Source: Allosphingosinicella indica (lineage in GTDB: Bacteria; Pseudomonadota; Alphaproteobacteria; Sphingomonadales; Sphingomonadaceae). Taken from it: DNA of 64,000 nucleotides. Positions 1 through 64,000 of the stretch are shown piece after piece (position 1 is the first letter of the stretch; each line of letters opens with the position of its first letter). The DNA is taken from the NCBI RefSeq assembly GCF_900177405.1, contig NZ_LT840185.1, positions 1,355,501 through 1,419,500 of the forward strand, read 5' to 3'. Made by a program: the position numbers and the translations under genes. Under the pieces are notes generated by a model. It was not told where the DNA came from and did no database searches. It saw only the letters and a list, made by a program, of their open reading frames with translations.

Positions 1-1158
1 GGCGCCGAAATAGCGGACCTTGATGTCGGCATCGAGGAAGGCGGCGAAGGCGGGCATCAGCACTTCCACCATCGCCAGCGCGATCAGCATCGCGAGGAAG
101 GCGATGAGGATGGACTCGCCGATGAACTGGATGATGAGCTGACGACGCGCGGCGCCGAGCACCTTGCGGAGCGCCACCTCGCGCGCGCGCTGGCTGGCGC
201 GCGCGGTCGCGAGGTTGGTGAAATTGACCACCGCCATCGCCAGGATCAGCAGTGCGATGATGCCGAAGGTGACGATCGTCTTTCGGTCGTTGCCCGGCGA
301 CATCGCGCCTTCCTGCGCGCGACCGAGGTGGACGTCGCGGATGTTGACGACATGCCAGTCGCTGAAATCGCCGGCGTTGAACCGCGCCTCGCCGGCATTC
401 TGATCGGGGATGTTGCGCTTCTCCCAGGCGTGGAGCTGGCGCGTGATCGTCTCGGGATCGGCGCCGGGCTTGAGCTTCAGATAGACCCAGCCGCCCTGGC
501 AGCCCCAGCAATCGAGGAACTGCGGCTCGTTGGCCATGTAGGTGCCCATGTCGACGCGGACGATCGCATTGATCCGCATGTGCGAATTCTTGGGCAGGTT
601 CTGGAAGACGCCGCCGACCGGATAATCGGTGCGGATGCCCTTGGAGATCAGCGAGAAGGTCTTGCCGACCACATTGTCGGTGCCGAACCGCGCGACCGCT
701 TCGCTGCGACTTAGTAGGACGACATTGGGCCGGTCCAGCGCCGCCTTGTCGCCGTGCAGCATCGGCAGCGGCACGGTGTCGAGGAAGTTGTCGGCGACGT
801 AGATATAGTCCTTGGTCGAAGCCGCCTGTCCGTTCATGAACACCACGGGGGCGCTGAACAGCGCGTAGGTGGCGTTCTCGATCTGCGGGAAGTCCTTTTG
901 CAGCAGGCCTTTGGTGACATAGGGCGCCATCTGCACCTGGCCTTCCTCACCCGTGTCGGGATCGCGGAACCAGGTCTGGAACTGGTAGATGTTCTCCGCG
1001 CCCGGAACCCATTTGTCGTAGCTCGTCTCGTAGCGGACGAAGAGCAGGATCATCAGGCACGCGGCCATGCCGATCGCCATCCCGAAGATGGTGATGAAGC
1101 TGTACGTCTTGTGCTTGACGAGAGCGCGGACACCGGTGGTGAGATAGTTGCGCCACAT
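1..1158 (-). CDS. MacB/FtsX-type ABC transporter permease 1 (3' end outside window)
   Basis: The last visible gene of the leftward export operon; 386 codons are present and the frame is still open at the window edge. The start ATG at 1158 gives MWRNYLTTGVRALVKH, almost the same N-terminus as the three permeases upstream. One N-terminal membrane segment (about residues 18-41) is followed by a periplasmic core (MacB_PCD-like) and then the first FtsX unit with the family signature AREVALRKVLGA. By analogy with the neighbours the full protein should be about 830 residues with a second core plus FtsX unit. It starts 14 bases after the stop of permease 2, so it is co-transcribed. Proteins of this class carry no ATPase and must pair with a separate ATP-binding subunit; the only one nearby is at 9229-9927. 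The substrate is unknown. Confidence 0.9.
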   Translation of the reverse strand, partial: MWRNYLTTGVRALVKHKTYSFITIFGMAIGMAACLMILLFVRYETSYDKWVPGAENIYQFQTWFRDPDTGEEGQVQMAPYVTKGLLQKDFPQIENATYALFSAPVVFMNGQAASTKDYIYVADNFLDTVPLPMLHGDKAALDRPNVVLLSRSEAVARFGTDNVVGKTFSLISKGIRTDYPVGGVFQNLPKNSHMRINAIVRVDMGTYMANEPQFLDCWGCQGGWVYLKLKPGADPETITRQLHAWEKRNIPDQNAGEARFNAGDFSDWHVVNIRDVHLGRAQEGAMSPGNDRKTIVTFGIIALLILAMAVVNFTNLATARASQRAREVALRKVLGAARRQLIIQFIGESILIAFLAMLIALAMVEVLMPAFAAFLDADIKVRYFGA

Positions 1159-1171
1159 GCGTACATCCTCC

Positions 1172-3679
1172 CTATTCGTAACGGAGAGCGTGGATGGGGT
1201 TTGCGCGGGCGACGCGGATGGCGTGGCCGGAGACGGTGGCGATGGCGATGAAGAGGGCGAGCGCGCCGGCGAGCAGGAACGGCGTCGGCCCGAGCGCGAT
1301 GCGCGCGTCGAAGCTGTTGAGCCAGTCGCGCATCACCCACCACGCCACTGGCCAGGCGATCAGATTGGCGATGATCACCGGCTTCGAGAATTGCCAGGCG
1401 AGGAGCTGGACGATGTCGCGGACGCGCGCGCCGAACACCTTCCTGATGCCGATCTCCTTGGTGCGCCGCTCGGCGGTGAAGGCGGCGAGGCCGAAGAGGC
1501 CGAGGCAGGCGACGGCAATGGCGAGGATCGCGAAGCCGGCGAAGGTCTTCGCGCGCGCTTCCTCGGCATCGTAGAGCTCGGCGTTGATCTCGTCGCCGAA
1601 GCGCGCCTGGTAGGGGAGGTCGGGCGCGAAGCGCTTCCACAGCTCGCCGATGCGGCGGCGCACGCTTTCGGGATCGGCGCTGTCGTAGCGCACGACGATG
1701 TAATTGTTATATTCGCGGGCGAGCCGGTACATCATCGGCTCGAGCGGGATACGGATCGAGCGGAAGCGCGAATCCTGGACCACCCCGACGATCGTCACCG
1801 GCATCATCGGCATCGTGGGATCGAGGCTCACCGCGACGCGCACCTCCTTGCCCACCGCATCTGCCGGGTTGGCGAAGCCGAGCCGCCGCGCCGCGAGCTG
1901 GTTGACGATGACGTTGCCGCCGCGCTCGACGATCGCCCGCTCCGCCACCGGGTTAGGCGTCGGATAGGGCAGGCTCGTCTCGTCCATCGGCCGCGCGGCA
2001 TCGAAGTTGCGGCCCGCGATCAGGCGGACGCCCATCGTCGTGAAGAAATTCTCGTCGACCGGATAATTGCCGCTGGAGATGACGTCCGAGCGGCCGGGAA
2101 CGCGCACGCCGCGCCCCATCGTGCTGCTGGTGGAAACGCCGATGCTCGTCTTGGCGACTGAGCGCACGCCATCGATCCGCGCAATCTCCTTCGCGAGGCT
2201 GTCGAGCTGGGGGATCAGTCCGCGGTAGCCGGTCTCGAGCTGCAGCACGCCCTCGCGATCGAAACCGGGATCGGCAGTGCGCGCGTGAACGGTCTGTGCG
2301 TAGACGATCGCGGTGCAGATGATGAGGCCGTTGGAGACCGCGAACTGCGCCACCACCAGCGCGTTGCGCAGGCGGCCGCTGCCGGGCGTTTCCGCCGCGC
2401 TCTTGTTGGCACGAAGCACTTGCGCGGGCTGGAAGCGCGACAGGAAGAAGGCGGGATAGAGGCCGCCCGCCGCGCCGACGATCAACGTCAGGCAAACGAC
2501 CGGAAGAAGCACGCCGTCGCTGCCGAGATAGTGGAGCTGGAGATCGGCATCGAGAAAGGCGGCGAGGACGGGCAGCATCAGCTCGGCGATGCTGAGGCCG
2601 ACGATCGTGGCGAGCAGCGCGACCAGCATGGACTCGCCGAGGAACTGGACGATGAGCTGGCCGCGGCTGGCGCCGAGAACCTTGCGGAGCGCGACCTCGC
2701 GCGCGCGCTGGCTGGCGCGGGCGGTGGCGAGGTTGGTGAAGTTGATGCAGGCCATCGCCAGGATCAGCGCGGCCACCACGGCGAACGTGATGATGGTGGC
2801 GCGGTCGTTCCCCGGCCGCATCACCGCGCGGTCGGCCGCGCCCAGATGCACGTCGCGGACGTTGACCAGCTTCCAGTCCTGATCGGTGCCGGGATTCTCC
2901 ATGCGGTCGCCGAACGCCTGGTCGGGAATGTTGCGCTTCTCCCAGGCGGGGAGGCCCGCGCGGATCGCCTCGACATCCGCGCCGGGCCGCAGGCGGACGT
3001 AGTTCCAGCCGGAAATCTCGCCCCAGCTCGTCATGTAGCCGGGATAATCGGCGAAGATCCTGTTGAAATCGGAGCGGATCACCATGGTGAAGTTGAGGTG
3101 TGAATTTTTGGGGATGTCGCGCATCACGCCGGTGACGCGATAATCCACCCGCTCGCCGCGCTCGATCAGCGTCAGCGTCTTGCCGAGCGCGGACTCGTTG
3201 CCGAACAGGCGGCGCGCCTCGGTTTCCGAAAGCACGGCCGAATTGACCTCGCTGAGCGCACGCAGCGGATCGCCGGCGACAAAGGGCAGGCGGACGATGT
3301 CGAAGAATGGCCCATCGACGCGGATCGCATCCTCGACCTCCAGCGCCTCACCGCCGCTCAGCACGACGGGAGACGTGCCGCTGGCGTGGACGCGCGCCTC
3401 GATCTGCGGAAAATCCTTCTGCAGCGTCGTTCCCGCGACATATTGCGACATGCGCAGCTTGTATTCGTCGCCAGTCTCGCGGTCGGTGCTGAAGCTCTGC
3501 ACCTGATAGGTGCGCTCCGCGTCGGGAAGCCAGCGGTCGTAGCCCGTTTCGTAGCGGATATAGAGGATCAGCAGCAGGCAGGCGGCGATGCCGAGCGCAA
3601 GCCCCGCGATGTTGACCACCGCATAGGTGCGGTTCTTGAGCAGCGCGCGGATACCGACGGTCAGATAATTGCGCCACAT
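1172..3679 (-). CDS. MacB/FtsX-type ABC transporter permease 2
   Basis: 835 residues from ATG 3679. The frame is open 61 codons further upstream, but the family N-terminus MWRNYLTVGIRALLKN fixes this start. Architecture: membrane helix at about 18-41, MacB-like periplasmic core, FtsX unit 1 (AREVALRKVLGA), a second helix (RNALVVAQFAVSNGLIICTA), a second periplasmic core, and a C-terminal FtsX unit with ERRTKEIGIRKVFGA, ending in NPIHALRYE. This doubled layout is about twice the length of E. coli MacB permease domains and resembles Bacteroidetes-type permeases of this superfamily. It lies 14 bases after permease 3. Likely role: inner-membrane part of an efflux or envelope mechanotransmission complex; the substrate cannot be read from the sequence. 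Confidence 0.93.
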   Translation of the reverse strand: MWRNYLTVGIRALLKNRTYAVVNIAGLALGIAACLLLILYIRYETGYDRWLPDAERTYQVQSFSTDRETGDEYKLRMSQYVAGTTLQKDFPQIEARVHASGTSPVVLSGGEALEVEDAIRVDGPFFDIVRLPFVAGDPLRALSEVNSAVLSETEARRLFGNESALGKTLTLIERGERVDYRVTGVMRDIPKNSHLNFTMVIRSDFNRIFADYPGYMTSWGEISGWNYVRLRPGADVEAIRAGLPAWEKRNIPDQAFGDRMENPGTDQDWKLVNVRDVHLGAADRAVMRPGNDRATIITFAVVAALILAMACINFTNLATARASQRAREVALRKVLGASRGQLIVQFLGESMLVALLATIVGLSIAELMLPVLAAFLDADLQLHYLGSDGVLLPVVCLTLIVGAAGGLYPAFFLSRFQPAQVLRANKSAAETPGSGRLRNALVVAQFAVSNGLIICTAIVYAQTVHARTADPGFDREGVLQLETGYRGLIPQLDSLAKEIARIDGVRSVAKTSIGVSTSSTMGRGVRVPGRSDVISSGNYPVDENFFTTMGVRLIAGRNFDAARPMDETSLPYPTPNPVAERAIVERGGNVIVNQLAARRLGFANPADAVGKEVRVAVSLDPTMPMMPVTIVGVVQDSRFRSIRIPLEPMMYRLAREYNNYIVVRYDSADPESVRRRIGELWKRFAPDLPYQARFGDEINAELYDAEEARAKTFAGFAILAIAVACLGLFGLAAFTAERRTKEIGIRKVFGARVRDIVQLLAWQFSKPVIIANLIAWPVAWWVMRDWLNSFDARIALGPTPFLLAGALALFIAIATVSGHAIRVARANPIHALRYE

Positions 3680-3693
3680 GATCGTGCGGGCTC

Positions 3694-6183
3694 CTATTCG
3701 TAGCGCAGGGCGTGGATGGGGTTGGTGCGCGCGACGCGGATCGCGTGGCCGGAGATGGTGCCGAGCGCGATGACGAGCGCCAGGAAGCCGGCGAGGACGA
3801 ACGGTGTCGGCGTCAACGCGATGCGCGCATCGAACGTGTTCAGCCAATCGCGCATCACCCACCAGGCCACCGGCCAGGCGACGAGATTGGCGATCACCAC
3901 GGGCTTGGAGAATTGCCAGGCGAGAAGCTGGACGATGTCGCGCACCCGCGCCCCGAACACCTTGCGGATCCCGATCTCCTTGGTCCGCCGTTCGGCCGTG
4001 AAGGCTGCGAGGCCGAAGAGCCCGAGGCAGGCGACGACGATGGCGAGGATCGCGAAGCCGGCGAAGGTCTGCCCGCGCGCCCGATCGGTGCGGTAGAGTT
4101 CGGCGAGCTTCAGATCGGCGAGTTCGCCGTCATAGGGAACCTCGGGCGCGAGCCGTTTCCACACCTCGCCGATGCGCTGCCGGACGGCTTCCGGATCGGC
4201 GCTGTCGTACCGGACGATGAGATGGGAATAGATGCCGCGATCGTAGAACAATTGCGCTTCGAACGGCTCGCGGATCGAGCGGAAGCGGCTGTTCTCGACG
4301 ACCCCGACGATCGTTCCCGGCAGCAGGCCGATGTCCTCGCCGTAGAAATCGAGCCCCACGGTCTTGCCGATCGCGGCCGCCGGCTCGGCAAAGCCGAGCT
4401 GCTCCGCCGCCAGACGGTTGACCACGATATTGATCCCCCGCGCGACCATCGCGCGTTCCGCGGGCGCCACCGTTTCCTCGGGTTCATAGGGCGTCCACGC
4501 ATAATCCTGCGCATAACGCCGCGACAGCGTGCGCCCGGCGAGCAGCCGCGTGCCCAGGGTCTGGAAGAAAGAGGGCGTGACGCTGTAATTGCCGATCGTC
4601 ACCGGCTTGTCGCGGCCGGGCGCCATCACTTGCGAATTGGTGACGTTGTCGGTCGCCGGGACGATGCTCGTGGCGGCGACATCGGCCACGCCGTCGATGC
4701 GCTCGACTTCGCGGAGCAGCGTTTCGGTCACCGGGATCATCGCCGCGCGGTTCATGTTGCTGGCCACGATCAACCCGCCGTGCCGGTATCCTGGATCGGC
4801 GGATCGGGCGAACTCCGTCTGCAGGTAGACGATCGCGGTGCAGATGATCAGGCCGATCGAAACCGCGAACTGGCCGACGACCAGCACGTTGCGCAGCCGC
4901 CCCGTCCCGCTCGGCTCTGCCGACGAGCGATTGGCCTTGAGCACTGCGGCCGGCTGAAAGCGCGAGAGGTAGAAAGCGGGATAGAGCCCGCCCGCGATCC
5001 CGACGAACAGCCAGATGGCCACGATCTGCGGCAGCATGCCGTTCGCGCCGAGGTAGACGAGATCGAAGCCGGCGTTGAGGAAGCTGCGGAACATCGGCAG
5101 CGTCAGCTCCGCCACGGTCAGCGCGATCAGCATCGCGACGCCGGTCAGCAGCAGCGATTCTCCCAGGAACTGGAAGATCAACTGCCGCCGGTTGGCGCCG
5201 AGTACTTTCCTGAGCGCAACCTCCCGCGCGCGCTTGCTGGCACGGGCGGTGGCGAGATTGATGAAATTGACCGTCGCCATCGCGAGGATGAGCAGTGCGA
5301 CGATCGCGAAGGTGATGATCGTCCGGCGGTCGTTCACCGGCCGCTCGGGCTCGCCCTCCGCGCCGCTCAGGTGGACGTCGCGAATGTTGACGAGCTTCCA
5401 GTCGAAAGCGTCGCCCTCGCTGGTGCGGACGGTGCCGGCGAGCTGGACCGGGATGTTGCGCTTCTCCCAGGCCGGCAGGCCGCGGGTGATGTCGTCCGGC
5501 GACGCGCCCGGCTTCAGCTTGAGATAGACGTAGCCGTTGATGCAGCCCCAGCCGCATTGCTCGATCCGCTCCGGCGTGATCCGCGACACCATCTGCATTT
5601 CGATATTGCTGTTGCGCGGGATGTCCTCGAACACGCCGGTAATGCGCATGTCGCGACGCTCGCCCCTGATGATGCGGGAGATGGTTTTGCCGACGACGTC
5701 GGTGGTGCCGAACCGTCGCATCGCTTCGGAACGGCTGAGCACCAGCGTATCGACCGCGTCGATCGCCGTGTCGCGATTGCCGGCGATGAAAGGGAGCTGC
5801 AGGATGTCGAACAGGGTTGGATCGGCGAAATACACGTTGCCGTAGGTCGCCTCGCCATCCTGGACGAAGACCAGCTCGCTGGAGTCCGCGCGCGCGATCG
5901 CCTCGATCTGCGGGAAATCCTTGGCGAGGCTCTCGGCGATGACACCGTGGGACGCCTGGAGCGTCCGCACGTCTCCCGTCTCGGGATCGGTGCGAACGCT
6001 CTGAACCTGATAGATGCGGTCGGAATCGGGCAGCCAGGCGTCGTAGCTCGTCTCGTACCGGACGTAGAGCAATAGCAGCAGGCAGGCCGCCAGCCCGAGC
6101 GCGAGGCCGAGGATGTTGACCACGGCAAACGTCCGGTTCTTCGTCAGCGCACGAAGAGCGACCGTCAGGTAATTCTGCCACAT
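3694..6183 (-). CDS. MacB/FtsX-type ABC transporter permease 3
   Basis: 829 residues from ATG 6183 (MWQNYLTVALRALTKN). It has the same doubled core plus FtsX architecture as its neighbours: first helix at about 18-41, AREVALRKVLGA in the middle, a helix at RNVLVVGQFAVSIGLIICTA, and ERRTKEIGIRKVFGA near the C-terminus, ending in NPIHALRYE. The periplasmic cores differ most from those of permeases 2 and 4, as expected if the paralogues handle different ligands or form heterodimers. It is 38 bases downstream of permease 4 and 14 bases upstream of permease 2. Family membership is clear; transport function is inferred. Confidence 0.93.
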   Translation of the reverse strand: MWQNYLTVALRALTKNRTFAVVNILGLALGLAACLLLLLYVRYETSYDAWLPDSDRIYQVQSVRTDPETGDVRTLQASHGVIAESLAKDFPQIEAIARADSSELVFVQDGEATYGNVYFADPTLFDILQLPFIAGNRDTAIDAVDTLVLSRSEAMRRFGTTDVVGKTISRIIRGERRDMRITGVFEDIPRNSNIEMQMVSRITPERIEQCGWGCINGYVYLKLKPGASPDDITRGLPAWEKRNIPVQLAGTVRTSEGDAFDWKLVNIRDVHLSGAEGEPERPVNDRRTIITFAIVALLILAMATVNFINLATARASKRAREVALRKVLGANRRQLIFQFLGESLLLTGVAMLIALTVAELTLPMFRSFLNAGFDLVYLGANGMLPQIVAIWLFVGIAGGLYPAFYLSRFQPAAVLKANRSSAEPSGTGRLRNVLVVGQFAVSIGLIICTAIVYLQTEFARSADPGYRHGGLIVASNMNRAAMIPVTETLLREVERIDGVADVAATSIVPATDNVTNSQVMAPGRDKPVTIGNYSVTPSFFQTLGTRLLAGRTLSRRYAQDYAWTPYEPEETVAPAERAMVARGINIVVNRLAAEQLGFAEPAAAIGKTVGLDFYGEDIGLLPGTIVGVVENSRFRSIREPFEAQLFYDRGIYSHLIVRYDSADPEAVRQRIGEVWKRLAPEVPYDGELADLKLAELYRTDRARGQTFAGFAILAIVVACLGLFGLAAFTAERRTKEIGIRKVFGARVRDIVQLLAWQFSKPVVIANLVAWPVAWWVMRDWLNTFDARIALTPTPFVLAGFLALVIALGTISGHAIRVARTNPIHALRYE

Positions 6184-6221
6184 CGCCGCCTACTCCCCGT
6201 TTGGCGTTTCTCTTGTCGTTA

Positions 6222-8723
6222 CTATTCGTATCTGAGTGCGTGGATCGGATTGGCGCGGGCGACCTTCAGCGCGTGGCCGGCGATCGTCCCGATCGCGATG
6301 GCGAGCGCGAGCACGCCGGCGAGCAGGAAGGGCCCGGGCCCGAGGTCGATCCGCGTGTCGAAGCTGTTGAGCCAGTCGCGCATCGCCCACCAGGCGACCG
6401 GCCAGGCGATGAGGTTGGCGATGATCACCGGCTTCGAGAACTGCCACGTCAGCAGCCGCACGATGTCGCGGCTGCGCGCGCCCAGCACCTTGCGGATGCC
6501 GATCTCCTTGGTGCGCCGCTCGGCGGTGAAGGCGGCGAGGCCGAACAGGCCCAGGCAGGCGACGATGACCGCGAGGACCGCGAAGGCGGCAAAGATCTGC
6601 GCGCGCGCCGATTCCGCTTCGTACAGCTCGCGCACGATATCCTCGCTGAACTTGCCGTCGAACGGCACGTCGGTCGCAAGCTGGCGCCACGTGTTCTCGA
6701 GCGCCTGCATCACCGCACGCGGATCGCTGGTGTCGTAGCGCACGATCATCGCGCCCGTGTCGGCCTTGGCGAGGCGGAACATGATCGGATCGAGCGGCTG
6801 ACGGATCGAGCGGAAGCGCGAATCCTGGACAACGCCGATGATCGTCGCGGGTAGACGGCCGCCATATTCCTCACGCGTGGTGAGGTTGACCTGCTTGCCG
6901 ACCGCTTCGCGCGGGGTGAAGCCCAGCCGCTTGGCGGCAAGCTCGTTGATGACGATGTTGGAGCCGCGTGCGATCAGCGCCCGCTCCGCAGCTTCATCTT
7001 CCGGGAAGGGCGTCTGCGAATCGTCCGCCGGACGGTTCTCATCGAACTGCCGGCCGGCGATCACCTTAACGCCCATCGCATCGAAGAAGCCGGCATCGAC
7101 GGCGTAATTGCCGATCGTTGCGGGTTCCTCGCGCCCAGGCACCTGGACGCCGGTGTTCATGTTGTTGCGGGTCGCGATGCCGATCGCGGAGCGGCCGACC
7201 GCGACGACGCCCGGCACGCGCTTCATCGCTTCGACGATCGAATCCGCGCGCTCGGTGAGCTGGCGGCGGCCGATGCTCTCGACCTGGATCAGCCCGTCGC
7301 GATTGTAGCCGGGATCGGCGGTCTGTGCGTAGACCGTCTGCGCATAGACGACGGCGGTGCAGATGATGAGGCCGATCGAGACGGCGAACTGGCCGACGAC
7401 CAGCACGTTGCGCAGCCGCCCAGTGCCGGAGGCTTCCGCCGCCGACTTGTTGGCCTTCAGCACCTGTGCGGGCTGGAAGCGCGAGAGATAGAAGGAGGGG
7501 TAGATCCCGCCCGCCGCGCCGACCAACAGCACCAGCCCGATGATCGGCAGGATGAGGCCGTTGGCGCCGAAATAATGAAGCTCCAGATCGGCGTCGAGGA
7601 AGGCGGAGAGGCCCGGCAGCGCCAGCTCGACCAGCGCCAGCGCGACGCACATCGAAAGCGCGGCGACCATGATCGATTCGCCGAGGAACTGGAGGATGAG
7701 CTGCTTGCGGCTGGCGCCCAGCACCTTCCTCAGCGCCACCTCGCGCGCCCGCTGGCTGGCGCGGGCAGTAGCGAGATTGGTGAAGTTGACACAGGCCATC
7801 GCAAGGATCAGCGCCGCGACGATGGCGAAGGTGGTGATGCTCCGCGCGTCATTGCCCGGCCGGGTCGCGCCGGACTGCGCTTCGCCCAGGTGGACGTCGC
7901 GGATGTTGACGAGGTTCCAGTCCTGGTCGTCGCCCGAATTGGTGCGGCGGCCGTCGAACACCTGATCGCGGATGTTGCGCTTCTCCCACGCGGGCATCTG
8001 CGCCTGGATGCTCTTCGGGTCGGTGCCGGGCTTCAGCGTGAAATAATACCAGCCGGACTGCCAGTCGAAGCTGTCGAGGAAGTCGGGCTGGTCGGCGAAA
8101 TAGCTGACCGGATCGAACCGCGCGACGAGGCTGAACTTGGTGTGGCTGTTCTTGGGGATGTCCTTCATCACGCCGCCGATGCGGTAATCGAGCTGGCGGC
8201 CGCCGGTGACGATGGTCATCGTCTTGCCGAGCGCCGGGCCGTCGCCGAACAGGCGCTTTTTCTCGGTCTCGCTGATCACGGCGTCACCGGGCTTGGCGAG
8301 CGCGGTCATCGGATTGCCCTCCACCAGCGGATATTGCAGCACGTCGAAGAAGCGGTCGTTGACGAGGAACGCCTGATCGATGGTCAGCGCCTCGCTGCCC
8401 TTCATCACCACCGGCGACGCGCCGAGCGCGTAGACGCCCTTGTCGACCTGCGGGAAATCGCGCTTTAGCGCGGCGCCCGAGGAGAATGACGTCATCTGGA
8501 GATTCATCGTCTCCCCGGTCTCGCGCGAAGTGTACCAGGCTTGGAGCTGGTACGTGTTCTCGGCATTGGGAAGCGTCTGGTCGTAGCTCGTCTCGTAGCG
8601 GACGTAGAGCAGGATCATCAGGCAGGCGGCGAGGCCGATGGCGAGGCCGAAGATGTTGATGAAGGCGTAGGTCTTGTTCTTCGCCAGCGCCCTCAGGCCC
8701 ACCGTCACATAATTGCGCCACAT
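6222..8723 (-). CDS. MacB/FtsX-type ABC transporter permease 4
   Basis: 833 residues from ATG 8723 (MWRNYVTVGLRALAKN), the first permease of the operon. It has an N-terminal helix, periplasmic core, FtsX unit (AREVALRKVLGA), second helix (RNVLVVGQFAVSIGLIICTA), second core and final FtsX unit (ERRTKEIGIRKVLGA), ending NPIHALRYE. It sits 20 bases downstream of the RidA-like gene. The conserved intracellular loop that contacts the ATPase is intact in both FtsX units. It probably works with the ATPase at 9229-9927 and the membrane-fusion protein at 9924-11234. Which permeases pair with each other is not visible. Confidence 0.93.
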   Translation of the reverse strand: MWRNYVTVGLRALAKNKTYAFINIFGLAIGLAACLMILLYVRYETSYDQTLPNAENTYQLQAWYTSRETGETMNLQMTSFSSGAALKRDFPQVDKGVYALGASPVVMKGSEALTIDQAFLVNDRFFDVLQYPLVEGNPMTALAKPGDAVISETEKKRLFGDGPALGKTMTIVTGGRQLDYRIGGVMKDIPKNSHTKFSLVARFDPVSYFADQPDFLDSFDWQSGWYYFTLKPGTDPKSIQAQMPAWEKRNIRDQVFDGRRTNSGDDQDWNLVNIRDVHLGEAQSGATRPGNDARSITTFAIVAALILAMACVNFTNLATARASQRAREVALRKVLGASRKQLILQFLGESIMVAALSMCVALALVELALPGLSAFLDADLELHYFGANGLILPIIGLVLLVGAAGGIYPSFYLSRFQPAQVLKANKSAAEASGTGRLRNVLVVGQFAVSIGLIICTAVVYAQTVYAQTADPGYNRDGLIQVESIGRRQLTERADSIVEAMKRVPGVVAVGRSAIGIATRNNMNTGVQVPGREEPATIGNYAVDAGFFDAMGVKVIAGRQFDENRPADDSQTPFPEDEAAERALIARGSNIVINELAAKRLGFTPREAVGKQVNLTTREEYGGRLPATIIGVVQDSRFRSIRQPLDPIMFRLAKADTGAMIVRYDTSDPRAVMQALENTWRQLATDVPFDGKFSEDIVRELYEAESARAQIFAAFAVLAVIVACLGLFGLAAFTAERRTKEIGIRKVLGARSRDIVRLLTWQFSKPVIIANLIAWPVAWWAMRDWLNSFDTRIDLGPGPFLLAGVLALAIAIGTIAGHALKVARANPIHALRYE

Positions 8724-8743
8724 GATCCTTCGATCCTTCTAAT

Positions 8744-9232
8744 TCAGCCGGCCGCAGCGGCCTTGCGCCGCGCGACGATCTTGATTTCGGTGATGCCGCC
8801 GTCGGGCAGCAGGCGATCGACGTCGATCGCGGTCCAGGCGGGCGGGGGCGATCCCAGATATTGCTTCTGGACGGCGCTCATCGCGTCGATCTCGGCCGTG
8901 ATGTCTGTGTGGAAGCTCGTCATGTCGACGATGTCGCCATAGTCGGCGCCCGCGCGTTTCAGGATCGCGCCGATCTGCTTGAACAAGCGCTCGTAAGCGG
9001 GTTTGAGGTCGGTCTCGCCCGGTGCCTTCCCGGCGACGATGCCGGAAAGGAACACGAGATCGCCGGCGATCACCGCATCGGCATAGCCGTAGCTTTCCTG
9101 CGAAGCGCGATGCGCCGCATTCTCCGACATCAGCACCGTCTCCGCCGTCCGCGCCTGGGCGAACAGCGGGCCGGGAAACACCGCTGCGAAGGCGAGCGCG
9201 CCGGCTTTCGCAAGGCGGAGCGGCGTTATCAC
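8744..9232 (-). CDS. Secreted RidA (YjgF/YER057c/UK114) family protein
   Basis: 162 residues. GTG 9232 is chosen because it overlaps the ATPase stop as GTGA, the same coupling seen elsewhere in the operon. Residues 1-25 form a signal peptide (hydrophobic LAKAGALAFAAVFPGPLFAQA), so the product should be periplasmic, unlike classical cytosolic RidA. The body shows the RidA fold: GDLVFLSGIVAG, a central domain, and C-terminal WTAIDVDRLLPDGGITEIKI. The deaminase-type arginine near the C-terminus (normally in a CxxR or similar motif) is not obvious, so enamine/imine deaminase activity is uncertain. Its place between the ATPase and the first permease suggests a ligand-binding or accessory role in the export system; this is inference. 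Confidence 0.8.
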   Translation of the reverse strand: MITPLRLAKAGALAFAAVFPGPLFAQARTAETVLMSENAAHRASQESYGYADAVIAGDLVFLSGIVAGKAPGETDLKPAYERLFKQIGAILKRAGADYGDIVDMTSFHTDITAEIDAMSAVQKQYLGSPPPAWTAIDVDRLLPDGGITEIKIVARRKAAAAG

Positions 9233-9927
9233 GCGGCGCGCCTCCGCTCCTGGAGGATGCGGCCGTCGAGCATGTTGACGACGCGGCCCGCATAATCGGC
9301 GTGGCTCGGCGAGTGGGTGACCATGACGATGGTCGAGCCCTCGCGGTTGAGCTGCTGGAGCATCTTCATCACCTCTTCGCCATGGCTGGTGTCGAGGTTG
9401 CCGGTCGGCTCGTCGGCGAGGATCAGCTTGGGCTCGCCGACCAGCGCGCGGGCGACGGCGACGCGCTGCTGCTGGCCGCCCGAAAGCTGGCTCGGCCGGT
9501 GCTTGGCGCGGTGGGCGATGCCCACCTTGTCCATCACCGCATCGACGCGCGCGCGGCGCTCTGCGGCGGGGACGTTGTGGTAGAGCAAAGCGAGCTCGAC
9601 ATTCTCGCGGACCGAAAGCTCGTCGACCAGATTGAAGCTCTGGAAGATGAAGCCGATATTCTCCTTGCGGAAATCGGCGAGCTTGGCCTCCGGCAGGTTC
9701 GCGACCTCGGTGCCGTTGAAGACGTAGGAGCCGCCGGTCGGGCTGTCGAGCATCCCGACGACGTTGAGCAAGGTCGATTTGCCGCAGCCCGACGGGCCCA
9801 TGATCGCGACGAACTCGCCGTCCGCGATATCGAGCTGGATGTCGTCGAGCGCGGTCGTCTCGATCGTGTCGGTGCGATAGGTCCGCTGGATATTGCGCAT
9901 GCTGAGCATGAGGTTCGGCTCCTTCAT
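9229..9927 (-). CDS. ABC transporter ATP-binding protein, MacB/LolD type
   Basis: 232 residues. It has all nucleotide-binding motifs: Walker [10 protein letters not shown] at about 44-52, Q-loop Q96, signature LSGGQQQR at about 148-155, Walker B LILADE at about 168-173 followed by PTGNLD, and the H-loop MVTHS near 203. This is the type of ATPase that drives FtsX-like permeases (MacB, LolD, FtsE). The start ATG 9927 overlaps the stop of the HlyD-like gene as ATGA, and the stop overlaps the RidA-like start. It is the only ATPase gene for four permeases, so it is presumably shared. Confidence 0.95.
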
Positions 9928-11234
9928 TCGCTGGAGAGGTCGAGCCGATCCTTGTCGGCGAAACCGGTGTAGGGAGAGGTGATGACGCGCTCGCCGGGCT
10001 CGAGCCCTTCGAGAACCTCAATGAAATCGGCGTTGCGGCGACCGAGGCGCACGGGGCGCTTGACTGCCTCGCCGCCGCCCGGCGCGACGACGAAGACATA
10101 GGCGCCGCCGGTCTCGTTGTAGAAGGCGCCGTTGGGGATCAGCAGCGCCGGCGACGGATCGCCCAGCGTCAGGCGCATCTGCAGCGTCTGGCCGCGCTGG
10201 ACCTGCTCGGGCTCCGCGCCGGTGAAGCCGAGATCGACCTCGAACGTGCCGTTGCGGACCTGCGGATAGATTTTCGCGACTTTCAACTGATAGGTCTTGC
10301 CGCCCCATTCGGCGGTGGCGATCTGCCCTGGCTGGACGCGACCAAGATAGAATTCGTCGACCTGCGCGACGAGCTTGTTGCGGCCCGCGCTGTCGATCTG
10401 GCCGAGGCGCTCGCCGCGGTTCATCGACTGGCCGACCTGGATCGAGAAAGCGGTGAGCTGGCCCGAGACCGGCGCGCGCAGGTTCAGCGCGTCGAGCGTG
10501 GCGCGCGCGATGTCGAGGCTGCCGGCGAGCGAGGCGTTGGAGGCGCGGAGCTGGGCGAGCTGGCTCGATTGCAGCCGCTCGTTCACCGCCTGCGCGCGGC
10601 GCAGCACCTCGGCGCGCTCCTTGTTGGAGCGATATTCGTCCTCGCTGTCGCGAAACGTCTTGCCCGCGACGAAGCCCTTGTCGGCCAGCGGCTTCTGCAC
10701 CTCATATTGGCGCCGCGCCTTGTCGGCGGCGAGCTGCGCCTCGATTACCGAGCGCTCGTCCTGGATGCGGGTCTGCGCGAGCGCGAGCTCTTGGCTGCGC
10801 ATCGAGTTGATCTCACGCGAGACTTCGGTCTGGCGCGCGAGCAGGTTGAGCTGGAGATCGGAATTGGAGAGGACGGCGAGGAGCTGGCCCTGCTGGACCA
10901 TCGCGCCGTCTTCGACCATCACCTTCTCGACCCGGCCGCCCTCGACCGCATCGAGATAGACGGTGACGAGCGGGGTGACGCGGGCGCGGAGCGGCAGGAA
11001 GTCGTCGAACCGGCCCTTGCGCACTTCGGATATGGTGAGGCGGCTGGTCGCCACCGTCTGGCTCGCAGCGTCCGGCGCCATCGTATAGAAGCCGGCCGCG
11101 CCGATCGCGAGCAGCGCCGCGCCGATGCCGATCTTGACCTGCTTCGACAGACCCTTCTTCTCGACGACACGGTCCATCGCGCCGCCGGTCACCGGCGCGT
11201 CGCCTTCGTGCGATTTCATGGTGATGACGCTCAT
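9924..11234 (-). CDS. HlyD/MacA-type periplasmic membrane-fusion (adaptor) protein
   Basis: 436 residues from ATG 11234 (MSVITMKSHEGD). The open frame extends 76 codons further upstream, but that part runs through the promoter region and has no fusion-protein character. The chosen start has AGGGG about 9 bases ahead and lies about 19 bases after the predicted sigma-54 transcription start. A cytoplasmic N-tail and one membrane helix (about 33-52) are followed by a lipoyl/barrel-sandwich half (VEKVMVEDGAMVQQGQLL), a long alpha-helical hairpin rich in Gln/Arg/Glu (about 125-230), the second lipoyl half and a beta-barrel domain. It would bridge the permeases to an outer-membrane channel. No outer-membrane factor gene is in the window. 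Confidence 0.93.
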   Translation of the reverse strand: MSVITMKSHEGDAPVTGGAMDRVVEKKGLSKQVKIGIGAALLAIGAAGFYTMAPDAASQTVATSRLTISEVRKGRFDDFLPLRARVTPLVTVYLDAVEGGRVEKVMVEDGAMVQQGQLLAVLSNSDLQLNLLARQTEVSREINSMRSQELALAQTRIQDERSVIEAQLAADKARRQYEVQKPLADKGFVAGKTFRDSEDEYRSNKERAEVLRRAQAVNERLQSSQLAQLRASNASLAGSLDIARATLDALNLRAPVSGQLTAFSIQVGQSMNRGERLGQIDSAGRNKLVAQVDEFYLGRVQPGQIATAEWGGKTYQLKVAKIYPQVRNGTFEVDLGFTGAEPEQVQRGQTLQMRLTLGDPSPALLIPNGAFYNETGGAYVFVVAPGGGEAVKRPVRLGRRNADFIEVLEGLEPGERVITSPYTGFADKDRLDLSSE

Positions 11235-11264
11235 CTTAGCTGCCCCTGTGGAAATCCGTCCCTC

Positions 11265-11279
11265 GCAAGGCGCGTGCCA
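11265..11279 (-). promoter_or_regulatory. Sigma-54 (RpoN) promoter of the export operon
   Basis: Read on the minus strand this is TGGCACG-CGCC-TTGC, an exact match to the RpoN consensus. The -24 GG and -12 GC are separated by exactly 10 bases. Predicted transcription start is about 11253, 19 bases before the hlyD-like ATG. The operator pair at 11321-11357 lies about 42 bases upstream of the -24 element, a usual activator position. rpoN itself is encoded at 43724-45226. Confidence 0.85.
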
Positions 11280-11320
11280 GAAGCGAGGGGCGGATTTCCT
11301 GCCGGTGCGACCGGATACGG

Positions 11321-11357
11321 TGTCCGAAACCGGACAGAAACTGTTCGCGAACGGACA
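11321..11357. promoter_or_regulatory. Paired palindromic operators upstream of the export operon
   Basis: Two 16-base sites of the form TGTCCG-N4-CGGACA. The first, 11321-11336 (TGTCCGAAACCGGACA), is perfect. The second, 11342-11357 (TGTTCGCGAACGGACA), has one changed base. Their starts are 21 bases apart, two helical turns, so two regulator dimers would bind on the same face. The same arrangement recurs at 11652-11688. The likely binder is the NtrC-type regulator encoded at 11742-13148; this is inference. Confidence 0.75.
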
Positions 11358-11358
11358 A

Positions 11359-11526
11359 TCACGCGCGGACGTATTCGCACATCGGCGCCATCGCGGCCCG
11401 GCTGCACTTCTGCACCGATTCCACCTTGGGCTTGCCGGCCTGCACCGGCTCCAGCGCGACACTCGTCATCACGACGGGTGCAAGCATCCCGAGCGTCACG
11501 AACGCGATGGTTTCCAGCTTCGGCAT
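11359..11526 (-). CDS. Small secreted or membrane-anchored protein of unknown function
   Basis: 55 residues from ATG 11526, which has GGAGTAAGGA directly upstream. The N-terminal half is a hydrophobic signal-like segment (about residues 5-28, ending PVQA). The short mature part is basic and has two cysteines (KCSRAAMAPMCEYVRA). The gene sits in the divergent control region, on the hlyD side, between the two operator pairs. No family recognised. The good ribosome-binding site supports it, but the short length means it could be spurious. It might be a small inducer, sensor or membrane component of the neighbouring system. Confidence 0.5.
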   Translation of the reverse strand: MPKLETIAFVTLGMLAPVVMTSVALEPVQAGKPKVESVQKCSRAAMAPMCEYVRA

Positions 11527-11651
11527 TGTCCTTACTCCGTTGGCGGGATGGATTCCCCGCCGCTTACCCAGCATCAGCCGTGCCAAGCGCTGCGGAGCGC
11601 GGATTTGAGCCATTTTCGGGGCATGCTCTGGCCGGAAGCCCGGCGGCAAAT

Positions 11652-11688
11652 TGTCCGGAAACGGACGGGGTCCGTCCGCGGGCGGACA
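11652..11688. promoter_or_regulatory. Paired palindromic operators upstream of the response-regulator gene
   Basis: Two sites of the TGTCCG-N4-CGGACA type: 11652-11667 (TGTCCGGAAACGGACG) and 11673-11688 (CGTCCGCGGGCGGACA), each with one altered outer base. Starts are 21 bases apart, matching the other pair. The proximal site ends only 4 bases before the -24 element at 11693. This is too close for normal enhancer looping and suggests negative autoregulation here or action at a distance on the opposite promoter. Confidence 0.7.
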
Positions 11689-11692
11689 GTGC

Positions 11693-11708
11693 TGGCACGG
11701 AAATTGTT
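11693..11708 (+). promoter_or_regulatory. Sigma-54 promoter of the two-component system genes
   Basis: TGGCACG-GAAA-TTGT: the -24 part is perfect, and the -12 dinucleotide is GT instead of GC, with the correct 10-base spacing. Predicted start is near 11719, followed by AGGAGG at 11731 and the GTG start at 11742. It drives the response regulator and probably the kinase, making the system autoregulated. Confidence 0.75.
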
Positions 11709-11741
11709 TGTGCAGCGGCGTTGAGCGAATAGGAGGAAGAC

Positions 11742-13148
11742 GTGACCCGGGGGCAGACTTTCAAACGCTGCATCATCGTCGACGACGATCCCGACATCCT
11801 GCTGTCCGCCCGGCTGCTGCTGCGCGACCTGTTCGAGGAAGTCGCGACCTTCCAGACGCCCGAGGAGGCAATGGCGGCGATGGACGAGGCGCTGCCCGAC
11901 GTCGTCCTTCTCGACGCCAACTTCGGCCGCGGCGCGACCAATGCGGCCGAGGGCTTTCATTGGCTGACCGAGATATTGAAGCACGATCCCGACGCGGTGG
12001 TGGTGATGATCACCGCGCATGGCGGCGTGCAGATCGCGGTCGAGGCGATGAAGCGCGGCGCGACCGACTTCATTTCCAAGCCCTGGTCCAACGAGCGGCT
12101 GCTGGCGACGGTGCGCACTGCCGCCGCGCTCCGCAACACGCGCGAGGAGGCGACGACCGAGCGCAAGCGCGCCGCGGTGATCGCCACGCCGGCGGGCGGA
12201 TCGGAGACGCCGATCCTCGGCAATTCGCCCGGCATGGCGCGCGTCTTCTCGCTGATCGAGCGCGCTGCGCCGACCGAGGCGAACGTGCTGATCCTCGGCG
12301 AGAATGGCACCGGCAAGGAGCTCGTCGCGCGCGCGCTGCACGAGAAATCGCGCCGCGCGGGCAACGTCTTCGTCTCGGTCGATCTCGGCGCGGTCGCCGA
12401 GAATCTCTTCGAAAGCGAGTTGTTCGGCCATGTGAAGGGTGCGTTCACCGATGCGCGGGGGGACCGGATCGGGCGGCTGCAGGCGGCGAACGGCGGCACT
12501 CTGTTCCTCGACGAGGTCGGCAATCTGCCGCTTCACCTCCAGCCCAAGCTGCTGACCGCGCTCGAGCAGCGCGAGGTGACGCCGGTCGGCGCCAACCGGC
12601 CGGTGCCGATCGACGTCCGCGTCATCGCCGCGACCAACCTGCCGCCCGACCGGCTCGCCGACGAGGGGCTGTTTCGCCAGGATCTGCTGTTCCGGCTCAA
12701 CACGGTGGAGATCGACCTGCCTCCGCTGCGCGATCGCCGCCGCGACGTGCCGATGCTCGTCGATCATTTCACCGGCTTCTACAGCCGGAAATACGGCAAG
12801 CCGCCGCGCGCCATCCCCGCCGATGTCGCGCGCGCGCTCGAGGAATATGATTGGCCCGGCAACGTCCGCGCGCTCCGCCACGCATGCGAACGCGCGGTGA
12901 TCCTGGGAGACGGCGAGGCGTTCACCGTCGATGATTTCTCGCTGTCGCGTGCTGCAGCGCCGCGCCCCGCCGCGGCGACGGTGCCGGCTGCGCCTTCCGG
13001 CGGCGACGATCTCAATCTGGAACGCGCCGAGCGTAACATGATCGAGGCGGCGTTGAAGCGCCACGGCTACAACATCTCGCTTGCCGCGCAGGATCTGGGT
13101 CTCACCCGCGCCTCGCTCTACCGTCGGATGGAAAAGCATGGGCTTTGA
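11742..13148 (+). CDS. NtrC-family sigma-54-dependent response regulator
   Basis: 468 residues. The GTG start is fixed by AGGAGGAAGA just upstream. Receiver domain (1-125): acidic pocket DDD at 14-16, phospho-acceptor D58, conserved K113. AAA+ domain (about 155-390): Walker A GENGTGKE at 186-193, Walker B TLFLDE at 253-258, arginine-finger region RQDLLFRL. Fis-type helix-turn-helix at the C-terminus (about 430-468, NISLAAQDLGLTRASLYRRM). The sigma-54 contact loop reads GAFTDA (233-238) instead of GAFTGA. It is divergent from the export operon and 48 bases upstream of its kinase. Expected to bind the TGTCCG-N4-CGGACA pairs and activate both sigma-54 promoters. Confidence 0.95.
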   Translation: MTRGQTFKRCIIVDDDPDILLSARLLLRDLFEEVATFQTPEEAMAAMDEALPDVVLLDANFGRGATNAAEGFHWLTEILKHDPDAVVVMITAHGGVQIAVEAMKRGATDFISKPWSNERLLATVRTAAALRNTREEATTERKRAAVIATPAGGSETPILGNSPGMARVFSLIERAAPTEANVLILGENGTGKELVARALHEKSRRAGNVFVSVDLGAVAENLFESELFGHVKGAFTDARGDRIGRLQAANGGTLFLDEVGNLPLHLQPKLLTALEQREVTPVGANRPVPIDVRVIAATNLPPDRLADEGLFRQDLLFRLNTVEIDLPPLRDRRRDVPMLVDHFTGFYSRKYGKPPRAIPADVARALEEYDWPGNVRALRHACERAVILGDGEAFTVDDFSLSRAAAPRPAAATVPAAPSGGDDLNLERAERNMIEAALKRHGYNISLAAQDLGLTRASLYRRMEKHGL

Positions 13149-13196
13149 TCGCGGCGCCGGTTCCTACCGTCTGCCGCTAACCAGCGAGACGTTCGG

Positions 13197-14537
13197 ATGA
13201 ACTTCCGCCGGCGCTTCCTGTCCGGCCTCGCGTGGCGCGTCGGGCTGCTCGTCGCGGCGGTCTACGGGCTCGTCTGGACGTTCGGCACCGAAGGGCTGGG
13301 CGCGGCACGGCTTGTCGCGGGCATGCTCACACTCGGTGCGGTGGCGGGGCTGTGGCGCTACATCCAGCGCACCAATGTCGAGCTGGCGCGCTTCGTCGAT
13401 GCGGTGCGCTTCGGCGATCTCAGCCAGGGCTTCAGCCACCGCCACGAAGGCAGCGGATTCGGCGAGATCGGCGAAGCGCTCGAGGATGCGATGACCAAGC
13501 TGCGCGCCGAGCGCAACCGGCTGACCGACGCCAGCCGCTTCTACGAATCGGTGCTCGACGATGCGCCGACGCCGCTCATCACCATCGACGAGGAAGGCCG
13601 CGTCGAGCTCGCCAACAAGGCGGCACGGCGGCTGATGGTCCGCCACAGCGGCGTCCGCGTCGCCGATTTCCAGATCTACGGCGACGCCTTCGCCAAGAGC
13701 CTGACCGAGCTCCCTGTCGGCCGCGCGCGGCTGCTGCCGGTGATGCTGGAGAGCTTGCCGCAATCGGCAATGGTGACGGCGGCATCGGTGCACCGGCTCG
13801 GCGGGCAGGTGCGCGTCATCGCGATGCAGCCGATCCAGGGCGAGCTCAACGCGGTCGAGCTGGCCGCGCAGAGCGATCTGGTGCGCGTGCTGACCCACGA
13901 GATCATGAACTCGATGACGCCGGTCACCTCGCTCGCGCAGACCGCGGCGAAGCTGATGGCCGATGCCGAAAAGGGCGACGCCCGCGCGGTCGCCGATGCG
14001 CGCATGGCGATTGATACGCTCGCCCGCCGCGCCGACGGGGTGATGCATTTCGTCGAAAGCTACCGCCAGATCAGCCGTACGCCGGAGATCCGCGTGCAGA
14101 CCTTCGCCGCCGAGCCTTGGGCGGCGGAGCTGGTCCGCATCGCGTGCGCGGCCGATGCGGACGGCAAGGTGGATTTCCAGCTCGACGTCACGCCGGACGA
14201 TTTGCCGGTCGAGCTCGATCCCGATTTGATGAGCCAGGTCCTGATCAACCTGATGAAGAATGGTGCGGAGGCGGCTTCGGGGCATAGCGACAAGCCGGTG
14301 GTGCGTCTGTCGTTCAGCCTCACCAACCGCGGCCGCATCCAGATCGAGGTGGGCGACAACGGCCCGGGCGTGCCCGAATCGATCCGCAAGGACGTGTTCC
14401 TGCCCTTCTTCACCACCAAGGCGAAGGGCACCGGCGTCGGCCTCAGCCTCGCACGGCAGATCGTGCTCGCCCACCGCGGCTCGATCGCGCTGACCGAAAG
14501 CGCCGAGGGCGGCGCCGCGTTCCGGATACTGATCTAG
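13197..14537 (+). CDS. Membrane sensor histidine kinase (partner of the NtrC-type regulator)
   Basis: 446 residues. Two membrane helices (about 11-29 and 38-57) enclose only a very short periplasmic loop, so sensing is probably within the membrane or through partner proteins. A PAS-like domain follows (about 112-220, PTPLITIDEEGRVELAN). The phosphorylated histidine is H234 in VLTHEIMNSMTP, the NtrY-like HEIMN form. The ATPase domain has N (LMKNGAEAA), G1 (VGDNGPGVP), F (FLPFFTTK) and G2 (GTGVGLSLA) boxes. Its stop overlaps the convergent flavoprotein stop in CTAG. The intramembrane-sensor layout is typical of kinases paired with MacB-like exporters. Confidence 0.93.
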   Translation: MNFRRRFLSGLAWRVGLLVAAVYGLVWTFGTEGLGAARLVAGMLTLGAVAGLWRYIQRTNVELARFVDAVRFGDLSQGFSHRHEGSGFGEIGEALEDAMTKLRAERNRLTDASRFYESVLDDAPTPLITIDEEGRVELANKAARRLMVRHSGVRVADFQIYGDAFAKSLTELPVGRARLLPVMLESLPQSAMVTAASVHRLGGQVRVIAMQPIQGELNAVELAAQSDLVRVLTHEIMNSMTPVTSLAQTAAKLMADAEKGDARAVADARMAIDTLARRADGVMHFVESYRQISRTPEIRVQTFAAEPWAAELVRIACAADADGKVDFQLDVTPDDLPVELDPDLMSQVLINLMKNGAEAASGHSDKPVVRLSFSLTNRGRIQIEVGDNGPGVPESIRKDVFLPFFTTKAKGTGVGLSLARQIVLAHRGSIALTESAEGGAAFRILI

Positions 14538-15826
14538 GCGACCCGCTCCGCCATCGCCTGCACCTGGACGCGGATGTCCGGCACCGCGACGATCTCCCAC
14601 AGCGCGCCCTTGGTCAGCGGGCCGACCGCGCGGAGCTGCGCATCGGCGCTGCCGTCGGCGTGAAGCACGCGGCCTTCGCCATCGACGTCGATGCCCAGCC
14701 GCAGCGTGTCGGGGCGGATGCGGCCCGCGCCGAGCAGCGCGTCGAGCAGCGGATCGCCCGCCTTGCGAATGTCGGCGAGCGGCCCGGTGCAATTGACGAT
14801 GCGTGCCACTTTGATCGTCTCGACAGATACGGAGCCGCGCGGTTGCCAGCGCACTTCGGCGCGATCGCCGGCGAGATCGGCGCCGAGAATGCGTCCGCCT
14901 GCAAAGCGAAGGCGCCCCGCTTTCTCCATGCCCGCGATCCGCGCCGCGACGGAGGGGGCGATGCGGTGGCGATGCACGTCCCACCACGGGCGGAGGTGAC
15001 GGAGGAAGCGCTCGCGATCCGCGTCGCTGCCTTCACGCCACAACCGCTGGGTCACCGGGCGGAGCCGGTCCACCGCCGCGCGCCAACCGAGCGCCTCGGC
15101 CGTCTCGCGGACCTCGCGAAGCAGCGCTGATCCCTTCGGCGGCGCGGGCGGATCGTTCACCGGTGTTACCGGGCCGGGTTCGACGTGCGCGCGCGGCGCG
15201 AGGCCGCGGCGCGAGAGCGCCAGCGTGGATCCTTCGAAGCCCGCGCTGTCGAGGATCAGCGCCATGTCGATCGCAGTGAGCCCGGTGCCGATCAGCATCA
15301 CCGCATCGTCGGGCCCGAGACCGGCGGCGACATCGACCGCCCATGGATCGGAAACATAGAGCGGGCTGGCGCGCAGCGCGGCGGAGAGCCCGCCTGGAGT
15401 CGCCGGCGGCAAATTGCCGACCGCCAGCACCGCAGCATCCGCTTGGATCACGCGCCCGTCGGCCAGCGTCACGTCTGCCCCGCCCGGCGCGATCGCCACG
15501 GCCTCGCCGCGCACGATCTCGACGCCCGCTTCGGCAAGCTGCTCGGCGATGTAGCGGCCATAGAGCTTGCGCGGCGCGAAGCCGGCCGCATCGCCGCCAT
15601 GCCGCACGAACCATTCGGCGAAGTGCGATGGCGCATCGGCAAACGCGCTCATGCTCCCGGCGCGGACGTTGAGGAGATGATCGTCGTAGCGGGTCGCATA
15701 AGCGACGCCGCGCCCGGGCTGGCCGGCGCGCTCGATCAGGATCGGATGCGCGCCCGCCCGCTTGAGCGCGATTGCCTGCGCGGCGCCCGTATAGCCGCCG
15801 CCGATGACCGCGACGCGGCGGCTCAT
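14534..15826 (-). CDS. FAD/NAD(P)-binding protein (COG4529-like)
   Basis: 430 residues. ATG 15826 overlaps the Rrf2 stop as ATGA; the frame is open upstream only as a shadow of the Rrf2 gene. It starts with a dinucleotide-binding motif (VAVIGGGYTG, residues 5-14) and has a second glycine-rich motif (VMLIGTGLTAIDMAL) and a C-terminal NCTGP segment, as in the FAD-NAD(P)-binding family of uncharacterised reductases or hydroxylases. Co-transcription with an Fe-S-type Rrf2 regulator suggests a redox or sulfur/nitrosative-stress role. The substrate is unknown. Confidence 0.85.
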   Translation of the reverse strand: MSRRVAVIGGGYTGAAQAIALKRAGAHPILIERAGQPGRGVAYATRYDDHLLNVRAGSMSAFADAPSHFAEWFVRHGGDAAGFAPRKLYGRYIAEQLAEAGVEIVRGEAVAIAPGGADVTLADGRVIQADAAVLAVGNLPPATPGGLSAALRASPLYVSDPWAVDVAAGLGPDDAVMLIGTGLTAIDMALILDSAGFEGSTLALSRRGLAPRAHVEPGPVTPVNDPPAPPKGSALLREVRETAEALGWRAAVDRLRPVTQRLWREGSDADRERFLRHLRPWWDVHRHRIAPSVAARIAGMEKAGRLRFAGGRILGADLAGDRAEVRWQPRGSVSVETIKVARIVNCTGPLADIRKAGDPLLDALLGAGRIRPDTLRLGIDVDGEGRVLHADGSADAQLRAVGPLTKGALWEIVAVPDIRVQVQAMAERVA

Positions 15827-16266
15827 GCGGCCTGCACCGCGGACGGCTCGGCGATCTCGGGCACCGGATCGGCGAGGGTCAGCCCGTCGAGGATGCGCGC
15901 GGTCTCGTCGCGCACCATCAGCATTACGCGGTGGAGGCGGCAGCGATCCTCGTCGATGCAATTCTCGCACTTCTCATAGGCGCGGCGGCTGGCGCAGGGC
16001 AGCAGGCCGAGCGATCCGCGCGTCAGGCGTACGATCTCGCCGTAGCTGATCTCGTGCGGCGGTCGGGCGAGCCAATAGCCGCCCTCGCGCCCGCGCAGCG
16101 AATTGACCAGCCCCTCGCGCCGCATCTCGGACAGCATCACGGTCAGGAACTTGGACGGGATGGCCTGCGCCTCTGCGATCTCGGCAAGCTGCACCGGCCC
16201 TGCGCCATAGCGATCGGCAAGGTGGAGGAGCGCCCGGATTGTATACCGAGTTCGTTGAGAAAGCAT
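15823..16266 (-). CDS. Rrf2-family transcriptional regulator with Fe-S ligand cysteines
   Basis: 147 residues from ATG 16266, preferred over the GTG six bases upstream because AAGGGG is correctly spaced from the ATG. N-terminal winged helix (RTRYTIRALLHLADRYG, SKFLTVMLSEMRREGLV). Four cysteines, C91, C100, C103 and C109, cluster in the loop where IscR/NsrR-type regulators hold an Fe-S cluster. The spacing resembles NsrR/RsrR-like proteins more than IscR. It likely senses NO or redox state and controls the overlapping flavoprotein gene and itself. Confidence 0.88.
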   Translation of the reverse strand: MLSQRTRYTIRALLHLADRYGAGPVQLAEIAEAQAIPSKFLTVMLSEMRREGLVNSLRGREGGYWLARPPHEISYGEIVRLTRGSLGLLPCASRRAYEKCENCIDEDRCRLHRVMLMVRDETARILDGLTLADPVPEIAEPSAVQAA

Positions 16267-16398
16267 CGCCACCCCTTGGGCGTTTGCCTCCGGCTTTGCA
16301 ACCTTTCCCCCGTGAAACCCGCATGCACGCCGTGTTTCGCTTTATATCCCGGTGATTTCGGGGCATGATCGCGGCGGTCGGGGCAGGAGATTGGCGCT

Positions 16399-16773
16399 AT
16401 GAACGGCGGCGAAAAGGTGCTGGTGGTCGACGACGACGAGGATGTCCGCGCCACCATCCGTCAGCTTCTCGAGACGCTGGGCTATGCGCCGATCGAGGCA
16501 GCGGACGGCGATGCCGCGATCGCGCTGCTGAAGGAAGAGCGTCCCGACGTGGTGATCCTCGATTATGCGATGCCGGGCATGGACGGCGCCGAACTCGCGC
16601 GCCGCGCAAAGGATATCCATCCGGGCATTCCGGTGATTTTCGCCAGCGGCTTCGCGGAGGAGCGCGCGATCAAGAAGGCGGTGGGGCCTGACGTGCCGCT
16701 GCTCCACAAGCCGTTCCAGCTTGCCGAGATGGCCGAACTGATCGAGCAGCGGCTGAAGCATCCGGCGCGCTGA
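16399..16773 (+). CDS. Single-domain response regulator (receiver only)
   Basis: 124 residues that contain only a receiver domain: acidic residues DDD at 11-13, phospho-acceptor D55 (VVILDYAMPGMDG) and conserved lysine in LLHKPF. AGGAG about 8 bases upstream supports the start. There is no output domain, so it acts by protein contact or as a phosphate relay. The hybrid kinase at 17293-19026 is a nearby candidate partner. Its last 104 bases overlap the hemerythrin-like gene on the other strand. Confidence 0.9.
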   Translation: MNGGEKVLVVDDDEDVRATIRQLLETLGYAPIEAADGDAAIALLKEERPDVVILDYAMPGMDGAELARRAKDIHPGIPVIFASGFAEERAIKKAVGPDVPLLHKPFQLAEMAELIEQRLKHPAR

Positions 16774-17194
16774 CGCACGACGCCAGCACGTCGAGCAGCG
16801 GATAGAGCTCCTCCTCCTCGCGCGCGATGCGGATCGCGAGCGCATCCAGGATGGCGCTGGTAGCGGCGCGAAACGCGGGCCAATCGGCCGCCGCCGCGGT
16901 GCCGGTCCATTGCCGGTCGTAAGCGGCATAGTCGCGCGACAGGGCGCCCATCTCAGCCACGAACCGGTCGGCCACCGCCGCCGCCCTCGCATCCTGACCC
17001 GCGCGTATCCGCGGATACATCATCCAGTCCTCGCCATTGAGATGCGCGGTGAGCAGCGCCGAGAAGCGCTGGCGCAGAGCGAATAGGATGGAGGGATCGG
17101 GCGGCTTTCCCTGTGCGACCACCATGCGAAGCTGGCGGGCGGCCTGGTCGATCAAGCGATGTTCGCGGCGGAAGGGAAGGGTGGGGGGCGGCAA
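16670..17194 (-). CDS. Hemerythrin HHE-domain protein
   Basis: About 174 residues; the start is uncertain (TTG 17194 is the most upstream option and has no clear ribosome-binding site). The four-helix iron-binding motif is visible: REHRLIDQ near the N-terminus, HLNGEDWMMYP in helix 2 and EEEELYPLL in the last helix. The final ~34 residues are low-complexity Ala/Arg/Pro and are encoded opposite the receiver gene, so the functional domain ends near residue 140. Such proteins bind a di-iron centre and often take part in oxygen or NO sensing, which would fit the Rrf2 gene nearby. Confidence 0.75.
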   Translation of the reverse strand: MPPPTLPFRREHRLIDQAARQLRMVVAQGKPPDPSILFALRQRFSALLTAHLNGEDWMMYPRIRAGQDARAAAVADRFVAEMGALSRDYAAYDRQWTGTAAAADWPAFRAATSAILDALAIRIAREEEELYPLLDVLASCVSAPDASAAARSVRPSRQAGTACGAAARQAPPPS

Positions 17195-17292
17195 GGCAAG
17201 GGTCCGGAAACAGGATCGGCTTCTTCCTGTTCCGCGATAGAGCCGACGGCCAAAGGCGCGGTTGCGCGGGGCACCCGTAATCGCCGCAGGCT

Positions 17293-19026
17293 TCAGGCGG
17301 CGCCCTGCCCGGCGAGCGCGCGCGAAATGGCGGCGGAGAGTGATTCTAGGCGATACGGCTTGAACACCACCGGCAGCCCGCCCGCGCCCGCTTCGGCGAT
17401 GCGATCGCTGTAGCCGGTCGTCAGCACAACGGGCAGGCCGGGATTGTCGCTGCGCAGCCGGTCGGCGAGCTCCAGTCCGCTCATCCCCGGCATCACGACA
17501 TCGGTGAAGACGGCGTCGACCGGGAATTTGGCGAAGATCGCCAGCGCCTCCTCGCCGCTCCGCGCGCGGATGACGCGGTGGCCGAGTTCGCTCAATAGCG
17601 CTTCGGCGAAGGCGCCGACGTCCTCATTGTCGTCCACCACCAGGATGCGACCGGCGGGACGCGCCTGCGCTGGCTCCCTTGCAACCCGCGGCGCCTCGGC
17701 CAGTTCGGCTCTCGAGCACGGGAGAATCAGCGTCACCGTCGTGCCTTCCCCCTCCCGCGACTCGATGCGGATATCGCCGCCCGATTGCGTCGCGAAACCG
17801 TAGACCTGGCTGAGGCCGAGGCCGGTCCCCTTGCCAACGTCCTTGGTGGTGAAGAAAGGCTCGAACACGCGCGACAGCGTCTCGGGATCGATGCCCGAAC
17901 CATCGTCGGAAATCGCGAGCGCGATGGCATCGCAGCTATCGAAATCGATGGGCGATGTGGCGATCGTGAGCACGCCGCCGTTCGCCATCGCATCGCGCGC
18001 ATTGACCGCGATGTTGAGCACCGCCGCCTCGAGCTGCGCGGGATCGGCTTCGACGAGGCAGGCGCCGGGGTAAAGCGCGGTCCGCACCTCGACCCGCTCG
18101 CCCAGCGCGCGATCCAGCATATCGACCATCCCCGCGAGCTGGCGGTTGAGATCGATCACTTCGGGGCTGAGCGGCTGGCGGCGCGCGAAGGCGAGGAGCT
18201 GGCTGGTCAGCGCCGCGGCGCGGCTGGCGGCGTCGGCGATCGCCCCGGCGAAGCGCGCGCGCTTGTCCTCGGCAAGGCCGGGCCGGGTCAGCATGTCGGC
18301 CGATCCCTGGATTACCGTCAGCAGATTGTTGAAATCATGCGCGATGCCGCCGGTGAGCTGGCCGAGCGCCTGCATCTTCTGGGCCTGGCGGAGCTGCTCC
18401 TCCGCCTTGCCGCGCTCCTCGATCTCGACCTGCAGCGCCGCGTTGGAGTCGGTCAAGGCGTCGGCGCGCTCGGTGAGCATCCGGTTGGCGCGGCGGAGTG
18501 CAGCAGTCGCAGCGCCGAGCACCGCGGCGATCAGCGCCGCCATGACGACGAAGATGCCGATCAGCGCAAAACGCGCGGCCCGGCGCGACAATGGCTCGCG
18601 CGCCACTGCGATGCGCACAGTGCCGATCCTGTCGCCGCCGCGCAGCACCGGCGCCTGGGCGATGCGCAGGCCGTCCTCGCTCGGCGCGGCGGACAGATTG
18701 GCGGGAAGCCGCCCGCCGCCGCGAACGAAGCTGGCGACGAGCTGGCCGCCGCCGTCATAGGTTGCAGCGTAGACCACTTGCGGGTTGGCGCGGGCGGCGT
18801 TCATCGAATCCTGCGCCGCTTCCGCATCGCCGAAATCGAGCGCGGCGACGACACTTGCCGCCATCATCTCCGCCTGCACGCCGGTCTCTCTCGCGCGCTG
18901 CGCCTGATTGGCGTTGGCGCTCAGCAGGATGATTACAACCCCCGCCAGAAACAGGAAGAGTGCGAGCAGCGTCGCCAGCAGGGGTACCCGCCGCCAGCGG
19001 GCGTCGATCGCCTCGGGTGTCGTCAA
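17293..19026 (-). CDS. Hybrid sensor histidine kinase with CHASE8-like sensor and receiver domain
   Basis: 577 residues. The TTG start at 19026 overlaps the stop of the YfiR-like gene as TTGA; no other start precedes the first helix. Helix 1 (about 15-36) and helix 2 (about 152-172) flank a periplasmic CHASE8-like domain (FGDAEAAQDSMNAARANPQV). Then come a coiled-coil linker, HisKA with H230 (GGIAHDFNN), the ATPase domain (NARDAM, DDGSGID, FFTTK, GTGLGLS) and a C-terminal receiver with D509. The AHDFNN type is common in alphaproteobacterial hybrid kinases. Together with the YfiR-like protein and TonB receptor it forms an outer-membrane-to-cytoplasm signalling chain. Confidence 0.9.
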   Translation of the reverse strand: MTTPEAIDARWRRVPLLATLLALFLFLAGVVIILLSANANQAQRARETGVQAEMMAASVVAALDFGDAEAAQDSMNAARANPQVVYAATYDGGGQLVASFVRGGGRLPANLSAAPSEDGLRIAQAPVLRGGDRIGTVRIAVAREPLSRRAARFALIGIFVVMAALIAAVLGAATAALRRANRMLTERADALTDSNAALQVEIEERGKAEEQLRQAQKMQALGQLTGGIAHDFNNLLTVIQGSADMLTRPGLAEDKRARFAGAIADAASRAAALTSQLLAFARRQPLSPEVIDLNRQLAGMVDMLDRALGERVEVRTALYPGACLVEADPAQLEAAVLNIAVNARDAMANGGVLTIATSPIDFDSCDAIALAISDDGSGIDPETLSRVFEPFFTTKDVGKGTGLGLSQVYGFATQSGGDIRIESREGEGTTVTLILPCSRAELAEAPRVAREPAQARPAGRILVVDDNEDVGAFAEALLSELGHRVIRARSGEEALAIFAKFPVDAVFTDVVMPGMSGLELADRLRSDNPGLPVVLTTGYSDRIAEAGAGGLPVVFKPYRLESLSAAISRALAGQGAA

Positions 19027-19568
19027 GGGCCGCGCTGCCGGACGCTGCGGGCGATGCCGAGCAAGCGCGAGCTGATGCCGAGTCCGGCGTCCGCCGCGGC
19101 CTGATCGTCGATATGGAAGCCGACGCGGCCGTTCTGCACGGCGAAATGGACCATGCCCCGCACCTCGCCGAACCGTGCGTCGGTGACGGTCAGCACGGGC
19201 TTGCCCTTCAGGGCCGCCAGCATCGCCGCCGTCGTCCGGCCGCTCGATCCCTGGACATAAGCCATTGCGCAGCCCTCCGCCCGGCCGGCATCCTGGAGGT
19301 GGCGGACGGCGAGCCGGTGGCCGAGCACCGCCTGCCGCCGCGCCGCCTGCTCCAGGATAGGCCCGAACGGATCGATCCCCAGCACGCATAGCGTCATCGG
19401 CTCGCCCGCGCCGGGCCGCGCGCCTTCCGGCCATTCGACATAATGGGCGAGCTTGGGGAGGAAGCCGGCCGTTACCCTGTCGTCGCGGAGCTGCGCGCCG
19501 GCGGGCGCGGCGGCCCCGGCGATCAGCAGCGCCGCCAGCAGGCGGGTAAGGGCAGTCCGGCAGGCCAA
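19023..19568 (-). CDS. YfiR-like periplasmic protein (DUF4154)
   Basis: About 181 residues. A TTG start at 19568 is proposed, with GAGGTG about 8 bases ahead; the longer open frame upstream is a shadow of the receptor gene. N-terminal signal peptide (LTRLLAALLIAGAAAPAGAQ), then a YfiR/DUF4154 domain: FLPKLAHYVEWP, LCVLGIDPFG, PVLTVTD and the C-terminal GRVGFHIDDQAAADAGLGISSRLL. In Pseudomonas, YfiR is a periplasmic repressor of the YfiN cyclase. Here the partner is evidently the overlapping CHASE8 kinase. Two cysteines are present, as in redox-sensitive YfiR. Confidence 0.85.
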   Translation of the reverse strand: MACRTALTRLLAALLIAGAAAPAGAQLRDDRVTAGFLPKLAHYVEWPEGARPGAGEPMTLCVLGIDPFGPILEQAARRQAVLGHRLAVRHLQDAGRAEGCAMAYVQGSSGRTTAAMLAALKGKPVLTVTDARFGEVRGMVHFAVQNGRVGFHIDDQAAADAGLGISSRLLGIARSVRQRGP

Positions 19569-19644
19569 GGAAGCGGCACCTCGTGAAGCAGTGACGCTCC
19601 GGCTTAGCGCTGTGTGCCCGCTCGACTCAAGCTGCGATGCGCGT

Positions 19645-21663
19645 TCAGCCGCGCCACTTGAAGCCGATCCAGAGCGTCCGGGGCGTCGCGCGTTCCACCG
19701 TGCCGTCGCCCGCGATGCCCGCGACGACGCGCCGGTCGCCGATATTCTCCGCCCGCGCCTCGAGCGCGAGCCCGCCGGTGAGCGGCACCGCCGCGGCGGC
19801 ATCGAAGGTAAGCGCGGAAGAGATGCGCTGGCGGTTGAGATCATCCTCGAACTGCGCGGCGGTATAGCGCGTGGTGAGCGATGCCGCCGCCCGGTCGCGC
19901 GTCCAGCCGATCGTGGCGGAGACGCTGTGGCGCGGCGTTTGCGCGGGCCGGAGGCCGTCGAGCGCCGCTGCCGGGGCGTCCGCACGAACTTCGGCATCGG
20001 CGAAGGCATAGCCTGCGGTCAGCGACCAGTCGCCGCGGCGAATGCCCGCGTCCGCCTCGATCCCGCGCGAGACGATCGCGTCGAGGTTGCGGCGCTGGCT
20101 GTAGGTGCCGCCTGCCGCGACGAAGCCGACGCCCGGGAACGTCCCCGGCCCGGTGCCGAGCGTCACGTTGGCGATGGCATTGTCGAGGCGGTTGGCGAAC
20201 AGCGTGACGCCGACGCACGCGCCCTCCGCCGGGCGCCATTCCGCTCCCGCCTCGATCCCGCGCAGCCGCTCGGGCGCAAGCGCGTCGTTCGCGGCGACCG
20301 CGTCCGGCCCGACGCGAAACGGGCGGTAGAGTTCGTTCAACGTCGGCAGCCGCCAGCCGAGATAGGCGGCGGCGCGCAGATCGACGGAGGGCGCCGCATG
20401 AAAGACCGCGCCGGCACGCGCGGTCGGCTCCCAGCCGCTGCGATCGACGAAATCGGTATCGGTGAAGGCGGCGCCGCCTGCCACCGGCCGCTCCTCCAGT
20501 CGGCCGTCTGAAATCCGCCAACGATCGATCCGCGCGCCGCCCGTCAGCGTCCAGGCGTCAGTCTCGATCGTCGCTTCGGCAAAGGCGCCGATCGTCGTCG
20601 TCGCGCCACCCGCCTCGCGCAGCCGCGTCGCGCTGCCGTTCTGGAAATTGTAGCGCTCGCGCGTCTCCCCCGTGGTGCGGCGCGCATCGCCGCCGATGCG
20701 GAGCTCCACCGCGCCGATCCGCGGCCGGATTTCGCCGCGCGCGCCAATGCCGGTGGAGGGCACCGTATATTGCTCGGACACCTGCGTCGCCGCGGTCCGG
20801 CCAGGCGTCGTGCTGGCGAAGCTGTTGTAATAGTCGCGCGTCTGCACATAGGCGAGCGCGCTCCATGGCAGATCGCCTGATCCCACCAGCCGCAGCGATG
20901 CGTCTGCGCCCTTGGTGCGGCTGTTGGTGAAGTCGAGCCCGCGGTCGCGTGCGTCGCGGAACAGCAGGGCGCTGGCCTGCAACTCGGTCGCGCCGCCGAT
21001 CGGCGCGACGCCGCGCGCGGCAAGGCTCGCCTGATCGTAGCGCGCGGCGCGGTCGGCGGGGCCGCGGTCTTCGGCGACGACGGGGATGAAGCCGTCGCCA
21101 GTCGCGTAGGAAGCGCCGAACGACGCAAAGCCTTCGCCGACTGCACCACCATAAGCCGCGAAGGCGTCGATGCTGTCGCGGCTGCCATAAGCGGCGCCCG
21201 CGCTGAGCCCATCGAGATCGGAAGGGATAGCGGAGCGCAATGCGATGGTGCCGGCGATCGCGCCCGGGCCGTCTGCGCCGCTGCCGCCGCCGCGCGTCAC
21301 CCGCACGCCGCCGAGCCGCTCGGGGCGGTAGGCCGGCCAATTCACCCAGCCGCCGAACGGATCGCTCTGCGGCACCCCGTCCAGCGTCAGCAAGGCGCGG
21401 CTCGACGCATTGCCGCCGAGGGCGCGCAGCGTCACCCCCTGGCTGGTGGGATTGGCCGAGCGCGAGTCCGATCGGCGGAAGAGCTGGAGCCCCGGAACGT
21501 CGCGTAAGATATCCTCCAGCCGGTTCGACGCCGCACCAGTCAGCCGCTCGCGGCCGATATCGACGCTCGCATAGGCCGCATCGCCCGGCGCATCGGGCAG
21601 TGCCGACCCTGTGACGACGATATCCTGCGGCTGCAGCGCCGCGGCGAGGAGGGCTGCGATCAC
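19645..21663 (-). CDS. TonB-dependent outer-membrane receptor
   Basis: 672 residues from GTG 21663, 4 bases after the pccA stop. The plug domain (about 15-125) is recognisable by NRLEDILRDVPGLQLFR, VTLRALGGNASSRALLTLDGVP and DGPGAIAGTIALRSA. The rest is a beta-barrel rich in aromatic strands, ending in the aromatic-rich strand TPRTLWIGFKWRG. The signal sequence is unusually short and lacks the usual basic start (MIAALLAAALQP); no alternative start exists because a stop codon lies eight codons upstream. Ligand unknown; size and plug resemble cobalamin or siderophore receptors. A cobalamin ligand would make sense beside the B12-dependent mutase, but this is inference. Confidence 0.9.
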   Translation of the reverse strand: MIAALLAAALQPQDIVVTGSALPDAPGDAAYASVDIGRERLTGAASNRLEDILRDVPGLQLFRRSDSRSANPTSQGVTLRALGGNASSRALLTLDGVPQSDPFGGWVNWPAYRPERLGGVRVTRGGGSGADGPGAIAGTIALRSAIPSDLDGLSAGAAYGSRDSIDAFAAYGGAVGEGFASFGASYATGDGFIPVVAEDRGPADRAARYDQASLAARGVAPIGGATELQASALLFRDARDRGLDFTNSRTKGADASLRLVGSGDLPWSALAYVQTRDYYNSFASTTPGRTAATQVSEQYTVPSTGIGARGEIRPRIGAVELRIGGDARRTTGETRERYNFQNGSATRLREAGGATTTIGAFAEATIETDAWTLTGGARIDRWRISDGRLEERPVAGGAAFTDTDFVDRSGWEPTARAGAVFHAAPSVDLRAAAYLGWRLPTLNELYRPFRVGPDAVAANDALAPERLRGIEAGAEWRPAEGACVGVTLFANRLDNAIANVTLGTGPGTFPGVGFVAAGGTYSQRRNLDAIVSRGIEADAGIRRGDWSLTAGYAFADAEVRADAPAAALDGLRPAQTPRHSVSATIGWTRDRAAASLTTRYTAAQFEDDLNRQRISSALTFDAAAAVPLTGGLALEARAENIGDRRVVAGIAGDGTVERATPRTLWIGFKWRG

Positions 21664-21667
21664 GCCT

Positions 21668-23818
21668 TTATTCGAACTCGACGATCACCGCATCGACGGC
21701 GAGGCTGTCGCCCGGCTTGGCGGCCACCGCCTTGACCGTGCCGGCCTTCTCGGCGCGCAGGATATTCTCCATTTTCATCGCCTCGACCACCGCCAGCGGC
21801 TGGCCCGCCTCGACGCTGTCGCCAGCGTTGACGTGGAGCGCGGTCAGCAGCCCCGGCATTGGGCAGAGCAGGAATTTGGAAAGATCGGGCGGCACCTTCT
21901 CGATCATGTGGCGGCTGAGTTCCGCGACATGCGCGGGGAGCACGTCAACGACATGGCTGGCGCCACGCGCGGTCAGCCGCCACTGCCGGCCGCGTCGCGC
22001 GATCTGGACGATATGCTCGCGCCCGTCGACGCTGCCCTTGAAGCGGAGCTGGCCGGGCGCCCAGACGCCGATCACCTCATGCGGCTGTTCCTCGCCCGCG
22101 CGGCGGATCAAAGTCGCGCCCTCGGCATCGGCGACGGTCAGCCGATGCTCGCTCCCGGCGATGCGGACGACACGCTCGCCCACTGCTGGCGGCGCGCCGT
22201 TGAGCTGGCCGGCGATCGATCCGGCGCGCCGGTCAGTCTCATGCCCGATCAGCGCCGCGATCACCGCGAGATCGGCGATCAGTTGGTCGGATGGCGGCGC
22301 GCCAGTGAAGCCTTCGGGATATTCCTCGGCGATGAAGCCGGTGGTGATGTTTCCCGAGCGGAAGCGCGGGTGCTGCATCAGCGCGGACAGGAAGTCGATA
22401 TTGTGGCCGATGCCGTCGATGCGGAACGCGTCGAGCGCGCGGATCTGTCGGTCGATCGCGCCCTCGCGGGTCGGCGCCCAGGTCACGAGCTTGGCGATCA
22501 TCGGATCGTAGAACATCGAAACTTCGCCGCCTTCGACCACGCCGTCATCGACGCGGGTGCGAACCTCCCCTCCCGCTTGCGAGTGCTGGTTGAACCGCGC
22601 CCCGCGCGGCTCAGGCTGTGCCGGGGGCACAGCCGACCCAGCACTGGGCCGGGGGAGGGCTTGTTCCCCACTTCCAGACAGTCCCTCCCCTGGCCCCTCC
22701 CGCAAGCGGGAGGGGGAAGTCTGGGGTGGTCGATAATGCACCAGCCTCCCCGTGCTCGGCAGGAAGCCGCGATAGGGATCTTCCGCATAGACGCGGTTCT
22801 CGATCGCCCAGCCGGTGAGCGTGACATCGTCCTGGGTGAACGCCAGCTTTTCTCCGTAAGCGACGCGGATCATCTGCTCGACGAGATCGAGCCCTGTCAC
22901 CTCCTCGGTCACCGGATGCTCGACCTGGAGCCGGGTGTTCATCTCGAGGAAGTAGAAGCTCTCGCCCGTCGTGTCGGCGCCGGAGACGATCAGTTCGACG
23001 GTGCCCGCCGAATAATAGCCCACCGCCCGCGCCAGCGCGACGGCCTGCTCACCCATGGCCTTGCGCATCTCGGGCGTCACGAAGGGCGACGGCGCTTCCT
23101 CCACCACCTTCTGGTGGCGGCGCTGGATCGAGCATTCGCGCTCGCCGAGATAGACGATGTTGCCGTGCTGATCGCCGAGCACCTGGATTTCGATATGGCG
23201 CGGGCTCTCGATGAATTTCTCGATGAACACCCGGTCGTCGCCGAAGCTCGCCAACCCCTCGCGCTTGGTCGCCTCGAAGCCCTCGCGCACGTCCTGCTCG
23301 CTCCAGGCGAGGCGCATGCCCTTGCCGCCGCCGCCGGCGCTCGCCTTCATCATCACCGGATAGCCGATGTCGGAGGCGATCTTCACCGCCGCGTCGGTGT
23401 CCGCGATCTCGCCGAGATAGCCGGGGACGACGTTGACCCCCGCTTCCTTCGCCAGCTTCTTCGATTCGATCTTGTCGCCCATCGCGGCGATGGCGTTGGG
23501 CGGCGGCCCGATGAACGCGATGCCCGCGTCGGCCAGCGCCTTGGCGAAGCTCTCGCGCTCGGAAAGGAAGCCGTAGCCGGGATGCACCGCCTCGGCGCCG
23601 GTCGCCTTGCAGGCGTCGATGATCAGCTCGGCCTTCAGATAGGATTCGGCGGCCGGCGGCGGGCCGAGCCGCACGCTCTCGTCGGCCAGGCGGACATGCG
23701 GCGCGCGCGCGTCGGCATCCGAATAGACGGCGACCGTCTTGATGCCCATGGCCCGCGCCGTGCGGATGACGCGGCAGGCGATCTCGCCCCGGTTCGCGAT
23801 CAGGATCTTCTTGAACAT
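21668..23818 (-). CDS. pccA: Propionyl-CoA carboxylase alpha subunit (biotin carboxylase and biotin carrier), with in-frame repeat insertion
   Basis: 716 residues. Biotin carboxylase N-domain (MFKKILIANRGEIACRVIRT), ATP-grasp with KASAGGGGKGMR, and the catalytic region EMNTRLQVEHPVTE. The C-terminal biotinyl domain has K682 in EAMKMEN. Residues about 368-418 ([12 protein letters not shown] through QAGGEVRT) have no counterpart in the family and are encoded by a palindromic repeat at 22564-22716; the normal sequence resumes at VDDGVVEGGEVSMFYDPM. The insert lies in the biotin carboxylase C-domain and probably forms a surface loop. With pccB (29681-31213) it carboxylates propionyl-CoA to methylmalonyl-CoA. 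A methylcrotonyl or acetyl-CoA role is less likely given the mutase and epimerase next door. Confidence 0.93.
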   Translation of the reverse strand: MFKKILIANRGEIACRVIRTARAMGIKTVAVYSDADARAPHVRLADESVRLGPPPAAESYLKAELIIDACKATGAEAVHPGYGFLSERESFAKALADAGIAFIGPPPNAIAAMGDKIESKKLAKEAGVNVVPGYLGEIADTDAAVKIASDIGYPVMMKASAGGGGKGMRLAWSEQDVREGFEATKREGLASFGDDRVFIEKFIESPRHIEIQVLGDQHGNIVYLGERECSIQRRHQKVVEEAPSPFVTPEMRKAMGEQAVALARAVGYYSAGTVELIVSGADTTGESFYFLEMNTRLQVEHPVTEEVTGLDLVEQMIRVAYGEKLAFTQDDVTLTGWAIENRVYAEDPYRGFLPSTGRLVHYRPPQTSPSRLREGPGEGLSGSGEQALPRPSAGSAVPPAQPEPRGARFNQHSQAGGEVRTRVDDGVVEGGEVSMFYDPMIAKLVTWAPTREGAIDRQIRALDAFRIDGIGHNIDFLSALMQHPRFRSGNITTGFIAEEYPEGFTGAPPSDQLIADLAVIAALIGHETDRRAGSIAGQLNGAPPAVGERVVRIAGSEHRLTVADAEGATLIRRAGEEQPHEVIGVWAPGQLRFKGSVDGREHIVQIARRGRQWRLTARGASHVVDVLPAHVAELSRHMIEKVPPDLSKFLLCPMPGLLTALHVNAGDSVEAGQPLAVVEAMKMENILRAEKAGTVKAVAAKPGDSLAVDAVIVEFE
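22564..22716. repeat. Palindromic double-hairpin repeat, copy 1 (inside pccA)
   Basis: Left arm CCTCCCCTCCCGCTTGCG (22564-22581) and right arm CGCAAGCGGGAGGGGG (22701-22716) are inverted copies. Between them is the sequence shared with the bioB copy (GGGGGAGGGC, TTCCCCA, CCCTCCCCTGGCCCCTCCCGC). The left hairpin is broken by the nested element at 22582-22645. The whole repeat is read in frame on the minus strand as part of pccA. Confidence 0.9.
22582..22645. mobile_element. 64-base nested palindromic element inside repeat copy 1
   Basis: Compared with the bioB copy, 64 bases replace 4 in the left hairpin, a net gain of 60 (20 codons, in frame). The insert is bounded exactly by a perfect 8-base inverted repeat, AGTGCTGG (22582-22589) and CCAGCACT (22638-22645). 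Inside are two perfect hairpins: CCGCGC-ccc-GCGCGG (22595-22609) and GGCTGTGCC-ggg-GGCACAGCC (22614-22634). The cloverleaf-like outline looks like a small non-autonomous mobile palindrome. Confidence 0.65.
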
Positions 23819-23857
23819 GCGTCCCTCTCTAGCCTGACCGCCGCGCGAATCCAGCCG

Positions 23858-24676
23858 CTACTCCGGACGGGGGAAGAGCGCCTGCAGCGCGTCCCACGCC
23901 GTCGGGTGATAGATGGTCGCGTGGCTGAGCGCCGGACGCGGCTCCCAGTGCAGCTCCAGCGCAGTGCCCCGCGCACGCAGCGCGGCGGCGAGCCGGTCGG
24001 CGAAACGCGGCTGCTGCAGCGTCTCCTTGCCGATGCTGATCCAGACGCGCGGCTTCCCCTTCGCCGGGTGCGCCGCGAGCAGACCCGCCGCCTCGTCGGT
24101 CAGCCGCCCGTCGTCCCACCACAGGCTCGGGTCCATCGCGATATAGGTGTCGAAGGCGTCGGGCGTCTTGAGCAGCGTCTCGACGATGAACAGCCCGGCG
24201 AGCGACTCGCCGATCAGCACGTCCTCGCCGGATGTGCGATAGCGCGCTTCGACCATCGGCTTCACTTCGTCGATGAGATAGCGGCGGAAGAGGTCCGACG
24301 ATCCCGCCGTCGGATATTCCGCGCGCAGCTTCGCGTCGCGTTCGACGGGAAAGGCGAGCTCGCGGCGCCGATCGACCGTCTCGACGCCGACCACGATGAA
24401 CTCCTGCGTCAGCCACGAGATCGCCCCGAGCTGCGCCAAGCCGGAGATGTGGTGGAAGTCCTGCGCCATCCCGCCGTCGATCAGGTAGAGAACCGGATAG
24501 CGCTGCTCGCCCTTCGCATAGGACGGCGGCGTCCAGACGTTCACCGTCCGCTCGCCGCCCAGCGCTTTCGACGCCAGCGCATAAGCCTCGCCGATCACGA
24601 TCGGCTTCGCCACCGGCTCCGCGATCGCGGGCGTCGCGAGAAGCAGCGTGGCGAGGAGAAGCAGCAAGCGCCTCAC
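23858..24676 (-). CDS. Secreted alpha/beta-hydrolase esterase (PF00756-like)
   Basis: 272 residues. GTG 24676 overlaps the bioB stop as GTGA; the much longer frame upstream is a bioB shadow. Signal peptide at about 1-20 ([16 protein letters not shown]). The serine nucleophile lies in IGESLAGLF, with the acidic residue probably in the DPSLWWDD region and the histidine in ALSHATIYH. Domain and size resemble IroE/Fes-type siderophore esterases and other putative esterases. If the neighbouring TonB receptor imports a siderophore, this could hydrolyse it, but a general carboxylesterase is equally possible. Confidence 0.85.
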
Positions 24677-25746
24677 GCCGCCGCCATCGCCGTCAGCCCC
24701 AGCCGTGCGAACAGCGCCGCGTCCTTGTCGTCGCCGGCGTTGGCGGCGGTGAGGAGCTTGTCGCCGGTGAAGATTGAATTGGCGCCGGCAAGGAAGCAGA
24801 GCGCCTGCGCCGCGTCGCTCATGCTCTCGCGGCCCGCGGAGAGGCGGACCATGCTCGCCGGCATCGTGATCCGCGCGACCGCGACCGTGCGGACGAACTC
24901 GATATCGTCGATCTTGGCGAGCGGCGTGTCGGCCAGCATGTCGCCGAGCACGGTGCCCTTCACCGGCACCAGCGCGTTGATCGGCACCGATCCGGGATGT
25001 TCGGGCAGTGTCGCCAGCGCATGGAGGAAGCCGATGCGGTCCTCGCGCGTCTCGCCCATGCCGACGATGCCGCCGCAGCAGACGTTGATCCCTGCGGCAC
25101 GGACATTCTCCAGCGTCTCCAGCCGGTCGGCGAAGCTGCGCGTGCCGATCACCGCGCCGTAATTCTCCGGCGAGGTGTCGATATTGTGGTTGTAATAATC
25201 GAGCCCCGCCTCGGCCAGCGCGTCGGCCTGCGCCTCGGTCAGCATGCCAAGCGTCATGCACGTCTCCATCCCCATCGCGCGGACGCCCTTCACCATCTCG
25301 GCGAGCGCGGGGATGTCGCGATCCTTGGGGTTGCGCCACGCAGCGCCCATGCAGAAGCGGGTTGAGCCATGGTCCCGCGCCTGCGCCGCGGCCTGCAGCA
25401 CCGCGCGCACGTCCATCAGCTTGGTCGCCTTGATCCCGCTCTCGGCATGGACCGACTGCGAGCAATAGCCGCAATCCTCCGGGCAGCCGCCGGTCTTGAT
25501 GCTGAGCAGGGTCGAAAGCTGCACCGCATCCGGCGCGTGATGCGCGCGGTGGACCTCCGCCGCGCGGAAGACGAGGGCGGTGAAAGGGAGATCGAAGAGG
25601 GCGGTGATTTCGGCGCGGGACCAGTCGGTGCGCAGCTCCCCTCCCGCTTGCGGGAGGGGATGGGGGAGGGCCTGTTCCCCAACCCCGGGCATTCCCTCCC
25701 CTGGCCCCTCCCGCAGGCGGGAGGGGTATTTCGTCATCGTCGTCAT
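24673..25746 (-). CDS. bioB: Biotin synthase with repeat-encoded N-terminal extension
   Basis: 357 residues. A radical-SAM enzyme that inserts sulfur into dethiobiotin. SAM cluster cysteines C88, C92 and C95 (CPEDCGYC), with KTGG just before; conserved [11 protein letters not shown] and C-terminal [16 protein letters not shown] 25746 overlaps the stop of the small membrane-protein gene as ATGA. Residues about 8-37 ([11 protein letters not shown] through LPQAGGE) come from the palindromic repeat at 25636-25727. The normal BioB N-terminus begins near TDWSRAEI. It supplies biotin to the PccA carrier domain encoded two genes downstream. Confidence 0.95.
25636..25727. repeat. Palindromic double-hairpin repeat, copy 2 (5' coding end of bioB)
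   Basis: Two perfect 22-base hairpins: 25638-25659 (CCCCTCCCGC-TT-GCGGGAGGGG) and 25705-25726 (CCCCTCCCGC-AG-GCGGGAGGGG). They flank 45 bases containing GGGGGAGGGCCTG and CATTCCCTCCCC. This is the uninterrupted form of the repeat in pccA, and it is read in the same frame, giving closely similar peptides. It begins only 6 codons into bioB. Confidence 0.92.
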
Positions 25747-26102
25747 CGCAGCGCGTCCATGAAGAGGGCGAGAAAACCGCCGGTGCCGATGCCGATGCCA
25801 AGCACCGAGACGCGGCGATAGAGGCCGAGCTGGCGCTGCCGGGGCTCCTTACCCGCATGGCGGGCGGCGACGATGCCGGTCGCGCCGGAAAGCGCGCAGG
25901 CGCCGCCGATGCTGATCGGCGCCAGCACGAGCAAGACCTGGCGCACCGTCATAGGCTCGATCTGCCCGGACTGGCTGAGCGTCAGCACGCCACCCAGCGC
26001 CAACAGCGACAGCGTCGTCAGGAATTTGAAGTGATCATAGAGCAGGGTCTCGGCGCGGTGCCGGTCCTCACCCGACAGCGGGGCTTCGTCGTCGTCGGTC
26101 AT
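25743..26102 (-). CDS. Small two-helix membrane protein of unknown function
   Basis: 119 residues. ATG 26102 overlaps the mutase stop as ATGA and its own stop overlaps bioB, so it is firmly inside the operon. An acidic N-terminus ([18 protein letters not shown]) is followed by hydrophobic segments at about 27-43 and 52-76, and a third weak one at about 98-116 ([18 protein letters not shown]). No family recognised. Its position between a B12-dependent mutase and biotin synthase does not reveal its role. Confidence 0.8.
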
Positions 26103-28243
26103 TCCGCGGCCTCGTCCACCGGCGGGCGGTTGTGGCCGAGCAGCTTCAGCACCTCGCCCGCGGCGTCGATCAGATTGGTGCCGGGGCCGAAGATGCCCTG
26201 CACCCCCGCCTCGCGCAGCATGTCGTAATCCTGCGCGGGGATGACGCCGCCGACCACCACCTTGATGTCGGCGCGGCCCATGTCCCTCAGATGGCCGATC
26301 AGCTCCGGCACCAGCGTCTTGTGCCCGGCGGCGAGGCTGGAGGCGCCGACTACGTCGACTTGCCTTTCGACTGCGAGCGCGGCGGCTTCCTTGGGTGTCT
26401 GGAACAGCGGGCCGGGGACGACCTCGAACCCCAGATCTCCGAACATGCTGGAAACGAGATTGGCGCCGCGGTCGTGCCCGTCCTGCCCCATCTTGGCGAC
26501 CAGCAGCCGCGGTTTCCGGCCCATCCTTTTGCCGACCATCTCGACGCCGTCGACCAGCCCGGTCCAGCGTGCATCGCCGGTATATGCGCCACCATAGACG
26601 CCCGACACCGGCGCCGGGTTGGTGCCATAACGCCCGAACGCATCCTCCATCGCCGACGAGATTTCGCCGAGCGTCGCCCGGCGGCGCGCGCATTCGACGG
26701 CAAGGGCGAGGAGATTGCCGTCGCGCTTCGCCCCTTCGCGCAGCGCGCCCAGCGCGGACTGGCACGCGGCCTCGTCCCGCTCGGCCTTCACCTTCGCGAT
26801 GCGGCGGATCTGCGCTTCGCGGACCGCGTGATTGTCGACATCGAGGATCTCGATCGGATCCTCCTCGGCCTTGCGATAGCGGTTGACGCCGACGATCACC
26901 TGCTCGCCGCGGTCGATCCGCGCGGCGGCGGCCGCGGCGGCTTCCTCGATCATCGCCTTGGGCCAGCCCGCGGCGACGGCCTTCGCCATTCCGCCCTCGG
27001 CCTCGACCCGCTCGATGATCGCCCACGCCTCGTCGACCAGCCGCTGGGTCAGCGCCTCGACATAATAGGAGCCGCCGAGCGGATCGACGACGTTGGTCAT
27101 CCCCGTCTCCTCCTGGATGACGAGCTGGGTGTTGCGCGCGATGCGGGCGGAGAAGTCGGTCGGCAGCGCGATCGCCTCGTCGAGCGCATTGGTGTGGAGG
27201 CTCTGAGTGCCGCCCAGCATCGCCGCCATCGCCTCGATCGTGGTGCGCATGACGTTGTTGTACGGGTCCTGCTCGGTGAGGCTGACGCCCGACGTCTGGC
27301 AGTGGGTGCGCAGCATCTTCGATCGCTCATCCTTCGCGCCGAGGCTGGTCATCACCCGGTACCACAGCACGCGCGCCGCGCGCAGCTTGGCGATCTCCAT
27401 GAAGAAGTTCATGCCGATCGCGAAGAAGAAGGAGAGGCGGCCCGCAAACCTGTCGATGTCGAGGCCGGAGGCCACGCCATATTTCACATATTCCATGCCG
27501 TCGGCGATGGTGAAGGCGAGCTCCTGCACCTGCGTGGCGCCGGCCTCCTGCATGTGATAGCCGGAGATGGAGATTGAGTTGAACTTCGGCATGTTGGCCG
27601 AGGTGAAGGCGAAGATGTCCGAGATGATCCGCATGCTCGGCTCGGGCGGGTAGATATAGGTGTTGCGGACCATGAACTCTTTCAGGATGTCGTTCTGGAT
27701 CGTGCCGTCCAGCATCTCCTGAGCAACACCCTGCTCTTCCCCCGCGACGATGAAGAAGGCGAGGATCGGGATCACCGCGCCATTCATCGTCATCGACACC
27801 GACATCTTGTCGAGCGGGATGCCGTCGAACAGGATCTTCATGTCCTCGACGCTGTCGATCGCAACGCCCGCCTTGCCGACATCGCCGGTGACACGCGGGT
27901 GGTCGCTGTCATAGCCGCGGTGGGTGGCGAGATCGAAGGCGACGGAGAGACCCTTCTGCCCCGCGGCGAGGTTGCGGCGGTAGAAAGCGTTCGATTCCTC
28001 GGCGGTCGAGAAGCCGGCATATTGGCGGATCGTCCACGGCCGCCCCGCGTACATCGAGGCACGCACGCCGCGCGTGAAAGGCGCGAAGCCGGGGAGGCCG
28101 GGGTCGATGTCGGCCACGTCCTCGGCCGTATAAAGCGGCTTCACCGCGATCCCCTCCGGCGTGTGCCAGGTAAGATCGCGGCCCTTCACCTCCTTGGCGG
28201 CGAGGGCCTCCCAGTCGGCGCGGGTGGGTTTCTTATCAGACAT
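26099..28243 (-). CDS. scpA: Methylmalonyl-CoA mutase, single-chain
   Basis: 714 residues. Converts (R)-methylmalonyl-CoA to succinyl-CoA using adenosylcobalamin. The N-terminal TIM-barrel domain binds the CoA ester ([27 protein letters not shown]). The C-terminal B12-binding domain has the DxHxxG motif with cobalt-ligand H590 (QDGHDRG), followed by GASSLAAGH and GGVIPAQD. Length and layout match the large catalytic subunit (MutB/ScpA), which works as a homodimer. GGAGG six bases before ATG 28243 lies at the edge of the palindromic repeat, which seems to provide the ribosome-binding site. No MeaB/ArgK chaperone gene is in the window. Confidence 0.97.
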
Positions 28244-28250
28244 AACAAAC

Positions 28251-28433
28251 CTCCCCCTCTCCCCTTGCGAGAGAGGGTTGCGCAGACTTGGCGGCTCCGC
28301 CGCCTAGTCGGAGCTGAGTGAGGGGTAAGCGGCGCAACGCGCCGCGCGAGACCATGCCTCGCAACCCCTCTCCAACTGCGACTAGCTCGCGCGCGAGCAA
28401 GTCTCCGTATCCTCTCCCGCAAGGGGAGAGGAG
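28251..28433. repeat. Palindromic repeat, copy 3 (between mce and methylmalonyl-CoA mutase genes)
   Basis: Related GC-rich arms: CCCCTCTCCCCTTGCGAGAG at the left, and CCTCTCCCGCAAGGGGAGAGG (28411-28431) as a near-perfect hairpin at the right. Internal hairpins are present, including GGCGGCTCCGCCGCC. This is a longer divergent variant of the family. The left arm abuts the mutase start and forms its Shine-Dalgarno sequence on the minus strand. Confidence 0.8.
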
Positions 28434-28434
28434 T

Positions 28435-28854
28435 TCAATGTTCGTCACCCGGGCTCTCCATGATCTCGGTGAGCACTCCGCCCATGTCTTTCGGGTGCAG
28501 AAAGAAGATCGGCGTGCCATGCGCCCCGGTCCGCGTCGGCCCGAGGATACGTGCGCCTTTATCGTCGAACCACGCCCGCGCCGCGTCGATGTCCGGCACT
28601 TCGAAGCAGACATGATGCTGCCCGCCCTGCGGGTTCTTCTCCAGAAACTTCACGATCGGCGAGTCCGCACCCAGCGGCTCGATCAGTTCGATCTGCGTGT
28701 TGGGCGTATCGACGAAGCACACTCGCACCCCCTGTGCCGGCAGGTCGAACGGCACCCCGATCACCGTCGCGCCCATCAGGTCGCGATAGGCAGCGATCGA
28801 TTGGTCGATCGAAGGCGTGGCAACGCCGACATGGTTGATACGGCCGAGTTTCAT
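28435..28854 (-). CDS. mce: Methylmalonyl-CoA epimerase
   Basis: 139 residues. Vicinal-oxygen-chelate fold; interconverts (S)- and (R)-methylmalonyl-CoA between the carboxylase and the mutase. Metal-ligand positions are seen in INHVGVA (H8), GGQHHVCFEV (about residue 80) and the C-terminal ..GVLTEIME.. glutamate. ATG 28854 overlaps the stop of the small coiled-coil gene as ATGA. The length is normal for the family. Confidence 0.95.
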   Translation of the reverse strand: MKLGRINHVGVATPSIDQSIAAYRDLMGATVIGVPFDLPAQGVRVCFVDTPNTQIELIEPLGADSPIVKFLEKNPQGGQHHVCFEVPDIDAARAWFDDKGARILGPTRTGAHGTPIFFLHPKDMGGVLTEIMESPGDEH

Positions 28855-29072
28855 CCTTCGATCCTTGGCGACGCGGCACGGCCGGATGCCATTGCCGCGC
28901 CCTCGATGATCCCTTCCAGCCTGCTCACCCGGTCGCGCAATGCGGCATGCGCCTCGGCCAATTTGGTCAGGCGTTCACTCTGCTCCAGCGACGCCTCCTT
29001 GAGCGAGCGGATATCCTCCCGCATCAACAGTACGCTCTGAAACGCCTTGAGCGCATCGCCCATCGTGCTCAT
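28851..29072 (-). CDS. Small coiled-coil protein of unknown function
   Basis: 73 residues. Heptad-like pattern over about residues 15-58 (DIRSLKEASLEQSERLTKL then AALRDRVSRLEGII) predicts a coiled coil. Both ends overlap neighbours by four bases (ATGA), which supports translation. No family recognised. It and the next gene upstream could form a small regulatory or scaffold pair. Confidence 0.7.
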   Translation of the reverse strand: MSTMGDALKAFQSVLLMREDIRSLKEASLEQSERLTKLAEAHAALRDRVSRLEGIIEGAAMASGRAASPRIEG

Positions 29073-29359
29073 AGCCGCCGCACGCCTTCGTCGCTCAGTA
29101 TCGCATCCACGCGCGCATTCGCGGCCCTTATTGCCGCGATCGACTGCTGGAGATCTGCGCGCATCCGCGGCACCGCATCATTGACCTCGTCGATCAACGC
29201 AGCCAGCGCCGCCTCGTCATCGCCCGCGCCCTCGGAAATGTACCGATTGGCGGCCTCGCGCACGACATGCCCCACCGACATGCCGTTGCTCGACGCAAAC
29301 GCATCCAGCGCCGCCTTCTGGTCGGGCGTGGTCAGGAACGTCACGCGCTCGGTCTGCAT
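29069..29359 (-). CDS. Small protein with ribbon-helix-helix-like N-terminus
   Basis: 96 residues. The N-terminus MQTERVTFLTTPDQKAALDA followed by NGMSVGHVVREAANRYI fits a ribbon-helix-helix DNA-binding fold (strand, helix, turn, helix). The remainder is a helical Ala-rich tail. Its stop overlaps the following coiled-coil gene as ATGA. It resembles small antitoxin-like or autoregulatory proteins, but no toxin is recognisable next to it. Possible regulator of the downstream mce-mutase-bioB genes. Confidence 0.7.
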   Translation of the reverse strand: MQTERVTFLTTPDQKAALDAFASSNGMSVGHVVREAANRYISEGAGDDEAALAALIDEVNDAVPRMRADLQQSIAAIRAANARVDAILSDEGVRRL

Positions 29360-29447
29360 CTCTGTCTCCTTGGCATTACAATGTCATTGTAATGTGCAGC
29401 ACCATGTCTCGCAAGCCAATCGCCACTAGGTCTGAGATGACCGAAGA

Positions 29448-29680
29448 TCATGTGGATTGCTTCTCTAGGAGAGATAAAAGCCAAAAGGGAAAGGAAAGAC
29501 TGAACAGTGCGGCCCACACTATACATAACCAAAAGCGTACTGGCTGGGTGTCGCGGTCAAAGGGGCCCCAATCGCGAATGCGCCCGATAAATACCATGCT
29601 GCGCGCTTTCCAGTCATTAATCAGACGGCGACTTGCAATTATCGAGATAGCCAACAGCAGGATGCCAATGAGGGGATTCG

Positions 29681-29684
<4 letters not shown>
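29448..29684 (-). CDS. Small AT-richer membrane protein of unknown function
   Basis: 78 residues. The GTG start at 29684 overlaps the pccB stop as GTGA. Two hydrophobic helices (about 5-18 and 51-72) with a basic loop between. Base composition is clearly lower in GC than all neighbours, and the codon choice (ATT, AAT, AGT) is unlike the rest of the operon. This suggests recent acquisition or weak selection. Not recognised as any family. Confidence 0.6.
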
Positions 29685-31213
<1,529 letters not shown>

Positions 31214-31269
31214 GGCCATCCTTTTCCAGAGCTTGCCGCGGAAGGCAACAAAGGCGGCGGGTGGCCGGC

Positions 31270-32049
31270 TCAGCGCCCCTCGAACACCGGCGGCTGCTTG
31301 CTGAGGAAGGCGAAGACGGCGCGCTTGAAATCGCCGCTCTCGCCCGCGGTCTTCTGCCCGGCGCGCTCGGCGGCGAGGATTTCGCTCAGGCTGCTGTGCT
31401 CCGCTTCGCGCGCGATGCGGCGGATGAGGCCCAGGGCGACGGTGGGGCCGTTCGCCAGTCGCTCCGCCATCGCGCGCGCCTCGCCCGGCAGCGCATCGTC
31501 GGCGACGACGCGGTTGATCATGCCCCAGTCCAGCGCGGTCGCGGCCGGGATGCGATCGCCCAGCATCATCATCTCCATCGCCCGCGCGCGCCCGGCAAGG
31601 CGCGGCAGCAGCCAGTTGGCGCCGGCATCCGGGATCAGCCCGACGTTGACGAACGCCTGGAGGAAATAAGCGGATTCGGCCGCCATGATGATGTCGCCGG
31701 CAAGCGCGAGGCTGCACCCGGCGCCCGCCGCCGGGCCGTTGACCGCGGTGACGATCGGTATCGGAAGCGCGAACAGCGCCTCGATCATCGGGTTGAAATG
31801 CTGCTCCAGCGACGCGCCGACATCCTCGGGCAGGCCGCTGCCGGCGTCCGCGGCGAGGTCCGCGCCGCTAGAGAAGCCGCGCCCCTCGCCGGTGATCAGT
31901 AGCGCGCGCGCATCCGACTCCGTGACCTCGCCGACGGCCGCTGTGATCTCGTCGATCATCGCCGCGCTGAGCGCATTGAGCCGCTCGGGCCGCGCCAGCG
32001 TGATCGTCGCGACCTTGCCGGGATCGAGGCGGATATGGGTGTAGGTCAT
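31270..32049 (-). CDS. Enoyl-CoA hydratase/isomerase family protein
   Basis: 259 residues, crotonase fold. CoA-binding and oxyanion-hole segments GFSSGADL and [18 protein letters not shown]; one catalytic glutamate position (…[15 protein letters not shown]) is an aspartate, as in the PaaG and 1,2-epoxyphenylacetyl-CoA isomerase branch rather than classical hydratases. It is 57 bases upstream of pccB and its start overlaps the sugar-dehydrogenase stop (ATGA). Likely participates in acyl-CoA breakdown that yields propionyl-CoA; the exact substrate is unknown. Confidence 0.9.
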
Positions 32050-33425
32050 GGCTCGCGCGATGCCGCCTGCCCGGCCTTTGCCGCGTCGCCGAGCGAAATC
32101 GGCCGCTCGGCCATCGCGCGGCGGTTGCTGACGCGCCAGATGCGGTTGCCGACATCGTCCGCCACCAGCAGCGATCCGTCCTTCGCGATCGTCACGCCCA
32201 CCGGCCGGCCGAGCGCCTTGTCGTCAGCGCTGAGGAAGCCGGTGAGGATGTCGATCGGCATGCCCGCCGGCTTGCCGCCCGCGAACGGAACGAAGATCAC
32301 CTTGTAGCCGCTCCTGGGCTTGCGGTTCCACGATCCGTGCTGGCCGACGAAGGCGCCGTTGGCGAGACCGTCGCCGAGCCGCGCGCCGGTCGCGAAGCTG
32401 AGGCCGAGCGAGGCAGTGTGCGGGCCGAGCGCATAATCGGGGGTGATCGCCTTGGCGACCATGTCGGGCCGCGCCGGCTCGACGCGCGCATCGACATGCT
32501 TGCCCCAATAGGACCAGGGCCAGCCATAGAAGCCGCCGGGCTGGACGCTCGTCATATAATCGGGCGGCACGTCGCTGCCGATCTCGTCGCGCTCGTTGAC
32601 CGAAGTCCAGAGCTGGCCGGTCTCCGGGTTCCAGGCGAGGCCGACGGGATTGCGGAGCCCGGAGGCATAGACGCGGCTCTTGCCGCTCGCCGGGTCGATC
32701 TCGAGAATCGCGGCGCGGTCGACCTCCTCGTCGAGGCCGTTCTCGGCGATGTTGCTGTTCGATCCGACGCCGACGTAGAGGCGGCTGCCGTCGGCGCTGG
32801 CGACGAGACTCTTGGTCCAGTGATGGTTCCGGCCGGCGGGAAGCGCGGCGACCTTGCGCGGCTTGGCCGTGATCCGCGTCGCGCCTTCCTCATAGGGAAA
32901 GGCGACCACAGCGTCGGCATTGGCGACGTAGAGCGTGTCGCCGACCAGCGCCATGCCGAAGGGCGAGAAGAGCCCGGTGAGGAACGGCGTCTTCACCTCC
33001 GCCACGCCATCGCCGTCGGCATCGCGGAGCAGGGTGATGCGGTTCGCGCTCGGCACGCCAGCGCCCGCGCTCTTCATTACCAGCCCCTGCACCCAGGCCT
33101 TGATGCCGCCGCTGCCTTCGGGCTTGGGCGGCTTGTTCGATTCCGCGACCAGTACGTCGCCGTTGGGAAGGACGTAGACCCAGCGCGGATGATCGAGCCC
33201 CGCCGCAAAGGCGTTGAGCTGGAGCCCGGCGATCACGCGCGGCGCCTGCCCCTCGCCCCAGCCGGTCGCGTCCGCGGTGTTGACGGTCGGGAACAGCGAG
33301 CTGCGCGGCTCGACGATCTTGGGGTTGGGTCCCGTCACCTCCGCCACCTGGAGCTGCGCGGGGCGGCCGCAGGCGGCGGCGAGCGTCAGCGCGGCGAGCG
33401 CGGCGGCGGTATGGACCCGGATCAT
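32046..33425 (-). CDS. PQQ-type sugar (sorbosone-like) dehydrogenase, probable lipoprotein
   Basis: 459 residues. ATG 33425 overlaps the corC-like stop as ATGA; upstream open frame is shadow. Signal with a lipobox-like LAAACG at about residues 15-20 suggests a periplasmic lipoprotein. Six-bladed propeller typical of soluble glucose/sorbosone dehydrogenases: [65 protein letters not shown]. The HGSWNR motif is characteristic. PQQ dependence is inferred from the family. PQQ biosynthesis genes are not in the window. Confidence 0.9.
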
Positions 33426-34330
33426 TCCTCGTCTCCCTCGGTCATCAGAGCGCCTTCGTCGGGCGGCAACAGGCGCAACCGCGCGACGCGGCGCGAATCG
33501 CGCTCCAGCACTTCCAGCCGCCAGCCACTGGCATGTTCGACGATCTCGCCGACATCGGGGACATGCCCCGCAAGCACGGTGGCGAGGCCGCCGATCGTCT
33601 CGACATCGTCGTTCACGTCGGCGATCCGCGCGTCGATCAACCGCGCGACATCCTCCAGCTCGGCGCGGGCGTCGGCCTCCCACGCGCCGTCGTCGAGCGC
33701 GACCAGCAGGCCGGGCAGCTCCTCGTCATGCTCGTCCTCGATCTCGCCGACGATCTCCTCGACGACGTCCTCGATGGTGACGAGCCCCTCGGTGCCGCCG
33801 AATTCGTCGACAACGATGGCGAGATGCACCCGCTCGCCCCGCATCCGCGCGAGCAGATCGAGCGCGCCCATCGATTCGGGCACATAGAGCGGGCTGCGGA
33901 TCAGATCCTTGATGTCGCCGGGCGGCGCGGCGCCGGCGACGCGGAGCGCGAATACGTCCTTGACGTGGATCATGCCGATCACGCTGTCGAGGCTCTCGGC
34001 ATAGACCGGCAGGCGGCTGTGCCCCGCATCGACGAAGGCCGCGACGAGATCGTCGAAGCTCGCCGTCGCGGGCACCGCGATAATGTCGCTGCGCGGCACC
34101 GCGATATCGGTCGCGGTCCGCTCGCCGAAATGGAGGAGGTTGCGCAGCATCTGCCGCTCGATCGAGGTTAGGTCGCCGATGATCGGCACTTCGCCCTCGT
34201 GGCTTTCGATCGCTTCCTCGATCTGGTCGCGAAGCGTGGCCTCGCTGTCCTCGCCGAACAGGAGGGTCCGAAGACCGCTCCAGAATGTGCGCCCGTTCGG
34301 CTGGGCGGTGCTACTATCGTCGTCGGACAT
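33422..34330 (-). CDS. corC: CorC/HlyC-family protein (CBS domains and transporter-associated domain)
   Basis: 302 residues. Two CBS domains (about 75-190, [15 protein letters not shown] and [10 protein letters not shown]) and a CorC_HlyC C-terminal domain (about 205-295). It lacks the membrane DUF21 domain, so it is the cytosolic CorC type. Directly downstream of ybeY, as in many proteobacteria where ybeZ(phoH)-ybeY-corC form an operon; here phoH, ybeY and corC follow in that order. Proposed role: Mg/Co efflux partner, or membrane-protein homeostasis. Confidence 0.92.
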
Positions 34331-34335
34331 CGAGC

Positions 34336-34884
34336 TTAGGATCGCACCTCGCTGGTGACTTGAAGGAAATCGTCGTCGGGGGGAATGGCATAGGGATCGG
34401 CGATGCCGAGCGACGCGAGCGCGACGCGCTCCACCTGCTCCATCGCCTCCGCATCCTCCTCCCCCGCCTCATGGTCATAGCCTAACAGATGCAGCGTGCC
34501 ATGAACCACAAGATGCGTGGCATGGACGGCGACCGCAACGCCTTTCGTCTCCGCTTCCGCCGCGCAGACGCCGTGCGCCAGCACGATATCGCCGAGCAAC
34601 GCCTCGCCGCTGTCGGCGCGGGCGATATCGGGGAGCAGCTCGGCGTCGAACAGCGGGAAGGAGAGGACGTTGGTCGGCCTGTCCTTGTTGCGATAGGCGG
34701 CGTTCAGCGCGCGCACTTCCTCGTCGGAGGTGAATTTGACCGAAACCTCGACGGCGAGCGAGCTGTCGATCAGCGCCGCGTGGCGGCTCGCCGCAACCGC
34801 CGCGCGCACCGCGCCCTCGGCGAGGGCGTCCCAACCGCCGCTTCGCTCCCAGTCTCCCGAAGCATCGGATTCGACGAGGATCAT
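34336..34884 (-). CDS. ybeY: Endoribonuclease YbeY (16S rRNA 3' maturation)
   Basis: 182 residues. The zinc-binding motif HGTLHLLGYDHE near the C-terminus is diagnostic, as is the central NAAYRNKDRPTNVLSFP. Metal-dependent RNase needed for rRNA processing and ribosome quality control. Lies between phoH and corC, the conserved neighbourhood. A palindromic repeat occupies the gap upstream. Confidence 0.96.
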   Translation of the reverse strand: MILVESDASGDWERSGGWDALAEGAVRAAVAASRHAALIDSSLAVEVSVKFTSDEEVRALNAAYRNKDRPTNVLSFPLFDAELLPDIARADSGEALLGDIVLAHGVCAAEAETKGVAVAVHATHLVVHGTLHLLGYDHEAGEEDAEAMEQVERVALASLGIADPYAIPPDDDFLQVTSEVRS

Positions 34885-34901
34885 GGCTGCCGCGCCATAA
34901 T

Positions 34902-35007
34902 CCCTCCCCCCTTGTGGGGGAGGGTAGGGAGGCGGGTGCCGTCCAAAGGACGGCGCGCAGCTTCGCTGCGCACCCCCACCCCAGCCCCTCCCCGCAAGGG
35001 GGAGGGG
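34902..35007. repeat. Palindromic double-hairpin repeat, copy 4 (phoH-ybeY gap)
   Basis: Left hairpin CCCTCCCCCCTTGTGGGGGAGGG and right hairpin CCCCTCCCCGCAAGGGGGAGGGG. Between them are smaller hairpins (GCCGTCCAAAGGACGGC and GCGCAGCTTCGCTGCGC). It fills nearly all of the gap between two genes of one operon, so it must be transcribed and may tune expression or mRNA stability. Confidence 0.88.
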
Positions 35008-35029
35008 TCATCCTTGGAGCGAAGCGCCC

Positions 35030-36025
35030 TCACTCGTCGGGCCCTTCATAGGCCTCGACGATCCGACCGACCAGCGGATGGCGGACCACGTCCGCGGCGC
35101 CGAAGCGGATCATCGCGATCTTGGGGATCCCCTCGAGCTTGCCGACCGCGTCGCCGAGGCCCGACTTGCCGATGTCGGGCAGATCGACCTGCCGCGGATC
35201 GCCGCAGATCACCATGCGGCTGCGCATGCCGAAGCGGGTAAGGAACATCTTCATCTGCGCGGGCGTGGTGTTCTGCGCCTCGTCGAGGATGATGAAGGCG
35301 TCGTTCAGCGTGCGGCCGCGCATGAAGGCGATCGGCGCGATCTCGATCTCGCCGCTGGCGATGCGCCGCTCCACCTGCTCGGTCGGCAGCATGTCGTAAA
35401 GCGCGTCGTACAAGGGGCGGAGATAGGGATCGACCTTCTCCTTCATGTCGCCGGGGAGGAAACCAAGCCGCTCGCCCGCCTCGACCGCGGGGCGCGAGAG
35501 GATCAGCCGGTCGACGCTACCGCCGATGAGCTGCTGCACCGCCTGCGCCACCGCGACATAGGTCTTGCCGGTGCCCGCGGGGCCGAGCGCGAAGATCATG
35601 TCGTCGCGCGCCAGCGCTTCCATATATTCGATCTGCGTCTTGGAGCGCGGGACGATCGTCTTCTTGCGCGTGCGGATCATCACCTTCGGCGGATCGGCGA
35701 CGTCGCGCGCGACGATGCCGTCCAGCGTCGGCTGCGCCGACATGGCGATGACGCCGTCCACGGTGCCCGCGTCGATATCCTCGCCGCGGTCGAGCCGGTT
35801 GTAGAGACCCGCCAGCACGTCGCGCGCGCGCGCCGCGGCCTCCGGATCGCCCTCGATCTGCACGCGATTGCCGCGCGCGGCGATATAGACGCCGAGCCGG
35901 TCCTCGATGGCGACGAGGTTGCGGTCGAACTCGCCGAACAGCGGCCCCAGCAGGTGCGGCTGCTCGAACTCGATCTCCAGCCGCGCGCGTTCGCCCGGCG
36001 CTGCCGCGTCCGATTTCTTCGCCAT
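35030..36025 (-). CDS. ybeZ: PhoH-family ATPase (YbeZ)
   Basis: 331 residues. N-terminal KH-like region, then a PhoH ATPase with Walker A GPAGTGKT, Walker B AFIILDEAQN and the conserved GDPRQVDLP. Functions with YbeY in rRNA processing. ATG 36025 touches the miaB stop (one-base overlap), so it is co-transcribed with miaB, the usual order in this phylum. Confidence 0.95.
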   Translation of the reverse strand: MAKKSDAAAPGERARLEIEFEQPHLLGPLFGEFDRNLVAIEDRLGVYIAARGNRVQIEGDPEAAARARDVLAGLYNRLDRGEDIDAGTVDGVIAMSAQPTLDGIVARDVADPPKVMIRTRKKTIVPRSKTQIEYMEALARDDMIFALGPAGTGKTYVAVAQAVQQLIGGSVDRLILSRPAVEAGERLGFLPGDMKEKVDPYLRPLYDALYDMLPTEQVERRIASGEIEIAPIAFMRGRTLNDAFIILDEAQNTTPAQMKMFLTRFGMRSRMVICGDPRQVDLPDIGKSGLGDAVGKLEGIPKIAMIRFGAADVVRHPLVGRIVEAYEGPDE

Positions 36026-37356
36026 CAGGCCGCTTTCCGTTCGGGAGAGACCAGGATGCCGCCCACGCTGTTCGGGCCGGCCGAAGCGATATCGACGGTG
36101 ACCAGATCGCCGATCGCGGCATCGCCCTCGACATGCACCGATTGCAGCCAGGGCGATTTGCCGATCTTCTGGCCGGGCTTCTTACCATTGCGCTCAAGCA
36201 GCACGGTCGTGCGGCGGCCGACTGTGGCGCGGTTGAATGCCATCTGCTGCTCCGTGAGCAGCGCCTGCAGCCGTTGCAGCCTCTCGTCCATCACTGCCGC
36301 ATCCACCTGTCCGTCCATGCCCGCCGCCGGAGTTCCGGGGCGCGGGGAGTATTTGAACGAATAAGCGTGCGCGTAGTTCACCGCCGAAACGATCTCGAGC
36401 GTCGCGGTGAACTCCACCTCGGTCTCGCCGGGGAATCCGACGATGAAATCGCCCGAGATTGCGATGTCGGGACGGACCGCGCGGACGCGATCGAGAATGG
36501 CGAGGTAGCTCGCTGCGCTGTGGCTGCGGTTCATCGCCTTCAGCACCCGGTCGCTGCCCGACTGCACAGGCAGGTGGAGATAGGGCATCAGCGTCTCGAC
36601 GTCGCCATGCGCGGCGATCAGCCCGTCGGTCATGTCGTTGGGATGGCTGGTGGTGTAGCGGATGCGAGCAAGGCCGGGCAGACGGTCGAGCGCGCGGATT
36701 AGGCCGTCGAGCCCCTGCACGCGGCCTGTCTCGTCCTCGCCTTCCCACGCGTTGACGTTCTGGCCGAGGAGGGTGATTTCCTTCGCGCCGGCATCGATCA
36801 ACGCCTTCGCCTCGTCGACGATCGCGGCCCACGGCCGGCTGATCTCGGCGCCGCGCGTATAGGGGACGACGCAATAGGTGCAGAATTTGTCGCAGCCTTC
36901 CTGCACGGTCAGGAAGGCGGTCGGTCCCTGCCGCCGCCGCGCCGGGAGCGCGCCGAATTTGGTCTCGGCAGGCATGTCGGTGTCGATCGCGCGGCCGCCC
37001 CTCGCCGCCGCGCCGATCATCGCGGGCAGGCGGTGATAGGCCTGCGGGCCGACGACGATGTCGACGCTTGGGGCGCGACGCGGGATCTCGGCGGCTTCGG
37101 CCTGCGCGACGCAGCCGGCGACGGCGATCATCGGCCGCGTGCCGTCATCGCGGCGCAAGCGGCCGATGTCCGAATAGACCTTCTCGGCGGCCTTCTCGCG
37201 GATGTGGCAGGTGTTGAGCACCACGAGGTCCGCAGATGCGCCGTCGCCGGCGGCGGTCATGCCTTCGGCCTCCAGCAGCTCCGCCATGCGCGCGCCGTCA
37301 TAGACGTTCATCTGGCAGCCGAAGGATTTGACGTGGAAGGTCCGCGGGTCTTTCAT
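36025..37356 (-). CDS. miaB: tRNA-2-methylthio-N6-dimethylallyladenosine synthase
   Basis: 443 residues. UPF0004 domain with its three cysteines ([24 protein letters not shown]), radical-SAM [15 protein letters not shown] and a C-terminal TRAM domain. Uses two Fe-S clusters to methylthiolate position 37 of tRNAs. Operon continues into ybeZ-ybeY-corC. Confidence 0.97.
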
Positions 37357-37364
37357 CGGCGCGC

Positions 37365-38105
37365 CTATAAGGGATCGGCGGGCCGGGCGGAAGCGCCCAG
37401 CGCGGCGACGATGGCGTCCCGCGCCGCCGCCGCCAGTGCCTTGCGGTCGCCAGCCGCCTCGGGATCGATCGGGGCCAGGAAGCGCAAAGTCACCGGCGTC
37501 GTGCCACGGCGCGAAAGGACGCGGCGGACATTGGCGAGCGCGCTTTCGGTGCCGACCCAGGCGATATCGTCCGCCGCCGCGCCATAGTCGATCGCCACCG
37601 GCTGCACGTGTACGCCGGGCAGCGGCGGGTAGAGCGAGGCGAAGAGGCTGGGGCGGAAGGGGAGGACGAGGGCGCCCGCGTCGGTCGTGCCCTCCGGGAA
37701 CAGCGCCATCGGCTGCCCGGCGGCGAGCGCGCCGCGCAGCGCATCGGCCTGCCCCTTCACCGCCGATCGCTCGGCGCGGGCGACGAAGACGGTGCGATGG
37801 AGCCGCGCCAGCCAGCCGACCACCGGCCAGTCCGCGACTTCAGCCTTGGACACAAACGACGCGCCCGAGGCGCCGGCGATCAGCAGGATGTCGAGCCAGC
37901 TCAGATGATTGGAGACGAAGAGGACGTGGCCGGGGAGCGGCTGCCCCAAAACGGACGCGCGCATCCCCGCGATCCGCGCCACGCGGCCCAGGAAGCGGCG
38001 CGGCCAGGGCGAGGGACGCCCAGCGATCTTCCAGAGATAGTGGAGTGGTAGCAACGCCAGCAGCGTCAGGACGATACCGGCGACGCGGAGGATCAGGCGG
38101 TGCAT
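37365..38105 (-). CDS. plsC: 1-acyl-sn-glycerol-3-phosphate acyltransferase (PlsC type)
   Basis: 246 residues. N-terminal membrane helix (about 7-24). Acyltransferase motifs: NHLSWLD (HX4D), FVARAE and FPEGTTDAG. Adds a second acyl chain to lysophosphatidic acid, or to a related lysolipid such as in ornithine-lipid synthesis. 8 bases upstream of miaB on the same strand and 18 bases after the fur-like gene. Confidence 0.9.
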
Positions 38106-38123
38106 CGCCCGCCGGGTCTTCGA

Positions 38124-38546
38124 TCAGGCCTTGCGGTCGAGCGCGACGCCGTAAAGCTCCATTCGGTGATCGACGAGCCGGAAGCCGAGCTTCTCGGCGA
38201 TCTTGCGCTGCAGCGCCTCGATCTCGTCGTCGACGAACTCGATCACCTTGCCCGATTCCACGTCGATCAGATGGTCGTGATGGCTTTCCGACATCGCCTC
38301 GTAGCGCGCGCGGCCATCGCCGAAATCATGCCGTTCCAGGATGCCCGCATCCTCGAACAGCCGGAGCGTGCGATAGACGGTGGCGATCGAGATGCCGGGG
38401 TCGACCGCGGCGGCGCGCTGGTGCAGCGTCTCCACGTCGGGGTGATCCTCGGACTCGGAAAGAACGCGCGCGATCACCTTGCGCTGCTCGGTGATCCTGA
38501 GGCCTTTTTCGGCGCAGAGCGCCTCGATATCGATGGTGCGGTGCAT
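38124..38546 (-). CDS. fur: Fur-family metalloregulator
   Basis: 140 residues. Winged helix (RITEQRKVIARVLSES, ISIATVYRTLRLFEDAGIL) and metal-binding SHHDHLIDVESGKVIEF. It has no structural-zinc CxxC pairs; this is common in alphaproteobacterial Fur/Mur proteins. Could respond to iron or manganese. A perfect palindrome 5-18 bases upstream of the ATG suggests autoregulation. Confidence 0.93.
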   Translation of the reverse strand: MHRTIDIEALCAEKGLRITEQRKVIARVLSESEDHPDVETLHQRAAAVDPGISIATVYRTLRLFEDAGILERHDFGDGRARYEAMSESHHDHLIDVESGKVIEFVDDEIEALQRKIAEKLGFRLVDHRMELYGVALDRKA

Positions 38547-38550
38547 GACT

Positions 38551-38564
38551 TTAGCTTTAGCTAA
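38551..38564. promoter_or_regulatory. Palindrome just upstream of the fur-like start codon
   Basis: TTAGCT-TT-AGCTAA, a perfect 6-base inverted repeat in an otherwise GC-rich gap. It occupies the place where a ribosome-binding site would be, four bases before the ATG (minus strand); none is visible. Candidate operator or very short leader. It does not match the classical Fur box. Confidence 0.45.
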
Positions 38565-38588
38565 CTTCTGCCGCCCGTCAAACCGCGG

Positions 38589-38621
38589 GCGCCGGGCCGC
38601 CCGCTCGGGACGGCCCGGCGC
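38589..38621 (-). terminator. Stem-loop terminator after mucR
   Basis: A perfect 11-base stem, GCGCCGGGCCG (38589-38599) with CGGCCCGGCGC (38611-38621), and an 11-base loop. It starts 9 bases after the mucR stop on the minus strand. Only a short T run follows, so it is a moderate intrinsic terminator separating mucR from fur. Confidence 0.6.
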
Positions 38622-38630
38622 ATCGCGTCC

Positions 38631-39050
38631 TTACTTGCGCGCCGTCCGGCGCTTGGTGCCGAGGCCGATCTTCTTGGCGAGCGTGCGGCGCTGCTCGGCA
38701 TAGTTCGGCGCGACCATCGGATAGTCGGCGTTGAGGCCCCACTTCTGACGATACTCGTCCGGGGTCATGCTGTAATGGGTCATCAGATGCCGCTTCAGCA
38801 TCTTCAGCTTCTTTCCATCCTCTAGGCACACAATGTAATCGGGCTTGATCGAGGAGCGGATCGACACCGCAGGCTCAAGCTTGGCCTCCGGTTCTTGCGC
38901 GGCCTGGCCCAGTCCGTTCAGCGCCGAGTGGACGTTCTGAATGAGCGTCGGCAGGTCCGAAACGGCAACGCTGTTGTTACTTACATGGGCCGACACGATG
39001 TCGGCGGTAAGGGTGATCAGCGTCTCGTTGATTTCGTCGCTTTGTGCCAT
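38631..39050 (-). CDS. mucR: MucR/Ros-family zinc-finger transcriptional regulator
   Basis: 139 residues. The zinc-finger-like core YIVCLEDGKKLKMLKRHLMTHY and the following MTPDEYRQKWGLNADYPMVAP (conserved as MTPxxYRxKWGLPxDYPMVAP in the family) identify it. MucR/Ros proteins act as H-NS-like silencers of surface polysaccharide, virulence and motility genes in alphaproteobacteria. It is monocistronic, with a terminator downstream and an AT-richer gap upstream (39051-39171). Confidence 0.95.
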   Translation of the reverse strand: MAQSDEINETLITLTADIVSAHVSNNSVAVSDLPTLIQNVHSALNGLGQAAQEPEAKLEPAVSIRSSIKPDYIVCLEDGKKLKMLKRHLMTHYSMTPDEYRQKWGLNADYPMVAPNYAEQRRTLAKKIGLGTKRRTARK

Positions 39051-39171
39051 CTGATGTTTCGCCTTGTTGTCCGAGTTTCGGGGAGGAGTTCGGATGTTGG
39101 GCGGAATGATCCAAATTGCACGGCTTTACAAGGGTGCAATTTTCATATGGCAATGATCCGCAAATGACGGA

Positions 39172-39645
39172 TCAGTTGTGGATCGACTTCGCCAAGGTCA
39201 GCGCATCGAAGACTTGCCCGTCACTCCCGCGATAGTAAGCAGGACGACGTCCGACTTCCGAAAAACCGGCGGCGGAATAGAGTTTTACGGCTGCATTGCC
39301 GTCGCGCACCTCGAGATGGAGATGCTCGGCGCCGCGCGCCGCTGCGGAATGGATGAAGGCGTCGAGCAGCGCCCGTCCTGTGCCGCTGCGCTGCGCGTCA
39401 CGGCGCACTGCGAGCAACAATAGTTCCGCCTCACGCAACACGACTCGCGACAAGGAGAAGCCCACGGCCTCGTCGCCGCGCCGCGCGAGGGTCAGCCAGA
39501 CGCCCGCCATCGGCATCAGCCCCGCGCATTGCGGGGCCGTCCACGCCTCGCCGAACGCGGCGTCGAAACTGTCGTCCATCACCGCCATCACCGCTTCGAT
39601 GTCGAGCAGGCTGCCGGCGTCGATGCTGATCTCGGCGGTGGTCAT
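39172..39645 (-). CDS. rimI: Ribosomal-protein-alanine N-acetyltransferase-like GNAT protein
   Basis: 157 residues. GNAT fold with the acetyl-CoA loop RRDAQRSGTGRALLDAF and the C-terminal AAVKLYSAAGFSEVGRRPAYY. Overlaps tsaB (ATGA), the standard pairing of rimI with tsaB. Likely acetylates the N-terminus of ribosomal protein S18; other targets are possible. Confidence 0.9.
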   Translation of the reverse strand: MTTAEISIDAGSLLDIEAVMAVMDDSFDAAFGEAWTAPQCAGLMPMAGVWLTLARRGDEAVGFSLSRVVLREAELLLLAVRRDAQRSGTGRALLDAFIHSAAARGAEHLHLEVRDGNAAVKLYSAAGFSEVGRRPAYYRGSDGQVFDALTLAKSIHN

Positions 39646-40241
39646 GCTGGTTTCGCGTCGGGCGCGCGGCCGTAGAGCGGGGTCGGCGGCAGGCTGGCGA
39701 GTTCGTCCGGCAGCAGCCGCGCATCGGCGGCGCGGGGGAGGGCGGCGATCGCGCGCCCGAAGCCGCGGAGTGCGACCAGTTCCTCGGCCGCCGATCCGGT
39801 CACCGCCTCGGCCCCGATCGCCGCCGCGGCAGCCTGGGGCGCAAGCGATCGCAGCGCATCGAGAGGCGACAGGGGATCATGCGAAAAGTTTTGCACGAAA
39901 AGCTCGCCATGTCCCCCGATAAGCGCAACGCCGATCTCGCCCTCCGCGTCCGCGGCCGCGGCAAGCAGCGCAGTGGACGAGCAGCCGTTGAGCGGCACGC
40001 CCCATCCGATCGCAAGGCCGTGCGCCGCGGAGAGGCCGACGCGCACGCCGGTGAAACTGCCCGGCCCGCAATCGACGATTATCGCATCCGGGCGCCGCCC
40101 GGCGAGCAGATCGGCGATCATCGGCATCAGCCACTCGGCGTGGCCACGGCCGACCAGCTCGTGCCGCTCGTCGATCAGGTCGCCGCGCTGGATCAGTGCC
40201 GCGGAGCAGGCCGCGGTCGAGCTGCTGATCGCGAGGATCAC
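39642..40241 (-). CDS. tsaB: tRNA t6A modification scaffold protein TsaB
   Basis: 199 residues from GTG 40241. ASKHA-fold protein with ILAISSSTAACSAAL, CGPGSFTGVRVGLSAAHGLA as its signature. Partner of TsaD/TsaE in making threonylcarbamoyl-A37. 12 bases downstream of the NifU-like gene and overlapping rimI. Confidence 0.95.
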   Translation of the reverse strand: MILAISSSTAACSAALIQRGDLIDERHELVGRGHAEWLMPMIADLLAGRRPDAIIVDCGPGSFTGVRVGLSAAHGLAIGWGVPLNGCSSTALLAAAADAEGEIGVALIGGHGELFVQNFSHDPLSPLDALRSLAPQAAAAAIGAEAVTGSAAEELVALRGFGRAIAALPRAADARLLPDELASLPPTPLYGRAPDAKPA

Positions 40242-40253
40242 CCGCGCGCGGTC

Positions 40254-40826
40254 CTAGACGGCTTCGACGGACTCGACCTCGGGTACATAATGTTTGAGCA
40301 GCCCCTCGATCCCGTTCTTCAGCGTCATGGTGGAGGACGGGCATCCCGCGCAGGCGCCGTGCAGCGCCAGGAACACCTTGCCCTCGCGGAAACCCCGATA
40401 GACGATGTCGCCGCCGTCCTGCGCCACTGCGGGGCGGACGCGCGTCTCGATCAGTTCGCGGATTTGCGCAACGATGTCGGCGTCGGCCGGATCGTCGTCG
40501 ATAGCCTCGGCTGCCGGCACCGCGATGCCCGCCGCGCTCCCCGGGTTGAACAGCGGCGCGCCGCTGGCGAAATGATCGAGCAGCACGCCCAGCACTTCGG
40601 GCTTGAGATAGGTCCAATCGACTCCCGCGCCCGCGGTCACCGAGATGAAGTCGCGGCCGAAGAACACGCCCTCGACGTCGCCGGTCGAGAATATCGCGTG
40701 CGCCAGCGGGCTCGCTTCCGCTTCCTCGGGCGTCGCGAAATCGCGCGTGCCGGCGCCCATCACCGTCTCGCCGGGCAGGAATTTCAGCGTCGCCGGATTG
40801 GGCGTGGTCTCGGTCTGGATCAGCAT
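40254..40826 (-). CDS. NifU/NfuA-like iron-sulfur scaffold protein
   Basis: 190 residues from ATG 40826 (MLIQTETTPNPATLKFLPG), the usual family start; in-frame ATGs at 40835 and 40877 are alternatives and none has a clear ribosome-binding site. N-terminal Nfu_N domain and C-terminal NifU domain with the cluster-binding CxxC in GACAGCPSSTMTLKNGIE. Delivers Fe-S clusters to client enzymes such as MiaB or BioB (family knowledge). Confidence 0.92.
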   Translation of the reverse strand: MLIQTETTPNPATLKFLPGETVMGAGTRDFATPEEAEASPLAHAIFSTGDVEGVFFGRDFISVTAGAGVDWTYLKPEVLGVLLDHFASGAPLFNPGSAAGIAVPAAEAIDDDPADADIVAQIRELIETRVRPAVAQDGGDIVYRGFREGKVFLALHGACAGCPSSTMTLKNGIEGLLKHYVPEVESVEAV

Positions 40827-40911
40827 GGCCGGCATGTGGGCGGAAAGCCGCGCGCGATCAAGGCCCCGATCGGCCATTGAGGGTGGCGGCGCATCGGCCT
40901 ATGCGGGGCGC

Positions 40912-41529
40912 ATGACCGTGCATTTTCATGAAGAAGACCTTCCCGAAGGCGTGCTTGCGGACGGCCCGGTGGCCGTCGACACCGAAGCGATGGGCCTGCG
41001 CCCGGGCCGCGACCGGCTGTGCGTCGTCCAGATTTCCGACGGCCGCGGCGACGAGCATCTCGTCCGCTTCGCGCCGGGCAGCGATTACGCCGCGCCCAAC
41101 CTCAAGGCCGTGCTCGCCGATCCCAACCGGCTGAAGCTCTACCATTTCGCGCGCTTCGATCTGGCGATCGTCCGCGCCTATCTCGGTATCATGCCGGCGC
41201 CCGTTTATTGCACCAAGACGGCGTCGCGGCTGATCCGCACCTATACCGACCGGCATGGCCTGAAGGAGCTGGTGCGGGAGCTCTTGGGCCAGGAAATCTC
41301 CAAGCAGCAGCAGAGCTCCGACTGGGGCGCGCCCGAGCTCTCCGACGCGCAGAAGGATTATGCCGCGTCCGACGTCCGCTACCTCCACCAGCTCCGCGAG
41401 AAGCTCGACGAGCGGCTGGCGCGCGAGGGGCGCGCCGATCTGGCGCAGGCCTGTTTCGATTTCCTGCCCCACCGCGCGCTGCTCGATCTCGCCGGCTGGG
41501 ACGAGGTCGATATCTTCGCGCACGTCTGA
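40912..41529 (+). CDS. Ribonuclease D-like 3'-5' exonuclease
   Basis: 205 residues. DEDD exonuclease residues: D and E in AVDTEAMGL, D in YHFARFDLAIV, and YAASDVRYL near the C-terminus. It lacks the HRDC domains of E. coli RNase D, as in the short alphaproteobacterial form. ATG 40912 lies in the divergent gap with the NifU-like gene. Likely matures or degrades small RNAs. Precedes lptC by 4 bases. Confidence 0.92.
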   Translation: MTVHFHEEDLPEGVLADGPVAVDTEAMGLRPGRDRLCVVQISDGRGDEHLVRFAPGSDYAAPNLKAVLADPNRLKLYHFARFDLAIVRAYLGIMPAPVYCTKTASRLIRTYTDRHGLKELVRELLGQEISKQQQSSDWGAPELSDAQKDYAASDVRYLHQLREKLDERLAREGRADLAQACFDFLPHRALLDLAGWDEVDIFAHV

Positions 41530-41533
41530 TCCC

Positions 41534-42172
41534 ATGTCCGAGGCCGCCAGCAGGGAGCGCGAGCGCAAGCAGGGGTGGGCCTCGCCCGGCGGCGCGCACG
41601 ATCGCGTCGTCCGCATCCTCAAGATCGCGCTGCCCGCCGGCATCGGCATGCTGCTCGCCTTCCTCGCGCTCGTCCCGCTCGGCAAGGACAAGGATCTCTC
41701 CTTCATCCTCGACAAGAACAAGGTCGAGGTGGCGAAGGAGCGGATGCGCGTCGCCTCCGCCCGCTATCGCGGCGAGGATGATGCGGGCCGCCCGTTCAGC
41801 ATCGATGCACGTTCCGCCGTGCAGCAGACCTCGCGTGAGCCGATCGTCGATATCCTCGGCATGTCGGCGCGCATGGGGCTGGAGAACGGCCCCGCCAATC
41901 TGACCGCGGACAAGGCGCGCTACAATCTGGATACCGAGACGGTGAACGTGATCGGCCCCATTCTTTTCAACACCACCGACGGCTACAGGCTTGAAACCCG
42001 CGACGTCGCTGTCGACATGACCACGCGAACGCTGAGCGGACAGGACGGTATTGAGGGGTCGATGCCGCTGGGGCGCTTCTCGGCAGACAATGTCCAGGCG
42101 GATCTGGGCGAGCGCAAGGTCGTGCTGACCGGCCGCGCACGCCTCCGGATCGAACAGGGTGGGGTGAGATGA
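41534..42172 (+). CDS. lptC: LPS export protein LptC
   Basis: 212 residues. Cytoplasmic basic tail, one membrane helix (about 32-50, LPAGIGMLLAFLALVPLG), then a periplasmic beta-jellyroll (PFSIDARSAVQQ, LTADKARYNLDTETVNVIG, MTTRTLSG). It receives LPS from LptB2FG and hands it to LptA. The stop overlaps lptA (ATGA). Confidence 0.92.
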   Translation: MSEAASRERERKQGWASPGGAHDRVVRILKIALPAGIGMLLAFLALVPLGKDKDLSFILDKNKVEVAKERMRVASARYRGEDDAGRPFSIDARSAVQQTSREPIVDILGMSARMGLENGPANLTADKARYNLDTETVNVIGPILFNTTDGYRLETRDVAVDMTTRTLSGQDGIEGSMPLGRFSADNVQADLGERKVVLTGRARLRIEQGGVR

Positions 42173-42714
42173 GTGCAGTCAAGAACAGCCTGGCGGGCCT
42201 CGGCGCGCTGATCCTGGCGGGAAGTGCGCTCGCGCAGAGCGGCACCTCGGCGCTGAAGGGCCACAACAGCAACGCGCCGGTCGATGTCGCCGCGGACCGC
42301 ATCGAGGTGCAGGACCGCGCCGATCGTGCGATCTTCTCGGGCAATGTCGTCGCCAAGCAGGCGGGTCTTACGCTCAACGCTTCGCGCGTGACCGTCGCTT
42401 ATTCGAGCGGCGGCGGGATCGAGATCGACCGCCTGGACGCGAGCGGCGGCGTCACCGTCACCAGCCCGTCCGAGACGGCGAAGGGCAACAGCGCCATCTA
42501 TGATCTCAACCGGCGGCTCATCACCATGATCGGCGGCGTCACGCTGACGCAGGGCCGCAACGTCGTGCGCGGCGGGCGGCTGACCATCGATCTCGACAGC
42601 GGCCGCGCGGTGGTCGATGGCGGCGCGCCGGCCGGAGTGAATTCGGGCGGCGGACGCGTCACCGGCACGTTCACCGTTCCGCAACGCGCTGGCGCCAACA
42701 ATCCCGGAACCTGA
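42169..42714 (+). CDS. lptA: LPS transport periplasmic protein LptA
   Basis: 181 residues. Signal peptide (about 1-23, LAGLGALILAGSALAQS) and an OstA-like domain: VDVAADRIEVQDRADRAIFSGNV, GLTLNASRVTVAY, GNSAIYDLNRRLITMIGGV. Forms the periplasmic bridge for LPS. Coupled to lptC. Confidence 0.93.
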   Translation: MSAVKNSLAGLGALILAGSALAQSGTSALKGHNSNAPVDVAADRIEVQDRADRAIFSGNVVAKQAGLTLNASRVTVAYSSGGGIEIDRLDASGGVTVTSPSETAKGNSAIYDLNRRLITMIGGVTLTQGRNVVRGGRLTIDLDSGRAVVDGGAPAGVNSGGGRVTGTFTVPQRAGANNPGT

Positions 42715-42836
42715 CGAGGCGCCTGAGGAAGCGATTGCCGTCCATCGCGAAAATCGCCCGCCAAGACGGCTATGCATAAAGCTTGCCAGTTGAGCCGGGG
42801 CGGAGCTTCGCCTACATCCCAATCGAAGCGGGGACG

Positions 42837-43616
42837 ATGAACGACGTAGCCACTCTTGCCAGACCCGATGAGGCATCGACGCTCGGCCATATGGAGCTGG
42901 GCCTGTCGGTGATCTCGATCGCCAAATCCTATGACAAGAAGGTGGTGCTGAAAGACGTCTCGCTGGGCGTCGATCGCGGCGAGGTCGTCGGGCTGCTCGG
43001 CCCCAACGGCGCCGGCAAGACGACCTGCTTCTATTCGGTGATGGGGCTAGTGAAGCCCGATGCGGGCCGCATCCTGCTCGACGGCAACGACATCACCGGC
43101 CTCCCAATGTACCGCCGCGCGATCCTGGGGCTCGGCTATCTGCCGCAGGAAACCTCGATCTTCCGCGGGCTTACGGTGGCGCAGAACATCATGGCGGTGC
43201 TCGAAGTCGCCGAGCCCGATCCTGCCGTCCGCGCCGAGCGGCTCGAGCAGCTGCTGTCCGAATTCCATATCGAGCGGCTGCGCGATTCCTCCGCGATGGC
43301 GCTGTCGGGCGGCGAGCGGCGCCGCGCCGAGATCGCGCGCGCGTTGGCGGCGGACCCGTCGATCATGCTACTCGACGAGCCGTTCGCCGGTATCGATCCG
43401 ATCTCGATCTCCGACATCCGCGATCTGGTGCTCGAACTGAAGAAGCGCGACATCGGCGTGCTCATCACCGATCACAACGTCCGCGAGACGCTCGATCTCG
43501 TCGACCGCGCCTGCATCATCTACGACGGCCAGGTTCTGTTCGCGGGCAGCCCCGCCGAACTGGTTGCCGACGAGAATGTCCGCCGCCTGTATCTGGGCGA
43601 GAGCTTCGAGCTGTGA
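42837..43616 (+). CDS. lptB: LPS export ABC ATPase LptB
   Basis: 259 residues from ATG 42837 (GGGGACG upstream). Walker A GPNGAGKTT, Q-loop YLPQETSIF, signature LSGGERRRAEIARAL, Walker B IMLLDEPFAGIDP and H-loop ITDHNVRETL. The conserved LptB signature and C-terminal extension are present. An N-terminal stretch of about 20 residues precedes the normal start. Confidence 0.96.
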   Translation: MNDVATLARPDEASTLGHMELGLSVISIAKSYDKKVVLKDVSLGVDRGEVVGLLGPNGAGKTTCFYSVMGLVKPDAGRILLDGNDITGLPMYRRAILGLGYLPQETSIFRGLTVAQNIMAVLEVAEPDPAVRAERLEQLLSEFHIERLRDSSAMALSGGERRRAEIARALAADPSIMLLDEPFAGIDPISISDIRDLVLELKKRDIGVLITDHNVRETLDLVDRACIIYDGQVLFAGSPAELVADENVRRLYLGESFEL

Positions 43617-43632
43617 CGGCCGTCTCCCTTTA

Positions 43633-43699
43633 CGTCATCCCGGCGAATGCCGTGATCCAGTCCAGCGCACGATGGACCCCGGCCTTCGCCGGGGTGACG
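43633..43699. repeat. Interspersed intergenic repeat upstream of rpoN (type C)
   Basis: 67 bases bounded by CGTCATCCCGGCGAA and GGCCTTCGCCGGGGTGACG, which form inverted ends. This kind of CGTCATCCCGGC element is widespread in alphaproteobacterial intergenic regions. It fills most of the lptB-rpoN gap. Only one copy is in the window. Confidence 0.7.
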
Positions 43700-43723
43700 G
43701 GAAGAGACTGATCGGGAACTAAA

Positions 43724-45226
43724 GTGGCGCTAGGACCCCGCCTCGATCTTCGGCAGACACAATCGCTGGTGATGACGCCGCAGCTCCAGCAGGCGATCCG
43801 GCTGCTGGCGCTCTCCAACCTCGAGATCGAGGGTTTCATCGCCCAGGAGATCGAGAAGAATCCGCTGCTGGAAGCAGGCGCCGATCCAGCCGATCCCACC
43901 GCGCCCGAAGCGCCGGAGACCGACAGCGGCGACGCGCCCGACATCGAGGATTCATTCAGCGCAGGCGGCGACGGCGCGCTCGACATCGATCGCGACAACG
44001 AAAATCTCCATCAGGACAGCGCCGCCGATGCGATGCAGGGCTCCGGCCCCGGCATGGACGGCGGTCTCGGCCTCGGCGGCTCCGAGGGCGGCGGCAGCGG
44101 CGAGGGGATGGACTTCGACGCAATCGCCGGCGCCGATCTGTCGCTCCACGAACATCTCATGGCGCAGGCCGGGACGGCGTTCGATGCCGCCGATCTGGTC
44201 GTCGCGCAGCAGATCATCGAGCTTATCGACGAGGCCGGCTATTTCACCGCGTCGCTGCTCGACATCGCGCAGCGGCTCGGCATCGCGCTCGTCGAGGTGG
44301 AGCGCGTGCTGGGCGTCATTCAGACATTCGATCCTTCCGGCATCGGCGCGCGCAGCCTTGCCGAATGCCTCGCCATCCAGGCGCGCGAGATCGACCGCTA
44401 CGATCCGGCGATGGCGCGGCTGATCGACAATCTCGATTATCTCGCCAAGGGCAATCTCGCCGCGCTGAAGCGCATCTGCGAGGTCGATGACGAGGACATG
44501 CGCGACATGATCCGCGAGCTTCGCGCCTACGATCCCAAGCCCGGCTGCCGCTTCGACGGCGGTGGCGGCGGCGATCCGGTGGTGCCCGACGTCTTCGTCG
44601 GCCGCCGCACCTCGGGTTGGGCGATCGAGCTCAATTCGGCGACGCTACCGCGGCTGCTCGTCAACCGCACCTATTATACCGAGCTGGCGCAGGGCGCGCA
44701 GGACAAACAGTCCAAGGCCTGGCTCGGCGAATGCCTGGCGAGCGCCAACTGGCTGATGAAGGCGCTCGACCAGCGGGCGCGCACCATCGTCAAGGTCGCG
44801 ACCGAGATCGTGAAGCAGCAGGACGGCTTCTTCCGCCACGGCGTCTCGGCGCTGAAGCCACTGACGCTGCGCACCGTCGCCGAAGCGATCGGGATGCACG
44901 AATCGACGATCAGCCGCGTCACCTCGAACAAATATCTCGCCTGCGACCGCGGTCTGTTCGAGCTCAAATATTTCTTCACCAGCGGCATCCAGTCGGCCGA
45001 CGGCGGCGATGCGGTGTCGGCGGAGGCGGTGAAGAGCCAGATCAAGGCGCTGATCGGCGCCGAGGATGCGAAAGCGATCCTCTCCGACGACCAGCTCGTC
45101 GATCTGCTCCGCGCCAAGGGCTTCGACATCGCCCGTCGCACCGTCGCCAAATATCGCGAGGCGCTCGGCATCGGCTCCTCGGTCCAGCGCCGCCGCCAGA
45201 AGGCGATCGGCAGCGCCGCGGCCTGA
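43724..45226 (+). CDS. rpoN: RNA polymerase sigma-54 factor
   Basis: 500 residues from GTG 43724. N-terminal activator-interaction region (LRQTQSLVMTPQLQQAIRLL), acidic Asp/Gly-rich region 2 (about 50-130), core-binding region, helix-turn-helix (TLRTVAEAIGMHESTISRVTSNKYL), and the RpoN box ARRTVAKYRE near the C-terminus. The lptB-rpoN order is conserved in proteobacteria. Directly relevant to the two sigma-54 promoters at 11.3-11.7 kb. Confidence 0.97.
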   Translation: MALGPRLDLRQTQSLVMTPQLQQAIRLLALSNLEIEGFIAQEIEKNPLLEAGADPADPTAPEAPETDSGDAPDIEDSFSAGGDGALDIDRDNENLHQDSAADAMQGSGPGMDGGLGLGGSEGGGSGEGMDFDAIAGADLSLHEHLMAQAGTAFDAADLVVAQQIIELIDEAGYFTASLLDIAQRLGIALVEVERVLGVIQTFDPSGIGARSLAECLAIQAREIDRYDPAMARLIDNLDYLAKGNLAALKRICEVDDEDMRDMIRELRAYDPKPGCRFDGGGGGDPVVPDVFVGRRTSGWAIELNSATLPRLLVNRTYYTELAQGAQDKQSKAWLGECLASANWLMKALDQRARTIVKVATEIVKQQDGFFRHGVSALKPLTLRTVAEAIGMHESTISRVTSNKYLACDRGLFELKYFFTSGIQSADGGDAVSAEAVKSQIKALIGAEDAKAILSDDQLVDLLRAKGFDIARRTVAKYREALGIGSSVQRRRQKAIGSAAA

Positions 45227-45234
45227 TAGCCTTC

Positions 45235-45320
45235 CGTCACCCTGAACTCGTTTCAGGGTCCATGTTGGGGACGGTCGCAGACTTCATCGAGATGGATGCT
45301 GAAACAAGTTCAGCATGACG
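45235..45320. repeat. Double stem-loop intergenic repeat, type B copy 1
   Basis: Outer ends CGTCA and TGACG pair. Hairpin 1 is ACCCTGAA-ctcgt-TTCAGGGT and hairpin 2 is ATGCTGAA-acaag-TTCAGCAT. Located just after rpoN. Two more copies are at 55530-55615 and 63251-63335. May act as a terminator or mRNA-stabilising element. Confidence 0.9.
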
Positions 45321-45388
45321 GTCCGAGATGGACGACCGCGAAACCCCGATCTTGCGATTGTCATAGCCTTGGTGAAGGGGTGGCGGCG

Positions 45389-46183
45389 ATGCCTGCGTCT
45401 CCCAAAGTCCTGATCCTCGCCGGCCGCCGGCCGGGGGCGCCCGATGCGCTCGCCACCGCGTTCGGTGTCAGCCACAAATGCCTGGTGCCCGTCGTTGGCG
45501 TGCCGATGATCGTCCGGGTGCTGGAGGCGTGCGACACGGCCTTCCCCGATTCGCCGCTCCACGTCTCGATCGAGAACGAAGCGGTGCTGGCGGAAGAGCC
45601 GACGGTAGTGCGGCTTCGGGCGGCGGGCCGGCTCACCCTGCTGCCGTCGCGCGCGCATATCGTCGACAGCATCGTCGATGCCGCCGCGGTCACCGGCTTC
45701 CCGCTGCTGGTCACCACTGCCGACAATGTGCTGATGACGCCGGACGCGATGCGCCGCTTCGTCACGGCGGCGGAGACGCGCCCGGTCGAGGCGCTCGCCG
45801 GCATGGCGCGGCGCGAGGACATTCTCGCCGCACATCCCGATGGGCAGCGGCGCTTCTACGCGTTCCGCGACGGCGCTTTCTCCAACTGCAACCTCTTCTA
45901 TCTCAAGGATGCCAAGGCGATGCACGCAGCCGAGACGTTTCGCCACGGCGGCCAGTTCGGCAAGAATCCGGCGCGCATCGTCAAGGCGTTCGGGCTGCTC
46001 AATCTGCTGCGCTTCCGCACCGGCTGGTATCGGCTCGACCAGATCTTCGAGTCGGTCTCGCGTCGCTTCGGCGTCGTTATCGGCGCCCATGTCTTCGAGG
46101 GCGAAGGACGCCTCGCGATCGATGTCGACAACGAGCGGACGCACCGCGTCGCCGAGGAAATCCTGGCCCGCGACAACCGCTGA
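45389..46183 (+). CDS. MobA-like nucleotidyltransferase
   Basis: 264 residues from ATG 45389 (AAGGGG nine bases upstream); the open frame starts earlier inside the repeat but that part is not protein-like. NTP-transferase core: KVLILAGRRPGAPDALATAF, HKCLVPVVGVPMIVRVL and TTADNVLMTPD (metal-binding aspartate). Substrate unknown; family members activate sugars, alcohol phosphates or molybdopterin. No clear partner gene adjoins it. Confidence 0.85.
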   Translation: MPASPKVLILAGRRPGAPDALATAFGVSHKCLVPVVGVPMIVRVLEACDTAFPDSPLHVSIENEAVLAEEPTVVRLRAAGRLTLLPSRAHIVDSIVDAAAVTGFPLLVTTADNVLMTPDAMRRFVTAAETRPVEALAGMARREDILAAHPDGQRRFYAFRDGAFSNCNLFYLKDAKAMHAAETFRHGGQFGKNPARIVKAFGLLNLLRFRTGWYRLDQIFESVSRRFGVVIGAHVFEGEGRLAIDVDNERTHRVAEEILARDNR

Positions 46184-46346
46184 TTAGCGTGGCTCCGCCG
46201 AACCGGGCTTGGCATGCGGCGAAGCGTTGCATCCCCAATATTGATTAGGCTGGCGCGCGGCCCCCAAGTCTCTATTCTGACATGCGTTAACCAGGATTCG
46301 CCGGTTCGACGCGGGGTCGGGCGGATTCGTTCGCGGGGGTTATGCG

Positions 46347-46700
46347 ATGGCGATGTATGTGTACCATGCCGACGGGCATACCGTCGGCTTCCTGTCCGGA
46401 ATCTATGTCTACGATCTCGACGGCAATCCGCTCGGCCGGATTTTCGGGTCGCGCGTCCACCGCTTGGACGGCAGCTATGTCGGCGAATGGTTCAAGCAGA
46501 CGGTGGTCGACAAGCCGGTCCACGCCCGCCGCGCGATCGCGCCCACCGTTCCCGTGCCGCCAAAAATGCCCTCGCCGGGCCCGGGATCGAGCCGTCGCGG
46601 CGTCGTCGATTACGGCTATCCCGACGTCTTCAACCGCCTTTACGCAACCGGATCGAGCGGCACCGAAAGCCGGATGCTGTTCGATCAGGCCGCCGAATAG
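46347..46700 (+). CDS. 4-fold beta-flower domain protein
   Basis: 117 residues. Three or four short repeats of the form Y-x-x-D-G-x-x-V/L-G: YHADGHTVGFLSG, YDLDGNPLGRIFG, HRLDGSYVGEW. This is the beta-flower pattern. The tail is Pro/Arg-rich and then ends in an acidic helix. A competing ATG five bases upstream in another frame gives an Arg/Ser-rich product and is rejected. Function unknown. A weak GGGGG upstream could serve as ribosome-binding site. Confidence 0.75.
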   Translation: MAMYVYHADGHTVGFLSGIYVYDLDGNPLGRIFGSRVHRLDGSYVGEWFKQTVVDKPVHARRAIAPTVPVPPKMPSPGPGSSRRGVVDYGYPDVFNRLYATGSSGTESRMLFDQAAE

Positions 46701-46712
46701 AGACCCCCACGG

Positions 46713-46763
46713 GGGCGGCCGGCCGCCGGGACAACCCCCTCCCCCCGATCCCGGCGGCCGCCC
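46713..46763. terminator. Hairpin terminator between convergent genes
   Basis: GGGCGGCC..GCCGCCGGG on the left pairs with CCCGGCGGCCGCCC (46750-46763) with a 4-base bulge and a C-rich loop. Located 13 bases after the beta-flower gene and 23 bases before the end of the SRPBCC gene, so it can serve both directions. No long T tract. Confidence 0.6.
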
Positions 46764-46785
46764 AACCGTGTGATGCGGCGAGGCC

Positions 46786-47496
46786 TCATTCGCAGGCCGG
46801 CGCCTGGGCGCTGTCGAAGCGCTCGTCCCACCAGTCCTTCCAGCGCGCTGCAAGCGCGGCGAATGTCGCGTCGTCCAGCCCGTAGGTGGTGAGGATCGCC
46901 GAGGCTGCGCCATTAGGGGGCTTGGCATCGGCAGGCATGTCCATCGCGATCAGCAGACCGTGGCCCCAGCCCGGCATGGTGAGTCCCACCTGGAAGGGCG
47001 TCCGGTGCCAGAGCGATCCGGTTTCGTCGCCGGTCGGAAGCTGCGGCGATAGCGTGTCGACCGCGATGCCGAGCTGGCGGAGGAGTGCGGCCTGCCCCTC
47101 GCGCAACGCTCCGGAAAAATAGAGCGTCCGCCGCTCGGCCAGGCCATGCTGCTCGATCGCCAGCTTGAGCTGGTTGCCGAAGCTGATCCAGCCCTCGGCC
47201 ATTTCGTCGAACGCGTCGCTGTCCCCCGGAGCCGCGCGTACGACACGCAGCAGGCAGGCGTCGGCCCCGTCCGCCGTCACCTCGAACCGGTCCTGCGTCC
47301 CCTCGAAATGCAGCGTGCGCCCCTCCTCGCGGCCATATTGCGCGAAGATCATGTCGACCTCGGCGTCGAGCGTATCCGCATCCCAGCCGAACCAGCGGAG
47401 GATGCTCTGCTTGTCGCGCAGCGCCTGCCACACCGCGTCCGCCGGCGCTGCGATGGCGAGTTCGGTCAGCACGCGGTCCTGATGATCGCCGGTCAT
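46786..47496 (-). CDS. SRPBCC (AHSA1-like) ligand-binding domain protein
   Basis: 236 residues from ATG 47496 with GGAG seven bases ahead. N-terminal START/AHSA1 fold (RVLTELAIAAPADAVWQALRD, ILRWFGWDADTLDAEVD). The second half is less conserved. Possible hydrophobic-ligand binder or Hsp90 co-factor-like protein. Divergent from the P1 peptidase gene. Confidence 0.75.
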   Translation of the reverse strand: MTGDHQDRVLTELAIAAPADAVWQALRDKQSILRWFGWDADTLDAEVDMIFAQYGREEGRTLHFEGTQDRFEVTADGADACLLRVVRAAPGDSDAFDEMAEGWISFGNQLKLAIEQHGLAERRTLYFSGALREGQAALLRQLGIAVDTLSPQLPTGDETGSLWHRTPFQVGLTMPGWGHGLLIAMDMPADAKPPNGAASAILTTYGLDDATFAALAARWKDWWDERFDSAQAPACE

Positions 47497-47546
47497 GTCT
47501 CGCTCCACCGGTTGCGGGCGGCGTGGCGAGCTTCTAGCTTTCCGCC

Positions 47547-48692
47547 ATGCCCCGCAAGCCCACCCGATCCGCCATCGCCATCGCCTGCGCGGCGAGCCTC
47601 GCCGCATCCGCGTCCGCCGCCGATCGGCCACGCGCACGGGAGGCGGGGATCGTCGTCGGCGTGCTCCCCACCGGCCCGGCCAATGCGATCACCGATGTCG
47701 CGGGCGTCGCAGTCGGCCATGTCACCAGGATCGAGGGCAGATCGGTGCGCACCGGCGTCACCGCGATCCTGCCGCATGGCGGCAACCTCTTCCAGGACAA
47801 GGTGCCCGCCGGCTTCGCAGTCGCCAATGGCTTCGGCAAGTTCATGGGATCGACCCAGATCGCCGAGCTCGGCGAGATCGAAAGCCCGATCCTCCTCACC
47901 AACACGCTGTCGGTGCCCGAGGCCGCGGCGGCGGCGATCGGATGGACGCTAGCGCAGCCGGGCAATGGCGAGGTGCGCTCGGTCAACGCGGTGGTCGGCG
48001 AGACCAACGACGGCTTCCTCAACGACATCCGCGCGCGCCGCGTCACCATCGCCGACGGCAAGAAGGCGATTGCCGCAGCGAAGGGCGGGCCGGTGGCGGA
48101 AGGCGCGGTCGGCGCCGGGACGGGCACGGTGGCGTTCGGCTACAAGGGCGGCATTGGCACATCCTCGCGCCGCCTGCCCGAAAAGCTCGGTGGCCATATG
48201 ATCGGCGTGCTGGTTCAGAGCAATTACGGCGGCGCGCTCACCATCGACGGGCTGCCGTTCGATCAGCTCATGGGGCGGCACTATCTGTCGCCCGCCGAGC
48301 CGCCGGCGGGCGGAGATGGTTCGATCATCATCGTCATCGCCACCGATGCGCCGCTCTCCGACCGCAATCTGACGCGGCTCGCGCGCCGTGCCTTCCTCGC
48401 GATCGGGCGCACCGGATCGCCGATCACCAACGGATCGGGCGATTATGCCGTCGCTTTCTCAACGCACCCCGATGTCCGCCGCACGCCCGCGCGCCGCGCC
48501 GCTGCGGCCAACTATGCGGAACTCCCCAACGAGGCGATGACGCCGCTCTTCCACGCCGCCGTCGAAGCGACCGAGGAAGCGGTGCTCAATTCGATGTTCA
48601 AGGCCGAGGCGATGGACGGCGCGGGCGGGCGGATCGAAGCCTTGCCGATCGACGAGGTGATCCGCCTCCGCCGCGCGCCGCGCCAGCCCTAG
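47547..48692 (+). CDS. P1-family (DmpA-like) aminopeptidase
   Basis: 381 residues. Signal peptide (about 1-24). Peptidase S58 family: GPANAITDVAGVAVGHVT, TNTLSVPEAAAAAIGW, GTGTVAFGYKGGIGTSSR, QSNYGGALTIDG. The precursor is expected to cleave itself before the serine in GDGSIIIVIATDAPL to form alpha and beta chains. Removes N-terminal residues from peptides, including D-amino acids or beta-peptides. Stop overlaps the convergent gene in CTAG. Confidence 0.9.
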   Translation: MPRKPTRSAIAIACAASLAASASAADRPRAREAGIVVGVLPTGPANAITDVAGVAVGHVTRIEGRSVRTGVTAILPHGGNLFQDKVPAGFAVANGFGKFMGSTQIAELGEIESPILLTNTLSVPEAAAAAIGWTLAQPGNGEVRSVNAVVGETNDGFLNDIRARRVTIADGKKAIAAAKGGPVAEGAVGAGTGTVAFGYKGGIGTSSRRLPEKLGGHMIGVLVQSNYGGALTIDGLPFDQLMGRHYLSPAEPPAGGDGSIIIVIATDAPLSDRNLTRLARRAFLAIGRTGSPITNGSGDYAVAFSTHPDVRRTPARRAAAANYAELPNEAMTPLFHAAVEATEEAVLNSMFKAEAMDGAGGRIEALPIDEVIRLRRAPRQP

Positions 48693-49138
48693 GCGGCCGC
48701 GCGCTCCAGCGACACTTCACCTTCCTCGGCGCCGTCCCAGTAATGCGCGTGATGCGCATGGACCTTGATCATCACCAGGCCCGGCGTGTCGATCCCCTGC
48801 TCGAACCAGCGGTCGAGATCCTTGGTCCAGTGCGCGGCGAAACGGTCGCGGTCGCGGATCAGCTCGGCGCGGCCCTGCACCGCCACGAATAGCGGGCGTT
48901 GGCCGATGATGCCGGCTTTGGCCTGGAAGGCTAGGCCGACTTCGGGATCGCGCTCGATCTCGGCCACCATCGCGGTGTCGCCATTGGTGAAATAATAGGA
49001 ATCGCCGTCATAATCGACGTCGCGGTTGTTGCTCATCGGCCGCGCGTGGATCGCGCCGCCCGATGTCTTGGTCGAAAGCATCGTGAAATCGATGTCGCGC
49101 ATCTTTTCCGCGAGATCGGCGAGCGACTTGCTGGTCAT
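48689..49138 (-). CDS. Pyridoxamine 5'-phosphate oxidase-like (general stress protein 26) protein
   Basis: 149 residues. ATG 49138 is preferred over TTG 49150 because GGAGAAGG is then correctly placed. Split-barrel flavin-binding fold: FTMLSTKTSGGAIHARPMSN, DSYYFTNGDTAMVAEIERDP. The C-terminal VHAHHAHYWDG is typical of the stress-protein branch. Likely binds FMN or F420-like cofactor; true activity unknown. Confidence 0.85.
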   Translation of the reverse strand: MTSKSLADLAEKMRDIDFTMLSTKTSGGAIHARPMSNNRDVDYDGDSYYFTNGDTAMVAEIERDPEVGLAFQAKAGIIGQRPLFVAVQGRAELIRDRDRFAAHWTKDLDRWFEQGIDTPGLVMIKVHAHHAHYWDGAEEGEVSLERAAA

Positions 49139-49196
49139 ATCCTTCTCCAACGCTGGGTGCCTGCCCCAACGCGCAAGAAGGCTTACGGATGCCTCG

Positions 49197-51788
49197 TCAG
49201 GCGAGGCTCTTCGATGCCTGCTCGAACACGTCCTTGCTGAGCCCCAGCGTCGCGACGATCCGCTGCAGCTCGCCCTTCATCTTCTCCGCGCGGTCCTCGT
49301 CGAAGCGGCGCCAGCGGCCGAGCGCGGGCACCAGCTTCGCCGCCGTCTGCGGATTGAGCTTGTCGACGCTGAGGATCATGTCGGCGAGGAAGCGATAGCC
49401 CTGCCCGTTGGCACGGTGGAAGGCGCGCTGATTGACCGAGAAGGAGCCGACGAGCGCACGCAGCCGATTGGGGTTGGCGAGCGTGAAATCGACATGTTCG
49501 GCGAGCGCCGCCACCGCATCGGGCGTGTCGGGCCGGGTCGAGAGCGCCTGCACCGCGAACCATTTGTCGAGCACCAGCCCGTCGGCGCGATAGCGATCGT
49601 AGAAAGCCGACAGCGCCGCCGCGCGCTCGGGCGCGTCGGAATTGACGAGGATGCCGAGCGCGCCCTGCCGGTCGGTCATATTGTCGGCATTGTCGAACTG
49701 GCGCTTCGCCATCTGCGGCGCATCCGATGCGCCCGATGCGGCGATATAGCCGAGGCTCACGGTGCGCAGCCGCCGCGCGCCCTTGGCGGGGGGCGAATAT
49801 TCGAAGCGGTTGGCCGCATGCGCGGAATAGGCGCTGCGCCACAGCCCCTCCAGCTCGGTGCCGAGATCGGCGCGCAGCGCCTCGCGGGCGCGGTGGATTG
49901 CCTCGGGATCGACGACCAGCATCTGATCGCCGACGAACGCCTCGCTCGGCAGCAGCACGGCCTCGGCGACGAAGGCGGGATCGAGGTCCGTATTGGTCAG
50001 CGTCTGCTCGACTGCCTCGATCACCGGGCGGTGATCAGGCGTCTGGCCCGCCGCCGCGGCGATCAGCGTGTCGAGCATCAACTGCTGCATCGCTTCGTAG
50101 CGCGCGAAGGGATTGTCGTCGTTGGCCGAGAGGAAGGCGAGATCGGCGGCGCTGCGCTCCGCCTCCACCACCACCGGCGCGGAGAAGTCTCGGTTGATCG
50201 AAAGCACCGGCCGCTCGCCGACGCCGTCGAGCACGATCTCCTGTTCATCGCCCTCCAGCAGCACCAGCCGGTCGGCGAGCTTGTCGCCCGATCGCTCGCC
50301 GAACAGCGCGATCTTGAGCGGGATCGGCATCGGCTGCTTCACCGGCTGGCCCGGCGTCGGCGGCACCTGCTGCGCCAACGTCAGATGCGCGCGGCCCGCG
50401 CCGGCGTCATGGGTCAGCGACGCACGCACCCGCGGCGTCCCGGCCTGGCTGTACCAGCGGCGGAAGAGAGCGAGGTCGGTGCCGCCCGCATCCTCCATCG
50501 CCTTGACGAAATCTTCGCAGGTCGCGGCCTCGCCGTCGTGCCGGTCGAAATAGAGATCGGTCCCGGCGCGGAACTTCTCCGGCCCCAAGATGGTGTGGAG
50601 CATCCGAATGACTTCGGCGCCCTTGTTGTAGATGGTCGCGGTATAGAAATTGGAGATCTCGATATAGGATTCCGGCCGGATCGGGTGCGCGAGCGGGCCC
50701 GAATCCTCGGGGAATTGCGCGGCGCGGAGCGCGCGGACGTCCTCGATCCGCTTGACCGCGGCGCTCCCCTGGTCGGCGCTGAACTGCTGGTCGCGAAAGA
50801 CCGTGAAGCCTTCCTTCAGCGAGAGCTGGAACCAGTCGCGGCAGGTGACGCGATTGCCCGACCAATTGTGAAAATATTCGTGCGCGACGACGCCCGCGAC
50901 CGCGTCGTAGTCGGCATCGGTCGCGGTGTCGGGATCGGCCAGAATGTAGCGCGAGTTGAAGATGTTCAGGCCCTTGTTCTCCATCGCGCCGAAGTTGAAA
51001 TCGGCGACGGCGACGATGTTGAACACGGCCAAGTCGTATTCGCGACCGTAGACCTTCTCGTCCCACGCCATCGAAGCCTTCAGCGCCGCCATCGCGTGGC
51101 GCGTCCGCTCGACATCGCCGTCGCGCACCCAGATGCCGAGATCGACGGTCTTGCCCGATCGCGTCGCGAAGCTGTCGCGGTTGGCGACCAGATCGCCCGC
51201 CACCAGCGCGAAGAGATAGGAGGGCTTGGGGAAGGGATCGTGCCACTCCGCCCAGTGCCGCCCGTCCGCCAGATCGCCCGCGCCCACGGGATCGCCGTTG
51301 GCGAGCAGCACCGGATAGCGCGCCTTGTCCGCGGTCATCTTGACGCGATAGCGGCTCAACACGTCGGGCCGGTCGGGCAGGAAGGTGATGCGGCGGAAGC
51401 CTTCGGCCTCGCACTGGGTGCAGAGGATGCCGCCTGATTCGTAGAGGCCCATGAGTTGGGTGTTGGCGGCGGGAGCGATCTCGACCAATGTTTCGACGAC
51501 CGCGCGGTCGCCGGCGATCGGCACGGTCAGCTCGTCCGCCTCGTGATTGTAGTCGGCCTCGGCGCCGTCGACGGTCAGCGAGATCAGTTTCAGCGCCTCG
51601 CCGTCCAGCTTCAGCGGTGCGGCATGATCGCCGTTGCGCGCGACGGTCAACGTCGCGCGCACCTGCGTCCGCTCGGCGCCCAAATCGAAGTCCAGCGCGA
51701 TCTCGGGCACCAGCCACTCAGGCGGCCGGTATTCCTCGCGGCGGACGAAGGGCGGCGGCGCAGCGGCGGCGATCTGGATGTCGAGCAT
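49197..51788 (-). CDS. pepN: Aminopeptidase N
   Basis: 863 residues, full-length M1 metallopeptidase. GAMENKGL substrate-recognition motif, zinc-binding HEYFHNWSGNR with the downstream glutamate in LSLKEGFTVFRDQQFSAD, and the proteobacterial PepN C-terminal domains. Cytosolic broad-specificity aminopeptidase. Divergent from pheS, about 100 bases away. Confidence 0.97.
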   Translation of the reverse strand: MLDIQIAAAAPPPFVRREEYRPPEWLVPEIALDFDLGAERTQVRATLTVARNGDHAAPLKLDGEALKLISLTVDGAEADYNHEADELTVPIAGDRAVVETLVEIAPAANTQLMGLYESGGILCTQCEAEGFRRITFLPDRPDVLSRYRVKMTADKARYPVLLANGDPVGAGDLADGRHWAEWHDPFPKPSYLFALVAGDLVANRDSFATRSGKTVDLGIWVRDGDVERTRHAMAALKASMAWDEKVYGREYDLAVFNIVAVADFNFGAMENKGLNIFNSRYILADPDTATDADYDAVAGVVAHEYFHNWSGNRVTCRDWFQLSLKEGFTVFRDQQFSADQGSAAVKRIEDVRALRAAQFPEDSGPLAHPIRPESYIEISNFYTATIYNKGAEVIRMLHTILGPEKFRAGTDLYFDRHDGEAATCEDFVKAMEDAGGTDLALFRRWYSQAGTPRVRASLTHDAGAGRAHLTLAQQVPPTPGQPVKQPMPIPLKIALFGERSGDKLADRLVLLEGDEQEIVLDGVGERPVLSINRDFSAPVVVEAERSAADLAFLSANDDNPFARYEAMQQLMLDTLIAAAAGQTPDHRPVIEAVEQTLTNTDLDPAFVAEAVLLPSEAFVGDQMLVVDPEAIHRAREALRADLGTELEGLWRSAYSAHAANRFEYSPPAKGARRLRTVSLGYIAASGASDAPQMAKRQFDNADNMTDRQGALGILVNSDAPERAAALSAFYDRYRADGLVLDKWFAVQALSTRPDTPDAVAALAEHVDFTLANPNRLRALVGSFSVNQRAFHRANGQGYRFLADMILSVDKLNPQTAAKLVPALGRWRRFDEDRAEKMKGELQRIVATLGLSKDVFEQASKSLA

Positions 51789-51891
51789 GTCGCAAATCTA
51801 GGCGCCGAGCGGGGCCGGTGCAATGCGGCCGGGCACCGCCCGGCGGCGAGGGGCTTTCCTTGAGCCGGGATTCTCCTCTAGGGGCGCTGGC

Positions 51892-52971
51892 ATGTCCGAT
51901 GTGGAAAAGATGACCGGCGACTGGCTGGCGCGAATCGAAGGCGCGGGCGATCTCGCCGCGCTGGAGGCGGAGCGCGTCGCGGCGCTCGGCAAGCAGGGCG
52001 CGGTCACCGCGCTCCTGAAGACGCTGGGCGGCATGTCGCCCGAGGAGCGCCAGGCCGAAGGGCCGCGCATCCATGCGCTGCGCGAGGCCGTCACCGAAGC
52101 GATCGCCGCGCGCAAGGCGGCGCTGGAAGCGGCGGAGCTGGACCGGCGGCTTGCCACCGAGACGCTCGACATGACGCTCCCCGCCGCGCCGCTCGACATC
52201 GGCACCGTCCACCCAGTCGCGCAGGTGATGGACGAGCTCGCCGAGATTTTCGCCGACATGGGCTTCGCGGTCGCCACCGGCCCCGAGATCGAGGACGATT
52301 GGCACAATTTCACCGCGCTCAACATTCCCGAGGCGCATCCGTCGCGGGCAATGCACGACACCTTCTATTTCGGGCGCACGGACGGTGAAGGGCGGCCGAT
52401 GCTGCTGCGCACCCACACCTCGCCGGTGCAGATCCGCACGATGCAGAGCGAGCCGCCGCCGATCCGCATCATCGCGCCCGGCCGCACCTACCGGTCGGAC
52501 AGCGACGCGACGCACACGCCGATGTTCCATCAGGTCGAGGGGCTGGTGATCGACAAGGGCATCACGCTCGGCCATCTCAAATGGACGCTGGAGACCTTCC
52601 TCAAGGCCTTCTTCGAGCGCGACGACGTCGTGCTGCGGCTGCGGCCGAGCTACTTCCCGTTCACCGAGCCGTCCGCCGAGGTCGATGTCGGCTTCTCCTA
52701 CGAGAAGTGGCGCCGTGTGATTGGCGGTTCCGATGGCTGGATGGAAGTGCTCGGCTCCGGCATGGTCCACCCGAAGGTGATCGCCGCCTGCGGGCTCGAT
52801 CCCGAGGAGTGGCAGGGCTTCGCCTTCGGCTGCGGCATCGACCGGCTGGCGATGCTCAAATATGGCATGGACGATCTCCGCGCCTTCTTCGACGGCGATA
52901 TCCGCTGGCTGAAGCACTACGGTTTCGCCGCGCTCGACGTGCCCACGCTGAGCGGAGGGGTAGGGGCATGA
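51892..52971 (+). CDS. pheS: Phenylalanyl-tRNA synthetase alpha subunit
   Basis: 359 residues. N-terminal coiled coil and class II catalytic core: [33 protein letters not shown] (motif 2 region), [37 protein letters not shown] (motif 3). ATG 51892 is the family start. rpmI/rplT are not upstream here. pheT follows after a repeat-filled 166-base gap. Confidence 0.97.
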
Positions 52972-52980
52972 CCGTCCTTT

Positions 52981-53122
52981 CCTCCCCTCCCTGCTGCCGG
53001 GGAGGGGTCATCAAAGTCGCCCCTATCTGTCAGGGAGGGGCCGGGGGTGGGTGGGTCGCCAACCGCGCCGCCCCCTTCGGATACGTACCCACCCCCAACC
53101 CCTCCCTGCGTGCAGGGAGGGG
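52981..53122. repeat. Palindromic double-hairpin repeat, copy 5 (pheS-pheT gap)
   Basis: Left arm CCTCCCCTCCCTGCTGCCGG with GGGGAGGGG, a middle section with GGGGGTGGGTGGG and CCCACCCCC arms facing each other, and right hairpin CCTCCCTGC-GT-GCAGGGAGG (53101-53120). The GGAGGGGAGCAGG at its right edge is the only purine-rich stretch before the pheT ATG and may act as its ribosome-binding site. Confidence 0.88.
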
Positions 53123-53137
53123 AGCAGGATTGCGCTC

Positions 53138-55519
53138 ATGAAATTCACCCTGTCCTGGCTCAAGGAGCATCTCGAGACCGGCGCGGACGTGGACGCGATC
53201 GCCGATGCGCTGACGCGGATCGGGCTGGAGGTCGAAAGCGTCGAGGATCCGGGCGCGAAGCTCTCCGGTTTCCGCGTCGCGAGGGTGCTCACCGCCGATC
53301 GCCATCCGCAGGCGGACAAGCTCCAGGTGCTCAGCGTCGATTCCGGCGACGGCCAGCCGCTTCAGGTGGTGTGCGGCGCGCCCAATGCGCGCGCGGGCAT
53401 GGTCGGCGTACTCGGCCTTCCCGGCGCGGTGGTGCCGGCCAACGGCATGGAGCTCAAGGTCTCCGCGATCCGCGGCGTCACGTCGAACGGCATGATGTGC
53501 TCGACGCGCGAGTTGGAGCAGGGCGAGGATCATGAGGGCATCGTCGAGCTTCCCGCCGACGCGCCGGTTGGCACCGCTTATGCCGAATATGCCGGGCTGA
53601 ACGATCCGCTGTTCGACGTCGCGATCACGCCCAACCGGCAGGATTGCATGGGCGTGCGCGGTATCGCGCGCGATCTCGCCGCCGCCGGGCTCGGCACGCT
53701 GAAGCCGCTGGACGACGTCTACCGCTGCGGCATCGCGCCGGTCGAGGGCGAGGGCCCGGGGCCTGATGTCCGCACCGAGGATCCGGCCGGCTGTCCCGCC
53801 TTCTACGGGCAGGAAGTCCGCGGCCTCAAGAACGGCGCCGCGCCCGAATGGATGGCGGCCAAGCTCCGCGCGGTCGGCCAGAAGCCGATCTCGGTTCTCG
53901 TCGATATCACCAATTTCGTGATGCTCGATCTCGGCCGTCCGCTGCACGTCTACGACAAGGCGAAGCTCTCCGGCGGCCTCGTTGCCCGCCGTGCGCGCGA
54001 TGGCGAGACGGTGCTGGCGCTCAACGGCAAGCGCTACGCCTTGACGCCCGAGATGACGGTGATCGCCGATGACGCGCATGTCCACGACATCGGCGGCATC
54101 ATGGGCGGCGAGGATTCGGGGGTGAGCGAGACCACCACCGACGTGATCATCGAATGCGCCTGGTTCGATCCCGAGCGGATCGCCCGCACCGGCCAGGCGC
54201 TCGGCCTCACCAGCGACGCGCGCCAGCGCTTCGAGCGCGGCGCCGATCCCGCTTTCCTCGATACCGGCATCGCGATCGCGACGCGGCTGGTGCTCGATCA
54301 TTGCGGCGGCACCGCAAGCGGCGTCACCCGTAGCGGCGAGGCGCCGCAGGGCGCGCGCAGCTATATCTACGATCCCGCCCGCGCCGAGACGCTCGGCGGC
54401 CTCGCCATCGCGCCCGAACGGCAGCGCGCGATCCTTGAATCGCTCGGCTTCACGGTCGGCGGCGACTGGCGGGTGACGCCGCCGAGCTGGCGCCGCGACG
54501 TCGACGGCACCGCCGATCTGGTCGAGGAAGTGATCCGCATCGAAGGGATCGACAAGGTTCCCGCGACACCGCTGCCGCGCCCCGCGGGTGTCGCCGCACC
54601 GACCGCGACCCCGGCGCAACTCCAGGAGCGCCGCGTCCGCCGCGCTGCCGCGGCGCGCGGCCTCAACGAGGCGGTGACGTGGAGCTTCATTTCCGAAGCG
54701 GAGGCGGTGCCGTTCGGCGGCAGTGCCTGGGTGCTCGCCAACCCGATCAGCGAGGAGATGAAGGCGATGCGCCCCTCGCTGCTCCCCGGCCTCATTGCCG
54801 CGGCGCGGCGCAATTCGGCACGCGGCAGCACGCGCGTCCGCCTGTTCGAGGTCGGCCGCCGCTATCTGGAGGAGGGCGAACGGCCGACCCTGGGCCTCGT
54901 CCTCACCGGCGATCGCAGCCCGCGCCACTGGCAGGGCGGCAAGGGCGGCGTCGATGCCTATGACGCCAAGGCCGAGGTGATGGCGATCCTCGCCGCCGCC
55001 GGCGCGCCGGTCGACAATCTCCAGGCGCTCGCCGGCGCATCGGGCGTCTATCATCCGGGCCGCTCGGCGCGGCTCGGCCTCGGCCCCAAGACGATTCTCG
55101 CGGAGTTCGGCGAGCTTCATCCGGCGACGCTCAAGGCGTTCGATCTCGCCGGCCCTGCGGTCGCCGCCGAAATCTTCCTCGATGCCATCCCGCCCAAGCG
55201 CGCACAGGGCCGCATCCGCAGCGCCTATGCGCCGCCCGCGCTGCAGGCAGTGACGCGCGATTTCGCCTTCCTCGTCCCCGCCGATCTCGCCGCCGACGCT
55301 TTGCTCCGCGCGGTCAGGGGCGCGGACAAGGCGGCGATCGCGGGCGCGAGCCTGTTCGACGTTTTCACCGGCGCCGGCGTGCCCGAGGGCAGGAAGTCGA
55401 TCGCCATCGAAGTCACGCTCCAGCCAGGCGAGAAGAGCTTCACCGACGAGGAGCTGAAAGCCATCGCCGACCGCATCGTCGCAGCCGCCGCCAAGCTCGG
55501 CGCGGAGCTGCGGGGCTGA
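53138..55519 (+). CDS. pheT: Phenylalanyl-tRNA synthetase beta subunit
   Basis: 793 residues from ATG 53138 (MKFTLSWLKEHLETGAD). tRNA-binding domain (VLTADRHPQADKLQVLSVD), B3/B4 editing domain (PAFYGQEVRGLKNGAAPEWM, DLGRPLHVYDKAKL), B5 domain, core domain and C-terminal FDX-ACB anticodon-binding domain (VTRDFAFLVP, GEKSFTDEEL). Full length and intact. Confidence 0.97.
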   Translation: MKFTLSWLKEHLETGADVDAIADALTRIGLEVESVEDPGAKLSGFRVARVLTADRHPQADKLQVLSVDSGDGQPLQVVCGAPNARAGMVGVLGLPGAVVPANGMELKVSAIRGVTSNGMMCSTRELEQGEDHEGIVELPADAPVGTAYAEYAGLNDPLFDVAITPNRQDCMGVRGIARDLAAAGLGTLKPLDDVYRCGIAPVEGEGPGPDVRTEDPAGCPAFYGQEVRGLKNGAAPEWMAAKLRAVGQKPISVLVDITNFVMLDLGRPLHVYDKAKLSGGLVARRARDGETVLALNGKRYALTPEMTVIADDAHVHDIGGIMGGEDSGVSETTTDVIIECAWFDPERIARTGQALGLTSDARQRFERGADPAFLDTGIAIATRLVLDHCGGTASGVTRSGEAPQGARSYIYDPARAETLGGLAIAPERQRAILESLGFTVGGDWRVTPPSWRRDVDGTADLVEEVIRIEGIDKVPATPLPRPAGVAAPTATPAQLQERRVRRAAAARGLNEAVTWSFISEAEAVPFGGSAWVLANPISEEMKAMRPSLLPGLIAAARRNSARGSTRVRLFEVGRRYLEEGERPTLGLVLTGDRSPRHWQGGKGGVDAYDAKAEVMAILAAAGAPVDNLQALAGASGVYHPGRSARLGLGPKTILAEFGELHPATLKAFDLAGPAVAAEIFLDAIPPKRAQGRIRSAYAPPALQAVTRDFAFLVPADLAADALLRAVRGADKAAIAGASLFDVFTGAGVPEGRKSIAIEVTLQPGEKSFTDEELKAIADRIVAAAAKLGAELRG

Positions 55520-55529
55520 TCTGTTCTCT

Positions 55530-55615
55530 CGTCACCCTGAACTTGCTTCAGGGTCCATCTCGGAGACGGTCCCGATCGTCATCGGGATGGATGCTGAAAC
55601 AAGTTCAGCATGACG
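55530..55615. repeat. Double stem-loop intergenic repeat, type B copy 2
   Basis: ACCCTGAA-cttgc-TTCAGGGT and ATGCTGAA-acaag-TTCAGCAT inside CGTCA/TGACG ends. It lies between the convergent pheT and cca stops, where a two-way terminator would be expected. Middle section contains CCCGATCGTCATCGGG, an extra small hairpin. Confidence 0.9.
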
Positions 55616-55642
55616 GATGATGGGGGTCGGGCGCCGCGTCGA

Positions 55643-56827
55643 TCAGCCCTCCGGCAGCATCTCCTTCGCCATTTCCCGCACTGCCGCCGCATCGCCATGG
55701 AAACCGCAGGCGATCCACTCGCGCTCGATCGCCTGCAGCGTCTTGGCGACGGCGGGGCCGGGGGGCAGGCCCATGGCGATGAGATCGCCGCCGGTCAGCG
55801 GGAAATGCGGGCGCTGCCAGCCGGCAAGGCCGCGCGCGGCTTCCGCCTCGCCGATCAGCAGTAGCCGGTCGACCGCCTCCTCGCGGCCGATGCGGTAGGC
55901 GAGCGCGGGTCCGTCGGCGCGATCGGATGGGGTGCGCCCCGCCACCGCGACCAGCTTCTTGCCCGCCTTCTTGGAGAGGCGCAGCCGCGCGGCGATATCC
56001 TCGGCGACCTTCGGGTCGGCGGGAAGCAGCGCGGCGAGGCGGCGGAGCGCGTCGGGCGCTACATCGGCGGCGCGCTCGCGCAACACGAGATCGGCGAGCA
56101 GCGCGGCATCGGCCAGCTCGGGCAGCACCGGCTTCAGGATGCCGCGCTCCAGCATCAGCGCGATCGTCGGCGCCGGATCGGGCAGCGCGAGCAGCTTCAG
56201 CAGCTCGTCCGCGATCCTCTCGCGTGACAGGGCCATCAGATCGTTGGCGCGCGCGGTGCAGGCATCGAGCCCGGCGGCGTCGGGATGGCCGGCGCCGAAG
56301 CGCGCGTGGAAGCGGAAGAAGCGCAGGATCCTGAGGTGATCCTCGGCGATGCGGATCAGCGGATCGCCGATGAATCGCACGGTGCGCGCGTGGAGATCGT
56401 CGAGCCCGCCGAAATAGTCGAACAATTCGCCGCTGTCGGGATCGGCAGAGAGCGCGTTGATCGTAAAGTCGCGCCGCGCGGCATCCTCGGCCCAGTCGCC
56501 TGTGTAGGCGATCGTCGCGCGGCGGCCGTCGGTGGCGACGTCGCGGCGCAGCGTCGTCACCTCGACCGGGCGGCCATGGATCACCGCGGTGACGGTGCCG
56601 TGGGCGATGCCGGTGGGCACCGCCTTGATGTGTGCGGCCTTGAGCCGGTCCATCACGTCCTGCGGCTGGAGCCGGGTGGCGAGATCGATGTCGGCGACGG
56701 TGATGCCGAGCAGGGTATCGCGCACGCAGCCGCCGACGAAGCGCGTCTCGCCCTCTGGCGCGCCGAGCACGCCGAGCAGGCGGCGCATGTCGGGATCGGT
56801 CTGCCAGGGGGCGGGCGGCAGCGTCAT
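55643..56827 (-). CDS. cca: CCA tRNA nucleotidyltransferase (poly(A) polymerase family)
   Basis: 394 residues. Class II nucleotidyltransferase: FVGGCVRDTLLG, catalytic aspartates in DIDLATRL, RRDFTINAL and the RNA-binding helical region with EDHLRILRFFRF. Adds or repairs the CCA end. Its ATG overlaps the Nudix gene stop (ATGA). It is the short alphaproteobacterial form without an HD domain. Confidence 0.95.
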   Translation of the reverse strand: MTLPPAPWQTDPDMRRLLGVLGAPEGETRFVGGCVRDTLLGITVADIDLATRLQPQDVMDRLKAAHIKAVPTGIAHGTVTAVIHGRPVEVTTLRRDVATDGRRATIAYTGDWAEDAARRDFTINALSADPDSGELFDYFGGLDDLHARTVRFIGDPLIRIAEDHLRILRFFRFHARFGAGHPDAAGLDACTARANDLMALSRERIADELLKLLALPDPAPTIALMLERGILKPVLPELADAALLADLVLRERAADVAPDALRRLAALLPADPKVAEDIAARLRLSKKAGKKLVAVAGRTPSDRADGPALAYRIGREEAVDRLLLIGEAEAARGLAGWQRPHFPLTGGDLIAMGLPPGPAVAKTLQAIEREWIACGFHGDAAAVREMAKEMLPEG

Positions 56828-57444
56828 GCGAAGGGCGCCAGCCGGCGCGAAAGGTTGACGATCATCGCGGCGGTGGCTCCCCAGATGCGCTGCCCGTCCC
56901 AGTCTATCTCATAAAAGGTGCGTGGCGCACCCTGCCAGAAGACGCTCTGCAGGCGGTGGTGTGCGGGATCGAGGATGTGGGCGAGCGGCACCTCGAAGAT
57001 GGCCGCGACCTCGCCCGGCTCGGCGACCAGCGGTAGATCGGGCGGCACGACGCCCAGCACCGGCGTCACCGCGAAGCCGGTGATCGTGCGATAGGGATCG
57101 GCGAGACCGATCAGATCGACCGCCGCGGGCGGCAGCGCGATCTCCTCCTCGGCTTCGCGCAGCGCCGCGGCGACGGCATCCGCATCGCCGGGATCGACGC
57201 GCCCGCCGGGGAAAGCGACCTGCCCGGCGTGGCGGCGGAGGCCCTCGGTGCGGAGCGTCAGCAGCACCCCCGGCTCGGCCCGGTCGGTGATCGCGACGAG
57301 GACTGCGGCGGCGGTGTCTTCGACCGCGCCCAACGGCTCGCCGCCGTCCCCCGGCAGAAGATCGGGGCTGTGCGCATGCCCTTCGGCCAGCGCCCGCCGC
57401 AGGCGATCGGCAAGGCCGGCGGGGGAAGGTGCGGCGCGGTTCAT
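56824..57444 (-). CDS. Nudix hydrolase, CoA pyrophosphatase-like
   Basis: 206 residues from ATG 57444. The Nudix box FPGGRVDPGDADAVAAALRE with AEEEI has a longer first loop, as in the NudL/CoA-diphosphatase branch. The upstream LRTEGLRRHAGQVAFPGG matches the family UPF0035 motif. Hydrolyses CoA derivatives or related nucleotides. Coupled to cca. Confidence 0.9.
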   Translation of the reverse strand: MNRAAPSPAGLADRLRRALAEGHAHSPDLLPGDGGEPLGAVEDTAAAVLVAITDRAEPGVLLTLRTEGLRRHAGQVAFPGGRVDPGDADAVAAALREAEEEIALPPAAVDLIGLADPYRTITGFAVTPVLGVVPPDLPLVAEPGEVAAIFEVPLAHILDPAHHRLQSVFWQGAPRTFYEIDWDGQRIWGATAAMIVNLSRRLAPFA

Positions 57445-57628
57445 CCGCCGCGCCTTAGCGGAGACGCTGCCATAATCGCAAACGCCGTCCGTGATGTCCT
57501 GCAGCCCCGATTTCTGCGACAATCCCCGCGTTCAGCTCTTTTCTATCGTTCGCAGTCGTAGGCCGCGCGAACCCGCCGTCCGCACCCTCCATGGCCAGTG
57601 CGAACATTGGGACCTTTCGCGCCTTAAG

Positions 57629-57734
57629 CCCTCCCCCTTGATGGGGGAGGGTTGGGTGGGGGTGGAGGTTGAGAAGTTAGCACCTTATTCGGAGACGCCA
57701 CCCCACCCCAACCCCTCCCCATCAAGGGGAGGGG
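57629..57734. repeat. Palindromic double-hairpin repeat, copy 6 (overlaps 3' end of the DUF1285 gene)
   Basis: Left hairpin CCCTCCCCCTTGATGGGGGAGGG and right hairpin CCCCTCCCCATCAAGGGGAGGGG. In between, GGGTGGGGGTGG and CCACCCCACCCC face each other. The last codons (Ser-Pro-Ser-Pro) and TGA stop of the DUF1285 gene fall inside the right hairpin. Confidence 0.9.
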
Positions 57735-58297
57735 CTACCAGTCAGCGCGAAGAAAATACCGTCGCTCCACAGTCCAGGCGTGTCACCGCCGTCGGCGATC
57801 GCCATCTCCGCCAGCTCGTAATAGACCGGCCGTGCGACCAGCGCCTCCAGCCCGCCGCGGACGTGAAGATAGGGGTGCGGCCCGTCCTCGCGCGCATCGA
57901 AGCGCAGGCGATGCTCCGGCCCCGCCACCACGACGTCGCCGGTGTTGAGCCGAAAGGCGAGGCGGCGGGCGTCGCCCTCGCCCTCGCTCTTCACTTCGAC
58001 CGCGACGAAGGCGGCGTCCTCGACTTCGATGTCGAGCTTCTCGACCGGGGTCACCAGCACGTGCCGCCCGTCGGGCTCGCGGCGGAGGATGGTCGAGAAC
58101 AGCCGCACCATCGCCGGGCGGCCGATCGGCGATCCTTCGTGATACCAGGTGCCATCGCGTGCGATCCGCATCGCGCTGTCACCGCAATGCGCCGGGTTCC
58201 ATTTGTCGACGGGGGGCAGCTTCTTCGCCTCCGCCAGCGCGGCGATGTCGGCGAGGCTGAGGCCGGCGAGATCGGCGGGCGGTTCGTCCATCGGCAT
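57722..58297 (-). CDS. DUF1285-family protein
   Basis: 191 residues from ATG 58297 (MPMDEPPADLAGLSLADIA; ATG 58291 is possible). Conserved family features WNPAHCGDSAMRIARDGTWYHEGSPIGR and MVRLFSTILRRE. No known biochemical function. The C-terminal Ser-Pro-Ser-Pro and the stop codon are supplied by the adjacent palindromic repeat. Confidence 0.88.
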   Translation of the reverse strand: MPMDEPPADLAGLSLADIAALAEAKKLPPVDKWNPAHCGDSAMRIARDGTWYHEGSPIGRPAMVRLFSTILRREPDGRHVLVTPVEKLDIEVEDAAFVAVEVKSEGEGDARRLAFRLNTGDVVVAGPEHRLRFDAREDGPHPYLHVRGGLEALVARPVYYELAEMAIADGGDTPGLWSDGIFFALTGSPSP

Positions 58298-58373
58298 AAG
58301 GCGAGGGGTTAGCGCATCGCTTGCGCCCCGGCAAAGCTTGCCGCGAACCCGGCGCGCTCCTATCGGCGCGGGA

Positions 58374-59135
58374 ATGGACGAGTTTCCAAGCCCGCGCACC
58401 GCGATCGTGACCGGCGGCGCCAAGCGCATCGGCGCGGCGCTGTGCCGCGCGCTCGCCGCGGGCGGCTGGCATCTCCTCATCCACTACGGCCGATCGGCAG
58501 ATGCGGCGGAGGCGCTTGCCGCCGAGCTCGGCAACGCGCGGACGGTCTCTGCCGATCTTGCCGATCCGACGGCGGCGGATACCATCTTCGCCGCGCTGGA
58601 TGGGCTTCCGCCCGCGCGGTTGCTGGTCAACTCCGCATCGCGTTTCGTGCTCGATTCCGCGGACGATTTCGGGCTTGCCGAATGGGACGCGCATCAGGCG
58701 ATCAACCTGCGTGCGCCGGCGCTGCTCAGCCAGGCGTTCGCCGCGCGGGCGGGCGATGTCGGCGGGCTGATCGTCAACCTTCTCGACGCCAAGCTTGCCG
58801 CGCCCAACCCTGATTTCTTCAGCTACACCATCTCCAAGATGGGGCTCGCCGGCCTTACCGAGCTCAGCGCACGGGTGTGGGCGGAGCGCGGCATCCGCGT
58901 GTGCGGCATCGCGCCGTCGGTCACGCTCGTCTCCGGCCCGCAGAGCCGCGCGAATTTCGAGGAGGTGCATGCGATGAACGCGCTCGGACGCGGCGTCGAT
59001 GTCGCCGAGATCGTCGCCGCGCTCCGTTTCCTCATCGCCACGCCCACCATCACCGGGCAGATCATCACCCTCGACGGCGGCCAGCGCTTCCTCGGCCTGC
59101 CGCGCGACGTCCAGTTTCTGGAGCCCAAGCCATGA
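58374..59135 (+). CDS. Short-chain dehydrogenase, FolM/pteridine-reductase-like
   Basis: 253 residues. Rossmann start TAIVTGGAKRIGAALCRAL. The TGGxKRIG form (TGx3RxG) is the fingerprint of pteridine reductases rather than the usual TGxxxGxG. The active site has Asp-Ala-Lys (NLLDAKL) and YTISKMGLAGL (Y-x3-K). C-terminal GQIITLDGGQRF is typical. It overlaps folB (ATGA), which supports a dihydromonapterin or dihydrofolate reductase role. Confidence 0.88.
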   Translation: MDEFPSPRTAIVTGGAKRIGAALCRALAAGGWHLLIHYGRSADAAEALAAELGNARTVSADLADPTAADTIFAALDGLPPARLLVNSASRFVLDSADDFGLAEWDAHQAINLRAPALLSQAFAARAGDVGGLIVNLLDAKLAAPNPDFFSYTISKMGLAGLTELSARVWAERGIRVCGIAPSVTLVSGPQSRANFEEVHAMNALGRGVDVAEIVAALRFLIATPTITGQIITLDGGQRFLGLPRDVQFLEPKP

Positions 59136-59533
59136 ACCGCCCCATCACGCTCGACGGCCTCGTGCCGCAGGCGCTCGCCCCAAGGACGCGCAAGATCGTG
59201 CTCGAGGATTTCGATCTGCCGGTCGATATCGGCTTTCACGATTTCGAGGTCGGCACGCCGCAGCGGCTCATCGTCTCGGTCGAGGTGTGGGTGGACGAGG
59301 CAAGCTTCGCCGACGCCGATCATCCCGAGCGCGCGTGGAATTATGATTTCCTGCGCACCGAGATCGCCGCCCTCGCCGCCGCGGGCCGCTACAATCTGCA
59401 GGAGACGTTCGTGCGCGCGGTCTACGACATCGTCGCCGCCCGGCGCGGGGTGACGGGCCTGCGCGTCTCCAGCCGCAAGCCCGACATCTACCCCGATTGC
59501 GCGGGTGTGGGCGTCGAGCTGTCTTCCTTCTAG
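59132..59533 (+). CDS. folB: Dihydroneopterin aldolase
   Basis: 133 residues. FolB fold: IVLEDFDLPVDIGFHDFEVG (substrate-binding region), the catalytic glutamate in YNLQETFVRAVYDI and KPDIYPDCAGVGVEL. Acts in folate or tetrahydromonapterin synthesis. Coupled to the FolM-like reductase. Confidence 0.93.
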   Translation: MNRPITLDGLVPQALAPRTRKIVLEDFDLPVDIGFHDFEVGTPQRLIVSVEVWVDEASFADADHPERAWNYDFLRTEIAALAAAGRYNLQETFVRAVYDIVAARRGVTGLRVSSRKPDIYPDCAGVGVELSSF

Positions 59534-59537
59534 TGTT

Positions 59538-60398
59538 CTAGCGCCGCGTTCTTGCGCAGGGGCCGAGCGCCTGCAGCACGAAAGCATAGTCCGCGCGGAT
59601 GCCTTGCGCGCCGGCCGCGTCGGTTTCGGCCAGGCTTTCGCGCGGCAGTTGGGCCGGGAGCGCGCAGGCGAGGCGATACCAGAGCAAAGTGTCGCGCTCG
59701 GGCGGCGCGGCGCTGTCGTCGACGATCTCGGTCAGCGCCACCGCCCAGCGCGGCCGCTCGCCGGGGCGGCGGAGGATGCTGAGCGACACCGGCCGCTGGT
59801 CCGCGGTCTGCAGGAAGATCTGCGTCTCGCTCTCGCCGGGCAGCGATCCCGGGACGTGGAAGGCGCGGCCGATGCCGGTGATCCGCGGCGGCGCGTCGCG
59901 GCTGACGGCTTCGCGCAGGATCGCGCGGATGCGGTCGGCACGCGCCGGCGTGTAGGGGATCTGCGCATCGGGCGCGGTGAGCTGCACCTCGCCCATGCGG
60001 CCCGCGACCGGGCGGCCGAGAATCAGGAATTCGGCGCGGCGCGCGAACTTCACCGGCCGGCCGCGCGCATCGTTGGCGACATCGGCGAGGTAGCTGACGG
60101 CGGCGGGAATGCCGTTGGTGCCGCGGATGAGGTTCACCACCTCGGCCTGGACGTAGAAGCGCGTCATGCCGGGCAGCACGCCGGGTGCGCGATCGGGCTT
60201 CAGCGCGGTCGCCCGCGTCACGCGGACATGCGCCACCACCGGCGATGGCGCGGCAAGATCGGCGAGATCGGCATAGGTCAACTCGGCGGCAGCGGCGGGG
60301 ATTTGCGAATCGGCAACAGCCGGTAGCGAGACCGAAACTTTGCCGGCGAGCAGAATCGCCGCAGCAATGCGGGGCAGGGATGAATTGCTTTTTTTCAT
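59538..60398 (-). CDS. Secreted protein of unknown function
   Basis: 286 residues. Signal peptide (MKKSNSSLPRIAAAILLAGK.., about 1-30). Mature part contains VVAHVRVTRATALKPDRAPG, a beta-rich central region and two cysteines near the C-terminus (CALPAQ, GPCARTRR) that might form a disulfide. No family recognised; convergent with folB and divergent from tonB. Confidence 0.8.
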   Translation of the reverse strand: MKKSNSSLPRIAAAILLAGKVSVSLPAVADSQIPAAAAELTYADLADLAAPSPVVAHVRVTRATALKPDRAPGVLPGMTRFYVQAEVVNLIRGTNGIPAAVSYLADVANDARGRPVKFARRAEFLILGRPVAGRMGEVQLTAPDAQIPYTPARADRIRAILREAVSRDAPPRITGIGRAFHVPGSLPGESETQIFLQTADQRPVSLSILRRPGERPRWAVALTEIVDDSAAPPERDTLLWYRLACALPAQLPRESLAETDAAGAQGIRADYAFVLQALGPCARTRR

Positions 60399-60509
60399 TC
60401 ACATCGTTCCAAAATGGCTCTCCACAGTGCGTTTAGCCCCATTAACCGCGGATTGCAGCCCTTCCGCGGCCGGATCGGCGGATATCCACAGGAGGATTGC
60501 GCGCCCCAT

Positions 60510-60529
60510 TGTGTCGCGATAGAGACACA
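60510..60529. promoter_or_regulatory. Inverted repeat upstream of tonB
   Basis: TGTGTC-GCGATAGA-GACACA, a perfect 6-base inverted repeat with an 8-base spacer, 105 bases ahead of the tonB start within the 235-base divergent gap (60399-60633). Candidate operator; not a recognisable Fur box. The rest of the gap shows no other clear signal besides GAGAGGAG before tonB. Confidence 0.4.
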
Positions 60530-60633
60530 GGTCTTGTCCATGGAACGCTGGCGTTAAGCATGGACCCGGGCCGATCCGCAGGCTTTCGCCATCAAACGAT
60601 GGTCCGGGCGTTCGAGAGGAGTGCGACTGATTA

Positions 60634-61296
60634 ATGTCCTACGCTGATCGCGAGATGAGCTCGAGCAGGATCACGGCGATCATCATCGTCGCCCTGCTCC
60701 ACGCCTTGCTGGGCTATGCGCTGATTACCGGCCTGGCCTACAATGTCGTCAAGAAGGTCGCGCAGGACCTCAAGACCTTCGACGTGACGGAAGAGCCGCC
60801 GCCCCCCGAGGAGCCGCCGCCCCCGCCGCCCGAGAAGGTCGTCGAGCCGCCGCCCGTCGTGTCGCCGCCGCCGATCGTGCGGACCAACGCGCCGCCGCCG
60901 CCGATCGTCCAGTCGGTGCCGATCGCGCCGCCGCCTGTGATCACGCCGACCGCTCCGGTCGCGCCGCCGCCGCCGCCCGCGCCGCCTAAGCCCAAGCAGG
61001 CTGCCGTCGGTGCCAAGCCGCGCGGTAACCCGGCGAGCTGGGCCACCAATGCGGACTATCCGTCCAGCGCGCTTCGTGCCGAAGCGCAGGGCGTAACCGG
61101 CTTCCGCGTCCAGGTCGGCGCCGACGGTCGTGTCACCAATTGCGAAGTCACCTCGTCCAGCGGCAACAGCGCGCTCGACGAAGCGACCTGTCGCCTCATC
61201 ACCCGCCGTGCGCGTTTCACGCCGGCGAAGGATGAGAACGGCACCGCGATTGCCGACAGCTACTCCAACCGTATCCGCTGGGAGATTCCGAACTAG
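60634..61296 (+). CDS. tonB: Energy transducer TonB
   Basis: 220 residues. N-terminal membrane anchor (about 12-35, ITAIIIVALLHALLGYALI), long Pro-rich periplasmic linker (EPPPPEEPPPPPPEKVVEPP region through about residue 125), and the C-terminal TonB domain (YPSSALRAEAQGVTGFRVQV, ITRRARFTPA). Drives TonB-dependent receptors such as the one at 19645-21663. First gene of tonB-exbB-exbD-exbD. Confidence 0.95.
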   Translation: MSYADREMSSSRITAIIIVALLHALLGYALITGLAYNVVKKVAQDLKTFDVTEEPPPPEEPPPPPPEKVVEPPPVVSPPPIVRTNAPPPPIVQSVPIAPPPVITPTAPVAPPPPPAPPKPKQAAVGAKPRGNPASWATNADYPSSALRAEAQGVTGFRVQVGADGRVTNCEVTSSSGNSALDEATCRLITRRARFTPAKDENGTAIADSYSNRIRWEIPN

Positions 61297-61349
61297 TCGG
61301 TCTTTCTTGAGCAAACCCAGTTATTTGAGACGAAGAGGAAAGTACGAGC

Positions 61350-62129
61350 ATGACGACCCCAGCAGCAGCAGCTCCCGTGGAGAACCCGTATGGCCTGATG
61401 GCCGCCCTGGAACAGGGTGGTCTCATCGCCTGGGCGACCTTCCTCATCCTCGTGGCGATGTCGGTCTTCACCTTCTACATCATGTTCACCAAGCTGTTCG
61501 AGCAGCAGAAGATCATGAACCAGGGGCGGCGCGTGCGCGCGTCCTTCTGGAACGCCGCCAACATCCGTGAAGGCGGCGCCAAGCTCGAAAAGAACAGCGC
61601 CTATCGCCAGATCGTCGAAGACGGCCTGATCGCGCAGGAGCAGCACACCAAGCTGACCGATCCGGTCGACCAGCACGAGTGGATGCTAAACTCGCTCCAG
61701 CGTAGCCAGGCGATGGTCGGCAACAAGCTGGGTGAAGGCCTCGCCTTCCTCGCGTCGGTCGGTTCGACCGCGCCGTTCATCGGTCTGTTCGGTACCGTCG
61801 TCGGCATCTACCGCGCGCTCATCAAGATCGGTGCCGCCGGTCAGGCGTCGATCGACGCCGTCGCCGGCCCGGTCGGCGAGGCGCTCATCATGACCGCGCT
61901 CGGCCTCGTCGTCGCGGTGCCTGCGGTGCTCGGCTACAACTGGCTGATGCGGCGCAACAAGGCGATCATGGACTCGCTGGGCGCCTTCTCGACCGATCTG
62001 CACGGCTACATGATGTCGGGCGGTGCGGTGAAGCCGGCGCAGGTCGGCAAGAACGCCGCCGCCGTCGCCGCTGCCAAGACCGCTCCGGCCGCCGCGACGA
62101 CCGCGCCGGCCGGCACCGTCAAGCGCTGA
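61350..62129 (+). CDS. exbB: Proton channel protein ExbB
   Basis: 259 residues. Three membrane segments (about 25-46, 142-165 and 182-205) with the channel-lining GLFGTVVGIYRALIKIG and ALIMTALGLVVAVPAVLGYN. Forms the pentameric stator that powers TonB. Ala-rich C-terminal tail. A 54-base gap separates it from tonB, and a weak hairpin lies in the 103-base gap after it (GCGGGG..CCCCGC, 62144-62178). Confidence 0.95.
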   Translation: MTTPAAAAPVENPYGLMAALEQGGLIAWATFLILVAMSVFTFYIMFTKLFEQQKIMNQGRRVRASFWNAANIREGGAKLEKNSAYRQIVEDGLIAQEQHTKLTDPVDQHEWMLNSLQRSQAMVGNKLGEGLAFLASVGSTAPFIGLFGTVVGIYRALIKIGAAGQASIDAVAGPVGEALIMTALGLVVAVPAVLGYNWLMRRNKAIMDSLGAFSTDLHGYMMSGGAVKPAQVGKNAAAVAAAKTAPAAATTAPAGTVKR

Positions 62130-62232
62130 TCCAAGAGCGTAGGGCGGGGCACGGCCTGACCGGCCGGCTCCGCCCCGCTCCGCCGGACGCCGCGCGCGCC
62201 CGCAGCACGATTCAGGAACAGGATTTCAGATT

Positions 62233-62718
62233 ATGGCGATGAGTGTCGGGCCAGGCAGCGATGGCGATGAAACCCCGATGTCGGACATCAACACGACGCC
62301 CCTCGTGGACGTCATGTTGGTTCTGCTCATCATCTTCCTCATCGCGGTCCCCGTCGTGATCCAGACCGTCCCGGTGAACCTGCCCAAGGTGAAGTTCGAG
62401 GTGACGACGACCAAGCCGGAGAACGTCTCGCTCTCCGTGCGCGGCGACGGCGCCGGCGGCTGCGAGGTCTATTGGGGCCTCACCAAGGTCAATTCGCAGG
62501 ATCTGCTCGATCGCGCGGTCGCCAAGCTGCGGCTCGAGATCGACAAGCAGGGCGGCCCGGACAATGTGACCGAGCTTCCCGAAGCGCATATTCGCGGTGA
62601 CGTGAACACGCCGTACAAGTGCGTCGGCGGCGCGATCTTCACCATGCAGCGCGCCGGCTTCAGCCGCGTGGGCTTCATTTCCGAGCCGCCTGCGGGCACC
62701 GTAACCCAGCGGCTTTGA
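62233..62718 (+). CDS. exbD: ExbD/TolR biopolymer transport protein 1
   Basis: 161 residues. Cytoplasmic N-terminus with SDINTTPLVDVMLVLLIIFL, which includes the proton-carrying aspartate (D in PLVDVML) in its single membrane helix. Periplasmic domain has one unusual cysteine pair (GGCEVYW, PYKCVGG). Longer than E. coli ExbD. Works with ExbB and TonB. Confidence 0.94.
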   Translation: MAMSVGPGSDGDETPMSDINTTPLVDVMLVLLIIFLIAVPVVIQTVPVNLPKVKFEVTTTKPENVSLSVRGDGAGGCEVYWGLTKVNSQDLLDRAVAKLRLEIDKQGGPDNVTELPEAHIRGDVNTPYKCVGGAIFTMQRAGFSRVGFISEPPAGTVTQRL

Positions 62719-62743
62719 TCGGCCCCAGGAAGGAGTAAGAGTC

Positions 62744-63169
62744 ATGGCTATTTCCATGGGGGGTTCGGCCGACGAACCGATGATGGACATCAACACGACG
62801 CCGCTGATCGACGTCATGCTGGTTCTCCTGATCATGTTCATCATCACCATCCCGATCCAGACGCACGCGGTAAAGATCGATCTTCCCGTTGACAGCGGCG
62901 AGTCGACGCCGCCGCCGATCGATCCGGTGAAGAACAAGATCGTCATTGCGCCGTCGGGCCAGGTGTTCTGGAACGGCGCGCCGGTGAACGAGACGGTGCT
63001 GCGCCAGTATCTCAACATCACCACGACGATGACGCCGACGCCGGAGCTGCACCTGCAGCCCGATCCGAACGCGCGCTACGAGACGGTGGACGAGGTGCTG
63101 GCGATCGTGAAGCGCGCCAACGTCACCGCGTTCGGCTTCGTCGGAAACGAGGCTTACGCGACGTTCTGA
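62744..63169 (+). CDS. exbD2: ExbD/TolR biopolymer transport protein 2
   Basis: 141 residues. Also has the MDINTTPLIDVMLVLLIMFI helix with its essential aspartate. Second of two tandem ExbD genes, as in Xanthomonas and many sphingomonads, where the second is not always needed for iron uptake. AGGAGT precedes its start by nine bases. A strong terminator follows. Confidence 0.94.
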   Translation: MAISMGGSADEPMMDINTTPLIDVMLVLLIMFIITIPIQTHAVKIDLPVDSGESTPPPIDPVKNKIVIAPSGQVFWNGAPVNETVLRQYLNITTTMTPTPELHLQPDPNARYETVDEVLAIVKRANVTAFGFVGNEAYATF

Positions 63170-63199
63170 CGCAGCGTCCGATCGTTGCAGAGAAAAGGG

Positions 63200-63231
63200 A
63201 AGGGCGGTCCATTGTGGCCGCCCTTTCTTTT
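63200..63231 (+). terminator. Rho-independent terminator after exbD2
   Basis: Perfect 8-base stem AAGGGCGG (63200-63207) and CCGCCCTT (63218-63225) with a 10-base loop, followed by TCTTTT. Classic intrinsic terminator for the tonB-exbB-exbD-exbD operon. Confidence 0.9.
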
Positions 63232-63250
63232 GGCGGCGATACCAACAATC

Positions 63251-63335
63251 CGTCACCCTGAACTTGTTTCAGGGTCTCCATGGAGAAGGCCGTAATCGTC
63301 ATCGAGATGGATGCTGAAACGAGTTCAGCATGACA
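63251..63335. repeat. Double stem-loop intergenic repeat, type B copy 3
   Basis: ACCCTGAA-cttgt-TTCAGGGT and ATGCTGAA-acgag-TTCAGCAT, same layout as the copies at 45.2 and 55.5 kb. Sits between the exb terminator and the M24 peptidase gene, about 38 bases before its ATG. Confidence 0.9.
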
Positions 63336-63372
63336 GGCAACGGGCTTGGCCCGCACCGAAAGGGGACATTGG

Positions 63373-64000
63373 ATGAAGAAATTCGGGCCTGTTAGTTTGC
63401 TGCTTCTCATGTTTGCTTTCGCAGCGCCCGCCGCTGCGCAGCCCGCCGCGCTCAATATGACCGAGCAGGCGCGCCCGAAGGCGCCCGCAGTCCTGCCGCT
63501 GCGCGAGCAGGCGCGGCTGCGCGATGCGTGGCTCAAGGAGCGGCTGGACACTGTCGTGCCGATGATCATGCGCGAGCAGGGCGTCGACATGTGGGTGCTC
63601 GTCGCGCGCGAATATTTCGAAGAGCCGGTCATCGCGACAATGCTCGATGCCGAGAGCATGCACGCGCGCCGCCGCACCATCCTGGTCTTCTTCGATCCGG
63701 GCGGCGGCAAGCCGGTCGAGCGGTTCACGGTCAGCCGCTACGGGCTCGGCGGGCTTTTCGCCCCTGCCTGGGAGCCCGAGAAGCAGCGCGACCAGTGGAA
63801 GCGGCTGGCGGAGATCATTGCCGAGCGCGACCCCAAGCGCATCGCCATCAACAGCTCCGCGCTCACCGCCTTCGCCGACGGCATGACGCTCAGCCAATAT
63901 GCCGAGTTCACCGAGGCGCTGCCGCGCAAGTATCGCAGCCGTGTCGAATCGAACCAGACGCTGGCGGTGCGCTGGCTGGAGACGCGCACCCCGGCGGAGA
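63373..64000 (+). CDS. Secreted M24-family peptidase (Xaa-Pro aminopeptidase-like), 5' part
   Basis: 209 codons seen; continues past the window. Signal peptide (MKKFGPVSLLLLMFAFAAPA, about 1-22). The N-terminal creatinase-like domain is present (RLDTVVPMIMREQGVDMWVL, REYFEEPVI). The catalytic pita-bread domain would lie beyond the edge, so the metal ligands cannot be checked. AGGGGAC lies about 7 bases before ATG 63373. Confidence 0.8.
   Translation, partial: MKKFGPVSLLLLMFAFAAPAAAQPAALNMTEQARPKAPAVLPLREQARLRDAWLKERLDTVVPMIMREQGVDMWVLVAREYFEEPVIATMLDAESMHARRRTILVFFDPGGGKPVERFTVSRYGLGGLFAPAWEPEKQRDQWKRLAEIIAERDPKRIAINSSALTAFADGMTLSQYAEFTEALPRKYRSRVESNQTLAVRWLETRTPAE

Follow-up and report, generated by a model that had tools for sequence, protein, structure and literature searches.

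The gene for the propionyl-CoA carboxylase alpha subunit (pccA) of Allosphingosinicella indica carries, in frame, a composite palindromic insert of two elements, a dispersed hairpin doublet (element A) and a second, three-stem element (element B) nested inside it. The loop that holds them, predicted to be disordered, is occupied by palindromes again and again in related Sphingomonadales. The reading that we consider likely is that these are selfish palindromes that survive where their insertion keeps the frame and a flexible loop can take it without harm, and that they arrive recurrently at a small number of tolerant loops.

Within the window (the whole 64,000-nucleotide stretch of the genome that was analysed), pccA is an open frame of 716 codons at 21668-23818 on the minus strand, and a search with its C-terminal 299 residues (E ≤ 1e-90) finds one copy in the genome. 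The insert lies at 22564-22716 (minus strand; codons about 368-419); followed codon by codon, it runs from about S368 (22717) to E418 (22565), and the frame stays open through it with no stops. Its sense strand folds at -120.7 kcal/mol, compared with a mean of -86.4 for shuffled sequences (z -6.9; 0 of 200 shuffles as low). The initial annotation had proposed a palindromic, in-frame insert at residues about 368-418 of a protein that remains open and keeps its biotin site. The open frame and the fold bear this out, as do the biotin-carboxylase N, ATP-grasp, biotin-carboxylase C, PCC_BT and biotinyl domains and the AMKM biotin motif, all of which are present.

A clean gap in aligned homologues had also been anticipated, and the comparisons agree with it. 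The loop has 59 residues in A. indica (G000 in our genome set) but 13 in its supported sister pair in the PccA tree, G025 and G009, whose PccA is in each case 88% identical outside the loop; at the insert position their loops read RPPQEGRGPELRT and RPPAEGRNEDLRT. When PccA was compared with solved PccA chains by phmmer, the alignment split in two at the insert; in the two best chains, it breaks off after query residue 387 or 369 and resumes at 415 or 420. In an alignment of 35 PccA proteins, all runs of at least 10 residues in columns less than half filled fall in the insert loop, and the only other runs of at least 5 residues are 5 and 7 residues long. Visual comparison with the short G025 and G009 loops showed no target-site duplication, but these loops have themselves diverged, with about six codons differing. 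The AlphaFold2 model of PccA (built from 35 sequences; mean pLDDT 80.7) has the PCC holoenzyme 3n6r as its best PDB match. Residues 374-416 have pLDDT values below 50, blocks 361-370 and 421-430 have values of 85, and the low-scoring segment is flanked by strands 361-363 and 420-425 of the biotin-carboxylase domain. The insert is therefore predicted to be a disordered loop joining two strands of this domain, in line with the loop that the initial annotation had envisaged.

Element A consists of two inverted CCCCTCCCGC-NN-GCGGGAGGGG hairpins with complementary inner segments, which together make one long hairpin; it is REPIN-like. In pccA, the first hairpin (CCCCTCCCGCTTGCGGGAGGGG on the sense strand) lies at 22694-22715, and the second is split into a left remnant (GGCCC on the sense strand, 22646-22650, with exact ends inferred from the intact bioB copy) and a right part (CGCAAGCGGGAGGGG on the sense strand, 22567-22581), all on the minus strand. 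Judged against an intact arm, about four bases appear to be missing at the junction, and the net addition by element B would be about 60 bases, with the frame kept. Across the 2.81-Mb genome, the hairpin core occurs at 35 places (≤2 mismatches), as opposed to 1 for the reversed pattern. By our grouping, these hairpins form 14 close pairs and 7 singles, or 21 family-A places, of which 5 are in frame inside genes and 1 is in the bioB N-terminus; the other 15 seem, by eye and from stop-to-stop frames, to be intergenic or at gene edges.

The bioB copy is the second family-A doublet of the window and is intact (25639-25726, minus strand). It sits in frame between the ATG of bioB (24673-25746) and the first conserved residues. 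The segment from the doublet to those residues contains no ATG, GTG or TTG in frame, so translation probably includes this palindrome unless it starts at a CTG. The initial annotation had also placed copies of the pccA repeat between genes elsewhere in the window. The same family does recur, once, at this 5′ end of bioB, but the intergenic-looking palindromes at 34902-35007 and 57627-57736 belong to a related but different class. These are paired CCCTCCCC-type palindromes, of a class that also occurs at the PccA loop of G011 and several Sphingomonas. In addition to pccA, family A is in frame in uvrA, valS, carA and an acyltransferase E2 linker of A. indica, the last (G000:C1:1825775-1825888, L099) between the lipoyl and E3-binding domains. 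The peptide is PSRLREG or PSREREG in pccA, bioB, uvrA and carA of A. indica and PLPQAG in valS of the same genome and in carA of G001 and G017, and no one conserved peptide runs through the coding copies. A protein-coding design of family A was considered and rejected, since 15 copies have 3.4 open frames each and shuffled versions 3.2, about as many as base composition predicts.

Among the 26 genomes of the genus, the A hairpin (≤1 mismatch) is present in 10-21 copies in 9, in 1-7 copies in 10 and absent from 7. G018 and G011 are among these 7 and yet have other palindromes at the PccA loop. A search of the A. indica genome for PF01797 (Y1-type transposase) gave 0 matches, which rules out a resident RAYT. 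The family was matched in 3 of the 9 A-rich genomes and in 8 of the 17 others, and is thus not commoner where A is abundant. Therefore, a RAYT currently present does not explain element A, and its movement, presumably by transposition, may have depended on a mover that was lost or on one of another kind.

Element B (64 nt; 22582-22645, minus strand; PccA residues about 392-413) lies in the second hairpin of A and folds alone into an outer stem and two inner hairpins. A search with the nested piece gave matches at E ≤ 0.01 in 16 of 60 genomes (A. indica and 59 relatives), several of the weakest of which were judged spurious (L292-L296, L298 and L300). A 22-row alignment (A2) was picked by hand from these matches, together with stretches from G024 and G003 and the locus L245; L305, L306 and L311-L313 were left out. 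Within these 22 hand-chosen copies, 94.9% of cells form the pairs of the three-stem structure, changes fall on both sides in 21 of the 28 pairs (120 two-sided versus 8 one-sided cells), and sliding the pairing partners lowers pairing to 31-41%. G-U steps are scarce in the stems, which suggests that the pairing acts at the DNA level.

A covariance model of element B matched 22 of the 26 genomes of the genus at E ≤ 0.01, although the weaker matches may be due to chance, and it found 4 copies in A. indica at the same threshold. The pccA copy, itself one of the model's own rows, scored 82.3 bits over 22579-22645 (3 flanking bases included). Reading of the flanks placed a palindrome half-arm next to each of the four copies. 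Of 102 model matches, 81 were used further, the 21 dropped rows being places already listed with a different locus id, reverse-strand readings of an element already counted, or second copies in one stretch. Element B often lies inside other repeats: when the flanks were rejoined without B, 55 of 81 copies matched continuous sequence elsewhere in the DNA examined across the junction, compared with 18 of 200 control sites, and 26 had no such match; the 81 copies are not independent, because copies within G024 share flanks. Under permissive scoring, the figure rose to 61 of 81, but so did that of the controls (61 of 200). The joined flanks folded at z ≤ -2 in 30 of 81 cases and 9 of 141 controls, which is only partly better than the controls, and the longest stem crossing the junction hardly differed (mean 6.2 versus 5.7). 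In G024 (L297, L283, L301-L303), element B and its host palindrome occur with the same flanks at several places, as if copied together. In the PccA of Sphingomonas sp. isolate Bin.002_Pasture (L245), B is nested in a different palindrome in the same loop. Against Rfam, the window gave 8 matches at E ≤ 1, all far under the gathering cut-offs, and 8 further stretches containing B had no match at E ≤ 0.1. Tentatively, and with rather less confidence than we attach to survival at tolerant loops, element B could be an undescribed mobile element, a shape-specified 64-nt three-stem DNA junction that, because its stems change in Watson-Crick pairs, would probably be recognised as folded single-stranded DNA, and that parasitises other palindromes. 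Together with A, it would use a few loops of central or essential enzymes as safe landing sites, where unrelated palindromes succeed one another at the same residue across the order.

To place the insert among its relatives, PccA loops were read in 25 of the 26 genomes of the genus (L046, with a loop of 9 residues, by separate reading), in five other genomes of the family and at 80 named-record loci, which are the best 80 of at least 591 and not a random sample. Of 111 loci, 5 were not read by pattern (L046, L205, L223, L236 and L280) and 2 were copies, leaving 104 distinct loops. Their lengths fall into two separate groups, 85 with 9-28 residues and 19 with 37-72 residues, with none between. 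All 19 long loops are palindromic (z -2.9 to -10.9 against mononucleotide shuffles), and all match DNA outside PccA loops among the loci examined, L203 and L230 at one such place each; the match counts exceed the number of places, as loci overlap. Beyond what the initial annotation described, then, the insert is two nested elements and the same loop holds palindromes in 18 further PccA proteins. The idea of an insert private to this species is ruled out by the palindromes that relatives carry in the same loop.

Read as DNA, the 19 long loops appear to represent at least four unlike classes of palindrome. One comprises hairpins of the CCCTCCC type, family A among them; two others are of the GAGCGAAGTCGA and GGCGGGGATCC types; and G024 has another, of the CTACTCAGGATGAGC type. 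Classes A, C, G and H have CCCTCCC words in common and were not separated cleanly by patterns; fuzzy family words likewise failed to separate the C-rich classes and matched a few short loops too. Three genomes of the genus, G018, G024 and G011, each carry a different palindrome at this loop. Even at closer range, L245 and L248, whose PccA proteins are 96.8% identical outside the loop, differ in this respect, the former having class C with B and the latter class A. On a PccA tree built without the loop (99 rows, 18 with inserts), the presence of an insert requires 14 changes, and well-supported branches make no fewer than 12 of these unavoidable, with gain and loss not distinguished. Shuffling the loop labels gave a mean of 16.8 changes, with 15 of 500 shuffles as low, and the label is thus slightly clustered. 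The initial annotation had named homologues with the same residues as evidence that would speak against an insertion. Such homologues do occur, family A being present at the PccA loop of Sphingomonas pruni and Sphingomonas sp. BT553, with a remnant in BIN22, but the insert-free sister pair and the 12 or more forced changes argue for recurrence and not for an ancestral part of the enzyme.

The main rival starts from the same data. Repeated gene conversion or replacement could have exchanged a single ancient insertion in the PccA loop for the palindromes prevalent in each lineage, and most lineages could have lost it. The four A copies in PccA loops (A. indica, S. pruni, BT553 and the BIN22 remnant) share the same frame and lie within about one codon of each other, which would fit this history, and both the blindness of parsimony to gain versus loss and the clustering on the tree leave room for it. 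We nevertheless regard it as unlikely, since most loops (85 of 104), including those of the supported sister pair, are short, start points differ by up to about 12 residues between species, and the sequence classes are, on our reading, at least four.

Survival at tolerant loops, the preferred explanation, would proceed as follows: (i) element A, a non-autonomous REPIN-like palindrome, enters the biotin-carboxylase domain at a flexible hairpin loop without shifting the frame; (ii) element B, a palindrome defined by its structure, then inserts into the second arm of A; and (iii) about 50 disordered residues are thereby added to an enzyme that presumably still works. The PccA loop would be one of few tolerant landing places in the Sphingomonadales, along with loops of ValS, CarA and UvrA, and different palindromes would reach these loops repeatedly, while selection would purge copies that are out of frame or misplaced, so that the survivors look like a hotspot. 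Survival of this kind would explain why unlike palindromes share one loop, why their starts vary and why the frame of A differs between genes.

Other readings give the insert, or its absence from the protein, a greater part. The initial annotation described the insertion as tolerated or used. Tolerance fits the data, whereas use, such as a part in regulating the carboxylase or in binding a partner, lacks support and strikes us as improbable: the gene has a single copy in the genome and the insert in it is indeed kept open, but different species have unlike sequences at the same loop, the open frames of A are about as many as base composition predicts, and the AlphaFold2 model predicts disorder there. 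We presume that the insert has no function. Still less probable is that the hairpin is removed or skipped in expression, by RNA processing or ribosome bypass, to give a protein without the insert. The RNA fold is very stable, but a frame kept free of stops would be needless if the segment were removed, and the PccA, uvrA, valS and carA inserts of other species are also in frame and free of stops, although the reading patterns would miss loops with stops. We presume that the insert is translated. Palindromes are hard to assemble, but an assembly artefact is hardly credible for a single-contig genome listed as 100% complete, and many independently assembled genomes have comparable inserts in this loop.

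The other genes with in-frame family-A copies were compared across the genus in the same manner, and the same valS and carA loops hold other or separately placed palindromes. Counting this genome and taking identical duplicates once, 5 of 23 distinct valS loops have at least 30 aa (44-51 aa; others 9-24), as do 5 of 22 distinct carA loops (36-52 aa; others 10-14); 2 of 30 valS, 4 of 30 carA and 7 of 30 uvrA loci were not read. In uvrA, the base loop is long already (at least 37 aa in 17 of 17 read), and a palindrome word was present in 13 of 17 distinct loops, on permissive patterns and hence as weaker evidence. The valS and carA loops thus behave like the PccA loop, and uvrA does so less clearly. 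In carA, family A is read in the PSREREG frame in A. indica and in the PLPQAG frame in G001 and G017; because the reading frames differ, the insertions look independent.

Rickettsia palindromic elements (RPEs) and intragenic REPs are prior art for in-frame palindromes. As described in the available text of the reports on RPEs (Ogata et al.; PMC2229807, PMC10969869, PMC3733652), these are palindromes of about 105-150 bp found in frame in genes for conserved proteins of an alphaproteobacterium, and an RPE-bearing guanylate kinase was reported to be translated and active (PMC2229807). The PccA palindrome is likewise in frame within a conserved gene of an alphaproteobacterium, and the initial annotation was right to see the same principle in another host. 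Here, however, the host, which its neighbours mark as a relative of Sphingomonas, belongs to another order, the sequence is GC-rich, the frames of family A differ between genes where RPEs, as presented there, encode one conserved peptide, and a second element is nested within the first, with different families recurring at the same loops. Intragenic GTAG/CGTC REP monomers and dimers, including some in uvrA of other taxa, have also been described (PMC3733652), as have REPs in tRNA synthetases of X. oryzae, E. lithoralis and S. alaskensis (names as used in that paper) and different REPs at about one site in recB of two Xanthomonas species. Family A differs from these, in that no GTAG or CGTC tag was found within 8 nt, on either strand, of any of 32 family-A type hairpins from the window and stretches of this genome. 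The accessible part of the same paper does not treat pccA, valS and carA loops across one bacterial family or the nested element B, although its supplementary gene list may hold some of these genes.

REPINs, according to the consulted portion of PMC3116915, are pairs of inverted REPs that fold into a single long hairpin, about 100 nt in length, and are dispersed as a unit; their definition refers to extragenic space, and a link to RAYT genes was made. Element A resembles them in its two inverted hairpins and in the close pairs found at 14 of its 21 places; it differs in that the pccA copy lies inside a gene, in a genome with no PF01797 match. Insertion into a palindrome is known from IS elements that target REPs and break the palindromes at about one point (excerpts of PMC1525189), but element B is a gene-less, 64-nt element of paired stems and not an IS. 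The words 'intragenic', 'in-frame' and 'nested' were not found in the available text of a 2025 REP survey (PMC12306157), and among the matches listed from the open-licence PubMed Central literature no paper dealt with the PccA loop or element B.

Taken together, these loops provide a natural series of one enzyme in which the same place is free of inserts in some species and holds inserts of unlike sequence, or nested ones, in others, including species as close as 96.8% PccA identity outside the loop. Such a series makes it possible to test how selfish palindromes that have no evident transposase spread, and by what route they become part of proteins. The comparison also marks the PccA, ValS and CarA loops, and probably that of UvrA, as sites that accept some 25-50 foreign residues, and a covariance model is now available for a nested element that has no Rfam match.

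Two further kinds of repeat were observed in the window. Another dispersed inverted repeat, CGTCACCCTGAACT..TTTCAGGGTC .. GCTGAA..AGTTCAGCATGACG, has three copies, apparently at gene edges (45235-45321, 55530-55616 and 63250-63336), and this CGTCACCCTGAACT-type repeat starts with CGTC, like the CGTC-tagged REPs. Positions 1-8724 hold four tandem copies of a unit of about 2.5 kb that are 62-85% alike and are apparently paralogous genes.
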